The notes under the pieces are model-generated. The model had not been told where the DNA came from. It did not search any database and saw nothing but the letters and a program-made list of their open reading frames with translations. Positions 1 through 53,840 of a stretch of DNA of 53,840 bases are shown here, piece by piece (positions within the stretch are counted from its first letter, which is position 1; each line of letters opens with the position of its first letter). A program made the translations under genes and the position numbers. This DNA is from a virus: positions 1-53,840 of the IMG/VR virus record IMGVR_UViG_3300025671_000087, one strand, 5' to 3'.

Positions 1-33
1 TCAGATTTTACCTATTTTTATTTGTATGATAGT

Positions 34-498
34 TTATGCCGCCTGTTTAGCTTGCTGTTGAATTGCCGCAATCAAAGCAATAGGATCATACCCACGTTTT
101 AGCAAGTTGGTGGCAGCTTTGATATAGTCCAACTCGGTATCGGACTTTTCACCGGCAAAAGCCTTGGCCCAATTTGCTCCACGCATGGATGTTTCATCGC
201 CCACCAATTTTGCAAGGGTATCAACCGCCGCATTGCTTAGGGTAGCATCTTTAATTTTAATTGCGATACCGCCTGTTTTTGTTTTTGTGACTTTTGAGCC
301 GTCAAAGATTGCCGCAAACGTCACCCTGATTGCCCTTTCAGCCTGAGCATCACTCTTAGCTTTACAGGCGTTTAACAGTTTGACAATCACTGTAGTATCA
401 CGTTCAGCAATTACATGGTCAATTGCATCTTTGAACGCAACTCCCATTGCTTTGCCATTGCCAAGTGAACGATTAAAATTTGTGATAATAGTTTTCAT
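34..498 (-). CDS. Hypothetical protein, first gene left of the divergent control region
   Basis: 154 aa protein that I do not recognise. ATG 498 is preferred over the in-frame ATG at 555 because AAGGA sits just upstream of it. It is soluble-looking, Ala/Lys-rich and probably alpha-helical, with no membrane segment and an Ala/Gln-rich C-terminus. It lies downstream of the two leftward promoter/operator units (1335-1494), about 850 nt from the nearest. If the sequence is circular it is the first gene of the leftward arm, about 75 bp upstream of the gene ending at 53308. That position suits an immediate-early or regulatory protein, but this is inference from place only; no helix-turn-helix is obvious. 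Confidence 0.7.
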   Translation of the reverse strand: MKTIITNFNRSLGNGKAMGVAFKDAIDHVIAERDTTVIVKLLNACKAKSDAQAERAIRVTFAAIFDGSKVTKTKTGGIAIKIKDATLSNAAVDTLAKLVGDETSMRGANWAKAFAGEKSDTELDYIKAATNLLKRGYDPIALIAAIQQQAKQAA

Positions 499-549
499 TT
501 TCCCATGTCCTTTTCTGTTGGGGTTATTGTTTCGGTTGAAACATCGATA

Positions 550-571
550 GGCCAAAGCAATTGCAATGGCC
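550..571. promoter_or_regulatory. 22-bp near-perfect palindrome upstream of the leftward gene
   Basis: GGCCA..GCAATTGC..TGGCC: 9 of 11 base pairs are symmetric, centred on GCAATTGC. It lies 51 bp upstream of the start codon at 498, so it could be an operator or a hairpin in the 5' leader. No protein is known to bind it. Confidence 0.4.
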
Positions 572-600
572 TACTGGATTTTCCAACCTTGTGGCGTTTA

Positions 601-980
601 TCCCTATCACTCAATCCGTATCAATAGGATTGAATGGATATGCCACTTGATATGAACCTCAATTCATACCGCATTGCATATCAGGACTATTACCTTTTAC
701 ATTTCGGGCTTTGCATTTGCCACCCGTGACCCTTTCCCCCATGGCCCTAAAACTATTATTGGCAATCTCTAAACTTCTTTCGATTTTTCTGGACTACTTC
801 TATTTGAAGTCACGCAGATTGTAAGAGCTATTGCCTAAGTCTTTGGGCAGGTGTCGGTCAAATCAGATTGTCAGTCTGATTGTCAGTTTACCGATATGGA
901 TTGAACTACCCTCATATTCCCACTGACTAAGGAATATAAACTTGGTTTTGTGATTGGCCGCAATTCCTAGTGGAATATTG
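601..980. repeat. Cluster of short hairpins in a gene-free leader
   Basis: No open reading frame is supportable here. Short perfect inverted repeats follow one another: 611-617/627-633 (TCAATCC), 651-656/663-668 (TATGAA), 861-867/875-881 (AATCAGA), 914-920/931-937 (ATATTCC) and 963-967/972-976 (ATTCC). They would all lie in the 5' leader of transcripts from the leftward promoters at 1365-1494. A structured leader, antitermination-type RNA or small RNA is possible; the sequence does not say which. Confidence 0.4.
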
Positions 981-1075
981 ACCGAAAACCTTGGTAGCTC
1001 AAAAATGTCAAATAACAGGCTATTAACTAGCTCTTAAGGGACTTAAACGGGATAAAGTAGCAGCTATATATTCTG

Positions 1076-1104
1076 TTTGCGACTATTCATGTCTCTTTTG
1101 CGAC
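1076..1104. repeat. Direct repeats TTTGCGAC, two helical turns apart
   Basis: TTTGCGAC occurs at 1076-1083 and 1097-1104. The 21-bp spacing puts both on the same DNA face. It is flanked by an AT-rich stretch and looks like a paired protein-binding site. Confidence 0.4.
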
Positions 1105-1196
1105 AATTAGCATATTTTTTTAGTTTTTATTGCATTTTTATTTATTTGTTAATTAAATCAAGTATTTATACCCTTAAATAAATAAACAGAATAAAA
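1105..1196. other. Very AT-rich, gene-free segment; possible origin or unwinding region
   Basis: Almost pure A/T with runs of T and AAATAAATAAAC-like iterations, between the TTTGCGAC repeats and the operator region. Its place in the only large non-coding gap makes it a candidate replication origin, but no DnaA-box array or other defining motif was seen. Confidence 0.25.
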
Positions 1197-1334
1197 ACAG
1201 TAAGTTGCAGGGAATGGACTTTTTATAGGGTGACATAGCCTAAAACCTCTTTCGGGCTTGTACAGGGCTTATATTGAGTGTCAGGCCTATTTCACGTTTT
1301 GTTCTCGTTATGAGGCAATGCGGCAGGGTATATA

Positions 1335-1394
1335 TTAACTGAACGCCTGTTTAATTAACGTGGGGGTATACATTTACATATTCGAATGTATGAA
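1335..1394 (-). promoter_or_regulatory. Leftward promoter/operator unit A
   Basis: Leftward -35 TTCATA (1394-1389), 18-bp spacer and -10 TATACC (1370-1365). Six bases downstream begins a 24-bp imperfect palindrome (1335-1358) with core TGAACGCCTGTT flanked by TTAA ends. The arrangement repeats 100 bp further right as unit B. The -35 is weak, so promoter activity is less certain than the operator similarity. A repressor bound here would cover the transcription start. Confidence 0.5.
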
Positions 1395-1433
1395 TGTATC
1401 ACTGTTGGTGGTTACTGTTGGTACTTGCCCGAG

Positions 1434-1494
1434 TTAATTGAACGCACGTTCAGTTAATTGTTACAGTATAACACATTCGCATATTCATATGTAA
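1434..1494 (-). promoter_or_regulatory. Leftward promoter/operator unit B
   Basis: Leftward -35 TTACAT (1494-1489), 18-bp spacer and -10 TATACT (1470-1465). Seven bases later comes a 24-bp palindrome (1434-1457) with arms TGAACG/CGTTCA and TTAA ends. It matches the operator of unit A at most positions when read leftward. The -35 and -10 positions are exactly 100 bp from those of unit A. This is the best candidate promoter for the leftward arm; the operator spans about +1 to +24. Confidence 0.6.
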
Positions 1495-1554
1495 TCATAT
1501 ATTGTATAATACATCCATATATAAGAATACGTTGATATACGAACACATTCAAAT

Positions 1555-1594
1555 TCTTGAATATGTCTGATAGTATTCACGATCTTGAATATGT
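1555..1594. repeat. Direct repeats TCTTGAATATGT
   Basis: A 12-bp exact repeat at 1555-1566 and 1583-1594. The shared GAATATG core also occurs in reverse inside both leftward promoter units, so it may be another regulator site. The rest of 1595-1770 is AT-rich with no gene. Confidence 0.4.
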
Positions 1595-1772
1595 TACGGG
1601 GGGTATGGGCCAGGGGGGTGTGCGTAGATAGTATATATGCCCAATGACAGAGATGGGATTTTTTAGTTTCGGTCAAAATGTCGCACCTAAATGTGATCAC
1701 ATCGTGTTATCCATTATATTTTGTGATCACAAATAAAATATCAATAAAAATAAAAATATTTTTGTCTACCCC

Positions 1773-1802
1773 TTGACGCCGGGGCATAGAGTATTATATA
1801 AT
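1773..1802 (+). promoter_or_regulatory. Rightward sigma70-like promoter upstream of the structural arm
   Basis: -35 TTGACG (1773-1778), 18-bp spacer, consensus -10 TATAAT (1797-1802). The surrounding ACCCCTTGAC and ATAATACTTAA blocks recur, inverted, upstream of the tRNA/integrase (50693-50739). It is the only consensus -10 in the divergent region and reads toward the gene at 2001. Confidence 0.6.
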
Positions 1803-1817
1803 ACTTAATGTAATTAT

Positions 1818-1920
1818 ACTTTAAGTAACTCTATGTTACTTAAAGTACCCTAAAGTAACTTTAAGTTTCTATTATCTCTTATATATTAATAGTTATTAAG
1901 TACTTTAAGTAACTTTAAGT
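1818..1920. promoter_or_regulatory. Array of five ACTTTAAGT operator-like sites
   Basis: The 9-mer ACTTTAAGT or its complement lies at 1818-1826, 1838-1846, 1858-1866, 1902-1910 and 1912-1920. Centre spacings are 20, 20, 44 and 10 bp, close to whole helical turns. The array sits just downstream of the -10 at 1797-1802. Two more copies (50641-50649 and 50684-50692) flank the tRNA/integrase promoter region. This strongly suggests cooperative binding by one regulator at both loci. Confidence 0.6.
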
Positions 1921-1968
1921 AGTACTTTATAGACGTACAAAGTTTTTTCTGTCGTCCAATTTAAAGTA

Positions 1969-1997
1969 TTGACTTTACCCCTCCCCCAAGGTATAAC
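1969..1997 (+). promoter_or_regulatory. Rightward promoter TTGACT-17-TATAAC abutting the first gene
   Basis: -35 TTGACT (1969-1974), 17-bp spacer, -10 TATAAC (1992-1997). Transcription would start near 2004, after the ATG at 2001. Transcripts from here could therefore only use the in-frame ATG at 2016, while transcripts from the 1773 promoter could use 2001. The TATAACTATA stretch resembles the capsid and tRNA promoters. Confidence 0.5.
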
Positions 1998-2000
1998 TAT

Positions 2001-2255
2001 ATGAGAAAAAGACACATGTACGCCTCGGATAATGTCGTCGAAGAGTTCTATAGAGCTTTAGCCGACAAGAACGAAGGCAAAGTACGTAGAGTACACATAC
2101 CAAGATCCGATGTATTTTACGTAAGAGAAGCTATATTTCAAGACACTGGTACTAAATACTCTCTAGACAGAGTAGAAAGAGCAATGTTCCTAGAAGGAAT
2201 GCTCAATGCTAGAGACGTTTTTGACCCAGAACGAAAAAGAGATTGGGAAGATTGA
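2001..2255 (+). CDS. Hypothetical protein opening the rightward arm
   Basis: 84 aa, charged, no membrane segment, family not recognised. ATG 2001 has AAGG about 10 nt upstream, but a promoter -10 (1992-1997) overlaps that leader, so ATG 2016 (13 codons shorter at most by five) may be used from the proximal promoter. It overlaps the next gene by one base (TGATG), so it heads the lysis-cassette operon. It is rich in AGA codons, which the phage tRNA-Arg(TCT) would read. Confidence 0.65.
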   Translation: MRKRHMYASDNVVEEFYRALADKNEGKVRRVHIPRSDVFYVREAIFQDTGTKYSLDRVERAMFLEGMLNARDVFDPERKRDWED

Positions 2256-2500
2256 TGGCTAAAACAGTATTAGACGACTGGAAGGTACTTCCAAGGCTAA
2301 TGATGCTGGCAGTGACTGTCCTGACTTATCAGGCGGTACATTGGTTCATGTCGTTACCTGACCCTAGTGTAGCTCAATCAGGTCTTGTATCGGTCTGTAT
2401 GGGTGCTTTAACTGGTTGCTTTGGTATTTGGATGGGTAAAGAGTCTAAAACAACTGTAACTCCCACAAGAGTCGTTCACGAAGAGAAGTATAGCAAATGA
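2255..2500 (+). CDS. Small two-helix membrane protein, holin-like
   Basis: 81 aa with two hydrophobic segments, about residues 12-33 and 42-62, and a charged C-terminus. Start ATG 2255 overlaps the previous stop and has GGGAAG upstream; the longer in-frame start at 2243 is less likely. Small size, two helices and a place directly before a second holin-like gene and an endolysin suggest a holin or antiholin. That role is inferred from topology and context. Confidence 0.6.
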   Translation: MAKTVLDDWKVLPRLMMLAVTVLTYQAVHWFMSLPDPSVAQSGLVSVCMGALTGCFGIWMGKESKTTVTPTRVVHEEKYSK

Positions 2501-2853
2501 TTGGTCAGATTATAGGTGCTGTAGGTGGACTAGCTACCAGTTATCTTGATGGTAAGGTAGCAGTACAGAAAGCCAACGCAGAAATCAAAGTAAAACAAGC
2601 TACAGGTGAGATTGACTGGGACATTGCTGCAATGAACAGCACCCAGAACTCCTGGAAAGACGAGTGGATCACTCTACTTTTCTCTATTCCCCTTATTTTA
2701 GCCTTCTGTGGAGACTGGGGTAACGAAATTGTACAAGCTGGCTTTACATCTTTAGAAGCTATGCCCACTTGGTATCAATATTCACTAGGTGGTATTGTTA
2801 GTGCCAGCATTGGTATGAGATCAGTATCTAAATTCTTTACAGGGAAGAAATAA
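2497..2853 (+). CDS. Holin resembling the gene-transfer-agent 3TM holin family
   Basis: 118 aa. A weakly hydrophobic Gly-rich N-terminus (residues 1-15) and an amphipathic, Lys-rich stretch lead to the motif SWKDEW and two membrane helices (about 58-75 and 92-110). The SWKDEW-then-two-helices pattern is what I associate with the 3TM holins of alphaproteobacterial gene transfer agents (PF11351-like). It would make the inner-membrane hole that releases the endolysin encoded next. It overlaps its neighbours by 4 nt and 1 nt, so the genes are translationally coupled. Confidence 0.6.
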   Translation: MIGQIIGAVGGLATSYLDGKVAVQKANAEIKVKQATGEIDWDIAAMNSTQNSWKDEWITLLFSIPLILAFCGDWGNEIVQAGFTSLEAMPTWYQYSLGGIVSASIGMRSVSKFFTGKK

Positions 2854-3305
2854 TGTCCTTTAAATTATCAAATCGCAGTCTTGCTAAGATGGAAGGCGTA
2901 GATGAAAGCCTAGTTGCTGTAGTCAAACGTGCTATCGAGCTTACCAAAGTAGACTTTGGGGTAATCTATGGTTTGAGAACAGTAGAAGAGCAAGAGAAGC
3001 TTGTAGCTGCTGGTAAATCCCAAACTATGAAGTCCAAACACCTAGAAGGTAGAGCCGTAGACCTTATGGCCTATGTGGATGGTAAAGGTGTCTGGGAACT
3101 GAATGTCTACGATGACCTTTGTGACGCAATGAAAGAGGCAGCTAAAGAACTTGGTGTAGCAATCAAGTGGGGTGCAGCCTGGTCTGAAGGAGATATTCGG
3201 ACTTATCCTGGTACAGCTGAAGATGCAATGATGGCCTACGTAGACTTACGTAGAAGCCAAGGGCGTAGACCCTTCATTGATGGCCCTCACTTTGAATTAA
3301 TGTAA
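2853..3305 (+). CDS. Endolysin, M15-family L-alanyl-D-glutamate peptidase
   Basis: 150 aa, the usual length for T5-type M15 endolysins. Zn ligands are visible: H63 in SKHLEGRAVDL, D70 in the same motif, and H146 in DGPHFEL near the C-terminus. The YGLRTVEEQ stretch (39-47) is also typical. It cuts the peptide cross-bridge stem of peptidoglycan at lysis. No signal peptide is present, so it depends on the holin genes just upstream. It overlaps the preceding stop by one base. Confidence 0.88.
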   Translation: MSFKLSNRSLAKMEGVDESLVAVVKRAIELTKVDFGVIYGLRTVEEQEKLVAAGKSQTMKSKHLEGRAVDLMAYVDGKGVWELNVYDDLCDAMKEAAKELGVAIKWGAAWSEGDIRTYPGTAEDAMMAYVDLRRSQGRRPFIDGPHFELM

Positions 3306-3308
3306 GCC

Positions 3309-3539
3309 ATGTATGAGATGTTAGAAATACTTATGCAATGGCTGGTTGCCCCTGTAATCGTAGTTATTTGGATGCTTTACAACAAAGTAAACGATAACGA
3401 AAAAGATATTGCAGTTATTAAAGCTCAACACGCATCAAGTTCTCTTCATCACGACAGAGAAATGAAAGAGATGAGAGATACCATCAAGGCTATCTTCAAC
3501 AAATTAGATAATATAGAGCAGTCTCTAAGGAATCGGTAA
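3309..3539 (+). CDS. Small membrane-anchored coiled-coil protein (spanin-like accessory)
   Basis: 76 aa with one N-terminal membrane helix (about residues 8-24) followed by a charged heptad-type helix to the C-terminus. This is the topology of an inner-membrane spanin or other lysis accessory. Its position directly after the endolysin supports that. The family is not recognised. Confidence 0.5.
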   Translation: MYEMLEILMQWLVAPVIVVIWMLYNKVNDNEKDIAVIKAQHASSSLHHDREMKEMRDTIKAIFNKLDNIEQSLRNR

Positions 3540-3898
3540 TGGAAAACTTAAAGTTACCTGTAGCCCTCGTGATTGCTATGGCTGCACAGCTTGCGGCAGG
3601 CGTGTGGTGGGTATCCCAACAAGCAGCTACTATTTCTAACCTAGAGGAGACAGTAAGTCAGCTAGGTTCACGTATGGCTATCGAGGACAACGTAAACCTT
3701 AAACGTGATGTCGCAGGTAATAGTGTAGAAATACAGTACGTATGGAATGATGTAGAAGAGTTATGGGAAGAGTTAGATGCTTTAACTCGTACCATCTCAG
3801 GTATTACTGCACTACAACAACGTGTAGCTCTCATAGAGAATGACTTTAAGTATATAAACCGTGACCACAACTCTATTATAGGTCCAATGGAGAAATAG
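3539..3898 (+). CDS. N-terminal anchor plus coiled coil, candidate i-spanin
   Basis: 119 aa. Membrane helix at about 6-26 (ALVIAMAAQLAAGVWWV), then long helical segments with heptad spacing. ATG 3539 overlaps the previous stop by one base. Together with the small signal-bearing protein that follows (3901), it could form an inner/outer membrane spanin pair, but no lipobox is seen in the partner, so the role is inferred. Confidence 0.5.
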   Translation: MENLKLPVALVIAMAAQLAAGVWWVSQQAATISNLEETVSQLGSRMAIEDNVNLKRDVAGNSVEIQYVWNDVEELWEELDALTRTISGITALQQRVALIENDFKYINRDHNSIIGPMEK

Positions 3899-3900
3899 AT

Positions 3901-4074
3901 TTGTTGTGCGTGTTGGCCTTTGTTTCATTCGGTCACGCATGGACTGTAAGTGGTAATAGATTGTTTCAGTATTGTTACTACGACTGTGGGTTACCTAAGA
4001 ATGGTTTATTTTACGATAGGGTATACAGAGTAGGCTATAATTATTCTTGCCCTATTGAAATTAAATTCAAATAG
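3901..4074 (+). CDS. Small secreted cysteine-containing protein, TTG start
   Basis: 57 aa reading frame with a non-ATG start. TTG 3901 is chosen because GGAG (3889-3892) lies 8 nt upstream; no ATG exists in frame. The N-terminus LLCVLAFVSFGHA is a short hydrophobic signal-like segment. The remainder has three cysteines (QYCYYDCG and NYSCP) and many tyrosines. Exported, disulfide-bonded function is plausible. It closes the lysis cassette, two bases after the spanin-like gene. Confidence 0.5.
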   Translation: MLCVLAFVSFGHAWTVSGNRLFQYCYYDCGLPKNGLFYDRVYRVGYNYSCPIEIKFK

Positions 4075-4083
4075 AGGTATACT
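4055..4083 (+). promoter_or_regulatory. Sigma70-like promoter for the small-protein block
   Basis: -35 TTGAAA (4055-4060), 17-bp spacer, -10 TATACT (4078-4083). It lies at the end of the small secreted-protein gene and reads into the block starting at 4180, leaving a leader of about 90 nt with two hairpins. Confidence 0.55.
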
Positions 4084-4102
4084 TAACATAATTGGGCGTA
4101 AA

Positions 4103-4170
4103 AGTAATTTATAATTACTACCAATTTAAATAAGGAGTAGGGGTAAATAGTGAACGTCCCACGTTCCCCC
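4103..4170 (+). promoter_or_regulatory. Leader with two hairpins and a distant Shine-Dalgarno
   Basis: Hairpin 1 is AGTAATT (4103-4109) paired with 4113-4119. AGGAG sits at 4133-4137, 42 nt before ATG 4180, with no other ribosome site nearer. Between them GGGG (4140-4143) and GAACGT (4152-4157) can pair with ACGTTC and CCCC (4161-4170). Folding this would bring AGGAG to about 11 nt from the ATG, as reported for phage T4 gene 38. Confidence 0.4.
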
Positions 4171-4179
4171 TAGAATTAC

Positions 4180-4422
4180 ATGAGAAATTACAAAAAAGAA
4201 TACGGTAATTACCAAGGCACTGCCCAGCAGAAGAAGAATCGTGCTTCTAGGAATGCTGCACGTAATGCTCTTAAAAAGGTTGGAGTGGTTAAGAAGGGTG
4301 ACGGTAAGGATGTAAATCACCGTAACGGTAACCCCAGGGATAACTCACCTAAGAACCTATCTGTAACAACTAAACGTGCAAACAGATCTTTTCCTAGAAA
4401 TAGTAAAGCAGGTAAAAAATAA
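4180..4422 (+). CDS. Small basic protein with an HNH-endonuclease-like C-terminal half
   Basis: 80 aa, strongly basic. Residues 45-70 read NHRNGNPRDNSPKNLSVTT, the H..N..DN...NL signature of the second half of HNH nucleases. The usual first histidine/cysteine half is missing, so catalytic activity is doubtful; DNA or RNA binding is likelier. ATG 4180 is forced by a stop nine bases upstream. A hairpin may deliver its ribosome-binding site. It opens a block of tiny basic genes. Confidence 0.6.
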   Translation: MRNYKKEYGNYQGTAQQKKNRASRNAARNALKKVGVVKKGDGKDVNHRNGNPRDNSPKNLSVTTKRANRSFPRNSKAGKK

Positions 4423-4718
4423 TGGCTATCCCTGAAAGAGTTAAAACTAAGATGAAGGACGCAGGACTTAAAGGCGTCAACAAACCACAACGTCTTAATG
4501 ACGACAGTGGTAAGTCTCATCATGTTATGGCTTCTGAGGGTGGTAAGTACAAGTATATCAAGTTTGGTGAAAAAGGTGCATCAACTGCAGGTAAACCTAA
4601 AGCTGGTGAATCTGACAAGATGAAAAAGAAACGTGCAAGTTTCAAGGCTAGACACGGTAAGAATATTAAAAAGGGTAAAATGTCTGCTGCTTATTGGGCA
4701 GACAAGGTAAAGTGGTGA
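4422..4718 (+). CDS. Small basic conserved phage protein ending in SAAYWADKVKW
   Basis: 98 aa, Lys-rich. The C-terminal pattern RASFKARHGKNIKKGKMSAAYWADKVKW-like is one I recognise from many marine phage genomes; function is unknown. The middle stretch KYIKFGEKG is also typical. It overlaps both neighbours by 1-4 nt, so it is part of the coupled block 4180-6346. Its basic charge suggests nucleic-acid contact or a virion-packaged role. Confidence 0.65.
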   Translation: MAIPERVKTKMKDAGLKGVNKPQRLNDDSGKSHHVMASEGGKYKYIKFGEKGASTAGKPKAGESDKMKKKRASFKARHGKNIKKGKMSAAYWADKVKW

Positions 4719-4906
4719 TGTGGATAGCTGTCGTCTTAGCTTGCAGCACTCAGATGGCCACATCTTGTCAGGTATTTGCCAATACAAAAGAGATGTTTTA
4801 TGAACAATTTGCCTGTAACGATGACGCAACTAAGATGGCTGAGTACTTAGTAGCTCAGGGTGTAGTTGCAGTGCCTCTTTGCTTTGAAGTGGGAAAATCA
4901 ACATAA
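4715..4906 (+). CDS. Small secreted protein, conserved in marine phages
   Basis: 63 aa starting at ATG 4715 inside the end of the previous gene. The N-terminus MWIAVVLACSTQMATS is signal-like. It is followed by CQVF, ACNDD and VPLCFEVG, giving three cysteines after the signal. The motif AxxLVAQGVVAVPxCFEVG recurs in cyanophage and roseophage small proteins as I remember them. Export to the periplasm is likely; function unknown. Confidence 0.6.
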   Translation: MMWIAVVLACSTQMATSCQVFANTKEMFYEQFACNDDATKMAEYLVAQGVVAVPLCFEVGKST

Positions 4907-5082
4907 TGAAAAAGAAGTCTACAGTAAATGCAGCTGGTAACTATACCAAACCAACTATGCGTAAGAACCTTGTCGCCAAAGTTAAGGCGGGTGGAAAAGG
5001 TGGCAAACCTGGACAATGGTCTGCGAGAAAAGCCCAAATGGTTGCAAAGCAATACAAAGCAAAAGGCGGTGGATATAAGTAA
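4906..5082 (+). CDS. Small basic phage protein with GGKPGQWSARKAQ motif
   Basis: 58 aa from ATG 4906, which overlaps the previous stop by one base. The C-terminal half, KAGGKGGKPGQWSARKAQ followed by MVAKQYKAKGGGYK, is a conserved marine-phage and large-virus motif of unknown function. The protein is about one third Lys/Arg and Gly-rich. It overlaps the next gene by one base. Confidence 0.65.
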   Translation: MKKKSTVNAAGNYTKPTMRKNLVAKVKAGGKGGKPGQWSARKAQMVAKQYKAKGGGYK

Positions 5083-5213
5083 TGGCAAAAGCTAAGAAAC
5101 TTACAGTAGCTGAAAAGTACCGTCAATTAAAAGCCCAAACTGAATCAGCCGGTATGAAGGTAGAGGAAGTTGACGGTAAAATTGTAGTAAGACGTAAGGC
5201 TAAGAAAAAATGA
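5082..5213 (+). CDS. Tiny basic protein (43 aa)
   Basis: From ATG 5082 to TGA 5213, basic at both ends, ending RRKAKKK. No family recognised. It is supported by exact stop/start overlaps with both neighbours (1 nt and 4 nt), the pattern followed throughout this block. Confidence 0.55.
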   Translation: MAKAKKLTVAEKYRQLKAQTESAGMKVEEVDGKIVVRRKAKKK

Positions 5214-5440
5214 AGAAACCACAGAAGTCTCTAAAAGACTGGGGCAAACAAAAGTGGAGAACTTCAGACGGATCTCCCTCAAAGGGTAAAAAAAGATACC
5301 TGCCAGACTCGGCATGGAAATCTTTGTCGCCTGGAGAAAAGGCAGCTACCAACAAAGCTAAGGCAACAGGTAATGCTAAAGGTAAACAATTTGTAAAACA
5401 GCCCAAGAAGATTGCAGCTAAAACCAGGAAGTTTAGATGA
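5210..5440 (+). CDS. Small basic conserved phage protein (SLKDWGKQKWRT type)
   Basis: 76 aa. The N-terminal KSLKDWGKQKWRTSDGSPS, central RYLPDSAWKSLSPGE and C-terminal GKQFVKQPKKIAAKTRKFR are a recognisable conserved set in marine phages and algal viruses; function unknown. Lys content is very high. It overlaps its neighbours by 4 nt each side, so expression is coupled. Confidence 0.65.
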   Translation: MKKPQKSLKDWGKQKWRTSDGSPSKGKKRYLPDSAWKSLSPGEKAATNKAKATGNAKGKQFVKQPKKIAAKTRKFR

Positions 5441-5727
5441 TGAAAAAGACTCAATGTCCAAAGTGTAAAGGTAAAGGATGCTCCCATTGTGGTGGCAAAG
5501 GTTATCATACTGGTATGAACAAAGGTGGTGTTATGAATGAAGGTATGAAGGCTCTAAAGAAAAAAGCCCCAGCAGTAGCTAAGAAGATGGGCTACAAACA
5601 CGGTGGTACAACTGCTAAAAAAGGTATGTCTTACGGAGGTATGGCTAAAAAGAAAATTGGCATGAAAGATGGTGGTATGGCTAACTGTGGTGCTTCCATG
5701 AAACCTAATAGGATGTCCAGGTCATGA
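5437..5727 (+). CDS. DnaJ-like single zinc motif with Gly/Met/Lys-rich tail
   Basis: 96 aa (ATG 5437 or the adjacent ATG 5440). Residues 6-22 hold CPKCKGKGCSHCGGKGY, two CxxC pairs as in one repeat of the DnaJ zinc-finger domain. The rest is a low-complexity repeat of GGM and MAKKK units. Zn binding is likely. HMO-2011-type marine phages carry a DnaJ-type domain inside their polymerase; this polymerase lacks it, and the motif is found here in a separate tiny gene. Whether the two are related is unknown. Confidence 0.6.
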   Translation: MMKKTQCPKCKGKGCSHCGGKGYHTGMNKGGVMNEGMKALKKKAPAVAKKMGYKHGGTTAKKGMSYGGMAKKKIGMKDGGMANCGASMKPNRMSRS

Positions 5728-5990
5728 GACTGGAGAACGATAAAGTAGTAGATCATATTGGTACTGTCCTTGCCGAAAAAATACGGGGTGAGTGGCACAC
5801 TAAAGATGATGCAGTCATGCAGTTTATTTTAACTTTGGAAGGCGGTGATCCTATTCTAGAGGAAGAGGACGAACTGGAGATGGTTCGTGCTCGTAACGAT
5901 AAAGGTCATTACATTGCGGATGATCCTGACACGGAAGTAAACGAAGCTTGGATAGTAAAAACAGTAAAGAAGGCTGCTAAAAAGAAATGA
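5724..5990 (+). CDS. Small acidic hypothetical protein
   Basis: 88 aa, acidic in the middle (ILEEEDELEMV) and basic at the end (VKKAAKKK). No recognised domain or membrane segment. It overlaps both neighbours by 4 nt within the small-protein operon. Confidence 0.6.
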   Translation: MRLENDKVVDHIGTVLAEKIRGEWHTKDDAVMQFILTLEGGDPILEEEDELEMVRARNDKGHYIADDPDTEVNEAWIVKTVKKAAKKK

Positions 5991-6346
5991 GTGTACTCAA
6001 TCAGGGCAAACCAGCACGTATGCGTTCTGTGTATGGTCACAACAGTGGCACTGCTACAGAGGTTGTATATACATGTCCTGCTAACTGTGTAGCTGAGGTT
6101 ACGTTTATCCATGTAGTCAACGGTGGTGGAAGTACAAACTCTGTAGATGTAGAGTGGTATGTAGCAGCTGATAACTACACGTCTCACTTTCTTTCAGGTA
6201 AGAGTTTAAATGCAGGTGATTACGTTACCTTTTCCGACATCGACCTAGTACTGCAGCCGGGTGACAAGATACAAAACGTACCTACTTCTGCTGGTCATAT
6301 TGACACTATCCTTACTGTAACAGAGACCTTTGTTCCAGTAGGGTAA
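5987..6346 (+). CDS. Beta-rich small protein, probable virion component
   Basis: 119 aa, predicted by eye to be mainly beta strands (alternating V/T/Y patterns). The stretch YTCPANCVAEVTFIHVVNGG and a LQPGDKI turn resemble small trimer-type accessory structural proteins found near phage head and fibre genes. It has two cysteines close together. No enzyme motif. It ends the coupled block; a promoter begins 6 nt after its stop. Confidence 0.55.
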   Translation: MSVLNQGKPARMRSVYGHNSGTATEVVYTCPANCVAEVTFIHVVNGGGSTNSVDVEWYVAADNYTSHFLSGKSLNAGDYVTFSDIDLVLQPGDKIQNVPTSAGHIDTILTVTETFVPVG

Positions 6347-6351
6347 CGGGG

Positions 6352-6380
6352 TTGCACTATTGTCAATAGTGTGGTATAAC
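6352..6380 (+). promoter_or_regulatory. Promoter TTGCAC-17-TATAAC with an inverted repeat in the spacer
   Basis: -35 TTGCAC (6352-6357), 17-bp spacer, -10 TATAAC (6375-6380). A perfect inverted repeat CACTATT/AATAGTG (6355-6361/6365-6371) overlaps the -35 and spacer, ideal for a repressor. A second GGTATAACT follows at 6388-6396. Confidence 0.55.
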
Positions 6381-6389
6381 TAAGTATGG

Positions 6390-6445
6390 TATAACTCCTG
6401 TGTATACAAACGTGTATACATGATGTTCATGAAACAGGAGTTATA
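6390..6445 (+). promoter_or_regulatory. Multi-palindrome leader that can sequester the ribosome-binding site
   Basis: A perfect 12-bp inverted repeat, TATAACTCCTGT at 6390-6401 and ACAGGAGTTATA at 6434-6445, encloses a second hairpin (TGTATACA, 6401-6408/6413-6420, 4-nt loop) and a third (CATGA, 6419-6423/6427-6431). The AGGAG of the next gene (6436-6440) lies inside the outer stem, so folding would block translation. As DNA it could also be a set of operators. Confidence 0.55.
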
Positions 6446-6448
6446 AAC

Positions 6449-6598
6449 ATGAAATGGTTAATCAATTGGTTTGAAGCAGTAGCTGTAGCACAACAACGCC
6501 GTGCAGACTATTGGCTTTTAAAGAATATGTCCGATAAAGAATTGAAGGACATTGGAATATCCCGTGGAGAGATTGCTCAAAAAGTCTTTTTAGGTTAA
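6449..6598 (+). CDS. DUF1127-like micro-protein
   Basis: 49 aa, ATG 6449 with AGGAG 8 nt upstream. Residues 27-42, MSDKELKDIGISRGEI, match the LSDRELKDIGLSRGDI-type core of DUF1127 proteins, which are common in Alphaproteobacteria and have been linked there to phosphate/carbon metabolism and to RNA binding and turnover. The N-terminus (MKWLINWFEAVAVAQQRR) also fits the family. It stands alone between a promoter with operator-like repeats and the next structural gene, unlike its overlapping neighbours. A role in redirecting host RNA metabolism is inference. Confidence 0.8.
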   Translation: MKWLINWFEAVAVAQQRRADYWLLKNMSDKELKDIGISRGEIAQKVFLG

Positions 6599-6642
6599 AA
6601 TCTATATTATAAATAGGTAGATGAGACTTTGGGAGGAGGCTC

Positions 6643-7116
6643 GTGGATCCAATTACCATAATGGCTGGAGCATCAGCTGCGTTTAATGCCATAAAAAAGG
6701 GTATTGAGGTAGGCAGAGGCTTGCAAGATATGTCTGGCCAATTGTCTCAGTGGGCAGGAGCCATGTCTGACTTAGGTCGGGCAGAAACAAAAGCTAAAAA
6801 CCCCCCTTGGTGGAAATCACTAAGTGGGGGTGTAGAACAAGAAGCTATGCAAATTTTTGCTGCTAAGAAAAAAGCAGAAGAAATGCGTAAGGAGCTTAAG
6901 CAATACATATCATTTAGTATGGGTCCATCAGCTTGGGAAGAACTTCTCCGAATTGAATCCCAGGTACGTAAGAGAAAACAAGAGCAGGAGTACCGCAAAG
7001 AAGAAATAAAAGAAGCTATTATTAACTGGTCTGTTGGCATATTAGCTGCCCTTGTAGGATTAGTTATATTAACTGTAGGTTTTTATTTTCTCGGTACACA
7101 ACAAGGAAAGTGGTGA
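6643..7116 (+). CDS. Conserved phage protein starting MDPITI, C-terminal membrane helix
   Basis: 157 aa from GTG 6643, preceded by a strong GGAGGAGG. The N-terminus MDPITIMAGASAAFNAIKKGIEVGR is shared by a family of marine phage proteins usually sited near packaging or structural genes; function unknown. The middle is helical and highly charged; one membrane helix spans about 129-151. It may sit in the virion or in the host inner membrane. It is followed 4 nt later by the small terminase gene. Confidence 0.65.
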   Translation: MDPITIMAGASAAFNAIKKGIEVGRGLQDMSGQLSQWAGAMSDLGRAETKAKNPPWWKSLSGGVEQEAMQIFAAKKKAEEMRKELKQYISFSMGPSAWEELLRIESQVRKRKQEQEYRKEEIKEAIINWSVGILAALVGLVILTVGFYFLGTQQGKW

Positions 7117-7120
7117 CACT

Positions 7121-7489
7121 ATGGCTAGAAATCTAACGGAGAAGCAGCAAAAATTTCTCGACGTATTGTTTGAGGAAGCTGGCGGAAATCTAGTTAAAGC
7201 TAAAAAGCTTGCTGGGTACGCAGATGCTGTAACTTCTCGTCAAGTAGCAGAGCCACTGGCAGATGAGATTGCGGATCTGACCAAGAAGTTTATTGCCTCT
7301 TCTTCAACCAAAGCTGCATACTCAATGTTTGAAATTATGAACAACCCGACAGATCTGGGAAATAAAGAAAAGATGGCAGCTGCAAAAGATGTCCTAGATC
7401 GTAGTGGTTTTGTGAAGACAGAGAAGGTAGAAGTCTCTGCAGCAAGCCCACTATTTATCCTGCCTCAAAAAGATAATGAAGATAACTAA
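7121..7489 (+). CDS. terS: Terminase small subunit
   Basis: 122 aa. The N-terminal LTEKQQKFLDVLFEEAGGNLVKAKKLAGYA is the DNA-binding helix-turn-helix region typical of small terminases, followed by a helical oligomerisation part (KAAYSMFEIM..KEKMAAAKDVLDRSGF) and a short C-terminal tail. It recognises phage DNA and regulates the large subunit encoded one gene on. It overlaps the next gene by 14 nt. Confidence 0.8.
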   Translation: MARNLTEKQQKFLDVLFEEAGGNLVKAKKLAGYADAVTSRQVAEPLADEIADLTKKFIASSSTKAAYSMFEIMNNPTDLGNKEKMAAAKDVLDRSGFVKTEKVEVSAASPLFILPQKDNEDN

Positions 7490-7895
7490 AACTTGGACAC
7501 TACCTAAACCTGAAAAAATTGGTGAGGAATATGTCTGGAAAGCCGCAGTCAGAGTTGGAAGACATGTTCCATTTGGCTATAGACAACATCCAGATGATCG
7601 TGATATACTCTTACCAATTCCAGAAGAATTAGAATTATTTGAAAAAGCTAAGGAGTTCTTGAAACGTTACAGTTATAGAGAAGTCTCTGCTTGGCTCAGT
7701 ACTCAATCTGGAAGATATATTTCCCACGTAGGATTATACAAGAGAGTTAAAATTGAGCAAAAACGTAAGACAGAAGCTTCAACTCAACGTTACCTCGCCC
7801 AAAGGTACAAAGAAGCCCTTGAAAAAGCCGAGAGGTTTGAAGGTAGACAGCTCGGTCAAAAAGACTACCTCGATACCAGCCCAACCGAAACCTGA
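7476..7895 (+). CDS. Terminase-linked hypothetical with recombinase-type helix-turn-helix
   Basis: 139 aa between the small and large terminase genes. The segment FLKRYSYREVSAWLSTQSGRYISHVGLYKRVK (about 63-92) looks like the helix-turn-helix part of serine-recombinase proteins and of phage packaging accessory proteins. No catalytic domain. Its last 143 nt are also coding, in another frame, for the N-terminus of the large terminase. A packaging role is inferred from position. Confidence 0.6.
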   Translation: MKITKTWTLPKPEKIGEEYVWKAAVRVGRHVPFGYRQHPDDRDILLPIPEELELFEKAKEFLKRYSYREVSAWLSTQSGRYISHVGLYKRVKIEQKRKTEASTQRYLAQRYKEALEKAERFEGRQLGQKDYLDTSPTET

Positions 7896-9318
7896 AGAAA
7901 TAGATTTTGAACAAGCTGCGCAAGAAGTTATCTTTGAGCCAAACCCTGGACCACAAACATCTTTCCTGGCAGCTACGGAGCAGGAAGTACTTTACGGAGG
8001 AGCAGCAGGTGGCGGTAAGTCGTATGCAATGGTTGCAGACCCAGTTAGGTACTTGGGTAACCCTAATGCACGAATGCTACTTGTTCGTCGTAGTACAGAA
8101 GAGCTTAGAGAACTTATATCGGTAAGTAAACAACTCTATCCAAAAGCTATCCCTGGGATCAAGTTTATGGAAAGAGATAAGACTTGGGTAGCTCCATCAG
8201 GTGCTACATTGTGGATGTCATATCTTGATAGAGATGATGACGTTATGCGATACCAAGGTCAAGCTTTTAACTGGATTGGCTTTGACGAACTTACACAATG
8301 GCCTAGCCCTTATGCATGGAACTACATGAGATCCCGTCTCCGTAGCACTAGGGCATCTGGATTGCCACTGTATATGAGAGCAACAAGCAACCCAGGTGGC
8401 CCTGGGCATCAGTGGGTAAAAAGAACGTTTATCGACCCTCAAACTCCGAATAAAGCGTTCCCTGCCACTGACGAAAACGGAAACGTGGTTACGTGGCCAA
8501 AAGGTCATAGTCGGGAGGGTGAGTCTCTATTCAAAAGAAAATTTATACCGGCCACCCTCTTCGACAACCCTTATCTTTCAGACGATGGTCTTTACGAAGC
8601 TAATCTTTTATCTCTGCCTGAACATCAAAGAAGACAACTTCTTGAAGGTGACTGGGACATAAATGAAGGTGCAGCTTTTCCAGAGTTTAACAGACGGGAC
8701 CACGTTATTGACCCGTATGACATACCAGGTAACTGGACACGGTTTAGAGCTTGTGACTATGGCTACGGGTCTCACACAGGAGTTCTTTGGTTCACGGTAG
8801 TTCCTGGATCAGAGCAACTGGTAGTCTACAGGGAGCTTTACGTATCTAAGGTCACAGCTACAGACTTAGCAGATATGATCTTGGATATCGAGAACGAGTC
8901 TAACGAGAAAATACGGTATGGAGTTCTTGACTCCTCTCTCTGGCATAATCGTGGTGATACTGGCCCCAGCCTAGCCGAGCAGATGATTATGAAGGGTTGT
9001 CGGTGGAGACCTTCAGATAGATCTAAAGGTTCTCGTGTAGCAGGTAAGAACGAATTACACAGACGTCTGCAGATAGATGAATTTACAGAAGAGCCTAGGT
9101 TAGTGTTCTTCAATACTTGTACAGACACAATCTCACAAATACCCAGTCTACCTTTGGATAAAAATAATCCTGAAGATGTAGACACACATGCAGAAGACCA
9201 CTTGTATGATGCTCTTAGATATGGTGTAATGACAAGGCCAAGAAGTAATATATTTGACTTTGATCCTGCATCGCAACGAACAGGCTTTCAAGCATCAGAT
9301 CCAACTTTCGGATATTAA
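7753..9318 (+). CDS. terL: Terminase large subunit (ATPase plus nuclease)
   Basis: 521 aa. Walker A GGAAGGGKS (82-90), Walker B IGFDE (175-179), a coupling-type SNPGG motif, then an RNase H-like nuclease with ACDYG, GVLDSS and DHLYDALRY acidic residues. It packages DNA into the prohead. There is no ATG before Walker A, so the start is non-ATG: TTG 7753 is the longest, and TTGs near 7822 and 7840 are alternatives. All place the start inside the preceding gene. Motif order and length are complete. Confidence 0.93.
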   Translation: MSKNVRQKLQLNVTSPKGTKKPLKKPRGLKVDSSVKKTTSIPAQPKPEEIDFEQAAQEVIFEPNPGPQTSFLAATEQEVLYGGAAGGGKSYAMVADPVRYLGNPNARMLLVRRSTEELRELISVSKQLYPKAIPGIKFMERDKTWVAPSGATLWMSYLDRDDDVMRYQGQAFNWIGFDELTQWPSPYAWNYMRSRLRSTRASGLPLYMRATSNPGGPGHQWVKRTFIDPQTPNKAFPATDENGNVVTWPKGHSREGESLFKRKFIPATLFDNPYLSDDGLYEANLLSLPEHQRRQLLEGDWDINEGAAFPEFNRRDHVIDPYDIPGNWTRFRACDYGYGSHTGVLWFTVVPGSEQLVVYRELYVSKVTATDLADMILDIENESNEKIRYGVLDSSLWHNRGDTGPSLAEQMIMKGCRWRPSDRSKGSRVAGKNELHRRLQIDEFTEEPRLVFFNTCTDTISQIPSLPLDKNNPEDVDTHAEDHLYDALRYGVMTRPRSNIFDFDPASQRTGFQASDPTFGY

Positions 9319-9327
9319 GGATAAGAC

Positions 9328-11433
9328 ATGGAAGAAGAATTTGAATCAATGGAAATGGATATGGAAGAAGCTACTGCTATCGAAGACGTAGCAGAAGAAG
9401 ACTATTCTGATCCGTTGACAGGTCAGATTATCCAGTTCGTTAAGGATAAGTACAGTAAGGCTGAAACAGCTCGTCAATTAGACGAAGAACGTTGGATTCA
9501 ATCTTATCGTAACTATCGGGGTCTTTATGGCCCTGATGTACAGTTTACCTCTACAGAAAAATCCAGAGTCTTTGTTAAAATTACTAAAACAAAGGTTCTT
9601 GCTGCTTATGGGCAAATTGCAGAAGTACTATTCGGTGGTAATAAATTCCCTATTACCATTGATCCGACAGTTCTTCCTGACAATGTACCAGAGACAATTA
9701 GTTTTGAGACTAATCCACAGTTAAATCAAGCAAAAGAAGAATCTGGAGGCTTGAATGCAGGGGAAACTTTTCCCCAGTATATGCAACGTGTAGGTAGCCT
9801 ACAGAAAGATCTTGAACCTGTAGCAGACAAGGTTGAAGATAAGCCAGGAAAAACACCTAGCTCAATCCAACTTCATCCGGCAGAAATTTCAGCTAAGAAG
9901 ATGGAAAAGAAGATTCATGACCAACTAGAAGAATCTCATGCTAAAAAGCATTTACGTGCTGCTGCATTTGAATCGGCACTATTTGGTACTGGGATCATGA
10001 AAGGCCCATTTGCTGTCGATAAAGAGTATGCAAACTGGGATGAAGAGGGTAACTACACTCCAACTTTTAAAACAATTCCACAAACTACTTCTGTGTCTAT
10101 CTGGAACTTCTATCCAGATCCAGATGCTTCTACTATGGAAGAAGCTGAGTATGTAGTAGAACGTCACAAAATGTCTCGTTCACAATTACGTGCTTTAAAG
10201 AATCGTCCATACTTCCGTGAGAATGCTATCGACAATGCCCTCCGTCTTGGTGAAGACTACCGCAAAGAGTGGTGGGAACACATTATGGAAGATAACTCAG
10301 AAGAGGACAGAGCTGAACGTTTTGAAGTTCTGGAGTTCTGGGGTTTTGTAGATAGAGATATTATTGAAGATCAAGGGGTAGACATCCCTAAAGAGTTAAA
10401 AGATGCAGATCAATTAAGTGTAAATATCTGGGTTGCAAACGGACAAGTTATCCGTTTGGTAATGAATCCATTTACTCCTGCTTATATACCTTACTTTGCT
10501 GCACCTTACGAAATGAATCCATACAGTATTTTTGGCGTAGGTATTGCTGAAAACATGGATGACACACAAACACTTATGAATGGCTTTATGCGTATGGCAG
10601 TAGACAATGCTGCCCTATCTGGTAATTTGCTTATCGAGGTAGACGAGACTAATCTCGTCCCAGGGCAAGACCTCTCCGTGTATCCAGGCAAAGTGTTTAG
10701 GAGACAAGGAGGGGCACCTGGTCAAGCTATCTTCGGCACCAAGTTCCCTAACGTATCTAATGAAAATATGCAGATGTTTGATAAGGCTAGGGTTCTGGCT
10801 GATGAAAGTACTGGGTTCCCTTCTTTTGCACATGGTCAAACTGGCGTTTCGGGTGTGGGCAGAACGGCATCTGGTATTTCTATGCTCATGTCTGCTGCCA
10901 ATGGTTCTGTAAGAAACGTAGTCAAAAACATTGATGATTATCTCCTTGCCCCTTTAGGTAAAGCATTCTTCAACTTTAACATGCAGTTTGACTTTGACAC
11001 TGAAATTAAAGGTGACCTAGAAGTTAAGGCTCGTGGTACAGAAAGCTTGATGGCTAACGAAGTACGTAGCCAACGTCTTATGCAGTTTATGCAGGTTGTT
11101 TCTAATCCAGCTCTTGCACCCTTTGCTAAAATGGATTATATTGTTCGTGAAATTGCTAAGTCTATGGATCTTGATCCTGATAAGGTTGGCAACAATATGG
11201 CACAAGCAGCAATCCAAGCTGAGATCTTGAAGAAGTTCCAACAAGAGAATCCACCGCCAGCACCACCTCCAGGAGCACCAGGTCCACAAGGACAAGCCCC
11301 ACAGGGCCAAGGAGCAGCCCCTGGAGTGCAGGATACCGCAGGAGGCGGGGGTGGTAACATAGGAATAGGAACAGCCCCTCAGCCAGGAGAACAGGGCTTC
11401 TCAGGTAACACAGGACAAGGTCCAGTACAGTAA
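9328..11433 (+). CDS. Portal protein
   Basis: 701 aa. The acidic N-terminus is followed by a helical body with the podovirus portal pattern (RWIQSYRNYRGLYG, then NPYSIFGVGIAENMDDTQTLMNGFMRM and TGVSGVGRTASGISMLMSAA). The C-terminal 70 residues are Pro/Gly/Gln-rich low complexity. It forms the dodecameric DNA gate at one capsid vertex, docks the terminase and anchors the tail adaptor. It sits directly after terL and before the scaffold and capsid genes, the usual order. Confidence 0.88.
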   Translation: MEEEFESMEMDMEEATAIEDVAEEDYSDPLTGQIIQFVKDKYSKAETARQLDEERWIQSYRNYRGLYGPDVQFTSTEKSRVFVKITKTKVLAAYGQIAEVLFGGNKFPITIDPTVLPDNVPETISFETNPQLNQAKEESGGLNAGETFPQYMQRVGSLQKDLEPVADKVEDKPGKTPSSIQLHPAEISAKKMEKKIHDQLEESHAKKHLRAAAFESALFGTGIMKGPFAVDKEYANWDEEGNYTPTFKTIPQTTSVSIWNFYPDPDASTMEEAEYVVERHKMSRSQLRALKNRPYFRENAIDNALRLGEDYRKEWWEHIMEDNSEEDRAERFEVLEFWGFVDRDIIEDQGVDIPKELKDADQLSVNIWVANGQVIRLVMNPFTPAYIPYFAAPYEMNPYSIFGVGIAENMDDTQTLMNGFMRMAVDNAALSGNLLIEVDETNLVPGQDLSVYPGKVFRRQGGAPGQAIFGTKFPNVSNENMQMFDKARVLADESTGFPSFAHGQTGVSGVGRTASGISMLMSAANGSVRNVVKNIDDYLLAPLGKAFFNFNMQFDFDTEIKGDLEVKARGTESLMANEVRSQRLMQFMQVVSNPALAPFAKMDYIVREIAKSMDLDPDKVGNNMAQAAIQAEILKKFQQENPPPAPPPGAPGPQGQAPQGQGAAPGVQDTAGGGGGNIGIGTAPQPGEQGFSGNTGQGPVQ

Positions 11434-11624
11434 TGCACAACCTAAAGCCTTTAGTAAATGATAAAGCTCTGTGGGAATCTTTTCTTGCAGAGCTTAACAC
11501 CCGATTAGCTGAAGTCCATCGTCAGATGGAACAAGCAAACTCAGCAGAAGATCTGTACAGGCTACAAGGCCAAGCAGCTTGCCTTAATAAATTTAAGTAT
11601 CTTAGGGAAAAAGTAAATGGCTGA
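11433..11624 (+). CDS. Small helical protein after portal
   Basis: 63 aa, amphipathic helix-rich (LAELNTRLAEVHRQMEQANSAEDLYRLQGQ), no membrane segment. It overlaps the portal stop by one base and the next gene by 8 nt. Small proteins of this kind often follow portal in marine podoviruses; function unknown. Confidence 0.6.
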   Translation: MHNLKPLVNDKALWESFLAELNTRLAEVHRQMEQANSAEDLYRLQGQAACLNKFKYLREKVNG

Positions 11625-14600
11625 GGTAGGTAAATCTACAAAGATTGACAAAGGTAAATTGGCCAGTCAAACTGAAGAAGCCCTAGGCTGGGCGGCAGAG
11701 GGTAAAAAGTTTGCAGATGCAAATCCAGTAAAAGTAGGAGAAAACCAAGAGTCTACTGCACTATCAATTGCTGACGTGCCAGTCTTTGATAGACCTATTG
11801 ATGCTAGTGAAAATGATAGGTGGACTGGTGTTCAAGATGAACTTGGTAATCGTCAATATAAAACTATATTCGGTAGAACTTACTTTGTAAGACCTGCAGA
11901 AGATCAAAGAAGTAATTACGAAAAGATACAACAGGATATTATTCCTGTTGTTAAAAGGTATTTAGACAACCCCACTGCCCCCTCTAGAGAGCAAACTATT
12001 AATTTTCTAAAAGAATCTTTAGGTGCTGCTTGGGAAACCTTTAAGATACCGGGTGATCTTGCCGCAGGTAACAAAGGTATGGAAGATGTTACACTAGGCA
12101 ACATCTTTGAGTTAGCTGGTGGTACAGGTGCTGCATCTACTGTAGGTAAAGTTCCTGGTGGGGACTCTTCTAATACAATGAGAGTCTTTGGTGGCCCTGG
12201 AGCAAGAGATTACCGAGGCCGTGCACTAGAAAAAGCTGCAAAAATGAAATCGGAAGGTGCTTCTGATGCAGAAATAGAAGAAATGACTGGTAGGGTTGCT
12301 ACAGCTGCTCCAGGATCAGAAATTTCTAAAGGTTTTTCATATCAATATAAATTTGAAATACCTGATGCAGAAATAAAAATAGAAAATCCAGTTGCAAATT
12401 ATGCAGATGGAAATGGTTTAACAGTCAAGGAAAGTTTAGAACAAGTCACTAATAAACCTGGTGAAGGTTTTAGCTTAGAATCTTTTATACCAAGTCATTC
12501 TGAATTATTTAGACAATACCCAGATATAAAAGACACTATTGTAAGCTTCACGGACGAGCCAGGTTATTTAGGTTTTTATGATTCCTCTAACAATTCTATA
12601 AATATAGCTACAGAACTTTTTGAAAAGGGTGTAAACAGTCCAGAATTCAGGTCAACTTTTTTTCATGAGTTACAACATGCTTTACAAGCAAAAGATTTTA
12701 TTGTAACCGGCATGGATTTTATTGCTAATAATAACATAGAAGCTATGAAAGTTTTAAGTGGATCAAGAAAAGATTCTCATGGAAAGAGCCTGTTTGAAAC
12801 ACATCTAAAAGATGATAAAAACTTGTTAAACACTCGAAGTGAGTTGCTAGCTCTCGGAGAAGAAATACTAAAAAATCCAAATTCAAAAAAACTTTCTGAA
12901 AAATTAGCTTATAAATATCAACAATTGCGAGATGAAGTATACTTAAACTATTTGAGGTATGGTAAAGAAGTTGAAGCCCGCATTGCAGGGGAAAGGGCAA
13001 CGGGTACAAAAGGTAGGTCTGTTGTTGAGGAGAAAGCTAATCAATTACCGGATAGAGTAGAGTTTGGGTCTAAGATAAATAAACCCCCTAATTTTTTAAA
13101 TAGGTTATCTAAAGCACTGGGCATGCGCCCAGCAAAAATGACTCCAAAGTATTTACAAAAAAATATTGACGAAGCTATGGATTTTATTACCTCTTACAAT
13201 GAGGCAGAAGACTATAGCCTTGCTAAGACTATGATGAAGTCTCTTGACAATCCAGAACCTAACTCTAGTCCTAACCAAATTAAAAGATACCGAGATGACA
13301 TTGACCCAGAAGTGTATGATGCTTTTGACGAGCTAGCAGAAATACAAAGAGGTGCTCCAGAACTGGCAATGACTTCTGCACAAAGGGTTTTACAGGGCGG
13401 GGTACTTAGCTACGCACTTGAGCACACTGGCGATCTTACACACAGGATGGCTGAAAAAGGTGGTGTATATGGGTCAGAGTATGTTAAACCAAAAGTTAAT
13501 AGGTTGCTTGACAGTTTAACAAGTGAGTACGGTTTTGAAAAAGAACACCTAGAAAACTTAAAAAATAGTGCACAGTTTAACTACGATAACCTTGGTAGAG
13601 GTACTAATCTATCTTTTGAGCAGTTCTATAAAGAGTACGTAGACAAAGCACAAGAGAAAATTAAAGCCTATGCAGAAGAACATAAAAAAGTTCCTGTGTA
13701 CAATGACATGCAATTAGCTGGACGAGAAGCTGCAATTGCAATAGGTGAAGGTAGATACACAGATGCTATAGAACATTTGTACACAATTAAAATGGCTATA
13801 GATGATGGTAGTTACTCTCAAAAAGCTATAGAATTTAATCCTAAAATAGACTTTCGAAAAAATTCAGATCAGGGATTTGCCCAAGGAGGCGAAGTAGGTA
13901 ATATGAGCATGAAAAAACAGATGTCACTCTTTGAGTATGGTGGAATTGCTGACGATGGCATGAATAAAGACCCAGTGTCCGGTAACAATGTACCTCCAGG
14001 TTCTCTTGCTAAAGAAGTACGAGATGATATTCCTGCTATGCTGTCGGAGGGTGAGTACGTAGTCCCTGCCGATGTCCTTCGTTACTACGGAGTAAATTTC
14101 TTTGAGAATCTACGTGGTCAAGCAAAACAGGGCTTGAACACTATGGAACAAAATGGTAGGATTGGTGGAACTCCAATGACGCAACAAGATGTTGCTCGTA
14201 ATATGCAACAACCTATGGCTCCTGCACCTGTCCAAGCTGCTCAAGGAGCTATGATGCAATCTCCAATGAGGGTTCAACAACAGCCAGCCCCTCAAGCTGT
14301 AGGTAATTCAGGGATTCCTACGCAAGGCTATGCTGGTGAGGATGGGTCTATAGTTTCTAGATGGAGTCCTGCAAGAGCACGTTACTCCTCTCCCATGTTT
14401 CAAGGTACGTCCTCACAACAGGCTAATATTCAAACAGCTCAAGAACAAGCAGCTACTGAATCAATTACTTACATGAGAACCCACTATAACCAGAATGGAG
14501 AATCTATTCAGGTTGCTTATGAAGGTACTGACCCAGCAAGTGCAACACCTAAAGCAGGGCAGGATCAACTCCTATCCGATTACCCACTTACCGAAGAAGA

Positions 14601-15441
14601 GTGGATAGCTTATAAGTCAGAGATGAGCAAAAATACTGGTGACGATGGTGGCTCAGGAGGTGGTGGAGACACTACTGTTTCTGGTGGTTCTGATACAAGC
14701 TGGATGGATGGAATTGACTTTGGTGACACAGCTTCTGTTAAAAAATGGGTAGAATCTGACGATGGTTTAGGTATGTCTGGAGGTGCAAGAGACCTTGCAG
14801 ATAGGGGGGTCATAGGATTAATACCACAGGGAATACAAGCTCAAGATATTGCTAAAGCAAGGGGTATTCGTAACTATTACGATAGCATAGGCGATACAGA
14901 GATGGTTGACTACCTAGATGGCAAGATTAAGGAAGCCGCAGCCGAAGGTGGGATATTATTTTCTGCTTTAGATAAGTTGGGTCTTTTAACTGGTAAATCT
15001 TACTTAGAGCAGATAAAATCCTTTGCACCTACTAGTTTAGATTTACAAAGGACATTTACTGCAGATCAAAGAAAAGAATTTACCGATACCTCTGGCGACA
15101 TGGTTAAAGATGAAGGTGGGGCTTCTGTTTACAAACCTGGTGGTATTGATGTTGCAATGTTGGATACTAGTGATGACGGTCCTGGACTTACTGCCGCAGA
15201 ACAACATGCGGTTAATACGTCGAGAGCTAGGGCTGCTGCAAGTACAGCAGCTACAGAAGCAGCTTTTGAAGCTGGTGCAAGCACAAATACTGCGGAAGAA
15301 ATTCAGGACTTTAAACAAAAAGTTGAAGAAGCAGGTGGTACTTGGGCTACAAGTGGACGTGCAGAAGGCGGTCTAATGACCACCCCCAAACCAAAGAAGA
15401 AAAGCAAACCTAAGAAGACAGGGCTTGCAGGTAAGAAATAA
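11617..15441 (+). CDS. Large virion-associated polyprotein-like protein with HExxH motif
   Basis: 1274 aa. Around 345-360 the sequence FFHELQHALQAKDF carries HExxH (H350, E351, H354), the signature of zinc metallopeptidases and of large polyvalent-protein-associated domains in phages. Residues about 800-840 (IPAMLSEGEYVVPADVLRYYG, then NFFENLRGQAKQGL) are a common marine-phage virion motif. A Gln/Pro/Met-rich linker, GYAGEDGSIVS (904-914) and a Lys-rich C-terminus follow. Position between portal and scaffold suggests an internal or head-packaged protein delivered at infection; protease activity is unproven. Confidence 0.6.
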   Translation: MAEVGKSTKIDKGKLASQTEEALGWAAEGKKFADANPVKVGENQESTALSIADVPVFDRPIDASENDRWTGVQDELGNRQYKTIFGRTYFVRPAEDQRSNYEKIQQDIIPVVKRYLDNPTAPSREQTINFLKESLGAAWETFKIPGDLAAGNKGMEDVTLGNIFELAGGTGAASTVGKVPGGDSSNTMRVFGGPGARDYRGRALEKAAKMKSEGASDAEIEEMTGRVATAAPGSEISKGFSYQYKFEIPDAEIKIENPVANYADGNGLTVKESLEQVTNKPGEGFSLESFIPSHSELFRQYPDIKDTIVSFTDEPGYLGFYDSSNNSINIATELFEKGVNSPEFRSTFFHELQHALQAKDFIVTGMDFIANNNIEAMKVLSGSRKDSHGKSLFETHLKDDKNLLNTRSELLALGEEILKNPNSKKLSEKLAYKYQQLRDEVYLNYLRYGKEVEARIAGERATGTKGRSVVEEKANQLPDRVEFGSKINKPPNFLNRLSKALGMRPAKMTPKYLQKNIDEAMDFITSYNEAEDYSLAKTMMKSLDNPEPNSSPNQIKRYRDDIDPEVYDAFDELAEIQRGAPELAMTSAQRVLQGGVLSYALEHTGDLTHRMAEKGGVYGSEYVKPKVNRLLDSLTSEYGFEKEHLENLKNSAQFNYDNLGRGTNLSFEQFYKEYVDKAQEKIKAYAEEHKKVPVYNDMQLAGREAAIAIGEGRYTDAIEHLYTIKMAIDDGSYSQKAIEFNPKIDFRKNSDQGFAQGGEVGNMSMKKQMSLFEYGGIADDGMNKDPVSGNNVPPGSLAKEVRDDIPAMLSEGEYVVPADVLRYYGVNFFENLRGQAKQGLNTMEQNGRIGGTPMTQQDVARNMQQPMAPAPVQAAQGAMMQSPMRVQQQPAPQAVGNSGIPTQGYAGEDGSIVSRWSPARARYSSPMFQGTSSQQANIQTAQEQAATESITYMRTHYNQNGESIQVAYEGTDPASATPKAGQDQLLSDYPLTEEEWIAYKSEMSKNTGDDGGSGGGGDTTVSGGSDTSWMDGIDFGDTASVKKWVESDDGLGMSGGARDLADRGVIGLIPQGIQAQDIAKARGIRNYYDSIGDTEMVDYLDGKIKEAAAEGGILFSALDKLGLLTGKSYLEQIKSFAPTSLDLQRTFTADQRKEFTDTSGDMVKDEGGASVYKPGGIDVAMLDTSDDGPGLTAAEQHAVNTSRARAAASTAATEAAFEAGASTNTAEEIQDFKQKVEEAGGTWATSGRAEGGLMTTPKPKKKSKPKKTGLAGKK

Positions 15442-15484
15442 GGCTACCCAGCAATAATGCTGGCCCCAACATAAGGAAAATAAT

Positions 15485-16378
15485 ATGCCTGAACTAGCAG
15501 AAGTAGAAACACCAAAATCAGCAGGTTTTGTTGATCGAGGTTATAATTACGAAAGAAAACGTAGCCGTATCGAAAAAGAGGAAGAGGAGATTAAACGTCT
15601 TGAAGCTCAACAACGTGGCGAAGAATCCGGATCAATCGAAGAAGAAACCTCCGAAACGGAAGAGACCAATACAGAAGTTGAAGAAACAACGTTATCTGCA
15701 GAAGAAAGATCTTTTAAAAAAAGATATGGTGATTTAAGACGTCACATGCAAGAAAAAGAAAAGGAATGGAACGATAAGTTCGAAACCTTTGAAAAACGCA
15801 TGAAAAAAGAATCTATTGTTCCTCCTAAGTCTGATGAAGACATTGAACAATGGGCAAAAGAATATCCAGACGTAGCAGGTATTGTAGAAACAATTGCTGC
15901 TAAAAAAGCTCAAGAGATGTTTAATAAAGCAGATGCTAGGCTTCAAGAGTTGGATAAAGCACAGTTAGAGGCAGAACGGGTAAAAGCAGAGAATGCTATC
16001 CGTAAGTCTCACGATGATTTTGATGATCTACGTGCTTCAGATGAATTTCATAACTGGGCTGAAGAACAGCCTAAGTGGGTACAAGATGCACTATACGAGA
16101 ATGCAGATGATCCTGCCTCAGTAGTACGTGTCATTGATTTGTACAAAGGAGATAAAGGCCTTACTAAAACTGCAAAGAAAGCTAAGGCTAGGGATGCAGC
16201 TTCTACAGTCACAAGACGTACTAAGACGTCAGTGGATGTGGATGATGCAAACGACACTATTCGTGAGTCAGAAGTTGCAAAAATGTCCGACAAGGAATTT
16301 GAGCAAAGAGCTGATGAAATTAACAAAGCTATCCGTTCGGGTAAGTTTGTTTACGATGTATCTGGTAGAGCCAGATAA
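15485..16378 (+). CDS. Capsid scaffolding protein
   Basis: 297 aa, highly charged and almost wholly helical, with a coiled-coil acidic N-terminal half (RKRSRIEKEEEEIKRLEAQQ, EETSETEETNTEVEE), a central RRHMQEKEKEW helix and a basic C-terminal region. This composition and location immediately before the major capsid gene fit a podovirus scaffold that guides prohead assembly and is then removed. No protease fusion is seen. Confidence 0.8.
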   Translation: MPELAEVETPKSAGFVDRGYNYERKRSRIEKEEEEIKRLEAQQRGEESGSIEEETSETEETNTEVEETTLSAEERSFKKRYGDLRRHMQEKEKEWNDKFETFEKRMKKESIVPPKSDEDIEQWAKEYPDVAGIVETIAAKKAQEMFNKADARLQELDKAQLEAERVKAENAIRKSHDDFDDLRASDEFHNWAEEQPKWVQDALYENADDPASVVRVIDLYKGDKGLTKTAKKAKARDAASTVTRRTKTSVDVDDANDTIRESEVAKMSDKEFEQRADEINKAIRSGKFVYDVSGRAR

Positions 16379-16382
16379 GCTG

Positions 16383-16410
16383 TTGACAAATACTAATTCA
16401 ACAGTATAAC
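16383..16410 (+). promoter_or_regulatory. Capsid promoter TTGACA-16-TATAAC
   Basis: -35 TTGACA (16383-16388), 16-bp spacer and -10 TATAAC (16405-16410), starting 5 nt after the scaffold stop. TATAACTATAGG here is identical to the 12-mer just upstream of tRNA-Arg. It gives the capsid gene its own transcript with a leader of about 215 nt. Confidence 0.6.
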
Positions 16411-16420
16411 TATAGGCACA

Positions 16421-16454
16421 GAGACAAAAGCCTCATTTGACTACCTTTTGTCTC
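16421..16454 (+). repeat. Perfect 10-bp inverted repeat in the capsid leader
   Basis: GAGACAAAAG (16421-16430) and CTTTTGTCTC (16445-16454), 14-nt loop, no T tract behind it, so not a standard terminator. It begins about 4 nt after the predicted transcription start and would form a 5' hairpin that could stabilise capsid mRNA or bind a regulator. Confidence 0.55.
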
Positions 16455-16513
16455 GGCCAAATTCCACAAAAGTCTAAACTAAAAAGAACTACCTGTTTAA
16501 GTATAGGCCCACT

Positions 16514-16554
16514 TACTCTAGACCGTATAATTGATCATTATACTCTAGACCGTA
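16514..16554. repeat. 14-bp direct repeats around a palindrome in the capsid leader
   Basis: TACTCTAGACCGTA at 16514-16527 and 16541-16554, exact and 27 bp apart. Between them GTATAAT (16525-16531) and ATTATAC (16537-16543) form a near-palindrome. Possible regulator site or mRNA element. Confidence 0.5.
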
Positions 16555-16631
16555 AGTGCACCCTAGAAAAATAACAGCCTCTTTAAGGTGTTTAGCTTCG
16601 TTTATAAGCCAAATATCATGGAGGATTTCAA

Positions 16632-17705
16632 ATGGCTTTTCAATCCGCAGGTGGACACGGGAATTTACCAAACGGTAATTTTTCTAGTGTTATCTATTCC
16701 AAGAAGGTCCAGCTCGCCTTTAGAAAGAGCACAGTCGTTGGTGATATCACTAACTCCGATTATTTTGGGGAGATTTCTGCCCAAGGGGACACTGTTAAAA
16801 TTATTAAAGAGCCTGAGATTTCAGTTGCGGCATATGCCCGTGGCCAGAACATCACAGCACAGGATCTTGATGATGAAGACTTCTCCCTCGTAATCGACAA
16901 AAGCAACTACTATGCTTTCAAAATCGACGACATCGAAGAAGCTCACAGCCACGTAAATTTCATGGATCTTGCAACCAACCGTGCGGCTTACCGCCTGGCT
17001 GATCAGCATGACCAAGAAGTTTTGGGTTACCTGACAGGTTACAAACAGTCTGACTTGCATGCTCAAGCAGATACTGTAAATGACGTTGTCAATGGTACAA
17101 AAGCTGTAGCAACTGCAGGTTCAGATGAATTGCTTGGTTCAATGAAACTGAAAAAAGGTGACTTTGGTAACATCACTACTTCAGGTGCTGCTGACCATTC
17201 GATTCCTGTTGCAGCACGTCTACCAGGTGCAACTGCACTGCCAACTGCTACGATCTCACCAGCTATGTTGGTGGCACGTATGGCTCGTTTGCTTGACCAA
17301 CAACAAGTTGACAAGCAAGGGCGTTTTATCGTCGTTGATCCAGTATTCATGGAAGTACTTCGTGATGAAGACTCACGTTTCATGAATGCCGATTACGGTG
17401 AAGCGGGTGGCCTACGTAACGGTCTTGTCTTGAACAACTTCCACGGTTTCCGTGTATACAGCTCAAGCAACTTGCCAGCACTGGGTACTGGTCCAGGTAC
17501 AACAGGTACTGCAAACCAGAATGCCAACTTCGGTGCAATCGTAGCTGGTCATGATTCTGCTGTTGCAACTGCAGAGCAAATCAGTAAAACTGAAACTTAC
17601 CGTGACCCTGACAGCTTTGCTGACATCGTTCGTGGTATGCACCTATACGGTCGCAAGATTCTTCGTCCAGAAGCTCTTGTAACTGCCAAATATAACTTAG
17701 CATAA
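16632..17705 (+). CDS. Major capsid protein
   Basis: 357 aa, preceded by ATGGAGG. The pattern MAFQSAGGHGNLPNGNFSSVIYSKKVQLAFRK, a helix with DKSNYYAFKIDDIEEAH, RFIVVDPVFMEVLRDEDSRF and a C-terminal DSFADIVRGMHLYGRKILRPEAL is the HK97-fold capsid type of marine podoviruses. It has its own promoter and long leader, which fits high expression. Codon choice is more biased to C/G-ending codons than in the neighbours. Confidence 0.88.
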   Translation: MAFQSAGGHGNLPNGNFSSVIYSKKVQLAFRKSTVVGDITNSDYFGEISAQGDTVKIIKEPEISVAAYARGQNITAQDLDDEDFSLVIDKSNYYAFKIDDIEEAHSHVNFMDLATNRAAYRLADQHDQEVLGYLTGYKQSDLHAQADTVNDVVNGTKAVATAGSDELLGSMKLKKGDFGNITTSGAADHSIPVAARLPGATALPTATISPAMLVARMARLLDQQQVDKQGRFIVVDPVFMEVLRDEDSRFMNADYGEAGGLRNGLVLNNFHGFRVYSSSNLPALGTGPGTTGTANQNANFGAIVAGHDSAVATAEQISKTETYRDPDSFADIVRGMHLYGRKILRPEALVTAKYNLA

Positions 17706-17719
17706 GGGGAGATTAGACA

Positions 17720-18118
17720 ATGGCTTTGAATGGTATTCGTATGATCTCAGTAGAACTTGAGGCAACAGCACTGTCTGCTGGTGCCAATACAGTTGCTACT
17801 CTTCCTGCACAAACAGTTATTTTGGCTGCTGGTGTTGAAGTTACAGAAGCACTTACAGGTGCTACTGCTTTGACTTTCGACATTGGTACTGGTCTCGATG
17901 ATGATGCTTTTGTTGCAGCTTATGCAATGGCTGGTAAAGCAGTAGGTGCAGTAGCACCTTCTATTGCTGGTGTTGCTTATCTGACAGCAGAAGACACATT
18001 GGACATGACTATTGATACTCTGACAGGTACAGCTACTGCAGGTAAACTGCGTGTCTGGGCAATGGTTGCAGATGTCGATGGTAAAGGTGCTGCAGAAGTA
18101 GCTCGTGATCAAGTGTAA
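17720..18118 (+). CDS. Probable capsid decoration protein
   Basis: 132 aa, rich in Ala, Thr, Gly and Val with beta-strand alternation and no charged clusters, resembling small head-decoration proteins. It lies 14 nt after the capsid gene with a GGGGAG ribosome site, so both share a transcript and a high expression level. A hairpin follows the stop. Function inferred from composition and position. Confidence 0.6.
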   Translation: MALNGIRMISVELEATALSAGANTVATLPAQTVILAAGVEVTEALTGATALTFDIGTGLDDDAFVAAYAMAGKAVGAVAPSIAGVAYLTAEDTLDMTIDTLTGTATAGKLRVWAMVADVDGKGAAEVARDQV

Positions 18119-18131
18119 ATAACTAATCTTT

Positions 18132-18153
18132 AGGGGCTGGGAAACTGGCCCCT
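18132..18153 (+). terminator. GC hairpin after the capsid pair, weak terminator or processing site
   Basis: AGGGGC (18132-18137) pairs with GCCCCT (18148-18153) around a 10-nt loop, followed by only a short T run. It could end most capsid transcripts and let some reach the tail genes. Confidence 0.5.
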
Positions 18154-18178
18154 TTAGGCTATCCAAAGGATTTTTGTA

Positions 18179-18910
18179 ATGGCTACTTATGTATCACTGG
18201 TAAATGAACTACTACGTAGGTTGAATGAGGTAACACTCGATGCAGCTGGTGATGGCTTTGATACAGTACGTAACGTACAAGCATTAGCTAAAGATGCTGT
18301 TAATAATGCCATTAGAAATATCCTACAAACAGGGCAGGAGTGGCCCTTTCTTAAAACTACTTACGTTCAAACATTAACTGCAGGTACAAGACAGTATGAT
18401 TTTCCTGCAGATCTTGCCAGTGTAGACTGGGACACTTTTTATATAAAGCAGTTAGGATCTGCAAGTAATACTCCTAGTTTTTTACCTACAATTTCTTTTG
18501 AGGAATATACTCAGAGATACCGTGGCCTTGATGATCAAGCAGATGTAGGCTCAGGAATTTCTGTGCCTCAACGTGTGTATCAAACATACGGGAGTAAATT
18601 TGGTGTAACTCCTGTTCCAAATGACGCATACGAAGTAGAGTACGTATACTGGTCATTTCCTGCAGATCTAAATCTGTACAACGATACCAGTGTAATTCCT
18701 GACAGGTTTAACCACGTAGTGATTGACGGCGCAATGATGTATTTAATGCGATTTAGATCTAATGATCAAAGTGCAGCTGTCCACCAACAAACTTTTACTG
18801 AAGGTATCCGTTCTATGAGACGTATACTTATGGATGATCCTCTGGACATTAGATCCACAGTACTCCAAAGAAATAAATCATTCAGCAATACAATTAGTAG
18901 TATTGTCTAA
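18179..18910 (+). CDS. Head-tail adaptor / tail tubular protein A-like
   Basis: 243 aa. N-terminal helices (LVNELLRRLNEV, AKDAVNNAIRNILQTGQEWPF), then a beta part (TRQYDFPADLASVDWDTFYI) and PDRFNHVVIDGAMMYLMRF, the layout of podovirus adaptor proteins that sit between portal and nozzle. It overlaps the following nozzle gene by one base. Confidence 0.75.
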   Translation: MATYVSLVNELLRRLNEVTLDAAGDGFDTVRNVQALAKDAVNNAIRNILQTGQEWPFLKTTYVQTLTAGTRQYDFPADLASVDWDTFYIKQLGSASNTPSFLPTISFEEYTQRYRGLDDQADVGSGISVPQRVYQTYGSKFGVTPVPNDAYEVEYVYWSFPADLNLYNDTSVIPDRFNHVVIDGAMMYLMRFRSNDQSAAVHQQTFTEGIRSMRRILMDDPLDIRSTVLQRNKSFSNTISSIV

Positions 18911-20448
18911 TGGCTGAAAACCTAGCCTCATTTAAAGTATTCTGTCAGGGTGGTCTTAACACTAACCGTGATGTGTTATCACAGGGTGAGACTTCCCCAG
19001 GCTCTGCCGTGGCTTTGATTAACTATGAACCTGCTGTTACAGGTGGCTATAGACGTATCAGTGGCTTTAGTAATGATTATGGTACAGTACCCGGTACAGG
19101 CAGTGTCTTAGGTTTGTGTGTAGCTAATGGTGTGAATGACGGTATCCTTGCTGCACGTAAGCCTTCTAGTGGTTCTAACTATTTGCATTACTGGGATGAC
19201 GGTACGGAAAACTGGGTAGCAGTTACTACATCAGGTTCCCCTACTATGACAGGTGTAACAAAGGTGCGATTTAGTAGGTACAACTGGGGTACAGACAAGA
19301 TTGTACTTACAGACGCAATAAATCCTGCTGCTACTTACGATGGCACTACTTACACGCAGATCACAGACAGCAATGCGCCCAGCGCACCTAAGGTGTCTCA
19401 CGTATTTAAGAACCATTTATTCCTTGCTGGAGATACTACAGAACCTACTAACCTTTTCTTTTCTGCGCCTTACGATGAGACTAGCTTTGACCCTGCTGAC
19501 GGTGCAGGTGTTATCAATGTAGGCTTTCCTATTGTAGCTATTAGGTCTTTCCGTGATGCCTTGTACATCTTTGGTACGAACATTATCCGTAAGCTTGCAG
19601 GTAATAATATCTCAGACTTTGTACTTCAAGAAGTTACAGATGATCTGGGTTGTATGGCTACGGACAGTGTTATTGAGATAGCTGGTGACTTATTGTTTTT
19701 GTCTCAGGATGGGTATCGTCCTATCTCTGGTACAAACAAGATTGGCGATGTTAACTTAGAGTCTATCTCTCAAAACGTACAATCTATTTTTACTGAGGTG
19801 GTTCTTCAAGAAGACTTAGATGTATTATCTTCTGTAGTCATTCGTGCTAAGTCTCAATTTCGTGTGTTCTTTGCTGTAGGTGAGTCTACAGGTCTAATTG
19901 CAGGTATGCGTTCAACACCTCAAGGAACTGCTTTTGAGTTTGGGCAGGTGCTAGGTATCGAAGCTTCTTGTGCGGATAGCGGCTACATAGGTCAGTACGA
20001 GTTTGTCCTACATGGTGATAGCAACGGTAAGGTGCATCGTCAAGAAAAAGGTACGGACTTTGATGGTGCAGAAATCTTTAGTCTATATCAGACGCCATTT
20101 ATTCATATGCAAGACCCAGAGCAGCGTAAGGTCATCCATACAGTCGCTACATACTTACGCTCTGAGGGTGACAATGAAGTTGCTATGTCGGTCTTGTATG
20201 ACTACGAAGCTTTTGAAACATTAAGTCCTAACAACTTTACGATTAGTACAGAAGGCGCAGCAGCTTACTACAATGAAGCCCTTTACGACAGCACCGCAAT
20301 CTTTGACGGCAATCCAGCACCAGTAGTAAGAACTAACGTATCGGGGTCAGGTAAGTCTGTATCTTTTAAGTACGTAACAAATGACACAAATGCGTCACAC
20401 AGCATTCAAGGCTTAGTTGTGACCTTCGGAGTAGGAGATAGACTCTAA
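18910..20448 (+). CDS. Tail nozzle / tail tubular protein B-like
   Basis: 512 aa, beta-rich with repeated blade-like units, e.g. ILAARKPSSGSNYLHYWDDG, DALYIFGTNIIRKL and DLLFLSQDGYRPISG, consistent with the beta-propeller nozzle of short-tailed phages. The N-terminal GGLNTNRDVLSQGETSPGSAVALINYEP is a conserved start in such proteins. Lies between the adaptor and the fibre. Confidence 0.75.
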   Translation: MAENLASFKVFCQGGLNTNRDVLSQGETSPGSAVALINYEPAVTGGYRRISGFSNDYGTVPGTGSVLGLCVANGVNDGILAARKPSSGSNYLHYWDDGTENWVAVTTSGSPTMTGVTKVRFSRYNWGTDKIVLTDAINPAATYDGTTYTQITDSNAPSAPKVSHVFKNHLFLAGDTTEPTNLFFSAPYDETSFDPADGAGVINVGFPIVAIRSFRDALYIFGTNIIRKLAGNNISDFVLQEVTDDLGCMATDSVIEIAGDLLFLSQDGYRPISGTNKIGDVNLESISQNVQSIFTEVVLQEDLDVLSSVVIRAKSQFRVFFAVGESTGLIAGMRSTPQGTAFEFGQVLGIEASCADSGYIGQYEFVLHGDSNGKVHRQEKGTDFDGAEIFSLYQTPFIHMQDPEQRKVIHTVATYLRSEGDNEVAMSVLYDYEAFETLSPNNFTISTEGAAAYYNEALYDSTAIFDGNPAPVVRTNVSGSGKSVSFKYVTNDTNASHSIQGLVVTFGVGDRL

Positions 20449-23400
20449 TGGCAGGATACACCCGACAGTCAGTAGCTGATATTATTGCTAGTGCAATTAT
20501 TAAAGCAGGGCCAGTTAATGCGGAGTATAACGCACTACGTGATGCTTTTGCTTTTAGTGGTGGTCACAAGCATGATGGAAGCTCAACAGAAGGTGCTTAC
20601 GTACCTCTTATTGCTGATGTTGACGCAAAGAATAAAGTTGTAGTAGACACAACTAACAACCGCATTAGCTTCTATAGTGAAGTAGGTGGTGCTGCTGTTG
20701 AGCAAGTACGTATTAAAGACGGTGCAGTTGTACCAGTAACTGATGATGACATTGACTTGGGTGCTGTAGGCGCTGAGTTTAAGAATCTTTATGTTGACGG
20801 TGTAGGCTATATTGATACACTTACAGTACACGAGAATGCAACTGTTGCTGGTACTCTTGGTGTTACTGGTGTTCTTACTGCTACTGGTGGTGTTGTAGGT
20901 AATGTAACAGGTAACGTTACAGGTAATGTAACTGGTGATGTTACAGGTGACTTGACGGGTGATGTAACCTCTACAGGTACTTCTACCTTCGCTACTGTTG
21001 ACGTTAATGGTGGGACAATAGACGGTACAACTATTGGTGCAACTACACCTGCCGCAGCCACATTTAGTTCTGCTACTGCTACTACTGTAGACATTAACGG
21101 TGGTACTATTGATGCTACAGTTATTGGCGGCACTACTCCTGCCGCTGCTGACTTCACTACAATGGACACTACAGGTAACGCATCTGTAGGCGGTACGTTT
21201 AATGTAACAGGTACGTCTACCTTCACAGGTGCTATGTCTGCAGGTAGCCTTACCACTACAGGCAACTCTACTCACGCTACAGTAGACATTAACGGCGGTG
21301 CTATTGATGGCACTACTATCGGTGCTTCTAGTGCTGCTGCAGGTACATTCACTACAGTAACAACTACAGGACAGGCTACCCTAGCAACTGCTGACATTAA
21401 TGGTGGTACTATTGATGGTTCAGTTATTGGTGGTACAACTCCACAAGCTGTAACAGGTACAACCATTACAGCTAACACAGGCTTTACTGGTGCGCTTACA
21501 GGCAATGTCACAGGCAACGTAACAGGTAATCTGACAGGCAATGTAACGGGCGATGTAACTGGTGATCTCACTGGTAACGTAACTGCCGCTACTGGTACAA
21601 CTACACTGAATGACCTTGTAGTTAATGGTACGGTAGACTTCACTAGCACAGCACTTCTTAACGTAAGTGATCCTACAGCAGATCAACACGCAGCCACAAA
21701 AATATACACAGACACTGCAGATGCACTCAAGCTGGACAAAGCTGGCGGTACGATGTCTGGTGACATCACTATGGGTGGTAATACTGTAACAGGTTTGGGT
21801 ACGCCCAGCGCCACATCTGATGCTGCAACTAAGGGTTATGTAGATACCTCTGTAGCTGCTGTGATTGATGCTGCACCTGCTGCTCTTGATACTCTTAACG
21901 AACTGGCTGCTGCGCTGGGCGATGACGCTAGTTTCTCTACTACTGTAACAAACAGTATTGCTACTAAGCTGCCTCTTGCTGGCGGCACTATGACTGGCGA
22001 CATCACTATGGGCGCTAATGCAGTTACATCGACTGCAGCACCTACTACAGATGATGAACTTACTCGTAAGGGTTATGTAGACACACAAGATGCACTGAAG
22101 CTAAACCTGTCTGGTGGAACCATGTCGGGTGCTATTGCTATGGGTACATCTAAAGTTACTGGCTTGGGTGATCCAACAGCTAACCAAGATGCAGCTACTA
22201 AATTGTACACTGACACACAGGATGCTACTAAGCTGAACCTGTCTGGTGGCACTATGACTGGTGACATTGTACTAGGTTCTAACAAGGCTACCTCAACTGC
22301 TACACCTACAGCTAACGATGACCTGACACGCAAGGGTTACGTTGATGGCATTCTTGGTTCAGCTACTGCTGCCTCTGCTAGTGCCGCTGCTGCGGCTACA
22401 TCTGAGACTAATGCTGCAACTAGTGAAACTAATGCAGGTAACTCTGCTGCTGCAGCCGCTGCATCTTATGATGACTTCGATGATCGTTACCTTGGTGCTA
22501 AAGCTTCCGCTCCTACCACAGACAACGATGGTGATGCACTTGTAACGGGTGCTTTGTATTGGAACTCTACAAGTGATGAACTGTACATTTGGAGTGGTAG
22601 TGCTTGGGAGCAAGGTAGTTTTACTGCAGGTTCACTTCTGGCTAATGTTGTAGAGGACACAACGCCACAGCTAGGCGGTGACCTAGATAGTAACGGTAAC
22701 GATATACTATTCGGCGACAGCGACAAAGCCATCTTCGGCGCTGGGTCTGACCTAGAGATTTACCATGATGGGTCTAACAGCATTGTCGCAGATGTTGGCG
22801 CTGGGGGTTTATTTTTATCTGGCTCTTCTTATGTTGCTATTTTAAACGGCGACAGATCAGAATATATGTTTAACGGCAATGTTAACGGAGAAGTAGCACT
22901 TTACTATGACGGTTCTAAAAAACTCGCCACCACCAGCACAGGCGTAGACATCACGGGTACTTTGACCAGCGATGGGCTTGACACAAGCCAAGCCGCAAAA
23001 ATTAACTCTAATACAGCAGAAGGCGTACAACTTGGTGGTGATGCAACAGGTTCTACACTTATTGGCAACTTAAAGAACACATCTGGTCGCCTTACTCTGC
23101 AAGCACCAACTAGCAGAAGTGTCGTTACCCAAACTAACGGGGCAATAGACCGTATGTTAGTAGCCTCCAACGGCGACATCTCCTTCTACGAGGACACAGG
23201 CACCACGCCAAAGTTCTTCTGGGATGCGAGTGGTGAGAGTTTAACCCTTAACAGCACATTAAAAGTAGAAGGTGGAACAACTAACGGTTTTCTTCAAGCT
23301 TCTGGCAGTTTATTTCAGTTAGGGGCTTCTACAGCTTCCGACCTTGTTGTTTACACTAACAACACAGAACAGATGCGCATCACCAGCAGCGGAAATGTTG

Positions 23401-24716
23401 GGATTGGGACGACTTCGCCTAGTTATAATTTGGACATTCAGTCATCTGGTGCGGCGCAGGCTAGGATACAGTCTGCTTCAGGGTCGAATGCTGTTTTCAG
23501 AATTGAAACGGCGGGAACAACAGACGAAACAAAGATTTACTTTGGTAGTTCATTTGATAACGATCGTGGCCAAATTATATATGCCCACGCAAATAACTCT
23601 ATGCAGTTTAGAACTGATGCTGTAGAAGCCATGCGCATCGACAGCAGCGGTAATGTTGGCATTGGGACGAGTTCGCCTAGTTCTTTTACCAGCGCATCTG
23701 CACAAAATTTAGTTGTAGGTTCGGGTTCTGGAAATGCTGGAATGACCGTATACAGTGGAACATCATCTGTTGGCGGTTTAGCCTTTGCTGATGGAACGGG
23801 ATTGGGTAGCCACTATAGGGGTCTTTTGCAATATCTCCACGCATCCGATGCAATGCTTTTATATACATCTGAAATAGAACGTATGCGCATCGACAGCAGC
23901 GGTAACTTGCTGGTGGGGACTACGAGTTTTACAGGTACGTCGGGAGTTTCACTATCGGCAACGGGATATGTGTACGCAAGTTCAACAAATGATGTAGCTA
24001 TTTATGCAAATAGGGAAACCTCAGACGGCGACATTGCAGTGTTCCGCAAAGACGGCACCACTGTGGGGAGTATTGGGTCATACAGTGGCGTTGGTATGTA
24101 CGCTATGGCTCCGAACAATGGTGGATCGGGGCTGTTGTTCTATGATAATGCAGCACCAATTTATCCAATACAAAACGTAAGCGGCACAGCTACTATCTCA
24201 GATAATGTTTCTGATCTTGGTGCGGCAGTGCATCGCTTCAAAGACCTCTACCTCTCTGGCACTGCTTATGTAGGCGACAGAATATCTCACGATGGTGATA
24301 GCAATACTTATGTTGGTTTTACTAGTGACTCCGTTAATCTTTTTGCTGGTGGTGTTAGTGCCAACTTTACACCCAATGGCTTCTTCATCAATGATGGCTC
24401 TTTACGTGAAGATTATGATGCACTCTCTGGGACATCACCTACTTGTAACGTAAATACTGCTGCCGCATTTAGCCTGTCAATGGCAGGTAACACTACGTTT
24501 ACCTTTACAAGCCCAGCATCAGGATACTCTACAGGCTTCATCCTACAGTTAACAGGCTACACAGGTTATACAGTCACATGGCCTAGCTCAGTTAAGTGGG
24601 CAGGCGGTACTGCACCAGACGCACCCGCAAGTGCTGAAACTGACCTGTTAGTCTTCTGGACACGTGATGGTGGAACGACTTGGTATGGTGCTTTAGCTAT
24701 TGACGCTGCAGCATAA
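20448..24716 (+). CDS. Main tail fibre with VTGN repeats
   Basis: 1422 aa. The N-terminal part (about 1-125, including GGHKHDGSSTEGAYV) should attach to the tail. Then come many VTGN/VTGD units and repeats of the DINGGTIDGTTIGATTPAAATF type (about 140-400), GGTMSGDITMG...ATKGYVDT repeats (to about 640), a short Ala-rich coiled coil and DYRYLGAKASAPTTDNDGD-type domain. The last 750 residues carry GNVGIGTTSPS units and a compact C-terminal domain ending in WTRDGGTTWYGALAI. No S74 chaperone motif seen. Host recognition is the expected role. Confidence 0.8.
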   Translation: MAGYTRQSVADIIASAIIKAGPVNAEYNALRDAFAFSGGHKHDGSSTEGAYVPLIADVDAKNKVVVDTTNNRISFYSEVGGAAVEQVRIKDGAVVPVTDDDIDLGAVGAEFKNLYVDGVGYIDTLTVHENATVAGTLGVTGVLTATGGVVGNVTGNVTGNVTGDVTGDLTGDVTSTGTSTFATVDVNGGTIDGTTIGATTPAAATFSSATATTVDINGGTIDATVIGGTTPAAADFTTMDTTGNASVGGTFNVTGTSTFTGAMSAGSLTTTGNSTHATVDINGGAIDGTTIGASSAAAGTFTTVTTTGQATLATADINGGTIDGSVIGGTTPQAVTGTTITANTGFTGALTGNVTGNVTGNLTGNVTGDVTGDLTGNVTAATGTTTLNDLVVNGTVDFTSTALLNVSDPTADQHAATKIYTDTADALKLDKAGGTMSGDITMGGNTVTGLGTPSATSDAATKGYVDTSVAAVIDAAPAALDTLNELAAALGDDASFSTTVTNSIATKLPLAGGTMTGDITMGANAVTSTAAPTTDDELTRKGYVDTQDALKLNLSGGTMSGAIAMGTSKVTGLGDPTANQDAATKLYTDTQDATKLNLSGGTMTGDIVLGSNKATSTATPTANDDLTRKGYVDGILGSATAASASAAAAATSETNAATSETNAGNSAAAAAASYDDFDDRYLGAKASAPTTDNDGDALVTGALYWNSTSDELYIWSGSAWEQGSFTAGSLLANVVEDTTPQLGGDLDSNGNDILFGDSDKAIFGAGSDLEIYHDGSNSIVADVGAGGLFLSGSSYVAILNGDRSEYMFNGNVNGEVALYYDGSKKLATTSTGVDITGTLTSDGLDTSQAAKINSNTAEGVQLGGDATGSTLIGNLKNTSGRLTLQAPTSRSVVTQTNGAIDRMLVASNGDISFYEDTGTTPKFFWDASGESLTLNSTLKVEGGTTNGFLQASGSLFQLGASTASDLVVYTNNTEQMRITSSGNVGIGTTSPSYNLDIQSSGAAQARIQSASGSNAVFRIETAGTTDETKIYFGSSFDNDRGQIIYAHANNSMQFRTDAVEAMRIDSSGNVGIGTSSPSSFTSASAQNLVVGSGSGNAGMTVYSGTSSVGGLAFADGTGLGSHYRGLLQYLHASDAMLLYTSEIERMRIDSSGNLLVGTTSFTGTSGVSLSATGYVYASSTNDVAIYANRETSDGDIAVFRKDGTTVGSIGSYSGVGMYAMAPNNGGSGLLFYDNAAPIYPIQNVSGTATISDNVSDLGAAVHRFKDLYLSGTAYVGDRISHDGDSNTYVGFTSDSVNLFAGGVSANFTPNGFFINDGSLREDYDALSGTSPTCNVNTAAAFSLSMAGNTTFTFTSPASGYSTGFILQLTGYTGYTVTWPSSVKWAGGTAPDAPASAETDLLVFWTRDGGTTWYGALAIDAAA

Positions 24717-24751
24717 CTTATATAGAATAACTTATAAAGAGGTATAACACA

Positions 24752-25063
24752 ATGGCAATCACAACTACTTGGACAATCCCTACAGTAGAACGTAACTTAA
24801 GCGATGGTGGTATCACTGTCATTCATTGGCGCTGCCAAGCGTCAGACGGTGAAGGTAACACTTGGGATGCTGTAGGCACTACAAGTCACACACCTGACCC
24901 CAGCGCACCAGGATTCATCTCTTATGATGATGTAACTTTAGCTAACTGTTTAGGTTGGGCTAAAGCAAAACTAGACGTAGAAGCTATTGAAGCTAGCGTC
25001 ACAGCACAACTACAAAGCGTACTTACACCAGTGACAGCTAGTGGTACGCCTTGGAGCGATTAA
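24752..25063 (+). CDS. Small conserved phage protein next to the fibre
   Basis: 103 aa, beginning MAITTTWTIPTVERNLSDGG and with WAKAKLDVEAIEASV in the C-terminal helix. I recognise the pattern from other marine phage tail regions but not a function. GAGG ribosome site is 8 nt upstream. Possibly a fibre-linked structural or assembly protein. Confidence 0.6.
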   Translation: MAITTTWTIPTVERNLSDGGITVIHWRCQASDGEGNTWDAVGTTSHTPDPSAPGFISYDDVTLANCLGWAKAKLDVEAIEASVTAQLQSVLTPVTASGTPWSD

Positions 25064-25087
25064 CAACTACAACAAAGGAGAATCACA

Positions 25088-25312
25088 ATGGTAGAGAAAC
25101 AAACAAAAACCATTACGATTAACGACAAAGAATACACTGAAGATCAACTAACAGATCAACAGAAAGCTATTATTAACCACATTGCTGACTTGGATCGTAA
25201 GATGGGTTCCGCACAGTTTAACTTAGACCAGCTAACTGTAGGGCGTGATGCTTTTGTAGCAATGCTTAACCAGTCACTTGAACAAGCTGATACACCTGAC
25301 GTAAAAGAGTAA
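25088..25312 (+). CDS. Small helical tail-region protein
   Basis: 74 aa. A short beta start (KTITINDKEYTEDQL) leads to a long helix with a heptad-like pattern (IINHIADLDRKMGSAQFNLDQL). This layout is common in tiny proteins beside phage fibres, perhaps chaperones. AAAGGAG ribosome site. Confidence 0.6.
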   Translation: MVEKQTKTITINDKEYTEDQLTDQQKAIINHIADLDRKMGSAQFNLDQLTVGRDAFVAMLNQSLEQADTPDVKE

Positions 25313-25326
25313 GAGGGTAAACCTAG

Positions 25327-27378
25327 ATGTCTACAAGAGTAAGACAAGCTTTTCAAAGTGCAGCAGGTGCCGCTGGTGGTGGAGCCCTGAACGTAGAAGA
25401 TGTGTTCAGCACTTATTTATATACTGGCAATAGTGCGTCTCAGCCCATTAATAACGGGGTTGACCTTGCTGGACAAGGCGGGATGGTTTGGGCTAAGGCC
25501 AGAGATACATCTTACAACCACTTAATTTGGGATAGTGAAAGAGGTTCCACAAATGGAACAGCTTACGACATTCTTTTTCCTAATCTGAATAATGCTTCAA
25601 ATTCAGCAGCATCATATGGCGTAACTTCATTTAACAGCAACGGCTTCACTCTAGGCCCATCTGGTCAACAGTCTATTACTAACCAAGGTGGTGCGTCTTA
25701 TGGAGACATAGACTACGCCTCTTGGACATTCCGCAAAGCCCGTAAGTTCTTTGATGTGGTGACTTATACTGGCAATGGTACTTCTGGTCGTACTGTTAGT
25801 CACAACTTAGGATCAACCCCAGGTTGCATCATAATAAAAGGCACAAGTTCCAACTATGAATGGTCTGTTTATCATAGGGGAATAGACAGCACCGCCCCAG
25901 AAGATTACTTTACGTGGCTAAATCACACCTATGGTAGATTTGATAACACGGGCTATTGGAACGACACTGCGCCTACATCCACGCAATTTACTTTAGGTAA
26001 TAACGGAAATGTAAATGCTTCTGGGCAAACTTATGTAGCCTACCTATTCGCACACAACGATGGTAACGGTGGGTTCGGCCCTGATGGTGATGCTGATATT
26101 ATCAAGTGTGGGAGTTATACTGGTGGTTCTGGAAATACTGAGATTGATTTAGGCTTTGAGCCTCAGTGGTTAATGATAAAACGAACTGACAGCGCAGAAG
26201 ATTGGTTAATGCTTGATGTTATGCGTGGTTTAATTGTTAGCGGTGATGATGTTGCATCAACTGGTCAGAAAGATATTATGGCTAACACTAACGCAGCGGA
26301 GGCAACACCTGCTTATGCAGGAGTCAGTCCTCAATCAAACGGTTTTAAGGTTAGGTCTGGACTTGATGCTCTATATAGTGCCAATGGTGGAACCTACATC
26401 TACATCGCCATTCGCCGTGGCCCTATGGCTGTGCCTGAGAGTGCGACTGATGTGTTTAAGGCTTTGGCCTATACTGGCAATAATTCTTCACAAGACTTAG
26501 ACGTAGGCTTTCCTGTTGACACTGTTTTTATCCAAAACAGAACTAAAAACTACACTTATAACAACTGGGTGATTGATAGGATTAGAGGTCCGGGTAAACA
26601 ACTTTACACTGATATGACAAATAGTACTTCTTCTGATGGCAATTATAAGCACTTAGATAATAACTTTGGATTAGAGTTTACAGGTGCCGGCAACTTAAAT
26701 GGTGTTTATGGTGGCACTCCTGTGCCATATATTGGGTACTTTTATCGTCAAGCAGCTGGCTTCTTTGATGTCGTTGCTTACACGGGGACAGGCCAAGGTA
26801 GTAGATCAATAACACACAATTTAGGGGTTTCACCTGAGCTTGTAATCGTGAAGCAGCGAACAGCGTCAAGTAACTGGTTTACTTGGTGTTCTGAATTAGG
26901 AAACGATCATCATTTGTTCTTAAATGCTGTTACCGCAAAACAGAGTAGCGCATTGTATATGAGATCAGCGACTGACACTGCTTTCAACCTAGGTAACCAA
27001 GCTAGTGGTGTTGGAGTAAATTCATCTGGTGTTACTCACATAATGTACCTCTTCGCAAGCCTCCCCGGTATATCTAAGGTGGGGAGCTACACGGGTAATG
27101 GCGCAAGTCAAACTATCAACTGTGGCTTTACGTCAGGTGCAAGTTTTATAATGATAAAACGTACCGACAGCACGGGTAACTGGTATCAGTGGGACACAGA
27201 ACGTGGCATTGTTTCAGGAAATGATCCCCACCTTGGATATAATATCTCAGGGCCAACAGCAGAAAACTCTAGTTATGACAGTGTTGATCCGAATAATAGT
27301 GGTTTCAATGTAGTTCAAAACTCTGGTACAAACATTAACGTAGCTAACGCCACTTACATCTTCCACGCAATCGCATAA
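25327..27378 (+). CDS. Second tail fibre / receptor-binding protein with YTGNG repeats
   Basis: 683 aa. About six repeats of one beta unit, each with YTGNG-type turn, a hydrophobic HNLG or LGF strand and a V-I-V/M-I-K strand: e.g. FFDVVTYTGNGTSGRTVSHN, SYTGGSGNTEIDLGFEPQWL, AYTGNNSSQDLDVGF, VVAYTGTGQGSRSITHNLG and SYTGNGASQTINCGF. Such repeats occur in marine-phage distal fibres. It lies after the main fibre and before a chaperone-like gene, so binding to the cell surface is likely. Confidence 0.7.
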   Translation: MSTRVRQAFQSAAGAAGGGALNVEDVFSTYLYTGNSASQPINNGVDLAGQGGMVWAKARDTSYNHLIWDSERGSTNGTAYDILFPNLNNASNSAASYGVTSFNSNGFTLGPSGQQSITNQGGASYGDIDYASWTFRKARKFFDVVTYTGNGTSGRTVSHNLGSTPGCIIIKGTSSNYEWSVYHRGIDSTAPEDYFTWLNHTYGRFDNTGYWNDTAPTSTQFTLGNNGNVNASGQTYVAYLFAHNDGNGGFGPDGDADIIKCGSYTGGSGNTEIDLGFEPQWLMIKRTDSAEDWLMLDVMRGLIVSGDDVASTGQKDIMANTNAAEATPAYAGVSPQSNGFKVRSGLDALYSANGGTYIYIAIRRGPMAVPESATDVFKALAYTGNNSSQDLDVGFPVDTVFIQNRTKNYTYNNWVIDRIRGPGKQLYTDMTNSTSSDGNYKHLDNNFGLEFTGAGNLNGVYGGTPVPYIGYFYRQAAGFFDVVAYTGTGQGSRSITHNLGVSPELVIVKQRTASSNWFTWCSELGNDHHLFLNAVTAKQSSALYMRSATDTAFNLGNQASGVGVNSSGVTHIMYLFASLPGISKVGSYTGNGASQTINCGFTSGASFIMIKRTDSTGNWYQWDTERGIVSGNDPHLGYNISGPTAENSSYDSVDPNNSGFNVVQNSGTNINVANATYIFHAIA

Positions 27379-27422
27379 CTGCATACGCAATATAATCAAG
27401 GTCATACAAGGAGTATCAACTA

Positions 27423-27926
27423 ATGACTGAATATCGTGATCGCACAACTGGTGAGCTTAAATCTCAAGGCCAGTTACGCAAAGAAAACCCTAACATGTCT
27501 ATGCCTAAAGTGTGGACAAGTAATGTGTTTGACGCACTGAATGTAGACCCTGTGCTTCGTGCGCCTAAACCTACGGATGGCATTGGTGCATATCAATCAG
27601 TACGCCGCAATGGTGTAGTGCAGGATGCTAATAACAACTGGGTTGAGGCATGGCAGATAGCTGATATGTTTGCTGACACAACTGAGGATGGTGTAACAAC
27701 CACTAAAGCTGAACATGAAGCAGCATATCAAGCACAGCTAGACAGTAGTGCAGCAGAAAGTAACCGCACACAGCGTGACCGCTTGATTGGTGAAACAGAC
27801 TGGTGGGCATCTTCTGATCTCACTATGACTGCTGAACAAACAGCATACCGTCAAGCACTGCGTGACATCACAAGCCACGCTAACTGGCCCCACTTAGATG
27901 AGGCTGACTGGCCTACTAAACCATAG
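27423..27926 (+). CDS. Tail fibre assembly chaperone-like protein
   Basis: 167 aa. The C-terminus RDRLIGETDWWASSDLTMTAEQTAYRQALRDI...WP matches the signature of phage tail-assembly chaperones (DW...YRQALRDI...P.WP). The N-terminal two thirds is not recognised. Located after two fibre genes, so it probably helps fold or attach them. Confidence 0.7.
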   Translation: MTEYRDRTTGELKSQGQLRKENPNMSMPKVWTSNVFDALNVDPVLRAPKPTDGIGAYQSVRRNGVVQDANNNWVEAWQIADMFADTTEDGVTTTKAEHEAAYQAQLDSSAAESNRTQRDRLIGETDWWASSDLTMTAEQTAYRQALRDITSHANWPHLDEADWPTKP

Positions 27927-27936
27927 AGTGTAGGTT

Positions 27937-28191
27937 ATGTCTGACATTAAACTTACAGCAGATGAAATAGAAGATATGCTAGATCGTGCAGCTAGACGTG
28001 GGGCAAAGGAAGCTTTACGTTCTATTGGACTGTTAGATGATCAAGCACAAAAAGACATTACCGAAATGCGTAGCTTACTAGAAGCGTGGCGAGATACCCG
28101 TAAAGGTATCTGGACTACAGTAGTAAAAATAACCACTGTCGCCGTACTGACGTTTATTGCAGGCGCAGTATACATGGCAATGGATAAGTAA
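27937..28191 (+). CDS. Small coiled-coil protein with C-terminal membrane helix
   Basis: 84 aa. Helical N-terminus (ADEIEDMLDRAARRGAKEAL), then SLLEAWRDTRKG and a membrane helix at about 62-80. It resembles small alphaproteobacterial phage/GTA proteins (DUF6127-like) and the hemolysin XhlA topology. Function unknown. Confidence 0.6.
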   Translation: MSDIKLTADEIEDMLDRAARRGAKEALRSIGLLDDQAQKDITEMRSLLEAWRDTRKGIWTTVVKITTVAVLTFIAGAVYMAMDK

Positions 28192-28202
28192 GGACTCAAA
28201 AG

Positions 28203-31200
28203 ATGGCCAGCAATTTAAATAACGTAGAGAAACTACTTGTCAGTTCGCACGGGTTTACAGATAACGGGGACGGTACAGTAACTGCTCCTAGCGGAGCTTT
28301 GTATGATGGCGAACAGGGTGGCTATTACACTGCTACGGGCGCATCACCCGTATTAAATACTGGTCCTGGTAGTGCCATCGAAAACCTTGCAGATTTAACA
28401 TATTTGTCGCAGAATACTGGCGTATCTAGTGCAGTACTAAATGCAGCTTACGAGTCTGTAGGCATTGATTCAAGTGATCCTTTTGCTTTTGGCGAGGCGC
28501 ATAAGCTCCTTAGGAACAATGGGTATAAACCAGGTGAAAATATTGGGTTCTACGGAAGCAATCAAGCAGTTGATGAGGGTGCTAAACTTCTTCAACAACG
28601 TTGGCAAGAAGCTCCTACTGAGGAAGAATTGGCTGAAGCTGGCCTAAGTGGGATGACTGTTATTAACAGTAATACTGCTAACAGTGAGTGGCTTACTAAT
28701 GCTTTGGCGGCTAGTAACATTGATACGAATAAAACAAATGCTATAACTGGCCAAAAAGCTGACTACTCCGATCTAGACGGGCGGTTAAAAGACAACTCTT
28801 ATTGGGGTTCTAAAATTAACGAATTTGGATCCTACGACAATGCTACTCTTGATATGATGGAGTGGGAAGAGTTGAAAAAGAAAATGGAGGAAACTACTCC
28901 TGGGGGTTCTGGCAACAATGCTACAGGTATTGTTACCGGAGGTACTGCAACTGACTCTGGTGCAGGTGGAATTTCTGGTGGGTTTACTGCAGATTCAAAT
29001 ACTCTAGACATTCCAGATTCTGCAGTGTTACCCACATTTACTGGTGGTGTATCTCAAGTAAGTCCTGGTGCTTCTGGTACTTACACAGTACCTGCTCAGA
29101 CTTTTGAAGATAATATTACAAACCAAGTTAAAGACTTTAAAGATAGGGCTGTAGAACAGCAACAGTTTTACCAGCCACAAACTATAGCAGAAAAAGAAGC
29201 TGCAGGTCAGGATGTATCTTCGTATGCATTAAGTCAAAAGCTGTACCGTAATCCTAGTACTGGCCATCAAATATTTATTCCGTTTCAAGGTAGTCAACCA
29301 CTGCAAGCAGTTCCTGCAGGTTACTACGAAGTAAATCAGCAGACGGGTACTATGGGTACTGGTGTCTTTAATCCTATTACAGCTGGTGGTAATACGTTTA
29401 CTGGTGCCAACACTGGCGGGGTAATTCAGGGTTATTCTGGAGAAGATGGCTCAGTAGTTTCTCCTAATCCGAATCCCATTGATCCTAATCAAATCTACGG
29501 TGATGTAAGTTTTACTGACCCTGTAACTGGCCAAGTAATTACACAAACTCCTGAAGAATATTTTCAGTCTCTAGCTAACAAACAAGCACAAGCTACGTTT
29601 AACCCTGCTACCTCTGTAGCAATGCCTGGTGTATCTACTATGGCAGAGCTAGGTTATGAATACAATGCTGATGGTACAGTTAAGTTAGACCCAGCTACTG
29701 GTCAACCTATGACAAAAGAGTTAATGCCTGGGACTGTCTTAGAGTCTACTGCAGGTCAAGCTCAAGCACTGGCCCCTGTGATTGGTAAAAGGCAAGCTAC
29801 AGATGCTTCAGGTAATCTTATGTTCGATACTGCAGGTCAACCTATTATGGTTGGTGCAGACCCTGCACAAGTAGGTCAAGTAGTTCAAGCTAAAGGTCCA
29901 GGAACCCCTGCAATGTATGACGAAGCAGGTAACCTTCTTTCAGAAGCAGTGGACATTCCTGGAGCAGCTCAAGTAGGTCTAACTACTGCAGCACCTGGAA
30001 TAGCTACACAGCTTCAAGGTGGTACTACAACTAACTACCAGGGTATGGCCGATGCTGTAGCAGGAGCTAACTGGGATGTTACGACTGGTACATTTAATAT
30101 GAACGGTCAGACATTTACTCCAGATCAGTTTATTGCAGCTAATAACTTAAATATTGGTGATTACTTAACCACTACTGGTGGTCTACAAGCTGCTCAGTTA
30201 TCTGACCTAACTCAAACAATTACAGGTCAAACAGATTATACTTCCTCAGTATCGGATCTTACAGCTGAAACAGGTTCATCCCAGACTGTAGCTGATGTCG
30301 CAGGTGAAGCCGGTCTACCCACTCGTACACTGCAGACAGGTCCAAATGGAGAGGTTATTACGGGTACTGGTGTAGACCAAGCTGCAGTTCAACAGGCCTT
30401 TGGTACTGGTGAAGTAGCTGCTGCATCTGTTCAAGATGAACTAGCAGGTCTTATGGCTCAATTCGAAGGTGGTGATACACCTGCATGGGCTGCAGGATCA
30501 ATGCGTAAAGCATCTCAAATGCTTGCAGCTAGAGGTCTTGGTGCTTCGTCTATGGCAGGTCAAGCAGTTATTCAAGCTGCTATGGAAGCTGCTCTACCTA
30601 TTGCTCAGATTGATGCTGGTAACAAACAGCAGATGGCTCTATTTAAAGCAGAGCAAAGAGCTAAGTTCTTAGGTCAAGAGTTTGATCAAGCCTTCCAAGC
30701 TAAAGTACAAAATGCAGCCAGAGTTTCTGAGATTGCTAATATGAACTTTAGTGCAGAGCAACAAATTGCTTTGGAAAACTCTCGTGCTGCAAACACTATG
30801 GATTTGCAAAACTTGAGCAACAAGCAAGCCCTCGTTATGTCTGAAGCTGCTGCACTATCTCAACTTGAGATGGCCAGCCTAAATAACCTACAACAAGCTC
30901 AAGTACAAAATGCGCAGAACTTCTTGCAGCTTGACATGGCTAACCTTAGCAACAATCAATCTACTGCACTGTTTAAAGCACAGCAAGTTAGCAATGCAAT
31001 GCTCAGTGATGCAGCTCAGGCTAATGCCTCTGCACAATTTAATGCCACAAGTACAAACCAAACTAACCAGTTCTTCTCAAACCTTGCAGCTCAAGTATCA
31101 CAGTTCAATGCAGCACAACAAAATGCTATTACTCAGTTTAATGCTGAAGAAGCTAATGCAATTCTTGAATTTAACTCTGCACTGCAAAACCAACGTGAGA

Positions 31201-31583
31201 TGTTTAATGCTCAAAACTACCTAGCAGTGGCTCAGGCTAATGCTCAGTGGAGACAGAACATCAACACTTCAAACACAGAAGCACAGAACATTGCTAGCCT
31301 CACCTATGCTAAAGAGGTAAATGGACTTACCCAAAAAGCTATAGATGACTACTGGCAAAAAGAAAGAGATATTATGTCCTATGCCTTTGCACAGTCTGAA
31401 GGTGCTGCTGATAGAGCACTCAAGATCCTTCTTGGTGAACAAAGCTTAACATCAATTAGAGAGCAGCTAGAGTTTAAAGAAGAAGAAAATAAAGCTGAGT
31501 TCTGGTCAGATCTGTTGTTTGGTGATCAAGGCTTTAGTGACGTCTTTAAAATGAAAGCTAAAAAAGAAGAAGAAGGAGCTTGA
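28203..31583 (+). CDS. Large internal virion/ejection protein, Ala/Gln/Asn-rich
   Basis: 1126 aa. The N-terminal 350 residues are mixed; GYSGEDGSVVS at 410-420 echoes the 11617 protein. A long region follows (about 430-740), then a C-terminal third that is almost all helix, rich in Ala, Gln and Asn with repeats such as LQLDMANLSNNQST and AAQQNAITQFNAEEANAI. This low-complexity helical style is typical of proteins carried inside marine podovirus heads and injected with DNA. No enzyme motif seen. Confidence 0.6.
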   Translation: MASNLNNVEKLLVSSHGFTDNGDGTVTAPSGALYDGEQGGYYTATGASPVLNTGPGSAIENLADLTYLSQNTGVSSAVLNAAYESVGIDSSDPFAFGEAHKLLRNNGYKPGENIGFYGSNQAVDEGAKLLQQRWQEAPTEEELAEAGLSGMTVINSNTANSEWLTNALAASNIDTNKTNAITGQKADYSDLDGRLKDNSYWGSKINEFGSYDNATLDMMEWEELKKKMEETTPGGSGNNATGIVTGGTATDSGAGGISGGFTADSNTLDIPDSAVLPTFTGGVSQVSPGASGTYTVPAQTFEDNITNQVKDFKDRAVEQQQFYQPQTIAEKEAAGQDVSSYALSQKLYRNPSTGHQIFIPFQGSQPLQAVPAGYYEVNQQTGTMGTGVFNPITAGGNTFTGANTGGVIQGYSGEDGSVVSPNPNPIDPNQIYGDVSFTDPVTGQVITQTPEEYFQSLANKQAQATFNPATSVAMPGVSTMAELGYEYNADGTVKLDPATGQPMTKELMPGTVLESTAGQAQALAPVIGKRQATDASGNLMFDTAGQPIMVGADPAQVGQVVQAKGPGTPAMYDEAGNLLSEAVDIPGAAQVGLTTAAPGIATQLQGGTTTNYQGMADAVAGANWDVTTGTFNMNGQTFTPDQFIAANNLNIGDYLTTTGGLQAAQLSDLTQTITGQTDYTSSVSDLTAETGSSQTVADVAGEAGLPTRTLQTGPNGEVITGTGVDQAAVQQAFGTGEVAAASVQDELAGLMAQFEGGDTPAWAAGSMRKASQMLAARGLGASSMAGQAVIQAAMEAALPIAQIDAGNKQQMALFKAEQRAKFLGQEFDQAFQAKVQNAARVSEIANMNFSAEQQIALENSRAANTMDLQNLSNKQALVMSEAAALSQLEMASLNNLQQAQVQNAQNFLQLDMANLSNNQSTALFKAQQVSNAMLSDAAQANASAQFNATSTNQTNQFFSNLAAQVSQFNAAQQNAITQFNAEEANAILEFNSALQNQREMFNAQNYLAVAQANAQWRQNINTSNTEAQNIASLTYAKEVNGLTQKAIDDYWQKERDIMSYAFAQSEGAADRALKILLGEQSLTSIREQLEFKEEENKAEFWSDLLFGDQGFSDVFKMKAKKEEEGA

Positions 31584-31585
31584 TC

Positions 31586-32449
31586 ATGGCTTATAATGTA
31601 CCTTATCTCAAATACCTTCAAAATTTACGAGAGTCTCCTAACAAGTACTCAGCTTTACAAGCATCTCCTGCGAGGGGGATTCTTAGTAAGCCTATGAAGG
31701 CAAACCTAGAGGTTTATGATGATGACCCTCTTGAAGTGCAGAGAGATCTTATCCAAAGAATTAAAATGGACGATGAGACAAAGTATAGTATGATGGATGA
31801 TATGAATACTTCCAGAGCACTTACAGATGAAGCTGGTAATCCTGTTACCCTTCAAGAAGCTCTTGATGCAGAGGAGGCTGAGACAGTAAGTCCTCCTTCA
31901 GGTGGTCTGATGTCTCCTGCAGAAGCAGAGGCAGCTCCTGAAGTAGATCCTACACCCCCAGGTTCTTACACAGATGATGCAGAACTTGGAGCCTACTCCA
32001 ACACCATTGCTATCTTGCAAGATGACACTGAGTTTATGACTCAATTAGCTAGTATGACTGAGAAGTACCCAGGACTTACAGAACGTGAGATCTTTCTAGT
32101 TGCTGCCAAAGAAAGTAGTGTAGGAACTAACATGGGTTCTGCAGGTAATATGTTTCAGATCCTAGGTACACCAGCCCAAGAAGCTGGAATTGACTTGAAG
32201 AAACTTAATAAATCTGGTAATATGACGGATCATCTAAAGGCACTAGAAAAGTACCTGGATCGTTGGGACTACGATGGTAGTGCACCACTAGGACTTCTTG
32301 TTGCTGCACCTGGTTACAGAGATGCTGCACCCGATACTGTCGTTTATGAAAAGGGTAGCAAACAACTTAAGAAAAATCCTGGTTGGGCAGGAGCAGATGG
32401 TAATGCCACAGTGGCAAGCATCACAGAATTTTATAGGGGCCAAGAATAA
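31586..32449 (+). CDS. Virion lytic transglycosylase-like protein
   Basis: 287 aa from ATG 31586, which has AAGGAG 7 nt upstream; a TTG at 31580 is less likely. A Pro/Glu-rich linker (about 95-130) precedes an SLT-like domain: FLVAAKESSVGTNMGSAGNMFQI has the catalytic-type glutamate E176 and the SxGxxQ-like turn, and YLDRWDYDGSAPLGLLVAAPG follows. It probably cuts peptidoglycan during DNA entry. It ends exactly where the next gene starts. Confidence 0.7.
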   Translation: MAYNVPYLKYLQNLRESPNKYSALQASPARGILSKPMKANLEVYDDDPLEVQRDLIQRIKMDDETKYSMMDDMNTSRALTDEAGNPVTLQEALDAEEAETVSPPSGGLMSPAEAEAAPEVDPTPPGSYTDDAELGAYSNTIAILQDDTEFMTQLASMTEKYPGLTEREIFLVAAKESSVGTNMGSAGNMFQILGTPAQEAGIDLKKLNKSGNMTDHLKALEKYLDRWDYDGSAPLGLLVAAPGYRDAAPDTVVYEKGSKQLKKNPGWAGADGNATVASITEFYRGQE

Positions 32450-33033
32450 TGATTTTTGACAGAGTACAACCAGGGTTCTCCCTAACTCAAGAGCCAAAAG
32501 GTGCTCCTTTTGAGAATCCACCGGACATTACAGACCCCGAAGAAGCAGCAATGTATCACCTAGATAAGATGAACAATGCAGATGCTTTCGAAGATATTAG
32601 CTATTTTTTGGAAAAAGGTATTGATATTCCTACTTTGGTCCAGGGTATACTTCGCAATGCTGTGTTCCAAGGTGTGCATAGTATTGATGTAAGTCTTATT
32701 GTTGCTCCCACACTGCACGAATTTATCAAAGATATTGGGGATATAACGGGGGTAGACTACGATGAGGGTATTAGTAATGACGGGGATAGAGCTGTTATTC
32801 GTTACCAACGTAACGTAGCTCGTGCAGAAAAGATGCTTAAAAAACTTGGTGTAAGTGCTGAGAGAACCATGTCTGGTGAAGAGACAGAAGAAGACGATGA
32901 CATGAAAAATCAGATGGAAGCTATGATAGTAGCTGACGCAGAGGAAAAACCTATGGAAGGGGTTGCTCCAGAAGAGACTGCAGAGGCACCGATGGAAGAG
33001 CTAAAAGGTTTAATGGCTAGGAGTGCAGGATAA
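32449..33033 (+). CDS. Conserved internal virion-region hypothetical
   Basis: 194 aa. A helical core (about 35-120; ISYFLEKGIDIPTLVQGILRNA) with an acidic, Met/Glu-rich C-terminal tail. No recognised domain. It overlaps both neighbours by a single base inside the ejection-protein cluster, so a virion role is likely. Confidence 0.55.
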   Translation: MIFDRVQPGFSLTQEPKGAPFENPPDITDPEEAAMYHLDKMNNADAFEDISYFLEKGIDIPTLVQGILRNAVFQGVHSIDVSLIVAPTLHEFIKDIGDITGVDYDEGISNDGDRAVIRYQRNVARAEKMLKKLGVSAERTMSGEETEEDDDMKNQMEAMIVADAEEKPMEGVAPEETAEAPMEELKGLMARSAG

Positions 33034-34541
33034 TGGCATTAGGATTTTACTCAGGTCTAAAAAACCGTGAAGACAGAATCAGAACAAGGAAAGAACTTTT
33101 AGCTGATAAAAAAGCTGCTAATGAGCAATGGAATGCACGTTTTAAACTGCAGAATGAAGAGGCTAATAAGACTTGGTTAGAACGTAATACTATTACTTAC
33201 GGCCAGCAGATGTCTGCTGCTGAAAAAGCTGCTGCAGCTGCTGCTGCTGCTAGAGAAGAGAGCCGTGCATTTGAACTTGATGTGTTAGCACTGAAGAGGG
33301 CTTACGAGCTAGACGATCAGGCTGCAGCTCAAGAGTGGTGGAAAGATCAACAAGTTATTCTTAACAAGTTTGCCGAGCAAAAAGCAGTTAATGCAGAGGG
33401 TAGGTTACAGGCTTGGGATCAGACAAAGTTTGAACGAGATAGAAAAGCAAGACAAGAAGATCTAAGATCAGAGATCGGACTTAGAACTTCTGCTGCAAAT
33501 AGTCAATTTGATTACCAGTATACTATTAAGACAGAGGCAGCTAAATCTGCTGCTATTGCTGCTCATGCAAATGAAATGCAGAAACTCCTCTTTGAAAGAG
33601 TTACGGGCGGCGATTTTGTCGGTGCAGACTTCACTGCTGCTGTAGGTAGTACTAGTGACCCTATGGCTCAGATTGCACAGTATTCGGCAGGTATTATTGC
33701 CCTAGGTGTAGAGAAAGATAACAAAGTTCTTGCTAACCTTGCAGGTTTAAACAACCCAGCTGTTATGAAGTCTGTGTTCGAGACACTTCAAAAGTACCAT
33801 ACAAAACTTGTAGAATCTGGTCGTACAGAAGATGGGCAAACTTTAGATCCAAATGCTATTGATATGTTTAGAGACGGAGCTAACAGTTATTTAAGTTCCA
33901 TTGAAATTACAAGTCCTGATCCATCTCAAGCTGAAGCTATCATTAAACAGATGGAAAGCATGGAAGGTGCAAGACCTTTAGACGACCTTACTAAATCTAT
34001 TATTAGGATTTATGCTAATAAAGGATCTGGTTTTGCAGTAATTGAACCTACAGTTATTGAGCCTTTAGATACATCTAAACTTGGTGACTGGACAAAAATT
34101 ATAACTCAGAATTCAGTTGCAAGAGGTAGGAGTGAGCAGAATAACATCTCTAAAGCTTTGACATCAGTAAATGAAATGTCTAAAACAGGCACTCCTGATC
34201 AACAAGCAATGGCAAAAGAATTAATGGAATGGCTGGGCACCAGGAGTCTTGCTGTTACAGAGGCTTTAGATAGTGCTAGAGGTGATAATCCAGATTACTA
34301 TGGTGTAACCTCCTTGTACGGAAACAATGTTATTGGGGAGGCAATGGAGGCAGAGCCTAAGTTGAGAACTGCGGTTCTACCCGATTATATAAAAGAGGCT
34401 AAGGATGCAGCCCCTATCGTAGTTCCTAATGTTTCTGTGCTTAGGTCTCTTATTGAATATGGAATTATCAAAGTAGGTGATGTTGTAACTTATACTAGAG
34501 ACGATGGTCAAACCGTGACAGGTCCATACAAAGGAAAATAA
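33033..34541 (+). CDS. Internal virion protein, helical
   Basis: 502 aa, almost all alpha-helical. A run of eight Ala (AEKAAAAAAAAREES) lies in a long coiled coil over residues 15-150, followed by Ala-rich helices (AKSAAIAAHANEMQKLLFERV). The last 30 residues, IIKVGDVVTYTRDDGQTVTGPYKG, form a small beta domain. Composition and place fit an ejected core protein like T7 gp15. Confidence 0.6.
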   Translation: MALGFYSGLKNREDRIRTRKELLADKKAANEQWNARFKLQNEEANKTWLERNTITYGQQMSAAEKAAAAAAAAREESRAFELDVLALKRAYELDDQAAAQEWWKDQQVILNKFAEQKAVNAEGRLQAWDQTKFERDRKARQEDLRSEIGLRTSAANSQFDYQYTIKTEAAKSAAIAAHANEMQKLLFERVTGGDFVGADFTAAVGSTSDPMAQIAQYSAGIIALGVEKDNKVLANLAGLNNPAVMKSVFETLQKYHTKLVESGRTEDGQTLDPNAIDMFRDGANSYLSSIEITSPDPSQAEAIIKQMESMEGARPLDDLTKSIIRIYANKGSGFAVIEPTVIEPLDTSKLGDWTKIITQNSVARGRSEQNNISKALTSVNEMSKTGTPDQQAMAKELMEWLGTRSLAVTEALDSARGDNPDYYGVTSLYGNNVIGEAMEAEPKLRTAVLPDYIKEAKDAAPIVVPNVSVLRSLIEYGIIKVGDVVTYTRDDGQTVTGPYKGK

Positions 34542-34542
34542 T

Positions 34543-37500
34543 ATGGCAGATGGATTTACTCTAGCTGATCTAGAGAAAGATGTTGTCGTACCTGATGTAG
34601 AGCCTATCATAACTACTCTGGAAACAACAACAGAGCCTACATCAGAGGTGCCTGAACTTACACCAGAAGTTCCTGTATCAGAACAACCTACAGTAGAAGT
34701 ACCCACTGAAGGGGAGCCTACATCTGAAGGGTTTACTCTGGGTGACTTATACCCTCAAACAGGTGTATCTGAGACACCAGTGCAGCAAGCACAAGATTTA
34801 AGCTCTCCATTTACACTAAAAGATCTTCAAGTTCCATTTGGAGGTTTTACCCTAGAGGCAGAAGATCGTTTTTTAAACGTATACGATATTTTTGATAAGT
34901 ACGACAATAAGCCTCTAACTAAAGAAGACATCATTGCTGATCCAGACCTTATGGAGATTGTGTACCAATCTTTAGAGGCAAGATTTCCCGAATCAACAAC
35001 CTTCGGTAAAGTTACTAAAAGTGTTGCAGGTGTGATGGGGGGTGCTACTGGCGGTTCTGCTCTAATGAACCGTAACTACAGGGCGATGGAGCCAGAAAAA
35101 GCATTTGAGATCTACCAAAATTATCAAAGAACTTTTGATGCTGCACAATCAGTTACTGTTGCTAATGAGATTACTTATACCCTGGGGGCAGACGACGAAA
35201 CTAAAAGACGCCTTGCTGGAGGGTACTTACTTTTTAACCAGATGGGTAATATCTTTACTGGTGAAGGTAGTTGGCCAGAGATGTTCGATGGTATCGTAGA
35301 CTACACCTCAGCTGCGGTATGGGATCCTGTAACTATCTTGTCGTTTGGTATAGGTAAAGTTTTAACTGCAGGGGGTACAAAAGCTACAGGTGCTGCACTT
35401 CAAAAAATGCTGACTGCAGCCTATACAGATGCTATTGAAAAAGGTGCTACAAAGAAAGCTGCAACTATTGCTATAAGCAATGCTATGGCAAAGGCTATGC
35501 CAATGGCTACGGTAGACGGTGCATTTGCACTTGGGCAAGACTTTGGTAGACAGATGCAGCTGATAGAAGTTGGTGCACAGGACGAGTACAGCAAGGCTGA
35601 AGGTGCTCTTACTGCTGCAGGATCTATGCTCTTTCCCGTAGTTGCAGGTGGATCAGCACTGTTTAAGGAAGCTAGAAGGTCTCCCTTTGCAAAGAATACT
35701 ATTCTTTCGTATCAAAACATCGACAAGATGATTAAGAAACATGGTCCAGATGAAGCTTGGAAAAAGCTTGGTCAGGCACTGGACAAGAACGGCTTGTTTC
35801 AATCTCTTGATGAACAGTTTGGTACGTTATCTGCTAGAGGTAAGATTAACTTCTTACCTTGGGAACAAGCTAAAGATGAAGCTGATAGGTTAATTGCTTC
35901 TAGGGGTGAAAAGAGAAGAGACCTTGCAGCCACTAATGCATTCTCTAAATTCTTTTGGTTTGGTGATCCAGAAAATGGAGTTAAAGGTTATTTTGAAGCT
36001 CTAAATGATGCTGGGTTTGTGATGCATCCAGAGATCATAAAGAAGTACAAGACAACTGGTGCCTTTGCAAGGACTATACGTTTTATTAATCCGTCTAAAC
36101 TTGATAAGATGGTTAAAACCTGGGAAGAAGAAACTGGTTACGTACTCGATGGTGTACGTACAGAAAAAGGTAAAGTCTCCCCTGCTATGATGGAAGCTGT
36201 AATGAAAAACAGCACTAGTTTGGCGGGTGAAAATCTGTGGATTGCATCTGAGCTGTCTAGATTGCAAAAGGCAGGTGTTAGTAACAAAGGTATGCTTGAG
36301 TTGTACAAGAGGATACAACCTTCGGAAGGTCCACAACACAATCAAGCTGCACTGTCTTTGTATAAACGACTAATTACCTCTCACCTATCTACTACTGGTG
36401 CTAACCTTCAAGGCTTTAAAACACTTGTATCTCTTAATACTGCTGCAGACTTTGTTGCCGGTGCTATAGATCTGTCTCGTGGTGCTATTGCAAAAGGTCT
36501 TGGTAACGAAGAGGCTGCAGTAAATTTTTACAACAGAGCCTATGGAGAGTGGGGTGGATCATTCCGCAGAGTTGCTGATGCATTGTCCCCAGATATCCCT
36601 ATTGAATATGCTGATGCTGTTCTTGCAATGAACCCTAAGATTGCAGAAAAGTTATTTAGAGATATTGCAGGTGACGGTGGTGTTACTGATTCTTTAGAGA
36701 TGTTTAATCTTGATGGAGCTTCTTACAAGAAACGACTTAAGGATGCTGGACCTGTAAGAACAGCTATAGGAAAGACTGAAGAGTTTCTTTGGAAGGGTGC
36801 TGATGCATACACAAAGGGTGTGCAAACACTAACATTAGCCAGGCTTCAGGATAACCTTACTAAACGTTTTGCTTTCGGTACAAACCTTAACCAGGGTATT
36901 ATGAAGAAGTATGGAGTAACTCCAGAGGAGTTCTTCTCCAATCCTGATGTAGAGTTTACTATGGCTAAACCAGAGTTCCGTGAGATCATGGAGCAAGCTG
37001 CTTACCGTACTATGAGGGAAACTGCCTCTGTAAACTGGTCTACCTTACCTGCTACAAACTTTATGAGAAAGTCTGCAAGGTTTATCGAAACAGTTACCAA
37101 CCGTTCTATGGGTGGTTATGTTGTACCTTTCGGGAGCTTCTTGAACACAACTATAGCAACTGCTGGAGATCTTAGTGGGGTAAACTACTTAAGATATGTT
37201 ACAGCTAAAACTATCGGTAAACAGATTGATCCTGTAACTGATGATGGTGTAGAACTATTTTCTAAAATGGTTGTAGGTTGGGGTGCAGTTAGCTACGGTG
37301 TTGGTGGTCAAATAGGATTTGAAACTGAAACTGGTGATAGTGCTGTCGAAAGAATAGAAAGTGGCCTGAGTTGGAAGCAAGATAGGCAGGACGATGGTAC
37401 GGTCAGGAACCGTGAGTTTGAATGGCCTATATCTCTGATAAGAGCTAGTAGCCAGGCCATTGCTCATGGTATGATTGAGACTGGTGAGATGGACATGTCT

Positions 37501-38433
37501 AAGGCAGCTCAACGTATGTTGACTGACTCTGAGTTCCGTAAAAGATTTATGTCAGGTATTCCTGACGATCTTTGGGTTGATCTTACAGTCCAGGTAGGTC
37601 CAGGGCAAGCACTGAGAGACCTTGACGATCTCGGAGCTTCTATGGGAAGATCTTGGCAGATGGCTAAAGATGGTGACTATGGTCCTCTTGCCTACAGTAT
37701 GCTTGCTGCATCAGGTTCGAAGGTAGTTTCTGGATTTACTCGCCATCTTGATCCAGTGAACACTGCTTATGGATTGCTTGAGGGTAAAGAGATGAACCCC
37801 GACCTTCGTCAAGGTAATAGATTTTTTAATGATGCAGGTCGTTACCTTAATCAACTTACCGGACAAGCAGAGGGTATGGAGAGAAGGGCTACACCTACAA
37901 GAGGCTTTGCTTCTGGAAAGGATGTAGATGTTGGTAAGCAACTAATGGTTAGGTCTTCTAAGAATCCTAACTTAGTTGAGGCTATGTTTAACTCAGCTGG
38001 TGCTAATATCTTTACCCAGGTTCGTTGGACTGGTCCTGCGAAAGTAAAGAACTACATGGACGGGATGTTAGCCCCTGCACTACAGACCCAGTCTGAATTG
38101 GCTATGGCTAAGTATCCTAATTACTTCAAGATGAGACAAGATCAAAAGGAACTTGTACTAAATGAGGTTAGAGAGGGTGCCAAGGCTATGGTAGTCAATC
38201 AGATGGAGAATGGTGGCCAAGTACCTCAAACAATGGATGTTGTAAGAAAACTTAGCAGTAAGAAAAAAGTAGTGGAAAAAGTATTAAACCTTCTACCATT
38301 TGAATTTGGAAGCACTGATACCTACGATCAAAAGATGGAGAAGATACTAGAGATGGAGGATGGTTATCAACAACTCTTAAAGATTAAAAATCTTGTTGAT
38401 ACCTACGACGACTGGAACAAAGTAGTTCAATAA
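34543..38433 (+). CDS. Giant internal virion/ejection protein with FTLxDL repeats
   Basis: 1296 aa, last gene of the rightward arm. The first 110 residues are Pro/Glu/Thr-rich and carry FTLADL (5-10), FTLGDL (64-69), FTLKDL (90-95) and a partial copy FTLEAE (102-107). The rest is helical with Gly/Ala stretches that could cross membranes (VAGVMGGATGGSALM, AAGSMLFPVVAGGSAL). A C-terminal VTNRSMGGYVVPFGSFLNTT motif is seen in similar proteins. By position and size it parallels T7 gp16, which forms the DNA-ejection channel. Confidence 0.6.
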   Translation: MADGFTLADLEKDVVVPDVEPIITTLETTTEPTSEVPELTPEVPVSEQPTVEVPTEGEPTSEGFTLGDLYPQTGVSETPVQQAQDLSSPFTLKDLQVPFGGFTLEAEDRFLNVYDIFDKYDNKPLTKEDIIADPDLMEIVYQSLEARFPESTTFGKVTKSVAGVMGGATGGSALMNRNYRAMEPEKAFEIYQNYQRTFDAAQSVTVANEITYTLGADDETKRRLAGGYLLFNQMGNIFTGEGSWPEMFDGIVDYTSAAVWDPVTILSFGIGKVLTAGGTKATGAALQKMLTAAYTDAIEKGATKKAATIAISNAMAKAMPMATVDGAFALGQDFGRQMQLIEVGAQDEYSKAEGALTAAGSMLFPVVAGGSALFKEARRSPFAKNTILSYQNIDKMIKKHGPDEAWKKLGQALDKNGLFQSLDEQFGTLSARGKINFLPWEQAKDEADRLIASRGEKRRDLAATNAFSKFFWFGDPENGVKGYFEALNDAGFVMHPEIIKKYKTTGAFARTIRFINPSKLDKMVKTWEEETGYVLDGVRTEKGKVSPAMMEAVMKNSTSLAGENLWIASELSRLQKAGVSNKGMLELYKRIQPSEGPQHNQAALSLYKRLITSHLSTTGANLQGFKTLVSLNTAADFVAGAIDLSRGAIAKGLGNEEAAVNFYNRAYGEWGGSFRRVADALSPDIPIEYADAVLAMNPKIAEKLFRDIAGDGGVTDSLEMFNLDGASYKKRLKDAGPVRTAIGKTEEFLWKGADAYTKGVQTLTLARLQDNLTKRFAFGTNLNQGIMKKYGVTPEEFFSNPDVEFTMAKPEFREIMEQAAYRTMRETASVNWSTLPATNFMRKSARFIETVTNRSMGGYVVPFGSFLNTTIATAGDLSGVNYLRYVTAKTIGKQIDPVTDDGVELFSKMVVGWGAVSYGVGGQIGFETETGDSAVERIESGLSWKQDRQDDGTVRNREFEWPISLIRASSQAIAHGMIETGEMDMSKAAQRMLTDSEFRKRFMSGIPDDLWVDLTVQVGPGQALRDLDDLGASMGRSWQMAKDGDYGPLAYSMLAASGSKVVSGFTRHLDPVNTAYGLLEGKEMNPDLRQGNRFFNDAGRYLNQLTGQAEGMERRATPTRGFASGKDVDVGKQLMVRSSKNPNLVEAMFNSAGANIFTQVRWTGPAKVKNYMDGMLAPALQTQSELAMAKYPNYFKMRQDQKELVLNEVREGAKAMVVNQMENGGQVPQTMDVVRKLSSKKKVVEKVLNLLPFEFGSTDTYDQKMEKILEMEDGYQQLLKIKNLVDTYDDWNKVVQ

Positions 38434-38437
38434 ATTA

Positions 38438-38464
38438 AGGGGGCTTAACGCCCCCTCTTTTTTT
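38438..38464 (+). terminator. Intrinsic terminator at the convergence of the two arms
   Basis: AGGGGGC (38438-38444) and GCCCCCT (38450-38456) with a 5-nt loop, then TCTTTTTTT. It ends the rightward arm just after the giant ejection gene. Its T tract abuts the leftward gene's stop. On the other strand the tail is less T-rich, so leftward termination is weaker. Confidence 0.88.
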
Positions 38465-38669
38465 AAGTATCTTCATCCAGCATGTAGTCTGCCCAGTCGT
38501 ATGCTTGTTTCTTTATATCCCGCATATTGTTACTGGATCTTGCACCTGCTAGAAGACCAGTTAAAGCCTGGCCAGCAAGATATATCCTTGCTGTCAGACC
38601 TTTGCTTGAAACAATTTTACGTTTTTGTTGAGTAAACTTTTTTGCCTCTTTCTCTAAATCCTCTTTCAA
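38463..38669 (-). CDS. Small helical hypothetical, last gene of the leftward arm
   Basis: 68 aa, basic N-terminus, with LTARIYLAGQALTGLLAGARSS followed by AYDWADYMLDE. This pattern resembles small proteins often found beside DUF3310 in marine phages. Function unknown. AAGGAG ribosome site. Confidence 0.6.
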   Translation of the reverse strand: MKEDLEKEAKKFTQQKRKIVSSKGLTARIYLAGQALTGLLAGARSSNNMRDIKKQAYDWADYMLDEDT

Positions 38670-38697
38670 CTACCAACTCCTTGTTTTAGGGATGGCC

Positions 38698-38916
38698 TTA
38701 CTCTTTGCTTTGAAGTTGAATAAGTGCTTCCAAATACCATCGTGCTTTTTTTAAATCCTCTAGACCATTCTTATACCTCCAACGGTGCAAGTATTTAGCA
38801 ACGTTACCCCTATAATAACCTATTAGCTCCTCATCTGTCAAGATGTCTTTAATATATGTGATACACTCGATATCACCCTGACCATAGTGTGGAGGTTTAT
38901 TTACGTTATCACTCAT
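38698..38916 (-). CDS. DUF3310 protein
   Basis: 72 aa. KPPHYGQGDIECITYIKDIL, then YYRGNVAKYLHRWRYKNGLEDLKKARWYLEALI is the near-complete DUF3310 signature. In T7 the related gp1.7 is a nucleotide kinase. This protein is a single-domain form. It overlaps the preceding gene's stop by 4 nt, within the nucleotide-metabolism end of the leftward operon. Confidence 0.85.
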   Translation of the reverse strand: MSDNVNKPPHYGQGDIECITYIKDILTDEELIGYYRGNVAKYLHRWRYKNGLEDLKKARWYLEALIQLQSKE

Positions 38917-39359
38917 AGTTTTACTAGCTCTGCTTTTGTATACGGGATGTGGAAGAATAATTCTCCAGGTTTAATGTACCGACCTTTAGCTTCTTTTAAG
39001 CTTTCTTTGGTAAGTAACGTATCTTTAATACGCCAGGCTTGTTTTAGATCCTTACGAAAGACGTAAAAGTTTAGCACTCCATCGTTGCCCTCATACTTAT
39101 CTAGTAGGCGTTGCTTACGTTCTGGTATACGTATCTCATCCCAATGTTCAGGCCAATCGTTTTCCCAAGCTACTTTAACTTCAGCTTCATTGAAGAATGT
39201 TAGCCCGTGTTTTTGCGAGACAACGTCTACAAAGTAGTTTTCTTCTGTATTTACGATAACATGCTTTTTAGATTTTAGGTGGGATACAAGAGCATCCTTA
39301 GCTTGTTTGTCGTAAGCCTCGTACAAGGCTCTGTTAAAATTCTTTCTCACTGCCGCCAT
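38913..39359 (-). CDS. PD-(D/E)XK-like nuclease candidate
   Basis: 148 aa. D45 in YFVDVVS and the ExK at E60-V-K62 (FFNEAEVKVAW) form the D...ExK pattern of the PD-(D/E)XK fold, with a following WPEHWDEIRIPERKQRLLD helix. Marine phages often carry a homologue near RNR. Role unknown, perhaps DNA breakdown or repair. Start overlaps the end of the glutaredoxin gene. Confidence 0.6.
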   Translation of the reverse strand: MAAVRKNFNRALYEAYDKQAKDALVSHLKSKKHVIVNTEENYFVDVVSQKHGLTFFNEAEVKVAWENDWPEHWDEIRIPERKQRLLDKYEGNDGVLNFYVFRKDLKQAWRIKDTLLTKESLKEAKGRYIKPGELFFHIPYTKAELVKL

Positions 39360-39579
39360 TTAAAAGCTCCCTTAATTCCCTATAACCACCTACGTGACCA
39401 CCTTTGTCATCAAAGATTTGAGGTACTGTACTGAGATTTGTCTTCTTTAGCAAGGTTAAAATCCATTTAGAACTGGTAGAATGGACATTATATTCTACAT
39501 AACCAATGTTTTTATTCTTTAGCATTGCTTTAGCTAAGTCACAAAAGTTACACTGCTCTCTAGTTATCACCACATACAT
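39334..39579 (-). CDS. Glutaredoxin
   Basis: 81 aa. Active site C10-N-F-C13, then the cis-proline motif TVPQIF and GGYRELREL at the end. It is a complete single-domain glutaredoxin that could reduce the class II RNR encoded just upstream. It sits between DUF1289 and the nuclease in one operon with short overlaps. Confidence 0.88.
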   Translation of the reverse strand: MYVVITREQCNFCDLAKAMLKNKNIGYVEYNVHSTSSKWILTLLKKTNLSTVPQIFDDKGGHVGGYRELRELLNGGSEKEF

Positions 39580-39760
39580 TGTGTTCTTTTCTCCAATTCA
39601 GTTCACGTAACAGTTTCTTTTGCTCATAGTCCGACATTATCATCCAGTCCCTAATCTCGTCTATGGTCCTTAAACACCCTGCGCAGTACCCGTCTTTTAT
39701 CTGACAGATCTTTACGCAGGGTGAGGGTGTAGACCCTACACTAGGTCTACGATTTCGCAT
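39560..39760 (-). CDS. DUF1289 protein, four-cysteine
   Basis: 66 aa from ATG 39760 (a longer in-frame start lies at 39775). SPCVKICQIKDGYCAGCLRTIDEIRDW is the DUF1289 signature, with C15, C19, C26 and C29 likely to bind Zn or Fe-S. The family is widespread in Proteobacteria. It overlaps the RNR end by 25 nt. A role near RNR is suggested only by neighbourhood. Confidence 0.8.
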   Translation of the reverse strand: MRNRRPSVGSTPSPCVKICQIKDGYCAGCLRTIDEIRDWMIMSDYEQKKLLRELNWRKEHNVCGDN

Positions 39761-41631
39761 GAGTCGCCAGTGCAAGCAAGTGTCTGACTCCCAGAAGTAT
39801 TATCTTCGTTCTCATACTCGGAGAGTTTAGACCAGTCGATAGACTTAGGCATGAGAGACTTGAGAGAGTTGTAATCACTCTTACCTACTTCTTGATAAGG
39901 TGCTTGCTGATACGTGTGTTCATTGTATGGTAGGAATGATACACCAGACATCTCGTCAAAATATTTGTAAACAAATGCACCTACTTCCATCCACTCCTCT
40001 GACTTTACGTTTATAGTCACTGAAGGTTTATGTTCACACCAATGCCTTTGATACTGTAGCCACATCTTTAACTGTTCAATAGCAGAGATGTCCGATGTAC
40101 ATACAGCACCTTTAGGTGCCATCTGAGGAAAACTAAAGACTGTAGTCTGCTCAGGTTTAAACACATCAGGCTCATTAGGAATGCCTTGGTCAATCATAAA
40201 CTGTGTCAGAGGATCTTTGTTATCACCACGAACAGTCCGAATATAATAGGGGCTGTGACGAGCATGAATACCAGAAGAGGAGTCAACCAACTGTGATACT
40301 GTTCCCGAAGGTTTAACGCAGCTGATAGCAGCAGCAACAGGGATGCCAAGGCGTTTAGCCCACTCAGCATTAGTAGCCACGGCCAAAGATCTAAGTTTGC
40401 CAAGAGTTTTCTCCAATCCCACATTCTTTGTTGTCATTAAAGGGTTATCCATAATGCCAGTAAGAGACACACCAAGTAGACGTTCATCTTCAGTATTGTC
40501 TGCCCACTTCTTACGTAAGTAAGGAAACTTGGTATAGGTAGATTGAATTGTACCTAAGATAGTGGCTAGGCGTACTTTCTCCTCCAAAGTTTCTAAAGTA
40601 TCTGTAGCACGTACTACACACTCTGTTAAGTTGCAAAATTGCATCGGTCGTAGTATAATTTCCGAACAAGGATTTGTACCAAAATCATAGTTAGGATCAC
40701 GTCTACCATTTAATCCAGCTTGTTTCTTAGATGCTTCACGGTTAAAGATACCACGTTCACCAGAACCAGACTCAACTAAAGCCATCCACTCACGCATAAA
40801 AGAGACACTGTCTGGTTTTTCAGTGTAGGAGACAGAGTTGTTAGCCAAGGCACGTTGTGGATTATTCTCCCACCATTGTCCTGACTTAGCATGACGCATC
40901 CGGTCATCACTCAAATTAGACAGACTGATCATTGCACTGCGGCGTACACCACCTACAACTACTACCTCACCAATCTTACACATAATATCGTGACACTCGA
41001 TAGAGCTGAGTTTACGTCCTGAAGCTTTCTTGAAAGTGCTAATAGTAAAGTTAAACAGGTCAACCAAAGGGGCTGGACCAGAAGCCCTACCACCAAAAGT
41101 TTTAAGAGGTGCTCCAGCTGGACGTACCTTAGACACATCCCAAGTTGGGATCTCACCAGAGTATAGGAGTGCAATCAATTGACGAAGAGCCTTAGCCCAC
41201 CCCTCCTTGGAGTCCTTGACGACGATATTAGTCTCACTGTCGAAGAGTTGAGGAACATCTGGAAGCTTGTTGATGGCTTGCCTCTCTACACTGAAGCCAA
41301 CTCCCGTGCCACAGAGGAGGATAAACATAGCCTCATCGAAGGACTTAAGGTCATCTACGGGTAGGTAGCTACAGTTGTACATACAGGTATTGTCCCTGTC
41401 TGCTGCAGGTCCGGCAGTCATAAGAGATCGCATAGAGGGCATTACCTCTAGACCTAGAATAGCCTGTTCTAGTTTAAACTTTGTTTCTGAATCCACCAAG
41501 TCTCGAACTACATTAGTCATAAAACGAGATACGGTATCACTCCAGGATTCACGGCCAGATCCTTCACGGTACTTTGCATACCGTGACTTGTGGATAAAAG
41601 CCTGGTAATCTGTTGGTAGTTGGTTATTCAT
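39736..41631 (-). CDS. Ribonucleotide reductase, class II (adenosylcobalamin-dependent), monomeric type
   Basis: 631 aa. Features: cysteine-bearing CMYNCSYLPVDDLKSFDEA and GTGVGFSVER near 80-115, NPCSEIIL, VKPSGTVSQLVDSSSGIHAR, and C-terminal redox pair C620/C625 (ACTGDSC). The lack of an allied small-subunit gene and the RTPR-like length support class II. It makes deoxynucleotides from ribonucleotides without oxygen, using host-supplied B12. Glutaredoxin, MazG and ThyX in the same arm complete the nucleotide set. ATG 41631 overlaps the MazG stop (ATGA). Confidence 0.9.
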   Translation of the reverse strand: MNNQLPTDYQAFIHKSRYAKYREGSGRESWSDTVSRFMTNVVRDLVDSETKFKLEQAILGLEVMPSMRSLMTAGPAADRDNTCMYNCSYLPVDDLKSFDEAMFILLCGTGVGFSVERQAINKLPDVPQLFDSETNIVVKDSKEGWAKALRQLIALLYSGEIPTWDVSKVRPAGAPLKTFGGRASGPAPLVDLFNFTISTFKKASGRKLSSIECHDIMCKIGEVVVVGGVRRSAMISLSNLSDDRMRHAKSGQWWENNPQRALANNSVSYTEKPDSVSFMREWMALVESGSGERGIFNREASKKQAGLNGRRDPNYDFGTNPCSEIILRPMQFCNLTECVVRATDTLETLEEKVRLATILGTIQSTYTKFPYLRKKWADNTEDERLLGVSLTGIMDNPLMTTKNVGLEKTLGKLRSLAVATNAEWAKRLGIPVAAAISCVKPSGTVSQLVDSSSGIHARHSPYYIRTVRGDNKDPLTQFMIDQGIPNEPDVFKPEQTTVFSFPQMAPKGAVCTSDISAIEQLKMWLQYQRHWCEHKPSVTINVKSEEWMEVGAFVYKYFDEMSGVSFLPYNEHTYQQAPYQEVGKSDYNSLKSLMPKSIDWSKLSEYENEDNTSGSQTLACTGDSCEIVDLV

Positions 41632-41984
41632 CTTTTATCCCCTGACCCTTTTAATTTACCACGTTGTTGTCTGTCACGTAGCTTTTTTAAATTATTATCC
41701 GCAACTGCACTGAGATCTACATTTAGATCTCGACATAGTGCTGCAATATACCAAAGACAGTCACCCACTTCGTCTGCAATTGCATCACGATCAAACTGAC
41801 CGTCACGCATGATCTTCTTAACCTTGTTAGCTACCTCACCAGCTTCAGCTGCTAGGCCAAGGGCTGGGTAGATTATCGCATGCTCTGACTTATAAATAGC
41901 AGTAGCTGCTGCGGCATTTTGGTAGTCATTTAACTGACCTGAGTCATAAAAATCCCAGGCATCTATATCAACTTGGCTTATCAT
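41628..41984 (-). CDS. mazG: MazG-type nucleotide pyrophosphohydrolase
   Basis: 118 aa from ATG 41984 (a GTG at 41996 adds four residues). LAAEAGEVANKVKK gives E47 and E50, and DEVGDCLWYI gives E72 and D75, the four metal ligands. It would hydrolyse NTPs/dNTPs or alarmone-like compounds to steer host metabolism. It is coupled by ATGA to RNR. Its start overlaps the small gene 41968-42135. Confidence 0.85.
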   Translation of the reverse strand: MISQVDIDAWDFYDSGQLNDYQNAAAATAIYKSEHAIIYPALGLAAEAGEVANKVKKIMRDGQFDRDAIADEVGDCLWYIAALCRDLNVDLSAVADNNLKKLRDRQQRGKLKGSGDKR

Positions 41985-42135
41985 ATCTAACCTCACACTC
42001 CTCTACAACGATATCGTCTATGTCGTACAAGCTTCCCTGTACGAGTTCTGAGATTACCTCAGCATTATTCCCGAATGTTTCTAAAAAGTTTGCACTAGGG
42101 TCTACTTTTATTATTATATTTAGCTCGAACCTCAT
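41968..42135 (-). CDS. Small acidic protein (55 aa)
   Basis: ATG 42135 with AGGAG 8 nt upstream, running to TGA 41968. The N-terminus is a beta strand (MRFELNIIIKVDPSANF), followed by LETFGNNAEVISELVQ and an acidic YDIDDIVVEECEV. Similar small proteins occur beside MazG in marine phages as I recall. It overlaps MazG by 17 nt. Confidence 0.6.
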   Translation of the reverse strand: MRFELNIIIKVDPSANFLETFGNNAEVISELVQGSLYDIDDIVVEECEVRYDKPS

Positions 42136-42146
42136 CAGCAAGACTC

Positions 42147-42398
42147 CTAGTTATACTCAGGATCAGATGTCATGTCAACAATAATAGGGTCGATGGATTC
42201 GGAAAAATGTTTCTGCCACTCATAAGCAGAATCGAAATCGTCAAACCAAAAATTATCGTCAGCAATCTCACCGTTAATCTCTGTTTTACACACCATGAAG
42301 TACTTAGAACCTTCTGGAGCATTGTCAAGGTGCTCGGGATCGTAGATATCATTGATTGATGTTGGACCCTGTAGCACTCCCCATATTTTTACTTCCAT
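42147..42398 (-). CDS. Small acidic hypothetical
   Basis: 83 aa, acidic, Trp-rich (FWFDDFDSAYEWQKHF), with a short beta-like start MEVKIWGVLQ. No recognised motif. It overlaps the upstream nuclease gene by 10 nt. Confidence 0.6.
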   Translation of the reverse strand: MEVKIWGVLQGPTSINDIYDPEHLDNAPEGSKYFMVCKTEINGEIADDNFWFDDFDSAYEWQKHFSESIDPIIVDMTSDPEYN

Positions 42399-42730
42399 TT
42401 CTTTAACAACTCCATGTAGTGATCAAGACTTACCATTGTAATCCATTCCTTTCTGTCTGCCCGAAAGAAAACAACTGGTTCACCTTTACCATGCTTCCTG
42501 GCTTGTTCAATGTAATCGTAGGCCATCTTCATTCCAGACTTCCTACGTTTTACTTCGATAGTAATCGGAATCTTTTTTCTAGCTGCGGGAGACAGCTGGA
42601 TGTCTTCTCCAGTGTCTCCCATAGTAGTAGACTTAACGTCATCAGGTTCTAGGTCAGGAAAGTTCTCTAGTATGGTATCCCTGATTTCGTTCTGTCCAGT
42701 TCTGCCCTTAGCCTTAGCTGCCCGTGTCAT
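42389..42730 (-). CDS. PD-(D/E)XK endonuclease, Holliday-junction-resolvase-like
   Basis: 113 aa from ATG 42730. E15 in GQNEIRD, D43 in TGEDIQL, and E59-V-K61 in ITIEVKRRK form the E...D...ExK pattern of small resolvases of the Hjc/VRR type. Placed between SSB/exonuclease and RNR, it probably resolves branched replication intermediates, replacing a T7-type endonuclease I. Confidence 0.7.
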   Translation of the reverse strand: MTRAAKAKGRTGQNEIRDTILENFPDLEPDDVKSTTMGDTGEDIQLSPAARKKIPITIEVKRRKSGMKMAYDYIEQARKHGKGEPVVFFRADRKEWITMVSLDHYMELLKKWK

Positions 42731-43577
42731 CGAACACCTCATCAACCTTGGGTTCTTTTTCTACGTGCACCAAGTACTCAATGCCGTATGAGTATTTGAA
42801 CATACGCAGATTGGGCCAACAGATCTTTTTGTATTCACAGAATTGACAGGACTTGTCCAGCTTCGTGTTAGGACTTGCCTTGCTTGCAGGTACTGGTTGA
42901 ATACGATCTGTAGGTAAATCACCTGCAACCAGATCTTTGGCTGCAAGCATCTCTTGTTCTTTGGTCTTCAGGTCTTCAGTAAAGTCATGTACGTCTAGGC
43001 AGATCTCACCACTAACCTTATCAACAGCAAGGAAAGCCCCGTGTGTTTTGTTTGTAACTAGTGGGTCGTCCTTACCTGCATAGACATAGGAACTAAGTTG
43101 GCTAATGTAACCAAACGCATCGTTATCACGGAGTGATCCGTCTTTAAATTTCTTGAAAGCAAAAGGGCTGCAGGACTTAACATCTACAGTCATACCGTCA
43201 ATAACACAGTCACGGTGGCCACGAATACCATGTACGGTCAGCCTATCCTGGGAGCCTTCCATACTGTGACCAGAGGCTGTAACCATAGACAGTATCAGCT
43301 CTTCAATCATGTCCCCGTAGAAGAAACGGAGAAGTAGGTTAGCACTGAGTGGTTCGCCTGTGCCTGGCTTGTTTACCTTGTACCACAACTTACGTTTGCA
43401 CGGTGTGCCTATGGACGAAAGAGATAGATACCCACGAGGCTCTTGTGGCTTACTAAATCTTTTGTTGGCTGACATGGCGATATTGTTTCCTAGAATAGAA
43501 CCTATCGTGCCGTTCCAACCACCCAGTCCATAGATCACGGACTCGATGTCTTCTACTAGTGTATCAATCTTTTTCAT
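42714..43577 (-). CDS. Cas4/RecB-like exonuclease with iron-sulfur cysteines
   Basis: 287 aa. Catalytic-type residues: GHRDCVIDG (D123), VDVK (D132, K134) and Q160 in ISQLSSY. C60 plus C244, C247 and C253 (CQFCEYKKIC) are spaced like the 4Fe-4S ligands of Cas4/AddB nucleases. It probably degrades host DNA or processes ends in recombination, filling the role of T7 gp6. A UUCG hairpin lies just before its start. Confidence 0.8.
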   Translation of the reverse strand: MKKIDTLVEDIESVIYGLGGWNGTIGSILGNNIAMSANKRFSKPQEPRGYLSLSSIGTPCKRKLWYKVNKPGTGEPLSANLLLRFFYGDMIEELILSMVTASGHSMEGSQDRLTVHGIRGHRDCVIDGMTVDVKSCSPFAFKKFKDGSLRDNDAFGYISQLSSYVYAGKDDPLVTNKTHGAFLAVDKVSGEICLDVHDFTEDLKTKEQEMLAAKDLVAGDLPTDRIQPVPASKASPNTKLDKSCQFCEYKKICWPNLRMFKYSYGIEYLVHVEKEPKVDEVFDDTGS

Positions 43578-43595
43578 ATTATATCCTTAAAGTTA

Positions 43596-43615
43596 TGGCC
43601 CCCCGAAGGGGGCCA
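43596..43615 (-). other. UUCG-tetraloop hairpin between SSB and exonuclease genes
   Basis: In the leftward transcript TGGCCCCC (43615-43608) and GGGGGCCA (43603-43596) form a perfect 8-bp stem closed by C(UUCG)G. There is no T tract on that side, so it is more likely an mRNA stability or processing element than a terminator. Confidence 0.6.
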
Positions 43616-43635
43616 CTAGTTGTTTTTGGAGGAGG

Positions 43636-44136
43636 TTAAAACAACACTTCGCCTTCTTGTTTAGCTGCAGTGGGTGGCGAAGTAGTTTCCCCTGCAGTAT
43701 CCCTGACATAATCTACCTTATCAAGCACAATAACTTTATCAAGCCGTGTGCCGACAATAGCAGGTCGGCTAGTGTCATAGACGGACAGCTCCACTTCTAC
43801 TGTAGATCCATTACCAATAGAGCCATCGGTATCAAGGTCGTAAGGGCTGCCATCAGCCCAAGTAACAATAGGCGCACCACTGTCCCAATCCCTTCCTGTA
43901 TCATACTTACGGATAAACTTAACCTTAGTCCCACGTCCTTGAGGGTCAGCTGACCCCTTCTTCATAGAACGTGATGCCTTTAGTGCAGTTAGGTTGTCAT
44001 CATCCATGATAACATCAATTGTGCAAGCGCCGTCATGATCCCTGTACACACCATCAAAACCTTCCATGTCACGGTTTTGTGGAAATACTTTTGCCCATTC
44101 AGCAATGCCTGATACTTTTACTTTACGTGTAGCCAT
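43636..44136 (-). CDS. Single-stranded DNA-binding protein, gp2.5-like
   Basis: 166 aa from ATG 44136, which has GGAGGG upstream; the longer frame to 44208 is within polymerase coding and unlikely to be used. Beta-rich OB-type core (IDVIMDDDNLTALKASRSMKKG, GTKVKFIRKYDTG) and a C-terminal EGEVLF tail, acidic with a final Phe as in T7 gp2.5, where it contacts the polymerase and helicase. Both those partners are encoded just upstream. Confidence 0.78.
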   Translation of the reverse strand: MATRKVKVSGIAEWAKVFPQNRDMEGFDGVYRDHDGACTIDVIMDDDNLTALKASRSMKKGSADPQGRGTKVKFIRKYDTGRDWDSGAPIVTWADGSPYDLDTDGSIGNGSTVEVELSVYDTSRPAIVGTRLDKVIVLDKVDYVRDTAGETTSPPTAAKQEGEVLF

Positions 44137-44152
44137 TTGGCCCTCCATTACG

Positions 44153-46000
44153 TTAGTGTACTTCACTATACTTATGACCATATTGTACGTCAATACCCAA
44201 GTCAACATTTAATTTAAGCTCTTGATTAAGTTTTTCAATAGCCCAGGTCAATGTTTTTGTATGCTCATCCTGCTCTCCTTCCTTAACAAGGTTAATAGAT
44301 TCATCATGAAACTGACCTATGATATTAGGTCTGCGTGATCTGTAGTAAGCAACCCACTTATCAAAGCAATAGGCTCCGGTGGATTGATTGAGTGTAGAGA
44401 ATACATCCTTCTCATAACGGAGTGAATGCCAGAAACCACTGACAGGGTTTTGTACCCACATCTCTCCGTTGATCTGTCTGACCTTCTGATCCTCAGCAAA
44501 TGCTTTGACAGACCAATTACGTTCCCAGTATGCATCCAAGATAGATTGTGCATGAGGGACAGCCATGCCAGTAGTACGGGACAACTTAGCTGCACCAACT
44601 CCGTAAGTAGCAGAATAGTTAACTACCTTGTAGTTCTTGCGTAGTGCCTTCAACTCTGGACGTTGACCTTGGTTATAAGAATCAATGTCAGACTGTTTGA
44701 TAGCACCTGCATGTTTAGCCAAGTCAAGGTGTGGATCAAAACCTTCTTGAGACATCTCTTGCACATAGTCAGGATCGTAAGGGTGCATGTAGTGCCTCTT
44801 GGTTGTATCTTCAAGGGATGTCATATCAGCACCGCAGAGGACGTAACCCTCTGGAGCAATCAAGCAACCACGTACTTCTTTGCCCCACGGCCTGTCTACC
44901 CCAGGAAGGTTGACTAGTGGTTTCTTGTGTTTGAAACGGAGAGTGTTGGTAAGTCCAGAAATTTCTGCTTTAACATAGCCACCTTGTTCACATTCGAGAA
45001 ATGCTTCGAAGATCTTAAGTCTATGCTGCAGGACGGTCAGACCTCCAAGAACTTCAACAGCAGGGTTGTTCTCTGCTATCAGTTTTACTGAGTCGGTCAG
45101 CTCTCCATCTTTACGTACTTGAGGTATCTTCTTCTCTTCGCCAGTCTCCTTGTTTCTATCGTATTTAAATGTGCAAGGCTCCCAACCCATAGAGTATAGC
45201 CAGTCCTTGACCTGATCAGTAGAGTTTGGATTAGGTTCATTCCAACCCTTGATAACCTCTACCTCACCGTCAAAGTGTGGTGGTAGGCTCTGCTCTTTAA
45301 GGAGATCAAACCAACGTTGACCATGAGCCGATGCTGTACCGTCCTTACGGAAACAGTTCTTTGGCTTAGTCTTCTTTGAAGTGACCTTACGTTTGGGCAT
45401 GACTGCACTTAGCTCAGATTCCTTATGAGACTTCTGCTTGGTGATGTCGTCTACACATCTCTGTGCAAGATCTACATCTAGCTTCCATCCAAGGCTCTCA
45501 GCTGTTGCAGCACAGTTCATCTTAAACTCCAGATACCGGAAGAACCGATCCAGATTTGACTTGTCCTTGTAGATGAACATAAATCTCTTTAGAAGATTTT
45601 GCCACAAGCACCAATTGATTTTTACATCCTCTGTACATCTGTGTGTATACTCCTCAAGGGTTAAGTTTTCCCAGTCATCAATCTTAGGTTTAGGAATACC
45701 GAAATCCTCACCAAAAGAATCAAGACCATGTTTTGACCTATCGTAATTTAATACCCAAGACATTGGCAGTGTGTCAAAGAGACGTGCTGTCACCTTGATA
45801 CCCAAGATCTTTTCTACAAGTGGTACATCATACCTGATAATGTTGTGACCAATCAGACCTGGCTGATTGAGTAGGAGATCACGCATAGCAGAGTAATCAT
45901 GCAAACTGTGGTAAGTTTTACCATCATGGGTATAGGATAAGCAGTGTATCTTTGTAGCCTGATCAAGTAGTCCGTCAGCTTCTACATCAAATACAATCAT
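44153..46000 (-). CDS. polA: DNA polymerase I (family A, T7-like)
   Basis: 615 aa. Exonuclease: D5/E7 (FDVEADG), GHNIIRYD (N53, D58), D125 in TEDV. Polymerase: motif A D392 (CGADMTSLED), O-helix R454, K458, Y462, Y466 (RKNYKVVNYSATYG), motif C H565-D566-E567 (GQFHDES). Y462 aligns with E. coli Phe762. Motif A is divergent from the usual DYSQIELR but keeps D and E. No DnaJ-type insert. Overlaps the helicase stop by 4 nt. Confidence 0.93.
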   Translation of the reverse strand: MIVFDVEADGLLDQATKIHCLSYTHDGKTYHSLHDYSAMRDLLLNQPGLIGHNIIRYDVPLVEKILGIKVTARLFDTLPMSWVLNYDRSKHGLDSFGEDFGIPKPKIDDWENLTLEEYTHRCTEDVKINWCLWQNLLKRFMFIYKDKSNLDRFFRYLEFKMNCAATAESLGWKLDVDLAQRCVDDITKQKSHKESELSAVMPKRKVTSKKTKPKNCFRKDGTASAHGQRWFDLLKEQSLPPHFDGEVEVIKGWNEPNPNSTDQVKDWLYSMGWEPCTFKYDRNKETGEEKKIPQVRKDGELTDSVKLIAENNPAVEVLGGLTVLQHRLKIFEAFLECEQGGYVKAEISGLTNTLRFKHKKPLVNLPGVDRPWGKEVRGCLIAPEGYVLCGADMTSLEDTTKRHYMHPYDPDYVQEMSQEGFDPHLDLAKHAGAIKQSDIDSYNQGQRPELKALRKNYKVVNYSATYGVGAAKLSRTTGMAVPHAQSILDAYWERNWSVKAFAEDQKVRQINGEMWVQNPVSGFWHSLRYEKDVFSTLNQSTGAYCFDKWVAYYRSRRPNIIGQFHDESINLVKEGEQDEHTKTLTWAIEKLNQELKLNVDLGIDVQYGHKYSEVH

Positions 46001-47607
46001 GCTGCTATCTCACCCCTATCATACGGTACATCTTCACTGAGGATCGTTGTCTCTGGATCGTAGTAGACTGAACCTGCTTTGCCCAATTTAGCAAATGGCC
46101 TGTTCTTGTCAACAATAAATTCAGTTGTGTTCTGAAGTATCTCGTCCTCGGAATCAGTGTCTCGTTCGATCTTTATACAGATGATAGCCTCTTCTTCAAG
46201 AGATGCAGCATACTTTGTACGTCCGTCATCGTTAACCTGTGAGATAAATACCACACCAATGTTTAACTCTTTGGCAAGCTGGGCCATACGTGAACCTAGT
46301 GTGGTCAGTGTACTGGTAGCACCATCAACACCAGAGCTGGACAGATAAGCCAGACGTTGAACGTGGTCAACGAAAACGAAGTTAGCACCGAAGGATGTAA
46401 CAGCCATGCGAGTGTAGTCGAGCAACGTAAGTGGGTTGTCGTGAGACTGCATCTCAAAGATGATTGTCCTGTTGTTCTCAGAGTCGGCAATCTTATTAGC
46501 TGCTGCCTCTACATCATCAAGAGTGTAACCATTACGTTCGGCATCCTCTCTTGTACGAACATTGGAACCAAGCTCGTAGGTAGCCATAGCACGTAGTGTA
46601 GTGGACTTCATCTCCTCCATGTGTAGGAGTGCAACCTTTACACCCTCGTTCTGTAGAAGACCCGTCTCAAAGTAACGGATCACCTCAGTCTTACCAGTAC
46701 CACGGGGAGCCTTGATAAAGGTTAGTCCCCCCTTGACCATGCCACGGATCTTTTCATCGAGACCTGAGTGACCAGTAGGTACATACTCGTAAGGATTCTC
46801 TGTACGTAAAGCACTAGAAAAATCCTCACTAGAACAGAAGAAGTTCTCTGGGCTGTACCGCATGGGCTTCTTAGCTGCCCACATCAAGTCCTTACCATCA
46901 CCAGCCTGTAAGAAGTCATTGGCATCTTTGTGCTTGGACATAGGTACGTAGAAAAACTTATCGGGGAATGCCTGGTATAACTTGTCTGCTGCCCTACGCC
47001 CTGCAGGATCGAGTTCACCTGCGTAGATGATCTCTTTGAATGACGACAGATAGAGGTGGTTGTGGGCTATGAACTTTTCGCCAATGCTTGCACTGGGTAG
47101 AGACTTAACGGGAAAAGTCTTGCCGAGTATCTGATACAGAGAGGCCGCATCAAACTCACCTTCAGTGAGATAGATTCGTTGGCTTGTCCCTGCATTGAAC
47201 TCAGGGCCAAACAGGTGGTTCATACCCAATCCACGATCCTTTGTCCAGGTCTTAGACTTGTCATCGACTAGCCTGTACTTGACTGTGTGTGGGTACTTGT
47301 AGGCATAACGGACAGGTCGTCCGTCTTCGCCTTGCTGTATGGCAATGCCATATAGTTCGGACACGTCAGCATCTAAGCCTCGTATGCCCTCATGTGTCTG
47401 AGACACAATAGGTATATCCATAGGGTTTCTCCTCTCCTTCAATGGATACTCGGAATTAACCCATTCGAAAACATCTGGCATGTCTCGCATTGGGTAAGCC
47501 CTCGAACAAGAATGGCAGTGGCCGAAGCCATCGTCATTCCAATTAAATGCATCACTTGATCCGCAGTCTTGATACGGACAAGCTAAGTGTGGGTTGTCAT
47601 TGTTTGC
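45997..47607 (-). CDS. Primase-helicase (T7 gp4-like)
   Basis: 536 aa from GTG 47607, chosen for TGGAGG 9 nt upstream; the frame reaches back to 47658 but without a good start. Zinc finger C11, C16, C32, C35; TOPRIM acid residues E150 (TEGEFDAAS) and D201 (GELDPAG); Walker A APRGTGKT (301-308); Walker B-like FVFVDHVQRL. It unwinds DNA and lays primers for the polymerase. Overlaps the preceding gene by 11 nt. Confidence 0.92.
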   Translation of the reverse strand, partial: ANNDNPHLACPYQDCGSSDAFNWNDDGFGHCHSCSRAYPMRDMPDVFEWVNSEYPLKERRNPMDIPIVSQTHEGIRGLDADVSELYGIAIQQGEDGRPVRYAYKYPHTVKYRLVDDKSKTWTKDRGLGMNHLFGPEFNAGTSQRIYLTEGEFDAASLYQILGKTFPVKSLPSASIGEKFIAHNHLYLSSFKEIIYAGELDPAGRRAADKLYQAFPDKFFYVPMSKHKDANDFLQAGDGKDLMWAAKKPMRYSPENFFCSSEDFSSALRTENPYEYVPTGHSGLDEKIRGMVKGGLTFIKAPRGTGKTEVIRYFETGLLQNEGVKVALLHMEEMKSTTLRAMATYELGSNVRTREDAERNGYTLDDVEAAANKIADSENNRTIIFEMQSHDNPLTLLDYTRMAVTSFGANFVFVDHVQRLAYLSSSGVDGATSTLTTLGSRMAQLAKELNIGVVFISQVNDDGRTKYAASLEEEAIICIKIERDTDSEDEILQNTTEFIVDKNRPFAKLGKAGSVYYDPETTILSEDVPYDRGEIAA

Positions 47608-47839
47608 CACTTTTAACCTCCAGTCCAAATAACCCTTCTGGGCTATCCATTGCAGCATACAGATCTACGAGCTGTTGTAAAGACATTGCGATGACAGAAT
47701 TTTTCTGTGTGCTCTCATTAAATTGCAGAATAAAAACTTCTCCCTCATCACCTATTACAACCTCTACATCTTCATGCCTATCCTGTTCATCGAGTGTTCG
47801 GATAAGGGCATAGTCATATTCAAGTTCTACAGTAAACAT
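47597..47839 (-). CDS. Small acidic hypothetical upstream of helicase
   Basis: 80 aa, acidic, beginning MFTVELEYDYALIRTLDEQD; beta-alpha pattern. No recognised domain. Its final codons contain the helicase ribosome site, so translation is coupled. Confidence 0.6.
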   Translation of the reverse strand: MFTVELEYDYALIRTLDEQDRHEDVEVVIGDEGEVFILQFNESTQKNSVIAMSLQQLVDLYAAMDSPEGLFGLEVKSGKQ

Positions 47840-48058
47840 TTACTCCCTCTGTCCCTTCAACACTTGTTCATACTTGAAGAACAACTGTTCAAACTTCCAC
47901 TGGTACAGCTGTTGCATACCCATCAAGGTATTCATCATCTCATCTTGTGTAGGCTCACGTTCACCGTCACCGATCTGTCTGAAGACAACCTGAAGGTCAT
48001 CACAGACATGCCAACAGTCCATGATCATTGGCTCTAAGTCATACAGTTTAGTCATCAT
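47840..48058 (-). CDS. Small helical hypothetical
   Basis: 72 aa, helical with many Met/Gln/Glu ([21 protein letters not shown]). No motif. It abuts the next gene and overlaps the upstream one by 11 nt. Confidence 0.6.
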
Positions 48059-48203
48059 TCACCTCCTTGTTATGCTTACGTAATCGTTTATTGTAAGCAC
48101 GTTTGATCTTCTTTACTTGACCTGCTTTCCATAGGTAAAACTTACGTGCTTTAGTGAGAGCATCATACTCATCACCGCCCTTCATTGGTATACGCTTAGT
48201 CAT
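48048..48203 (-). CDS. Small basic hypothetical (51 aa)
   Basis: From ATG 48203; the reading frame is open upstream to 48341, but that part is taken by the better-supported zinc-ribbon gene 48226-48360. Basic, ending [18 protein letters not shown]; nucleic-acid binding possible. The start site is uncertain. Confidence 0.45.
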
Positions 48204-48225
48204 CTTCGCCGCTAACTGTTTATCA

Positions 48226-48360
48226 TTACTCTTCCTCCAGACAGAAGCCACACCATGTGTCCTTGCTTGCATTACCACAGCTGACACATTTGCGCCACTT
48301 ATTCTTTTCATCACGTTCTTGGGATGCCTTACGTTCTTCATCTCTCATTGGTCTTATCAT
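48226..48360 (-). CDS. Small zinc-ribbon protein (44 aa)
   Basis: ATG 48360 with GGGAG 7 nt upstream. The N-terminal half is a charged helix (RDEERKASQERDEKNKWRK), then CVSC and CGFC, two CxxC pairs 8 residues apart, the simplest zinc ribbon. Probably a DNA/RNA or protein contact factor. Confidence 0.65.
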   Translation of the reverse strand: MIRPMRDEERKASQERDEKNKWRKCVSCGNASKDTWCGFCLEEE

Positions 48361-48508
48361 TGTCTGTCTCCCAGTATAGACCTGTCTTAATCAGGGACAC
48401 AAAGCCCACGTTAAAGATGGCTCCAAATGTCTCTGAGTCACACTCAACCTGTAGTGTGGCACTGCCATCCTCATGCTCAGTTATTTCTGTCACCTTTACT
48501 TCACTCAT
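48338..48508 (-). CDS. Small acidic hypothetical (56 aa)
   Basis: Starts at ATG 48508, the last of three consecutive in-frame ATGs (48514, 48511, 48508), right at the ThyX stop; ends at TGA 48338. Contains SEVKVTEITEHEDGSATLQV and FNVGFVSLIKTGLYW. Similar small proteins are common in phages; no function known. Confidence 0.6.
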   Translation of the reverse strand: MSEVKVTEITEHEDGSATLQVECDSETFGAIFNVGFVSLIKTGLYWETDNDKTNER

Positions 48509-49169
48509 CATCATACATCCTCAATGCTTCCCAAGAGTTGGGGTAAATGTCCATCATATAGTCCTCAATCTCTTGAGCCACTAGCCTCGTCTCATACTGA
48601 GTATCATCCTTGAGACGTAGGCCACACATCTTAGCAAAGGCAAACAGAGAACCTGACCAGTACCACTCAGTCATCATAGACTGTGGCAGTACCATACGTG
48701 CTTGCTCTGGGCATACACCCCTGTCAAGCAAGCTGTTGTATAGAGTTTTACTAGCTAAACTAACGTCACCTATTTTACCAACATCTACCACGCCATCACT
48801 GCCTTGCTTCTTATCATCACTACGCCCACGCCATACGTCAGGCTGGTAGAACTCAGGTTCATCATCGACGTACCTACGGCTGATCTCATTCCAAGGCATG
48901 TACTCATGCTTGACCAGCTGACGTGCTACAAAGATCGGTGCCTTGACGTGGAAGGTAGCAAAGGCGTGATTGAACGGGGACTTGTGCTTGTGCTTTGCAA
49001 GATACCTGATCAGCCTCACATCGTTGTCGTGCAGTACAGGCACCATGACGGGGTCATCACCTATGCCTACCTCACCTAGTGCTTCACTCTTCTTACCGAA
49101 GCTAACCCTTGCAGAGTTGACCACGGATAGGTCTGACCCCATGTGGTCTACGTATGTTACCTCAATCAT
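48501..49169 (-). CDS. thyX: Flavin-dependent thymidylate synthase
   Basis: 222 aa. The ThyX signature RHR(X)7S appears as K87-H88-E89 ... S97 in VARQLVKHEYMPWNEISRRY; the preceding R83 and the following SRRY are kept. LPQSMMTEWYWSGSLFAFA is the usual C-terminal substrate region. It makes dTMP from dUMP. The changed RHR core is shared with some other phages as I remember, so activity is plausible. Confidence 0.88.
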   Translation of the reverse strand: MIEVTYVDHMGSDLSVVNSARVSFGKKSEALGEVGIGDDPVMVPVLHDNDVRLIRYLAKHKHKSPFNHAFATFHVKAPIFVARQLVKHEYMPWNEISRRYVDDEPEFYQPDVWRGRSDDKKQGSDGVVDVGKIGDVSLASKTLYNSLLDRGVCPEQARMVLPQSMMTEWYWSGSLFAFAKMCGLRLKDDTQYETRLVAQEIEDYMMDIYPNSWEALRMYDDE

Positions 49170-49440
49170 CTAACATTTCCTTTACAAATTCTTTTGCCTC
49201 TTCAAGATCTTCAAAATGCTGTCTAGTATTACCAACTAACCATTTTATTTTTTGTTCGTCAGGATCCCAAAGCTGCTGAACATATATCAGACGGTGCTTC
49301 GATGGTGAGTACGCAATGTAAGACCTATCTACACCTTTAACACCTCTATGAAGTTTATTAGTCCACCAGATGCCTTCGTGTGGCTGTGCCTTTGACCACT
49401 TAGCCGCACTGTGACCTACTACTTTTGATGCAGGTATCAT
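49162..49440 (-). CDS. Hypothetical protein (92 aa)
   Basis: ATG 49440 follows GGAGGT by 8 nt, so it is preferred over the longer frame to 49521, which overlaps the small membrane-type gene. Contains GIWWTNKLHRGVKG and a Trp-rich KIKWLVGNTRQHFEDLEEAKEFV end. Beta-alpha fold likely; unknown. Confidence 0.6.
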   Translation of the reverse strand: MIPASKVVGHSAAKWSKAQPHEGIWWTNKLHRGVKGVDRSYIAYSPSKHRLIYVQQLWDPDEQKIKWLVGNTRQHFEDLEEAKEFVKEMLDD

Positions 49441-49607
49441 TTTACGTTCACCTCCAGGCATAAAACTTTTTGATTGTTGTTGTTTACAAGAACCCCAGCC
49501 TTTTGTAGAGACTGTTGGCATTCTTCCTGAGTAGAAAAGCTGCCGATCTGAAAGTAATCAACACCTGTTCCAGCTATTATTTGTACCCATATAGATACCC
49601 ATATCAT
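49437..49607 (-). CDS. Small protein with hydrophobic N-terminus (56 aa)
   Basis: ATG 49607 overlaps the integrase stop and its stop overlaps the next start (ATGA). MIWVSIWVQIIAGTG is a hydrophobic or signal-like start; DYFQIGSFSTQEECQQSLQKAGVLV...VLCLEV follows with two cysteines. Similar signal-bearing small proteins occur in cyanophages as I recall. Exact overlaps on both sides support it. Confidence 0.65.
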   Translation of the reverse strand: MIWVSIWVQIIAGTGVDYFQIGSFSTQEECQQSLQKAGVLVNNNNQKVLCLEVNVK

Positions 49608-50488
49608 ACTCTTTGTCTCCTATCTAATGCAGACTTTGCGGTTTTTAAACTAAACTTGTTGTACGGATTTAAACTTTGTACATGCTTATGACCTGATACA
49701 GATTGAATTGCAAGATGGTCTACACCACTCTCGATCATCTGCACAATGGCGGTCTTTCTTAAGTCACCCACTCGGAGGTCATCAGGAAGCCCTGCAGCAG
49801 CCTTAACGTCTGTAAGCAGTGTTGTCATCTGAACAATCGTTAGAGGCCTGTAGGCACTGTCCTGTGGCCTGTGGTGAGGTACTACGTAGGGCTGGAAGTC
49901 CCAGTCCTCTTTCTGCTGTTTGAGCATCGTGAGTAAGTTGTCTGGAATAGGTAGCTCAACAGTTGCACCTCGTTTGCTTTGAGTGATTGTCACTACCTCA
50001 TTCTCAAGGTCAACTTGATCCCATTGCAAGTTGCGTATGTCTATGGGTCTCTGCCCCCATTCATAACACATCAAGATAATCAGCCCAAGGTTTCTCCAGT
50101 CGAAGTTTTGGAATGCTGCGTCGAGGCATGATAGTACTTGGTCGTGCGTCCAGATAACTGAACGTGGCTCACTTGTACGTTTCCGTACTCGTGACATAGG
50201 ATTGGTAGGCATCTTCTCCATCGTGATCAGATAGTTCATCAGGACGGAGAATATACGTGCCTTGTGGTTTGCATTGGATGTAGATGTCTCCATCTCCCAC
50301 GTATCGTATATCTCCGTGCAAAGTGGGACGTTAAGATTCTTGATGGAGATATTACCCAGAGTCCTACCACCTACGGACATACGACAGAAAGAATGTAGTG
50401 CCGACTCGTAACCTTTTTGAGAGGATGCTGCCAGTGATGCAAACTGCCGTGTGTGTAGGTATTCATCTACTGCTGTTCTAAATCTCAT
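49604..50488 (-). CDS. int: Tyrosine recombinase / integrase
   Basis: 294 aa from ATG 50488 with AGGAA upstream (a TTG at 50512 is possible). Core-binding domain about 1-105 and catalytic domain after. R147 (GQRP), K173 (SKRG), R244 (GDLRKTA), H267 (SGHK) and Y276 (NPYNKF) are in place; the usual His of the HxxR box is Gly241. Translationally coupled to the ThyX-region genes and lying 61 bp from tRNA-Arg. Confidence 0.85.
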   Translation of the reverse strand: MRFRTAVDEYLHTRQFASLAASSQKGYESALHSFCRMSVGGRTLGNISIKNLNVPLCTEIYDTWEMETSTSNANHKARIFSVLMNYLITMEKMPTNPMSRVRKRTSEPRSVIWTHDQVLSCLDAAFQNFDWRNLGLIILMCYEWGQRPIDIRNLQWDQVDLENEVVTITQSKRGATVELPIPDNLLTMLKQQKEDWDFQPYVVPHHRPQDSAYRPLTIVQMTTLLTDVKAAAGLPDDLRVGDLRKTAIVQMIESGVDHLAIQSVSGHKHVQSLNPYNKFSLKTAKSALDRRQRV

Positions 50489-50548
50489 ATCTTTCCTAAC
50501 CAGTGTGTACAATCGTCATGTGGATCGTCCATGTTAGCCTCCATAGAT

Positions 50549-50625
50549 TGGCCCACCCTGCAGGACTCGAACCTGCAACCTACTGCTTAGAAGGCAGTTG
50601 CTCTATCCAGTTGAGCTAAGGGTGG
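50549..50625 (-). tRNA. tRNA-Arg(TCT), 3' CCA encoded
   Basis: 77 nt. Acceptor CCACCCT/AGGGTGG, D stem GCTC/GAGC, anticodon stem ACTGC/GCAGT with loop CTTCTAA (anticodon TCT), T stem GCAGG/CCTGC with TTCGAGT loop, discriminator G and CCA. All stems pair perfectly, so it looks functional. It reads AGA/AGG, which are frequent in this phage. Its place beside the integrase also makes its 3' half a candidate att core. Confidence 0.95.
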
Positions 50626-50635
50626 TGAACCTATA

Positions 50636-50692
50636 GTTATACTTAAAGTATCTATTATTACTATAATAATAATTATTACAGTAACTTTAAGT
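50636..50692 (-). promoter_or_regulatory. tRNA promoter element with ACTTTAAGT sites
   Basis: Leftward TATAACTATAGG starts at 50641, with -10 TATAAC (50641-50636) 10 nt before the tRNA; no good -35 is seen, so an activator may be needed. ACTTTAAGT copies lie at 50641-50649 and 50684-50692, the latter in a 15-bp palindrome GTAACTTTAAGTTAC. Confidence 0.5.
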
Positions 50693-50739
50693 TACCTTAA
50701 GTATTATAAAATAGACACTTTATTTCGTATGTCAAGGGG
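50693..50739 (-). promoter_or_regulatory. Second copy of the ACCCCTTGAC...ATAATACTTAA promoter element
   Basis: Leftward -35 TTGACA (50735-50730) and TATAAT (50708-50703), but 21 bp apart, longer than optimal. The ACCCCTTGAC and ATAATACTTAA blocks match those of the rightward promoter at 1769-1809. Would drive tRNA and integrase. Confidence 0.5.
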
Positions 50740-51714
50740 TCAGCCTAAATATTTTTTACCTAGTCTAGTTGCATACTCATCGTAGTAGCTAGAGTACTGT
50801 GCCATATCGTCAATCTGACACTCCTCCATGAGGCTGTACGGGGTGAAGCCGTATTGATCTAGCATCTCTGCAATCTTATGCGGGTAGTCGATCACCAGTG
50901 TCTCGAGCTGATCTATGTTGTCCTCATTACATACTGGCTCATAGCCAATAGCCTGAGACCTGTACACATACTTGTCCTCAACAACACTTGGGTCACGTTT
51001 GAACACTAGACGTGTCCAGTCAGCTAGACACAAGGCAGTCAGTAAGACATTAGCAAAATCAATGTCTTGAGTCTCATTGACACCATGCTGTCCGTAATAT
51101 CCGACACTGATGTTTGTGCATTCTGACACGTCAAGTATGTACTCGTTGCTGTCAGTGTAAGAGCCACCAGAGTCAGCCTTGAACTGTGGCAAGTTTATTG
51201 CCTCTGAGAAGGATGCAGCAAACTCATCTGAGGCTGTACGTAGGCCCATCTGGTGAGTGATGACGGACTCAGTGCCGTACCGATCAAAGCTAATCACTGC
51301 GTCAATATAACTCAACCACCAAGGGTTATCATCTACAAGTGCACGGCTACCCTTGCACCCTACTTCCTCAGCTGCATGGATGACATAGACACCCTCTACA
51401 CCCTCTTCAATCATGCCAAGGATAAGCCATACACCAGTGGTACAGTCAGCACCTAGGCAGCTGGATACCTTTGGGTCAGCAACAGAGATTACATCATTGA
51501 TAACAACGAGTTGCTGCATACCCTCTGTCTTGTGCACAGTGTCATGGTGTGCAGTGAAACACAGGTTAGGCTCATCACCAACGATGTGTATGTAGTTGCC
51601 ATGTCTGTCAGGTAAACCGAACGTAGGTTCGAGAAACCTTTGACAAAATTCTTTCTGCGTCTGACTACCCTCTGGGCGTTTGTAACGCAGCATCTCAATT
51701 AAACTATAGGTCAT
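50740..51714 (-). CDS. M20/M28-type zinc metallopeptidase-like protein
   Basis: 324 aa from ATG 51714 (ATGA overlap with the upstream stop). All ligands of a two-metal aminopeptidase fold are visible: H56-x-D58 (TAHHDTV, H56 first ligand), bridging D90 (LGADCTTGV), E116-E117 (HAAEEVG), D144 (ISFDRYG) and H210 (YGQHGVNET). The C-terminal 80 residues are not recognised. Such enzymes are unusual in phages; it may trim host peptides or modify a host protein early in infection. Confidence 0.75.
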   Translation of the reverse strand: MTYSLIEMLRYKRPEGSQTQKEFCQRFLEPTFGLPDRHGNYIHIVGDEPNLCFTAHHDTVHKTEGMQQLVVINDVISVADPKVSSCLGADCTTGVWLILGMIEEGVEGVYVIHAAEEVGCKGSRALVDDNPWWLSYIDAVISFDRYGTESVITHQMGLRTASDEFAASFSEAINLPQFKADSGGSYTDSNEYILDVSECTNISVGYYGQHGVNETQDIDFANVLLTALCLADWTRLVFKRDPSVVEDKYVYRSQAIGYEPVCNEDNIDQLETLVIDYPHKIAEMLDQYGFTPYSLMEECQIDDMAQYSSYYDEYATRLGKKYLG

Positions 51715-53306
51715 ACTTCCATTTCCTCTTGTACTTGTTCCCAAAGATTCTCGGCATTCTTTTGCCAGATGCCCGAATCATTGTCCATTTCCTCACTAGA
51801 TACTTCCTCACCATCAACAGTGGTACGTGACATGATGTTGGGGTACAACTCACCATCCCAGTCAGACCGAAAGTACTCGTCAATGGTGTCAGGTGAAATC
51901 CACACGTCATCGTGCTCACAGTATTGAACATCGTCAACATGCCACCACTCATCGTCAGTGCAGAGTACAAATGAATCGTAGTTAAGTACATGGTGCTCAC
52001 ACACTAGAAATACCTCGGTTCGACCTCCAAAAGTTACTCTACGGCACTCTATGGATTCTGACTTGTGTGTGTCTGACTCTGCATACTCGCAGTAAAAGTG
52101 TACGTCATAATAGCAGGACTCGCAGTAACACTCCTGGTCGTACTCTGAGTGGAATACGTCATCTTCATCTATGCCTCTACCACACTCGGTACACTCAGCA
52201 TAACTGCCACCAAGTACGCCACTGTATACACTGGCATCAACCTCACCACGATAGTCTATGACTAGGTGATCACCTGTATCAGACAATCGTTGTGGGATCA
52301 AGTCCAGATAGGGGCCGACAAAACCATCATCGTACTCGATACGTTTAAGACGTGCACCTACCCAACTTGCGTCCTCATCATACTTTGCACACATAGACTC
52401 TAGACGTTCTTCAATGCAGTCAATGGCTTGCTCGGACACACCATATATAGGCCCAGCCTGTGGTGTGTCGAAGTCGGGGCTTGTACATACCACACAACGA
52501 CCAGCAACGTCACCATTCTGGTCGGTGACAAAGACGATAGAGAAGTCACCACTAGCATATGCGGTAGCAGGATGGCAAGGCAGATGCTCAAACTCATACC
52601 GCATACAGCTGTGTGCACTGTGCTTGCGGGTACGAGTGGTGTTGATATTCTCCGTGGCTGATTGATTACCAGCATAGGCACGTCTGAAGTCTTCTGCATC
52701 TGTAGATACGTGAACCTTGAATTCCCGTGGTGCAAACTCTTGCAGGTACATATCATTCATCTGCATGAGTTGCTTGTGATCAAGCTCAGGGAACAACAGA
52801 CCAAAGGCACGGGTGGGATTCATGGCAGTGAGCCTGTCAGTGTCACGATGCTCTTGAGTTTTCCACAATGTGATCTTAGGATGAAACCTATTAGACCTAC
52901 GAGGGGCAAATGCACCGAGCCTGTAGTTTAGCTTTAGGCAGAGGTTTTGCTCATCTTGGTATCTTGGACAGAGTGACTTGACTGTACCCGTAAGCCAACC
53001 CATAAGTCGAACGTCTTTGTCATTGAATAGGCTGTACTCTCGGTACATACCCCAGCTACGCAACACCGGATCAGGCTCGTCAGGATCAGTGATGTAGATT
53101 TTCTTGACAACAAAGCCGTACTCGGTTGGTCGCACTACGTAACACTTGGTGTCACCGATAGTGATATGACCAGCACCAGCAACACCCTCCGCAGTAAAAA
53201 ATGCTGGGTCAAACTCGTAGGCCTTGTACATCTCAAGCTCTGCACTTACCTGCTCAGGCATAGTCTCTATCAAAGACTTGTTTACAGCAAGAATAGTATA
53301 ACTCAT
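51711..53306 (-). CDS. Large early protein with C-terminal Cys/His-rich region
   Basis: 531 aa, ATG 53306 with GGAGG 7 nt upstream, located inside the end of the previous gene. The N-terminal 350 residues are mixed with a HSCMRYEFEHLPCHPATAYASG stretch that I recall from other phage early proteins. From about 385 the chain becomes Cys/Asp/Glu-rich: CTECGRG, CYCESCYYD, HFYCEYAES, CEHHV, with spacing like LIM or other multi-zinc domains. Function unknown; host-protein binding or takeover is plausible from position. Confidence 0.65.
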   Translation of the reverse strand: MSYTILAVNKSLIETMPEQVSAELEMYKAYEFDPAFFTAEGVAGAGHITIGDTKCYVVRPTEYGFVVKKIYITDPDEPDPVLRSWGMYREYSLFNDKDVRLMGWLTGTVKSLCPRYQDEQNLCLKLNYRLGAFAPRRSNRFHPKITLWKTQEHRDTDRLTAMNPTRAFGLLFPELDHKQLMQMNDMYLQEFAPREFKVHVSTDAEDFRRAYAGNQSATENINTTRTRKHSAHSCMRYEFEHLPCHPATAYASGDFSIVFVTDQNGDVAGRCVVCTSPDFDTPQAGPIYGVSEQAIDCIEERLESMCAKYDEDASWVGARLKRIEYDDGFVGPYLDLIPQRLSDTGDHLVIDYRGEVDASVYSGVLGGSYAECTECGRGIDEDDVFHSEYDQECYCESCYYDVHFYCEYAESDTHKSESIECRRVTFGGRTEVFLVCEHHVLNYDSFVLCTDDEWWHVDDVQYCEHDDVWISPDTIDEYFRSDWDGELYPNIMSRTTVDGEEVSSEEMDNDSGIWQKNAENLWEQVQEEMEV

Positions 53307-53307
53307 G

Positions 53308-53799
53308 TTAGTTCCTCCATTCAGGTTCCTTACCCCAACGCCATGTCAGGGTTATTGTACGTTCTTTCCACCTGTCATTCATATACAGGCGGTATGCACC
53401 ATGCACATCAGAAACGTCTGAGTAATCTACACCACGTTCTTGGTTACGTGCACAGTTTGCAAAGGGTGTCCTATTTTCAGATGGAAAGGCACCATGCTCT
53501 GCGTATTTGTCAAAGTAGGGCAACAGGTCAGCTGACTTGTGCAGTCCTACCTTCTGATTGAATAACGATCTCATGTGACTTACTAGCCAACGAAAGTTAT
53601 CACGGGATTGTCTGGCCCAGATTGTGCACGGGTGGTTCAAGTACGCCACCCGATACACTGGCAGGTCAGTGTCAGGCGTGAGGTGCCTGACTGTGGTAGA
53701 TAACATCTGTGCAGATTCCAAGATCATCTTGTTCTTGCGTATGTCATCCAACCACAATGCTGACTGCTCAGGACACTCAGAGAGTGCAAATATATTCAT
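53308..53799 (-). CDS. Conserved phage protein starting MNIFALSECP, KMILESAQMLST motif
   Basis: 163 aa. MNIFALSECPEQSALWLDD, KMILESAQMLSTTVRH, YLNHPCTIWARQSRDNFRWL and TPFANCARN are conserved marks of a family of unknown function seen in cyanophages and other marine phages. Probably enzymatic given the invariant H, C, W and R residues. First gene at the right edge of the window, with AGGAGG upstream. Confidence 0.7.
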   Translation of the reverse strand: MNIFALSECPEQSALWLDDIRKNKMILESAQMLSTTVRHLTPDTDLPVYRVAYLNHPCTIWARQSRDNFRWLVSHMRSLFNQKVGLHKSADLLPYFDKYAEHGAFPSENRTPFANCARNQERGVDYSDVSDVHGAYRLYMNDRWKERTITLTWRWGKEPEWRN

Positions 53800-53840
53800 G
53801 TTACCTCCTAGTTAAGTAATTGTTTTAGTTGGGATATGAT

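Follow-up and report, generated by a model that had tools for sequence, protein, structure and literature searches.

Two non-coding loci of an HMO-2011-type (Roseobacter/SAR116) phage, one ahead of the late genes (P1) and one on the opposite strand ahead of the integrase (Pint), carry the same arrangement of a promoter followed by an array of short palindromic dyads, and in related phages the dyads of the two loci change together. From these sequence patterns we put at about even the chance that each locus carries a copy of a common cis-regulatory module, and that these copies serve as operators for a single cooperative phage DNA-binding protein that coordinates late and second-early transcription. 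The window analysed is the whole of a 53,840-base virus record; among named phages, its DNA is closest to Roseobacter phages such as CRP-9 and CRP-13. HMO-2011-type phages are an abundant marine group, and the same promoter and palindrome plan stands ahead of their late genes and their integrase/replication genes.

In the module, a sigma70-type promoter is followed by what would be the operator array, in the stretch expected to be transcribed first; its dyads recur every 10-12 bp on either arm of an AT-rich inverted repeat. These dyads would be filled cooperatively, at both promoters, by a single dimeric DNA-binding protein encoded by the phage, and the filled dyads would be expected to block initiation or early elongation. 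Until the protein was removed, the late operon would then stay in one regulatory state with the second early operon, which comprises integrase, thymidylate synthase, primase/helicase and polymerase. The features at the two loci are collected in Table 1.

Table 1. Promoters, dyad groups and neighbouring genes of the two loci, in window coordinates.
Feature	Position	Strand	Details and basis
Promoter P1	1773..1802	+	-35 TTGACG 1773-1778, 18 bp, -10 TATAAT 1797-1802; consensus match; kept upstream of relatives' first late gene
Left dyad group, P1 array	1818..1866	+	ACTTTAAGT 1818-1826, ACTTAAAGT 1838-1846, ACTTTAAGT 1858-1866, degenerate units between; sequence, spacing statistics
AT-rich centre, P1 array	1867..1901	+	Sequence, relatives, spacer test, arm co-adaptation at P1
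Right dyad group, P1 array	1902..1920	+	ACTTTAAGT 1902-1910 and 1912-1920
TTTTTTCTGTCGT element, between array and P2	1943..1955	+	Recurs at 100/158 relatives' P1 loci by pattern
Promoter P2	1969..1997	+	-35 TTGACT 1969-1974, 17 bp, -10 TATAAC 1992-1997
First late gene, 84 aa	2001..2255	+	Immediately follows the P1 array in all examined genomes that have one, the loci having been fetched via this gene; regulator candidate
Tyrosine integrase gene	49604..50512	-	First protein gene after Pint
tRNA-Arg(TCT)	50549..50625	-	Downstream of Pint array; dispensable in relatives
Right dyads, Pint array	50629..50649	-	ACTTTAAGT 50649-50641, degenerate ACTATAGGT 50637-50629
AT-rich centre, Pint array	50650..50683	-	Forms stem (spacer and hairpin tests)
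Left dyads, Pint array	50684..50701	-	ACTTAAGGT 50701-50693, ACTTAAAGT 50692-50684
Promoter Pint	50703..50735	-	-35 TTGACA 50735-50730; TATAAT 50708-50703 at 21 bp, or TATTTT 50713-50708 at 16 bp; consensus match
HTH/coiled-coil gene, 3' end	53808..53840	-	Cut by contig end; complete in L008 6675-7166

The repeated 9-mer, ACTTTAAGT, is itself an odd palindrome (ACTT-T-AAGT). Counting either strand, it has nine matches in the window, against a mean of 1.24 and a largest count of 4 in 100 dinucleotide shuffles, and seven of the nine fall in two short non-coding stretches (1818-1920 and 50641-50692); the remaining two, at 3546 and 3843, lie within late genes. Copies at the first locus start at 1818, 1838 (minus strand), 1858, 1902 and 1912, giving steps of 20, 20, 44 and 10 bp, close to multiples of the helical turn, and those at the second start at 50641 (minus strand) and 50684. 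A sequence-only reading of this DNA had reported five copies with helical-turn spacing in the one stretch, two in the other and sequence blocks common to both. All of this was borne out, the positions being exact and the blocks ACCCCTTGAC (1768-1777, plus; 50731-50740, minus) and ATAATACTTAA (1798-1808, plus; 50697-50707, minus) occurring at each locus. In an unbiased scan of the window with the array at 1801-1930, the 50.6 kb locus ranked first, with 17 shared 8-mers per 110 bp compared with 8 for the next best. In the left group at P1, three perfect odd palindromes are set 20 bp apart and weaker units lie between them; Pint is a smaller version of this plan on the opposite strand, running from promoter through two dyads, an AT-rich stem and two further dyads to tRNA-Arg and the integrase. 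At both loci the spacing between sites peaks at 10, 11 and 12 bp.

The plan is kept in relatives at both loci, as a sigma70-like promoter, dyads 10-12 bp apart, an AT-rich centre and further dyads. Among 80 viral contigs fetched through the first late gene, it is present at P1 in most of those listed, and 70 integrase relatives show it upstream of the integrase, some with a tRNA and others without. The earlier description of the module as shared with a tRNA/integrase region therefore stands only in part: the same cis module does precede the integrase operon, but the tRNA is ruled out as a component, because many relatives have the Pint module without one. Of 65 distinct loci covered by a blind 8-mer scan, 30 passed a strict criterion for a clear second array, which usually lies 4-8 kb upstream of P1; such scanning also recovered the second arrays at 3.4 kb in CRP-13 and 5.1 kb in CRP-9. 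CRP-13 has no annotated integrase, nor does CRP-9 in the parts examined, and both retain the second array. This bears on the suggestion that the dyads are integrase arm-type sites near attP. One array copy does adjoin the tRNA and integrase, but the larger copy lies several kb off, before the late genes, and because arrays exist where no integrase is annotated (CRP-13 already contradicts the suggestion) we reject it, giving it almost no credence.

Another way to view the arrangement is as a replication origin or primer site, in which DNA synthesis would start from a transcript made by the promoter across the AT-rich stretch, with the dyads as initiator sites. The order of promoter and AT-rich inverted repeat would suit such a role, as would the minimum of cumulative GC skew at about 0.8 kb in the window, close to P1, but skew is non-diagnostic because it also tracks gene direction. 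Two copies placed ahead of operons suit regulation better, and the blind scan did not find the second copy in the HMO-2011/CRP-1-like clade; we regard an origin as improbable. The published genomes of HMO-2011-type phages (PMC9038755, PMC6918029) define the group in which the module occurs, and a word search of these papers returned no mention of promoters. Four members, CRP-3 (which integrates at tRNA-Met according to the same papers), CRP-212, CRP-235 and CRP-738, gave neither an array at the searched ends nor the 84-aa gene.

The dyad itself differs among phages (ACTTTAAGT, ACTTAAGT, ACCTTAAGGT and ACTATTAGT are examples), and the two loci of one genome agree. Phages like that of the window have the odd dyad ACTT(T/A)AAGT, and others have the even dyads ACTTAAGT, ACCTTAAGGT, ACCTTAAGT or ACTATTAGT, or ACYRAYAGT, matching in each case between the two loci of a genome. 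Among the 32 contigs with both loci placed by synteny, 23 are odd at both, 6 are even at both, 3 involve unclassified motifs and none is crossed. The two loci remained correlated in partial Mantel tests that controlled for protein distance (r 0.56, 0.42 and 0.35 with the 84-aa protein, the integrase and both; p 2e-4), with the caveats that the contigs are related, that partial tests can be anticonservative and that the even class may be just two clades. Further switches, to ACCTTAAGGT (L174/L135) and ACCTTAAGT (L173/L150), are seen, and agreement is looser, with mixed dyads, in part of the CRP-9-like clade. No between-locus match of the dyad kind was found in the upstream flank of P1.

CRP-9 and CRP-13 infect the same host strain, FZCC0023, and differ in dyad, the former having a ACTATTAGT-type dyad and the latter ACYRAYAGT. 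A host factor of single specificity is therefore unlikely, and the binding factor is probably phage-encoded. Every variant is rich in A and T and has many TA steps, as might be expected if a host AT-binding protein recognised the array, but phages that share a host strain have different dyads, each matching its own second locus, and we consider such a protein very unlikely. Given a module that stands before both arms, is kept in relatives and has dyads that change together, one factor, probably phage-encoded, is the natural explanation. The sequence-only reading had proposed one phage regulator for both arms, and to that extent, as a probable inference from the shared conserved module and the concerted dyads, it is upheld. 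The module also offers a handle for finding the regulator, with two conserved control points and a readable site code, and the switches in specificity that close relatives show in nature, among them cultured phages on one host strain, can be used to the same end.

Each array is also an inverted repeat, a feature that the sequence-only reading overlooked, and its left and right arms are co-adapted beyond the motif that they share. We compared predicted hairpins with chimeras, made by joining arms from different genomes. At Pint, own arms gave -20.6 kcal/mol and chimeras -12.4 kcal/mol (p 2e-9; four modules mis-anchored at the promoter were excluded from this comparison); at P1 the values were -19.9 and -15.3 kcal/mol in the window, CRP-9 and CRP-13 clades. 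Because the apex had been picked from each genome's own hairpin, the procedure was repeated on shuffled modules, and the own-versus-chimera gaps of 7.5 (Pint) and 5.1 (P1) exceed the shuffled gaps of 0.8-2.3 (p 2e-9 and 2e-4). These gaps reflect co-adapted arms, and are compatible with a reading of the element as DNA or as RNA. A central spacer hairpin by itself was set aside, its effect in the spacer test being modest and not universal.

The co-adaptation of the arms weakens the operator reading, because the complementarity exceeds what the shared dyads need and an operator array does not require it; sites that are asymmetric but complementary from arm to arm, as in L149 and L212, also count against it. 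With an inverted repeat of this kind in each array, the mechanism may lie at the level of RNA. The main rival, which we hold to be possible but rather doubtful, is a leader element, one per main operon, in which the repeat once transcribed would form a long AU-rich hairpin; this hairpin would either alter RNA polymerase or serve as the binding site of a phage protein. Lambda nut and HK022 put sites are antitermination elements just downstream of each main operon's promoter, and the element here resembles them: it is hairpin-forming, it sits just downstream of both promoters, where from promoter position it would be transcribed, and within a genome both operons have the same type. The greater stability of own hairpins than of chimeras fits this rival too, as do left-arm A-to-G changes that preserve G-U pairs and the arms of L149 and L212, where some sites are asymmetric and divergent in sequence and yet the arms are well paired. 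Against it, the individual sites are palindromic, DNA-like dyads at 10-12 bp, with 10-bp units expanded in tandem in one contig (L012); some changes between L140 and L136 weaken arm pairing while agreeing with the other locus; no boxA or N-like component was found; and an Rfam search matched only the tRNA, leaving the array without an RNA-family match, which is weak evidence. A broader statement, which we think less likely than not, is that HMO-2011-type phages have a previously undescribed two-locus element, a palindrome-built inverted repeat read by a phage factor either in the DNA or, once transcribed, as a leader hairpin that reprograms RNA polymerase, in which factor and element have switched specificity repeatedly and in concert.

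If the dyads are operators, as in our preferred reading, a binding protein should be encoded by the phage. The sequence-only reading had noted that the window holds no recognisable repressor gene, which is partly an effect of the contig break. The record is incomplete at its junction (53840/1); its ends map 1,293 bp apart in L008, a contig of the same phage that supplies the missing part (L008 6708-8000), and this gap holds most of a 163-aa HTH/coiled-coil gene. Clustering and HMM search place the family, with weak HTH matches plus a coiled coil, in 31 of 41 early arms, and both the even-dyad clade L176-L179 and L184 have diverged versions, as might be expected of the dyad-binding factor. However, there is no member in CRP-9, CRP-13, L053, L087, L183 and others that retain an array, and the putative recognition helix varies widely among genomes sharing the ACTTTAAGT dyad. 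Because of these absences and of this variation at a constant dyad, it is a weak candidate: we reject it as a universal binder and think it unlikely to be the dyad-binding factor. Members of the family have one or two HTH units and differ in their C-terminal parts and, strongly, in the recognition helix; the gene is possibly an immunity-type specificity gene.

The ribbon-helix-helix proteins MetJ, CopG and ParR act at tandem-repeat operators, which resemble the arrays here in that short dyads recur at a promoter with roughly the period of the helix. No protein of this kind was found here: there was no ribbon-helix-helix Pfam match among ten window proteins scanned, and the 84-aa product is not supported as such a regulator, having no Pfam family and a predicted structure made almost wholly of helices (the first model was poor; the second had a pLDDT of 88). 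No solved structure matched it, its PHROG matches were only weak, and the relatives found were all viral and unnamed. A 56-aa gene that follows the integrase and is common to CRP-2, CRP-9 and CRP-13 was set aside on its sequence only. No dyad-binding regulator was thus found among the HTH/coiled-coil, 84-aa and 56-aa genes, and the suggestion of a new regulator family is not supported.

The nearest DNA-level comparison is with operators of temperate-phage repressors, such as the stoperators of cluster A mycobacteriophages (PMC6550527, PMC9283540), which are likewise short sites repeated at several places for one phage factor, with specificity differing between related phages. Here, too, a site recurs in several copies at more than one promoter of the phage, and its specificity agrees within each genome but varies from phage to phage. 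The sites here differ in lying at two promoters only, in forming helically phased palindromes inside an inverted repeat, and in having no repressor assigned to them.

Several minor features surround P1. Two GTGATCAC palindromes (1693 and 1723, the second as TTGTGATCACAA; window 1691-1734) lie just upstream of it; among 138 P1 loci of relatives, 45 have such palindromes in the 1.5 kb before P1, as does CRP-13. GAAC-N4-GTTC palindromes, which recall LexA- or TetR-type operators, are also found upstream of P1 in the window (about 1439-1460), L060 and L064. Within 330 bp upstream of position 2134 in L012, the P1 array contains five ACTTTAAGTA units in direct tandem, likely a recent expansion. The P2-type promoter, TTGAC-N17/18-TATAACTA, is present again at 16383 (plus strand) and 42178 (minus strand); the type stands before late genes and in the early arm, and is also seen in CRP-13 and HMO-2011.

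Follow-up and report, generated by a model that had tools for sequence, protein, structure and literature searches.

A DUF1127 gene of Roseobacter-infecting HMO-2011-type phages with a conserved leader predicted to mask its Shine-Dalgarno sequence

Introduction

Why should a gene of 49 codons, set among the densely packed genes of a phage, possess a promoter of its own and a leader able to conceal its ribosome-binding site? The question is raised by positions 6352-6598 of a 53,840-nt viral contig (IMG/VR record IMGVR_UViG_3300025671_000087, hereafter the window), for which a first-pass annotation had proposed a DUF1127-like protein under layered control. HMO-2011-type phages are a group of marine viruses described as dominant and broadly distributed, and by homology the window is an HMO-2011-type roseophage: its TerL is 80% identical to that of CRP-9, 79% to that of CRP-13, and 65% to that of HMO-2011, and its portal and coat homologues, together with its gene order, also match phages of this type.

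The gene lies in a rightward block that holds lysis, packaging, and structural genes, with the replication genes running in the opposite direction. In the non-coding region that divides the leftward genes from the rightward block, the segment 1817-1920 contains operator-like repeats (TACTTTAAGTAAC / GTTACTTAAAGTA, a 13-bp perfect inverted pair, with further copies). A TTGACT-17-TATAAC promoter follows at 1969-1997, and the segment might be a control region for lysogeny or late expression. A run of small Lys-/Gly-rich ORFs with repeats such as GGMAKKK occupies 5082-5727, just upstream of the DUF1127 cassette. Elsewhere in the window, a tyrosine integrase gene (49604-50625, - strand) adjoins a tRNA-Arg(TCT), a candidate attachment site that differs from the host tRNA-Met used for integration by CRP-3 (PMC6918029).

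Results

The open reading frame at 6449..6598 (+ strand, 49 aa) encodes a member of the DUF1127 family, as had been proposed. Its product matches the Pfam profile PF06568 with an E value of 4e-8 and 33.3 bits, against a cut-off of 23.3, and a profile search of the whole 53.8-kb contig returned this match alone; the same cut-off was passed by 18 of the 21 phage records searched. NCBIfam gave no match for the window protein. Comparison with relatives revealed up to 16 synonymous and 0-8 nonsynonymous codon changes, where random change would be expected to yield 3.8 nonsynonymous per synonymous, and this excess of synonymous change identifies the ORF as a real, constrained gene. An AlphaFold2 model of the protein consists of three helices (residues 2-25, 29-35, and 39-48; mean pLDDT 81.8), and a search of the PDB found no convincing relative, only a short match to IcmE. 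A scan of 84,980 species genomes with the protein found seven distant relatives only, at 51-62% over partial length, and Roseobacter contributed none of these. On the evidence of its sequence, the gene belongs to a known bacterial family, of which it represents a new branch in phages.

The phage protein has in common with the small DUF1127 proteins of Agrobacterium, E. coli YjiS, and Rhodobacter CcaF1 (PMC12501420, PMC10253847) an above-cut-off Pfam match, its shortness, and a conserved L-x-D-I/L-G-I-x-R core; unlike these members, it is phage-encoded, contains 6% arginine, and has a conjectural function. Arginine-richness (about 14%) is typical of DUF1127 proteins, as a trait rather than as the definition of the family (PMC12501420). 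The window copy does not display this trait, having an arginine content of 6.1% (mean of the phage set, 11.5%) and a net charge of +2, and RNA binding by the phage protein should therefore not be assumed. The connection between the family and RNA turnover that had been drawn in the first-pass annotation holds for one bacterial member, CcaF1, for which passages of PMC12501420 and PMC10253847 report RNA binding. It does not extend to Salmonella YjiS, for which RNA binding was not observed (PMC11707872), and newer work instead connects bacterial DUF1127 proteins with binding of the PhoR sensor kinase and with phosphate control (PMC12501420). One may conjecture that the phage protein is a mimic or competitor of the small DUF1127 regulators of its host, acting on PhoR-linked phosphate control or through CcaF1-like RNA effects; PhoR-linked modulation is the role that we prefer, although we hazard it as a weakly founded guess.

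Gene and leader recur in related phages, and neither of the two outcomes named in advance as refuting the first-pass annotation, a missing HMM match or absence from related phages, was observed. Each of the 11 cultured Roseobacter-infecting HMO-2011-type phages examined (11/11) has one DUF1127 match, and the gene is present at 36 of the 37 IMG/VR loci whose sequence reaches 3.5 kb or more ahead of terminase, while profile searches found none in HMO-2011, whose host is SAR116, or in HTVC033P and HTVC115P, which infect SAR11. The counterpart in CRP-3 is ORF47 (gp47), one of three genes exclusive to the RCA phages CRP-1, CRP-2, and CRP-3 relative to HMO-2011 (PMC6918029). This is the same gene in a cultured relative, described there only as of "unknown function", with neither family nor leader given. 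Among relatives, a DUF1127 annotation occurs in the CRP-603 genome record only, and the paper on the wider HMO-2011-type group makes no mention of the domain. Our literature search found no paper on a phage-encoded DUF1127 gene; the annotation line of one genome record names it.

DUF1127-like genes are also present in unrelated roseophages (Siovirus/Cobavirinae, CRP-4 to CRP-7, CRP-118, and CRP-403), the match in CRP-7 being weak (E 0.02). In cobavirus-type and CRP-118-type roseophages (loci L094, L095, L096, L099, and L100), DUF1127 overlaps both the end of mazG, at its stop, and the start of the ribonucleotide reductase gene, an arrangement that suggests coupling with nucleotide metabolism; the gene is not annotated as DUF1127 in these phages, and in the cobaviruses it has no separate leader. 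A DUF1127-like stretch also occurs in a hypothetical gene of the Sinorhizobium phages phiM12, phiM7, phiM19, and phiN3 (KF381361.1, KR052480.1, KR052481.1, and KR052482.1), as a weak match with 47% identity over 32 aa and an E value of 0.02. Repeated capture by phages of alphaproteobacteria suggests that DUF1127 may have a host-related role, and its occurrence in the Roseobacter-infecting members alone, in unrelated roseophages, and possibly in Sinorhizobium phages would fit the pattern of a host-interaction gene; the host-takeover switch suggested in the first-pass annotation is a conjecture that goes beyond this.

The private promoter-like element that the first-pass annotation had recognized, with an inverted repeat in its spacer, proved to be strongly conserved. 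It comprises a -35-like TTGCAC (6352..6357, + strand) and, 17 bp further on, a -10 box TATAAC preceded by TGG (6375..6380, + strand), with an inferred start at about 6387; we designate it P1. Two elements had been missed. One is a conserved CGGGGTTGCA element (6347..6356, + strand) that exists as a single exact copy in the window and whose CGG lies 42-45 bp upstream of the second -10 box, described next, in 27 of 27 leader clusters. The other follows from the presence of near-exact copies of the -10 region, AGTGTGGTATAACT and AGTATGGTATAACT, 15 bp apart: the second copy would constitute a second extended -10, TGGTATAAC (P2; 6387..6395, + strand; hexamer 6390-6395), located inside the 5′ arm of the leader stem and with a putative start at about 6402.

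Among 95 unique promoter regions, 70 contain P1 (TTGCA, 17 bp, TATAAC) and 25 lack it. TTGCA is conserved and the P1 -10 box near-invariant across the 70 P1-type leaders. P1 has decayed and P2 is intact in L079 and L116; in L123, P1 is intact and P2 reads TAAAAC, a form of P2 that is found in several clusters. When DNA alone was scanned with the P1 promoter pattern, at least 80 independent loci were recovered, and DUF1127 lies no more than 330 nt downstream in all 80 of the 80 matches listed; the sole terminase locus without DUF1127 is also without the promoter. P1-less and P1-type leaders could not be fitted by one promoter model. Readings of GGGTTGCA as a sigma54-like or a lambda cII-like element were dropped after inspection by eye.

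The P1 spacer holds an operator-like palindrome, CACTATTG-T-CAATAGTG (6355..6371, + strand), which is perfect (8/8) in the window only and is represented in relatives by an imperfect dyad. Over the 70 P1-type leaders, this dyad scores a mean of 4.2/8, compared with 2.4 for shuffled and 1.2-2.8 for shifted positions. In P1-less leaders the spacer motif is absent, and a palindrome at the corresponding position is not generally above chance. The sequence plausibly represents a putative operator for a phage or host regulator; a window-wide search located it once, and this single copy gives no indication that the phage contains a regulon.

Leader palindromes able to hide AGGAG had likewise been described, and the folding calculations reproduce them. 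The 5′ (anti-SD) arm TATAACTCCTGT (6390..6401, + strand), which overlaps the P2 -10 box, pairs with the 3′ arm ACAGGAGTTATA (6434..6445, + strand) to form a perfect 12-bp stem over the Shine-Dalgarno (SD) sequence AGGAG (6436..6440, + strand), and the main loop contains an inner hairpin, TGTATACA-AACG-TGTATACA (6401..6420, + strand; palindromes 6401-6408/6413-6420). The fold has a minimum free energy of -22.9 kcal/mol (z -3.2), a value matched by none of 200 shuffles. A search of 6300-6700 against Rfam gave no match up to an E value of 1. The predicted probability that the SD is unpaired is about 0.0001 in read-through RNA and 0.89 in RNA initiated at P2. Across 94 distinct leaders, its mean in read-through RNA is 0.05, compared with 0.42 when the upstream sequence is shuffled; the means for P2 and P1 RNA are 0.67 and 0.02, respectively.

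The neighboring genes had been said to be densely packed and to lack such control, and this is broadly correct: 15 control genes of the window with an SD give probabilities of 0.04-0.73, as against 0.0001 for DUF1127. An exception is the control at 16632, whose homology to the HMO-2011 coat gene makes it a probable major capsid gene: its value is 0.04 in a 118-nt context and 0.72 when the context is shortened, so that DUF1127 may not be the only gene of this phage with a masked SD.

Several comparisons point to selection on the stem. SD-covering stems are better than dinucleotide shuffles in 19 of 27 clusters at p ≤ 0.05, a level that overstates independence because the leaders are kin; the clusters of CRP-2, CRP-3, CRP-603, L060, and L064 have stems no better than their shuffles. 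Outside the SD core, 280 of 375 pairs are formed among 75 unique arm pairs, whereas exchanging the 5′ letters among leaders gave a mean of 181 and a maximum of 204, although the register was selected by pairing and the observed value is thereby favored. Positions just outside the SD core pass through several standard pair types (such as C-G to A-T, or T-A to A-T to C-G), and sliding the arm lowers pairing from 739 to 415-513 of 1107. A cleaner test than the covariation count is the exchange of 3′ arms with equal search freedom, in which the leader's own arm averages -13.0 kcal/mol and a foreign arm -8.2 kcal/mol, the own arm being better in 71 of 75 cases. Moreover, in CRP-235, CRP-738, L049, and L056, essentially the whole 5′ arm is situated upstream of the -10 box, so that the private RNA cannot contain it; that these relocated arms are still predicted to pair with the SD would be hard to explain without selection. 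The predicted masked-SD arrangement is kept across some 100 distinct viral sequences.

Discussion

Gene family, conservation, masking stem, covariation, and arm position are computed properties of this locus, and from them we infer start sites, timing, and an effect on translation. The best reading, which we hold with moderate confidence, is that a read-through block of the T4 lysozyme/I-TevI type acts on the phage DUF1127 gene. The genes upstream run in the same direction and are closely packed, and a search for terminator-like sites on the + strand between the nearby ones and 6449 found none; read-through is therefore expected. In RNA arriving from these genes, the SD would be folded into the stem and DUF1127 would go untranslated, its output being switched off in the long polycistronic RNA. 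The P2 -10 box belongs to the anti-SD arm or, in some relatives, is located downstream of it, and initiation at P2 would thus give a leader of 21-50 nt without most or all of the arm, in which the SD is free. In the window, a start near 6402 would leave the 5′ arm out of the RNA altogether, and a start near 6387 would include it, so that P1 RNA, where used, would be fully masked too and would require opening. DUF1127 synthesis would in this way be coupled to private initiation by host RNA polymerase, presumably early in infection or in the prophage, and the promoter region, the masked ribosome site, and the gene would form a self-contained cassette inherited together in Roseobacter-infecting HMO-2011-type phages.

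Either the RNA that is translated comes from P2, or that from P1 is gated and has to be opened. Given a 5′ arm that either overlaps the -10 box or lies ahead of it, the comparative data suggest that the hairpin mainly silences read-through RNA; against this stands the observation that many P1-type leaders have a P1 better than their P2. The second branch of the choice, in which P1 is the working promoter and its 5′-terminal hairpin gates the private mRNA until it is opened by a ligand, appears rather unlikely to us. The opener might be the DUF1127 protein, a host RNA-binding protein, temperature, an sRNA, or RNase cleavage, and such gating would accord with the -35-like TTGCA placed 17 bp from a near-invariant -10 in 70 leaders, with the value of 0.02 for an unpaired SD in P1 RNA, and with the RNA binding that a passage of PMC12501420 reports for CcaF1, a member of the same family. 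Yet most of the 25 other leaders that retain the stem have lost or lack P1, the arm precedes the only -10 box in four families, Rfam offers no match within 6300-6700, and loop sequences are not conserved from one family to another, a point against a ligand-binding pocket.

Late promoters of the lambda Q type combine a Q-binding site with a sigma-dependent pause downstream of the start. A comparable arrangement here would consist of P1 with a protein site between its -35 and -10 elements, and of P2 as the place where RNA polymerase pauses for an antiterminator that feeds the terminase and structural genes, DUF1127 being the first passenger. We regard this as improbable: it would account for the conserved dyad in the P1 spacer, for the -10-like repeat 14-15 bp downstream of the P1 -10, and for the terminase genes that come after DUF1127, but P1 is missing in several families, no terminator-like site was found just downstream, and the SD covariation is left unexplained. 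That a repeated -10 sequence happens to complement the SD and so gives rise to the stem, in a leader with no translational role, is most improbable, for although strings resembling TATAACTCC are complementary to GGAGTTATA by nature and AT-rich leaders fold easily, there are compensatory changes at many pairs, arm swaps lose pairing, arms are relocated in relatives, and the masking far exceeds that of shuffles.

Returning to the read-through block, a family is now assigned to one gene of the three reported to be restricted to the first Roseobacter-infecting HMO-2011-type members, and the gene is demonstrated computationally to have a conserved control cassette of its own, opening a possible link between phage infection and host phosphate sensing or RNA turnover. 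A more speculative extension, which we put forward tentatively, is that a -10 box doubling as the anti-SD arm would let private transcription initiation decide translation as well, and that the host-mimicking DUF1127 protein would rewire phosphate sensing or RNA turnover in the host, in the course of infection or in lysogeny, aiding the fit between phage and Roseobacter. If true, the cassette would help a very abundant phage group to suit its Roseobacter hosts.

The closest precedents are the T4 genes e and I-TevI, whose longer transcripts are silenced and for which a promoter overlapping the arm gives a translatable RNA (PMC3014915, PMC2988022). As in the leaders of T4 gene e, soc, and I-TevI, the SD in the window is sequestered, by computation, in long transcripts initiated upstream, and a promoter that overlaps the 5′ arm gives arm-less transcripts in T4, as is predicted for P2. 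T4 employs a T4 late promoter, whereas that of the window is sigma70-like (TATAAY); unlike the T4 leaders, the gated gene encodes a small DUF1127 protein, and many roseophage leaders have a second -10 box upstream, whose RNA is predicted to be masked. A DUF1127 leader of S. meliloti acts by transcription attenuation through a translated upstream ORF (PMC12218461). It is similar in that a leader RNA controls a DUF1127 gene of an alphaproteobacterium, but attenuation differs from the direct SD masking, overlapping a promoter, that we describe for the window. The mechanism proposed here resembles a known phage device, in an arrangement that is real, conserved, and new in detail.
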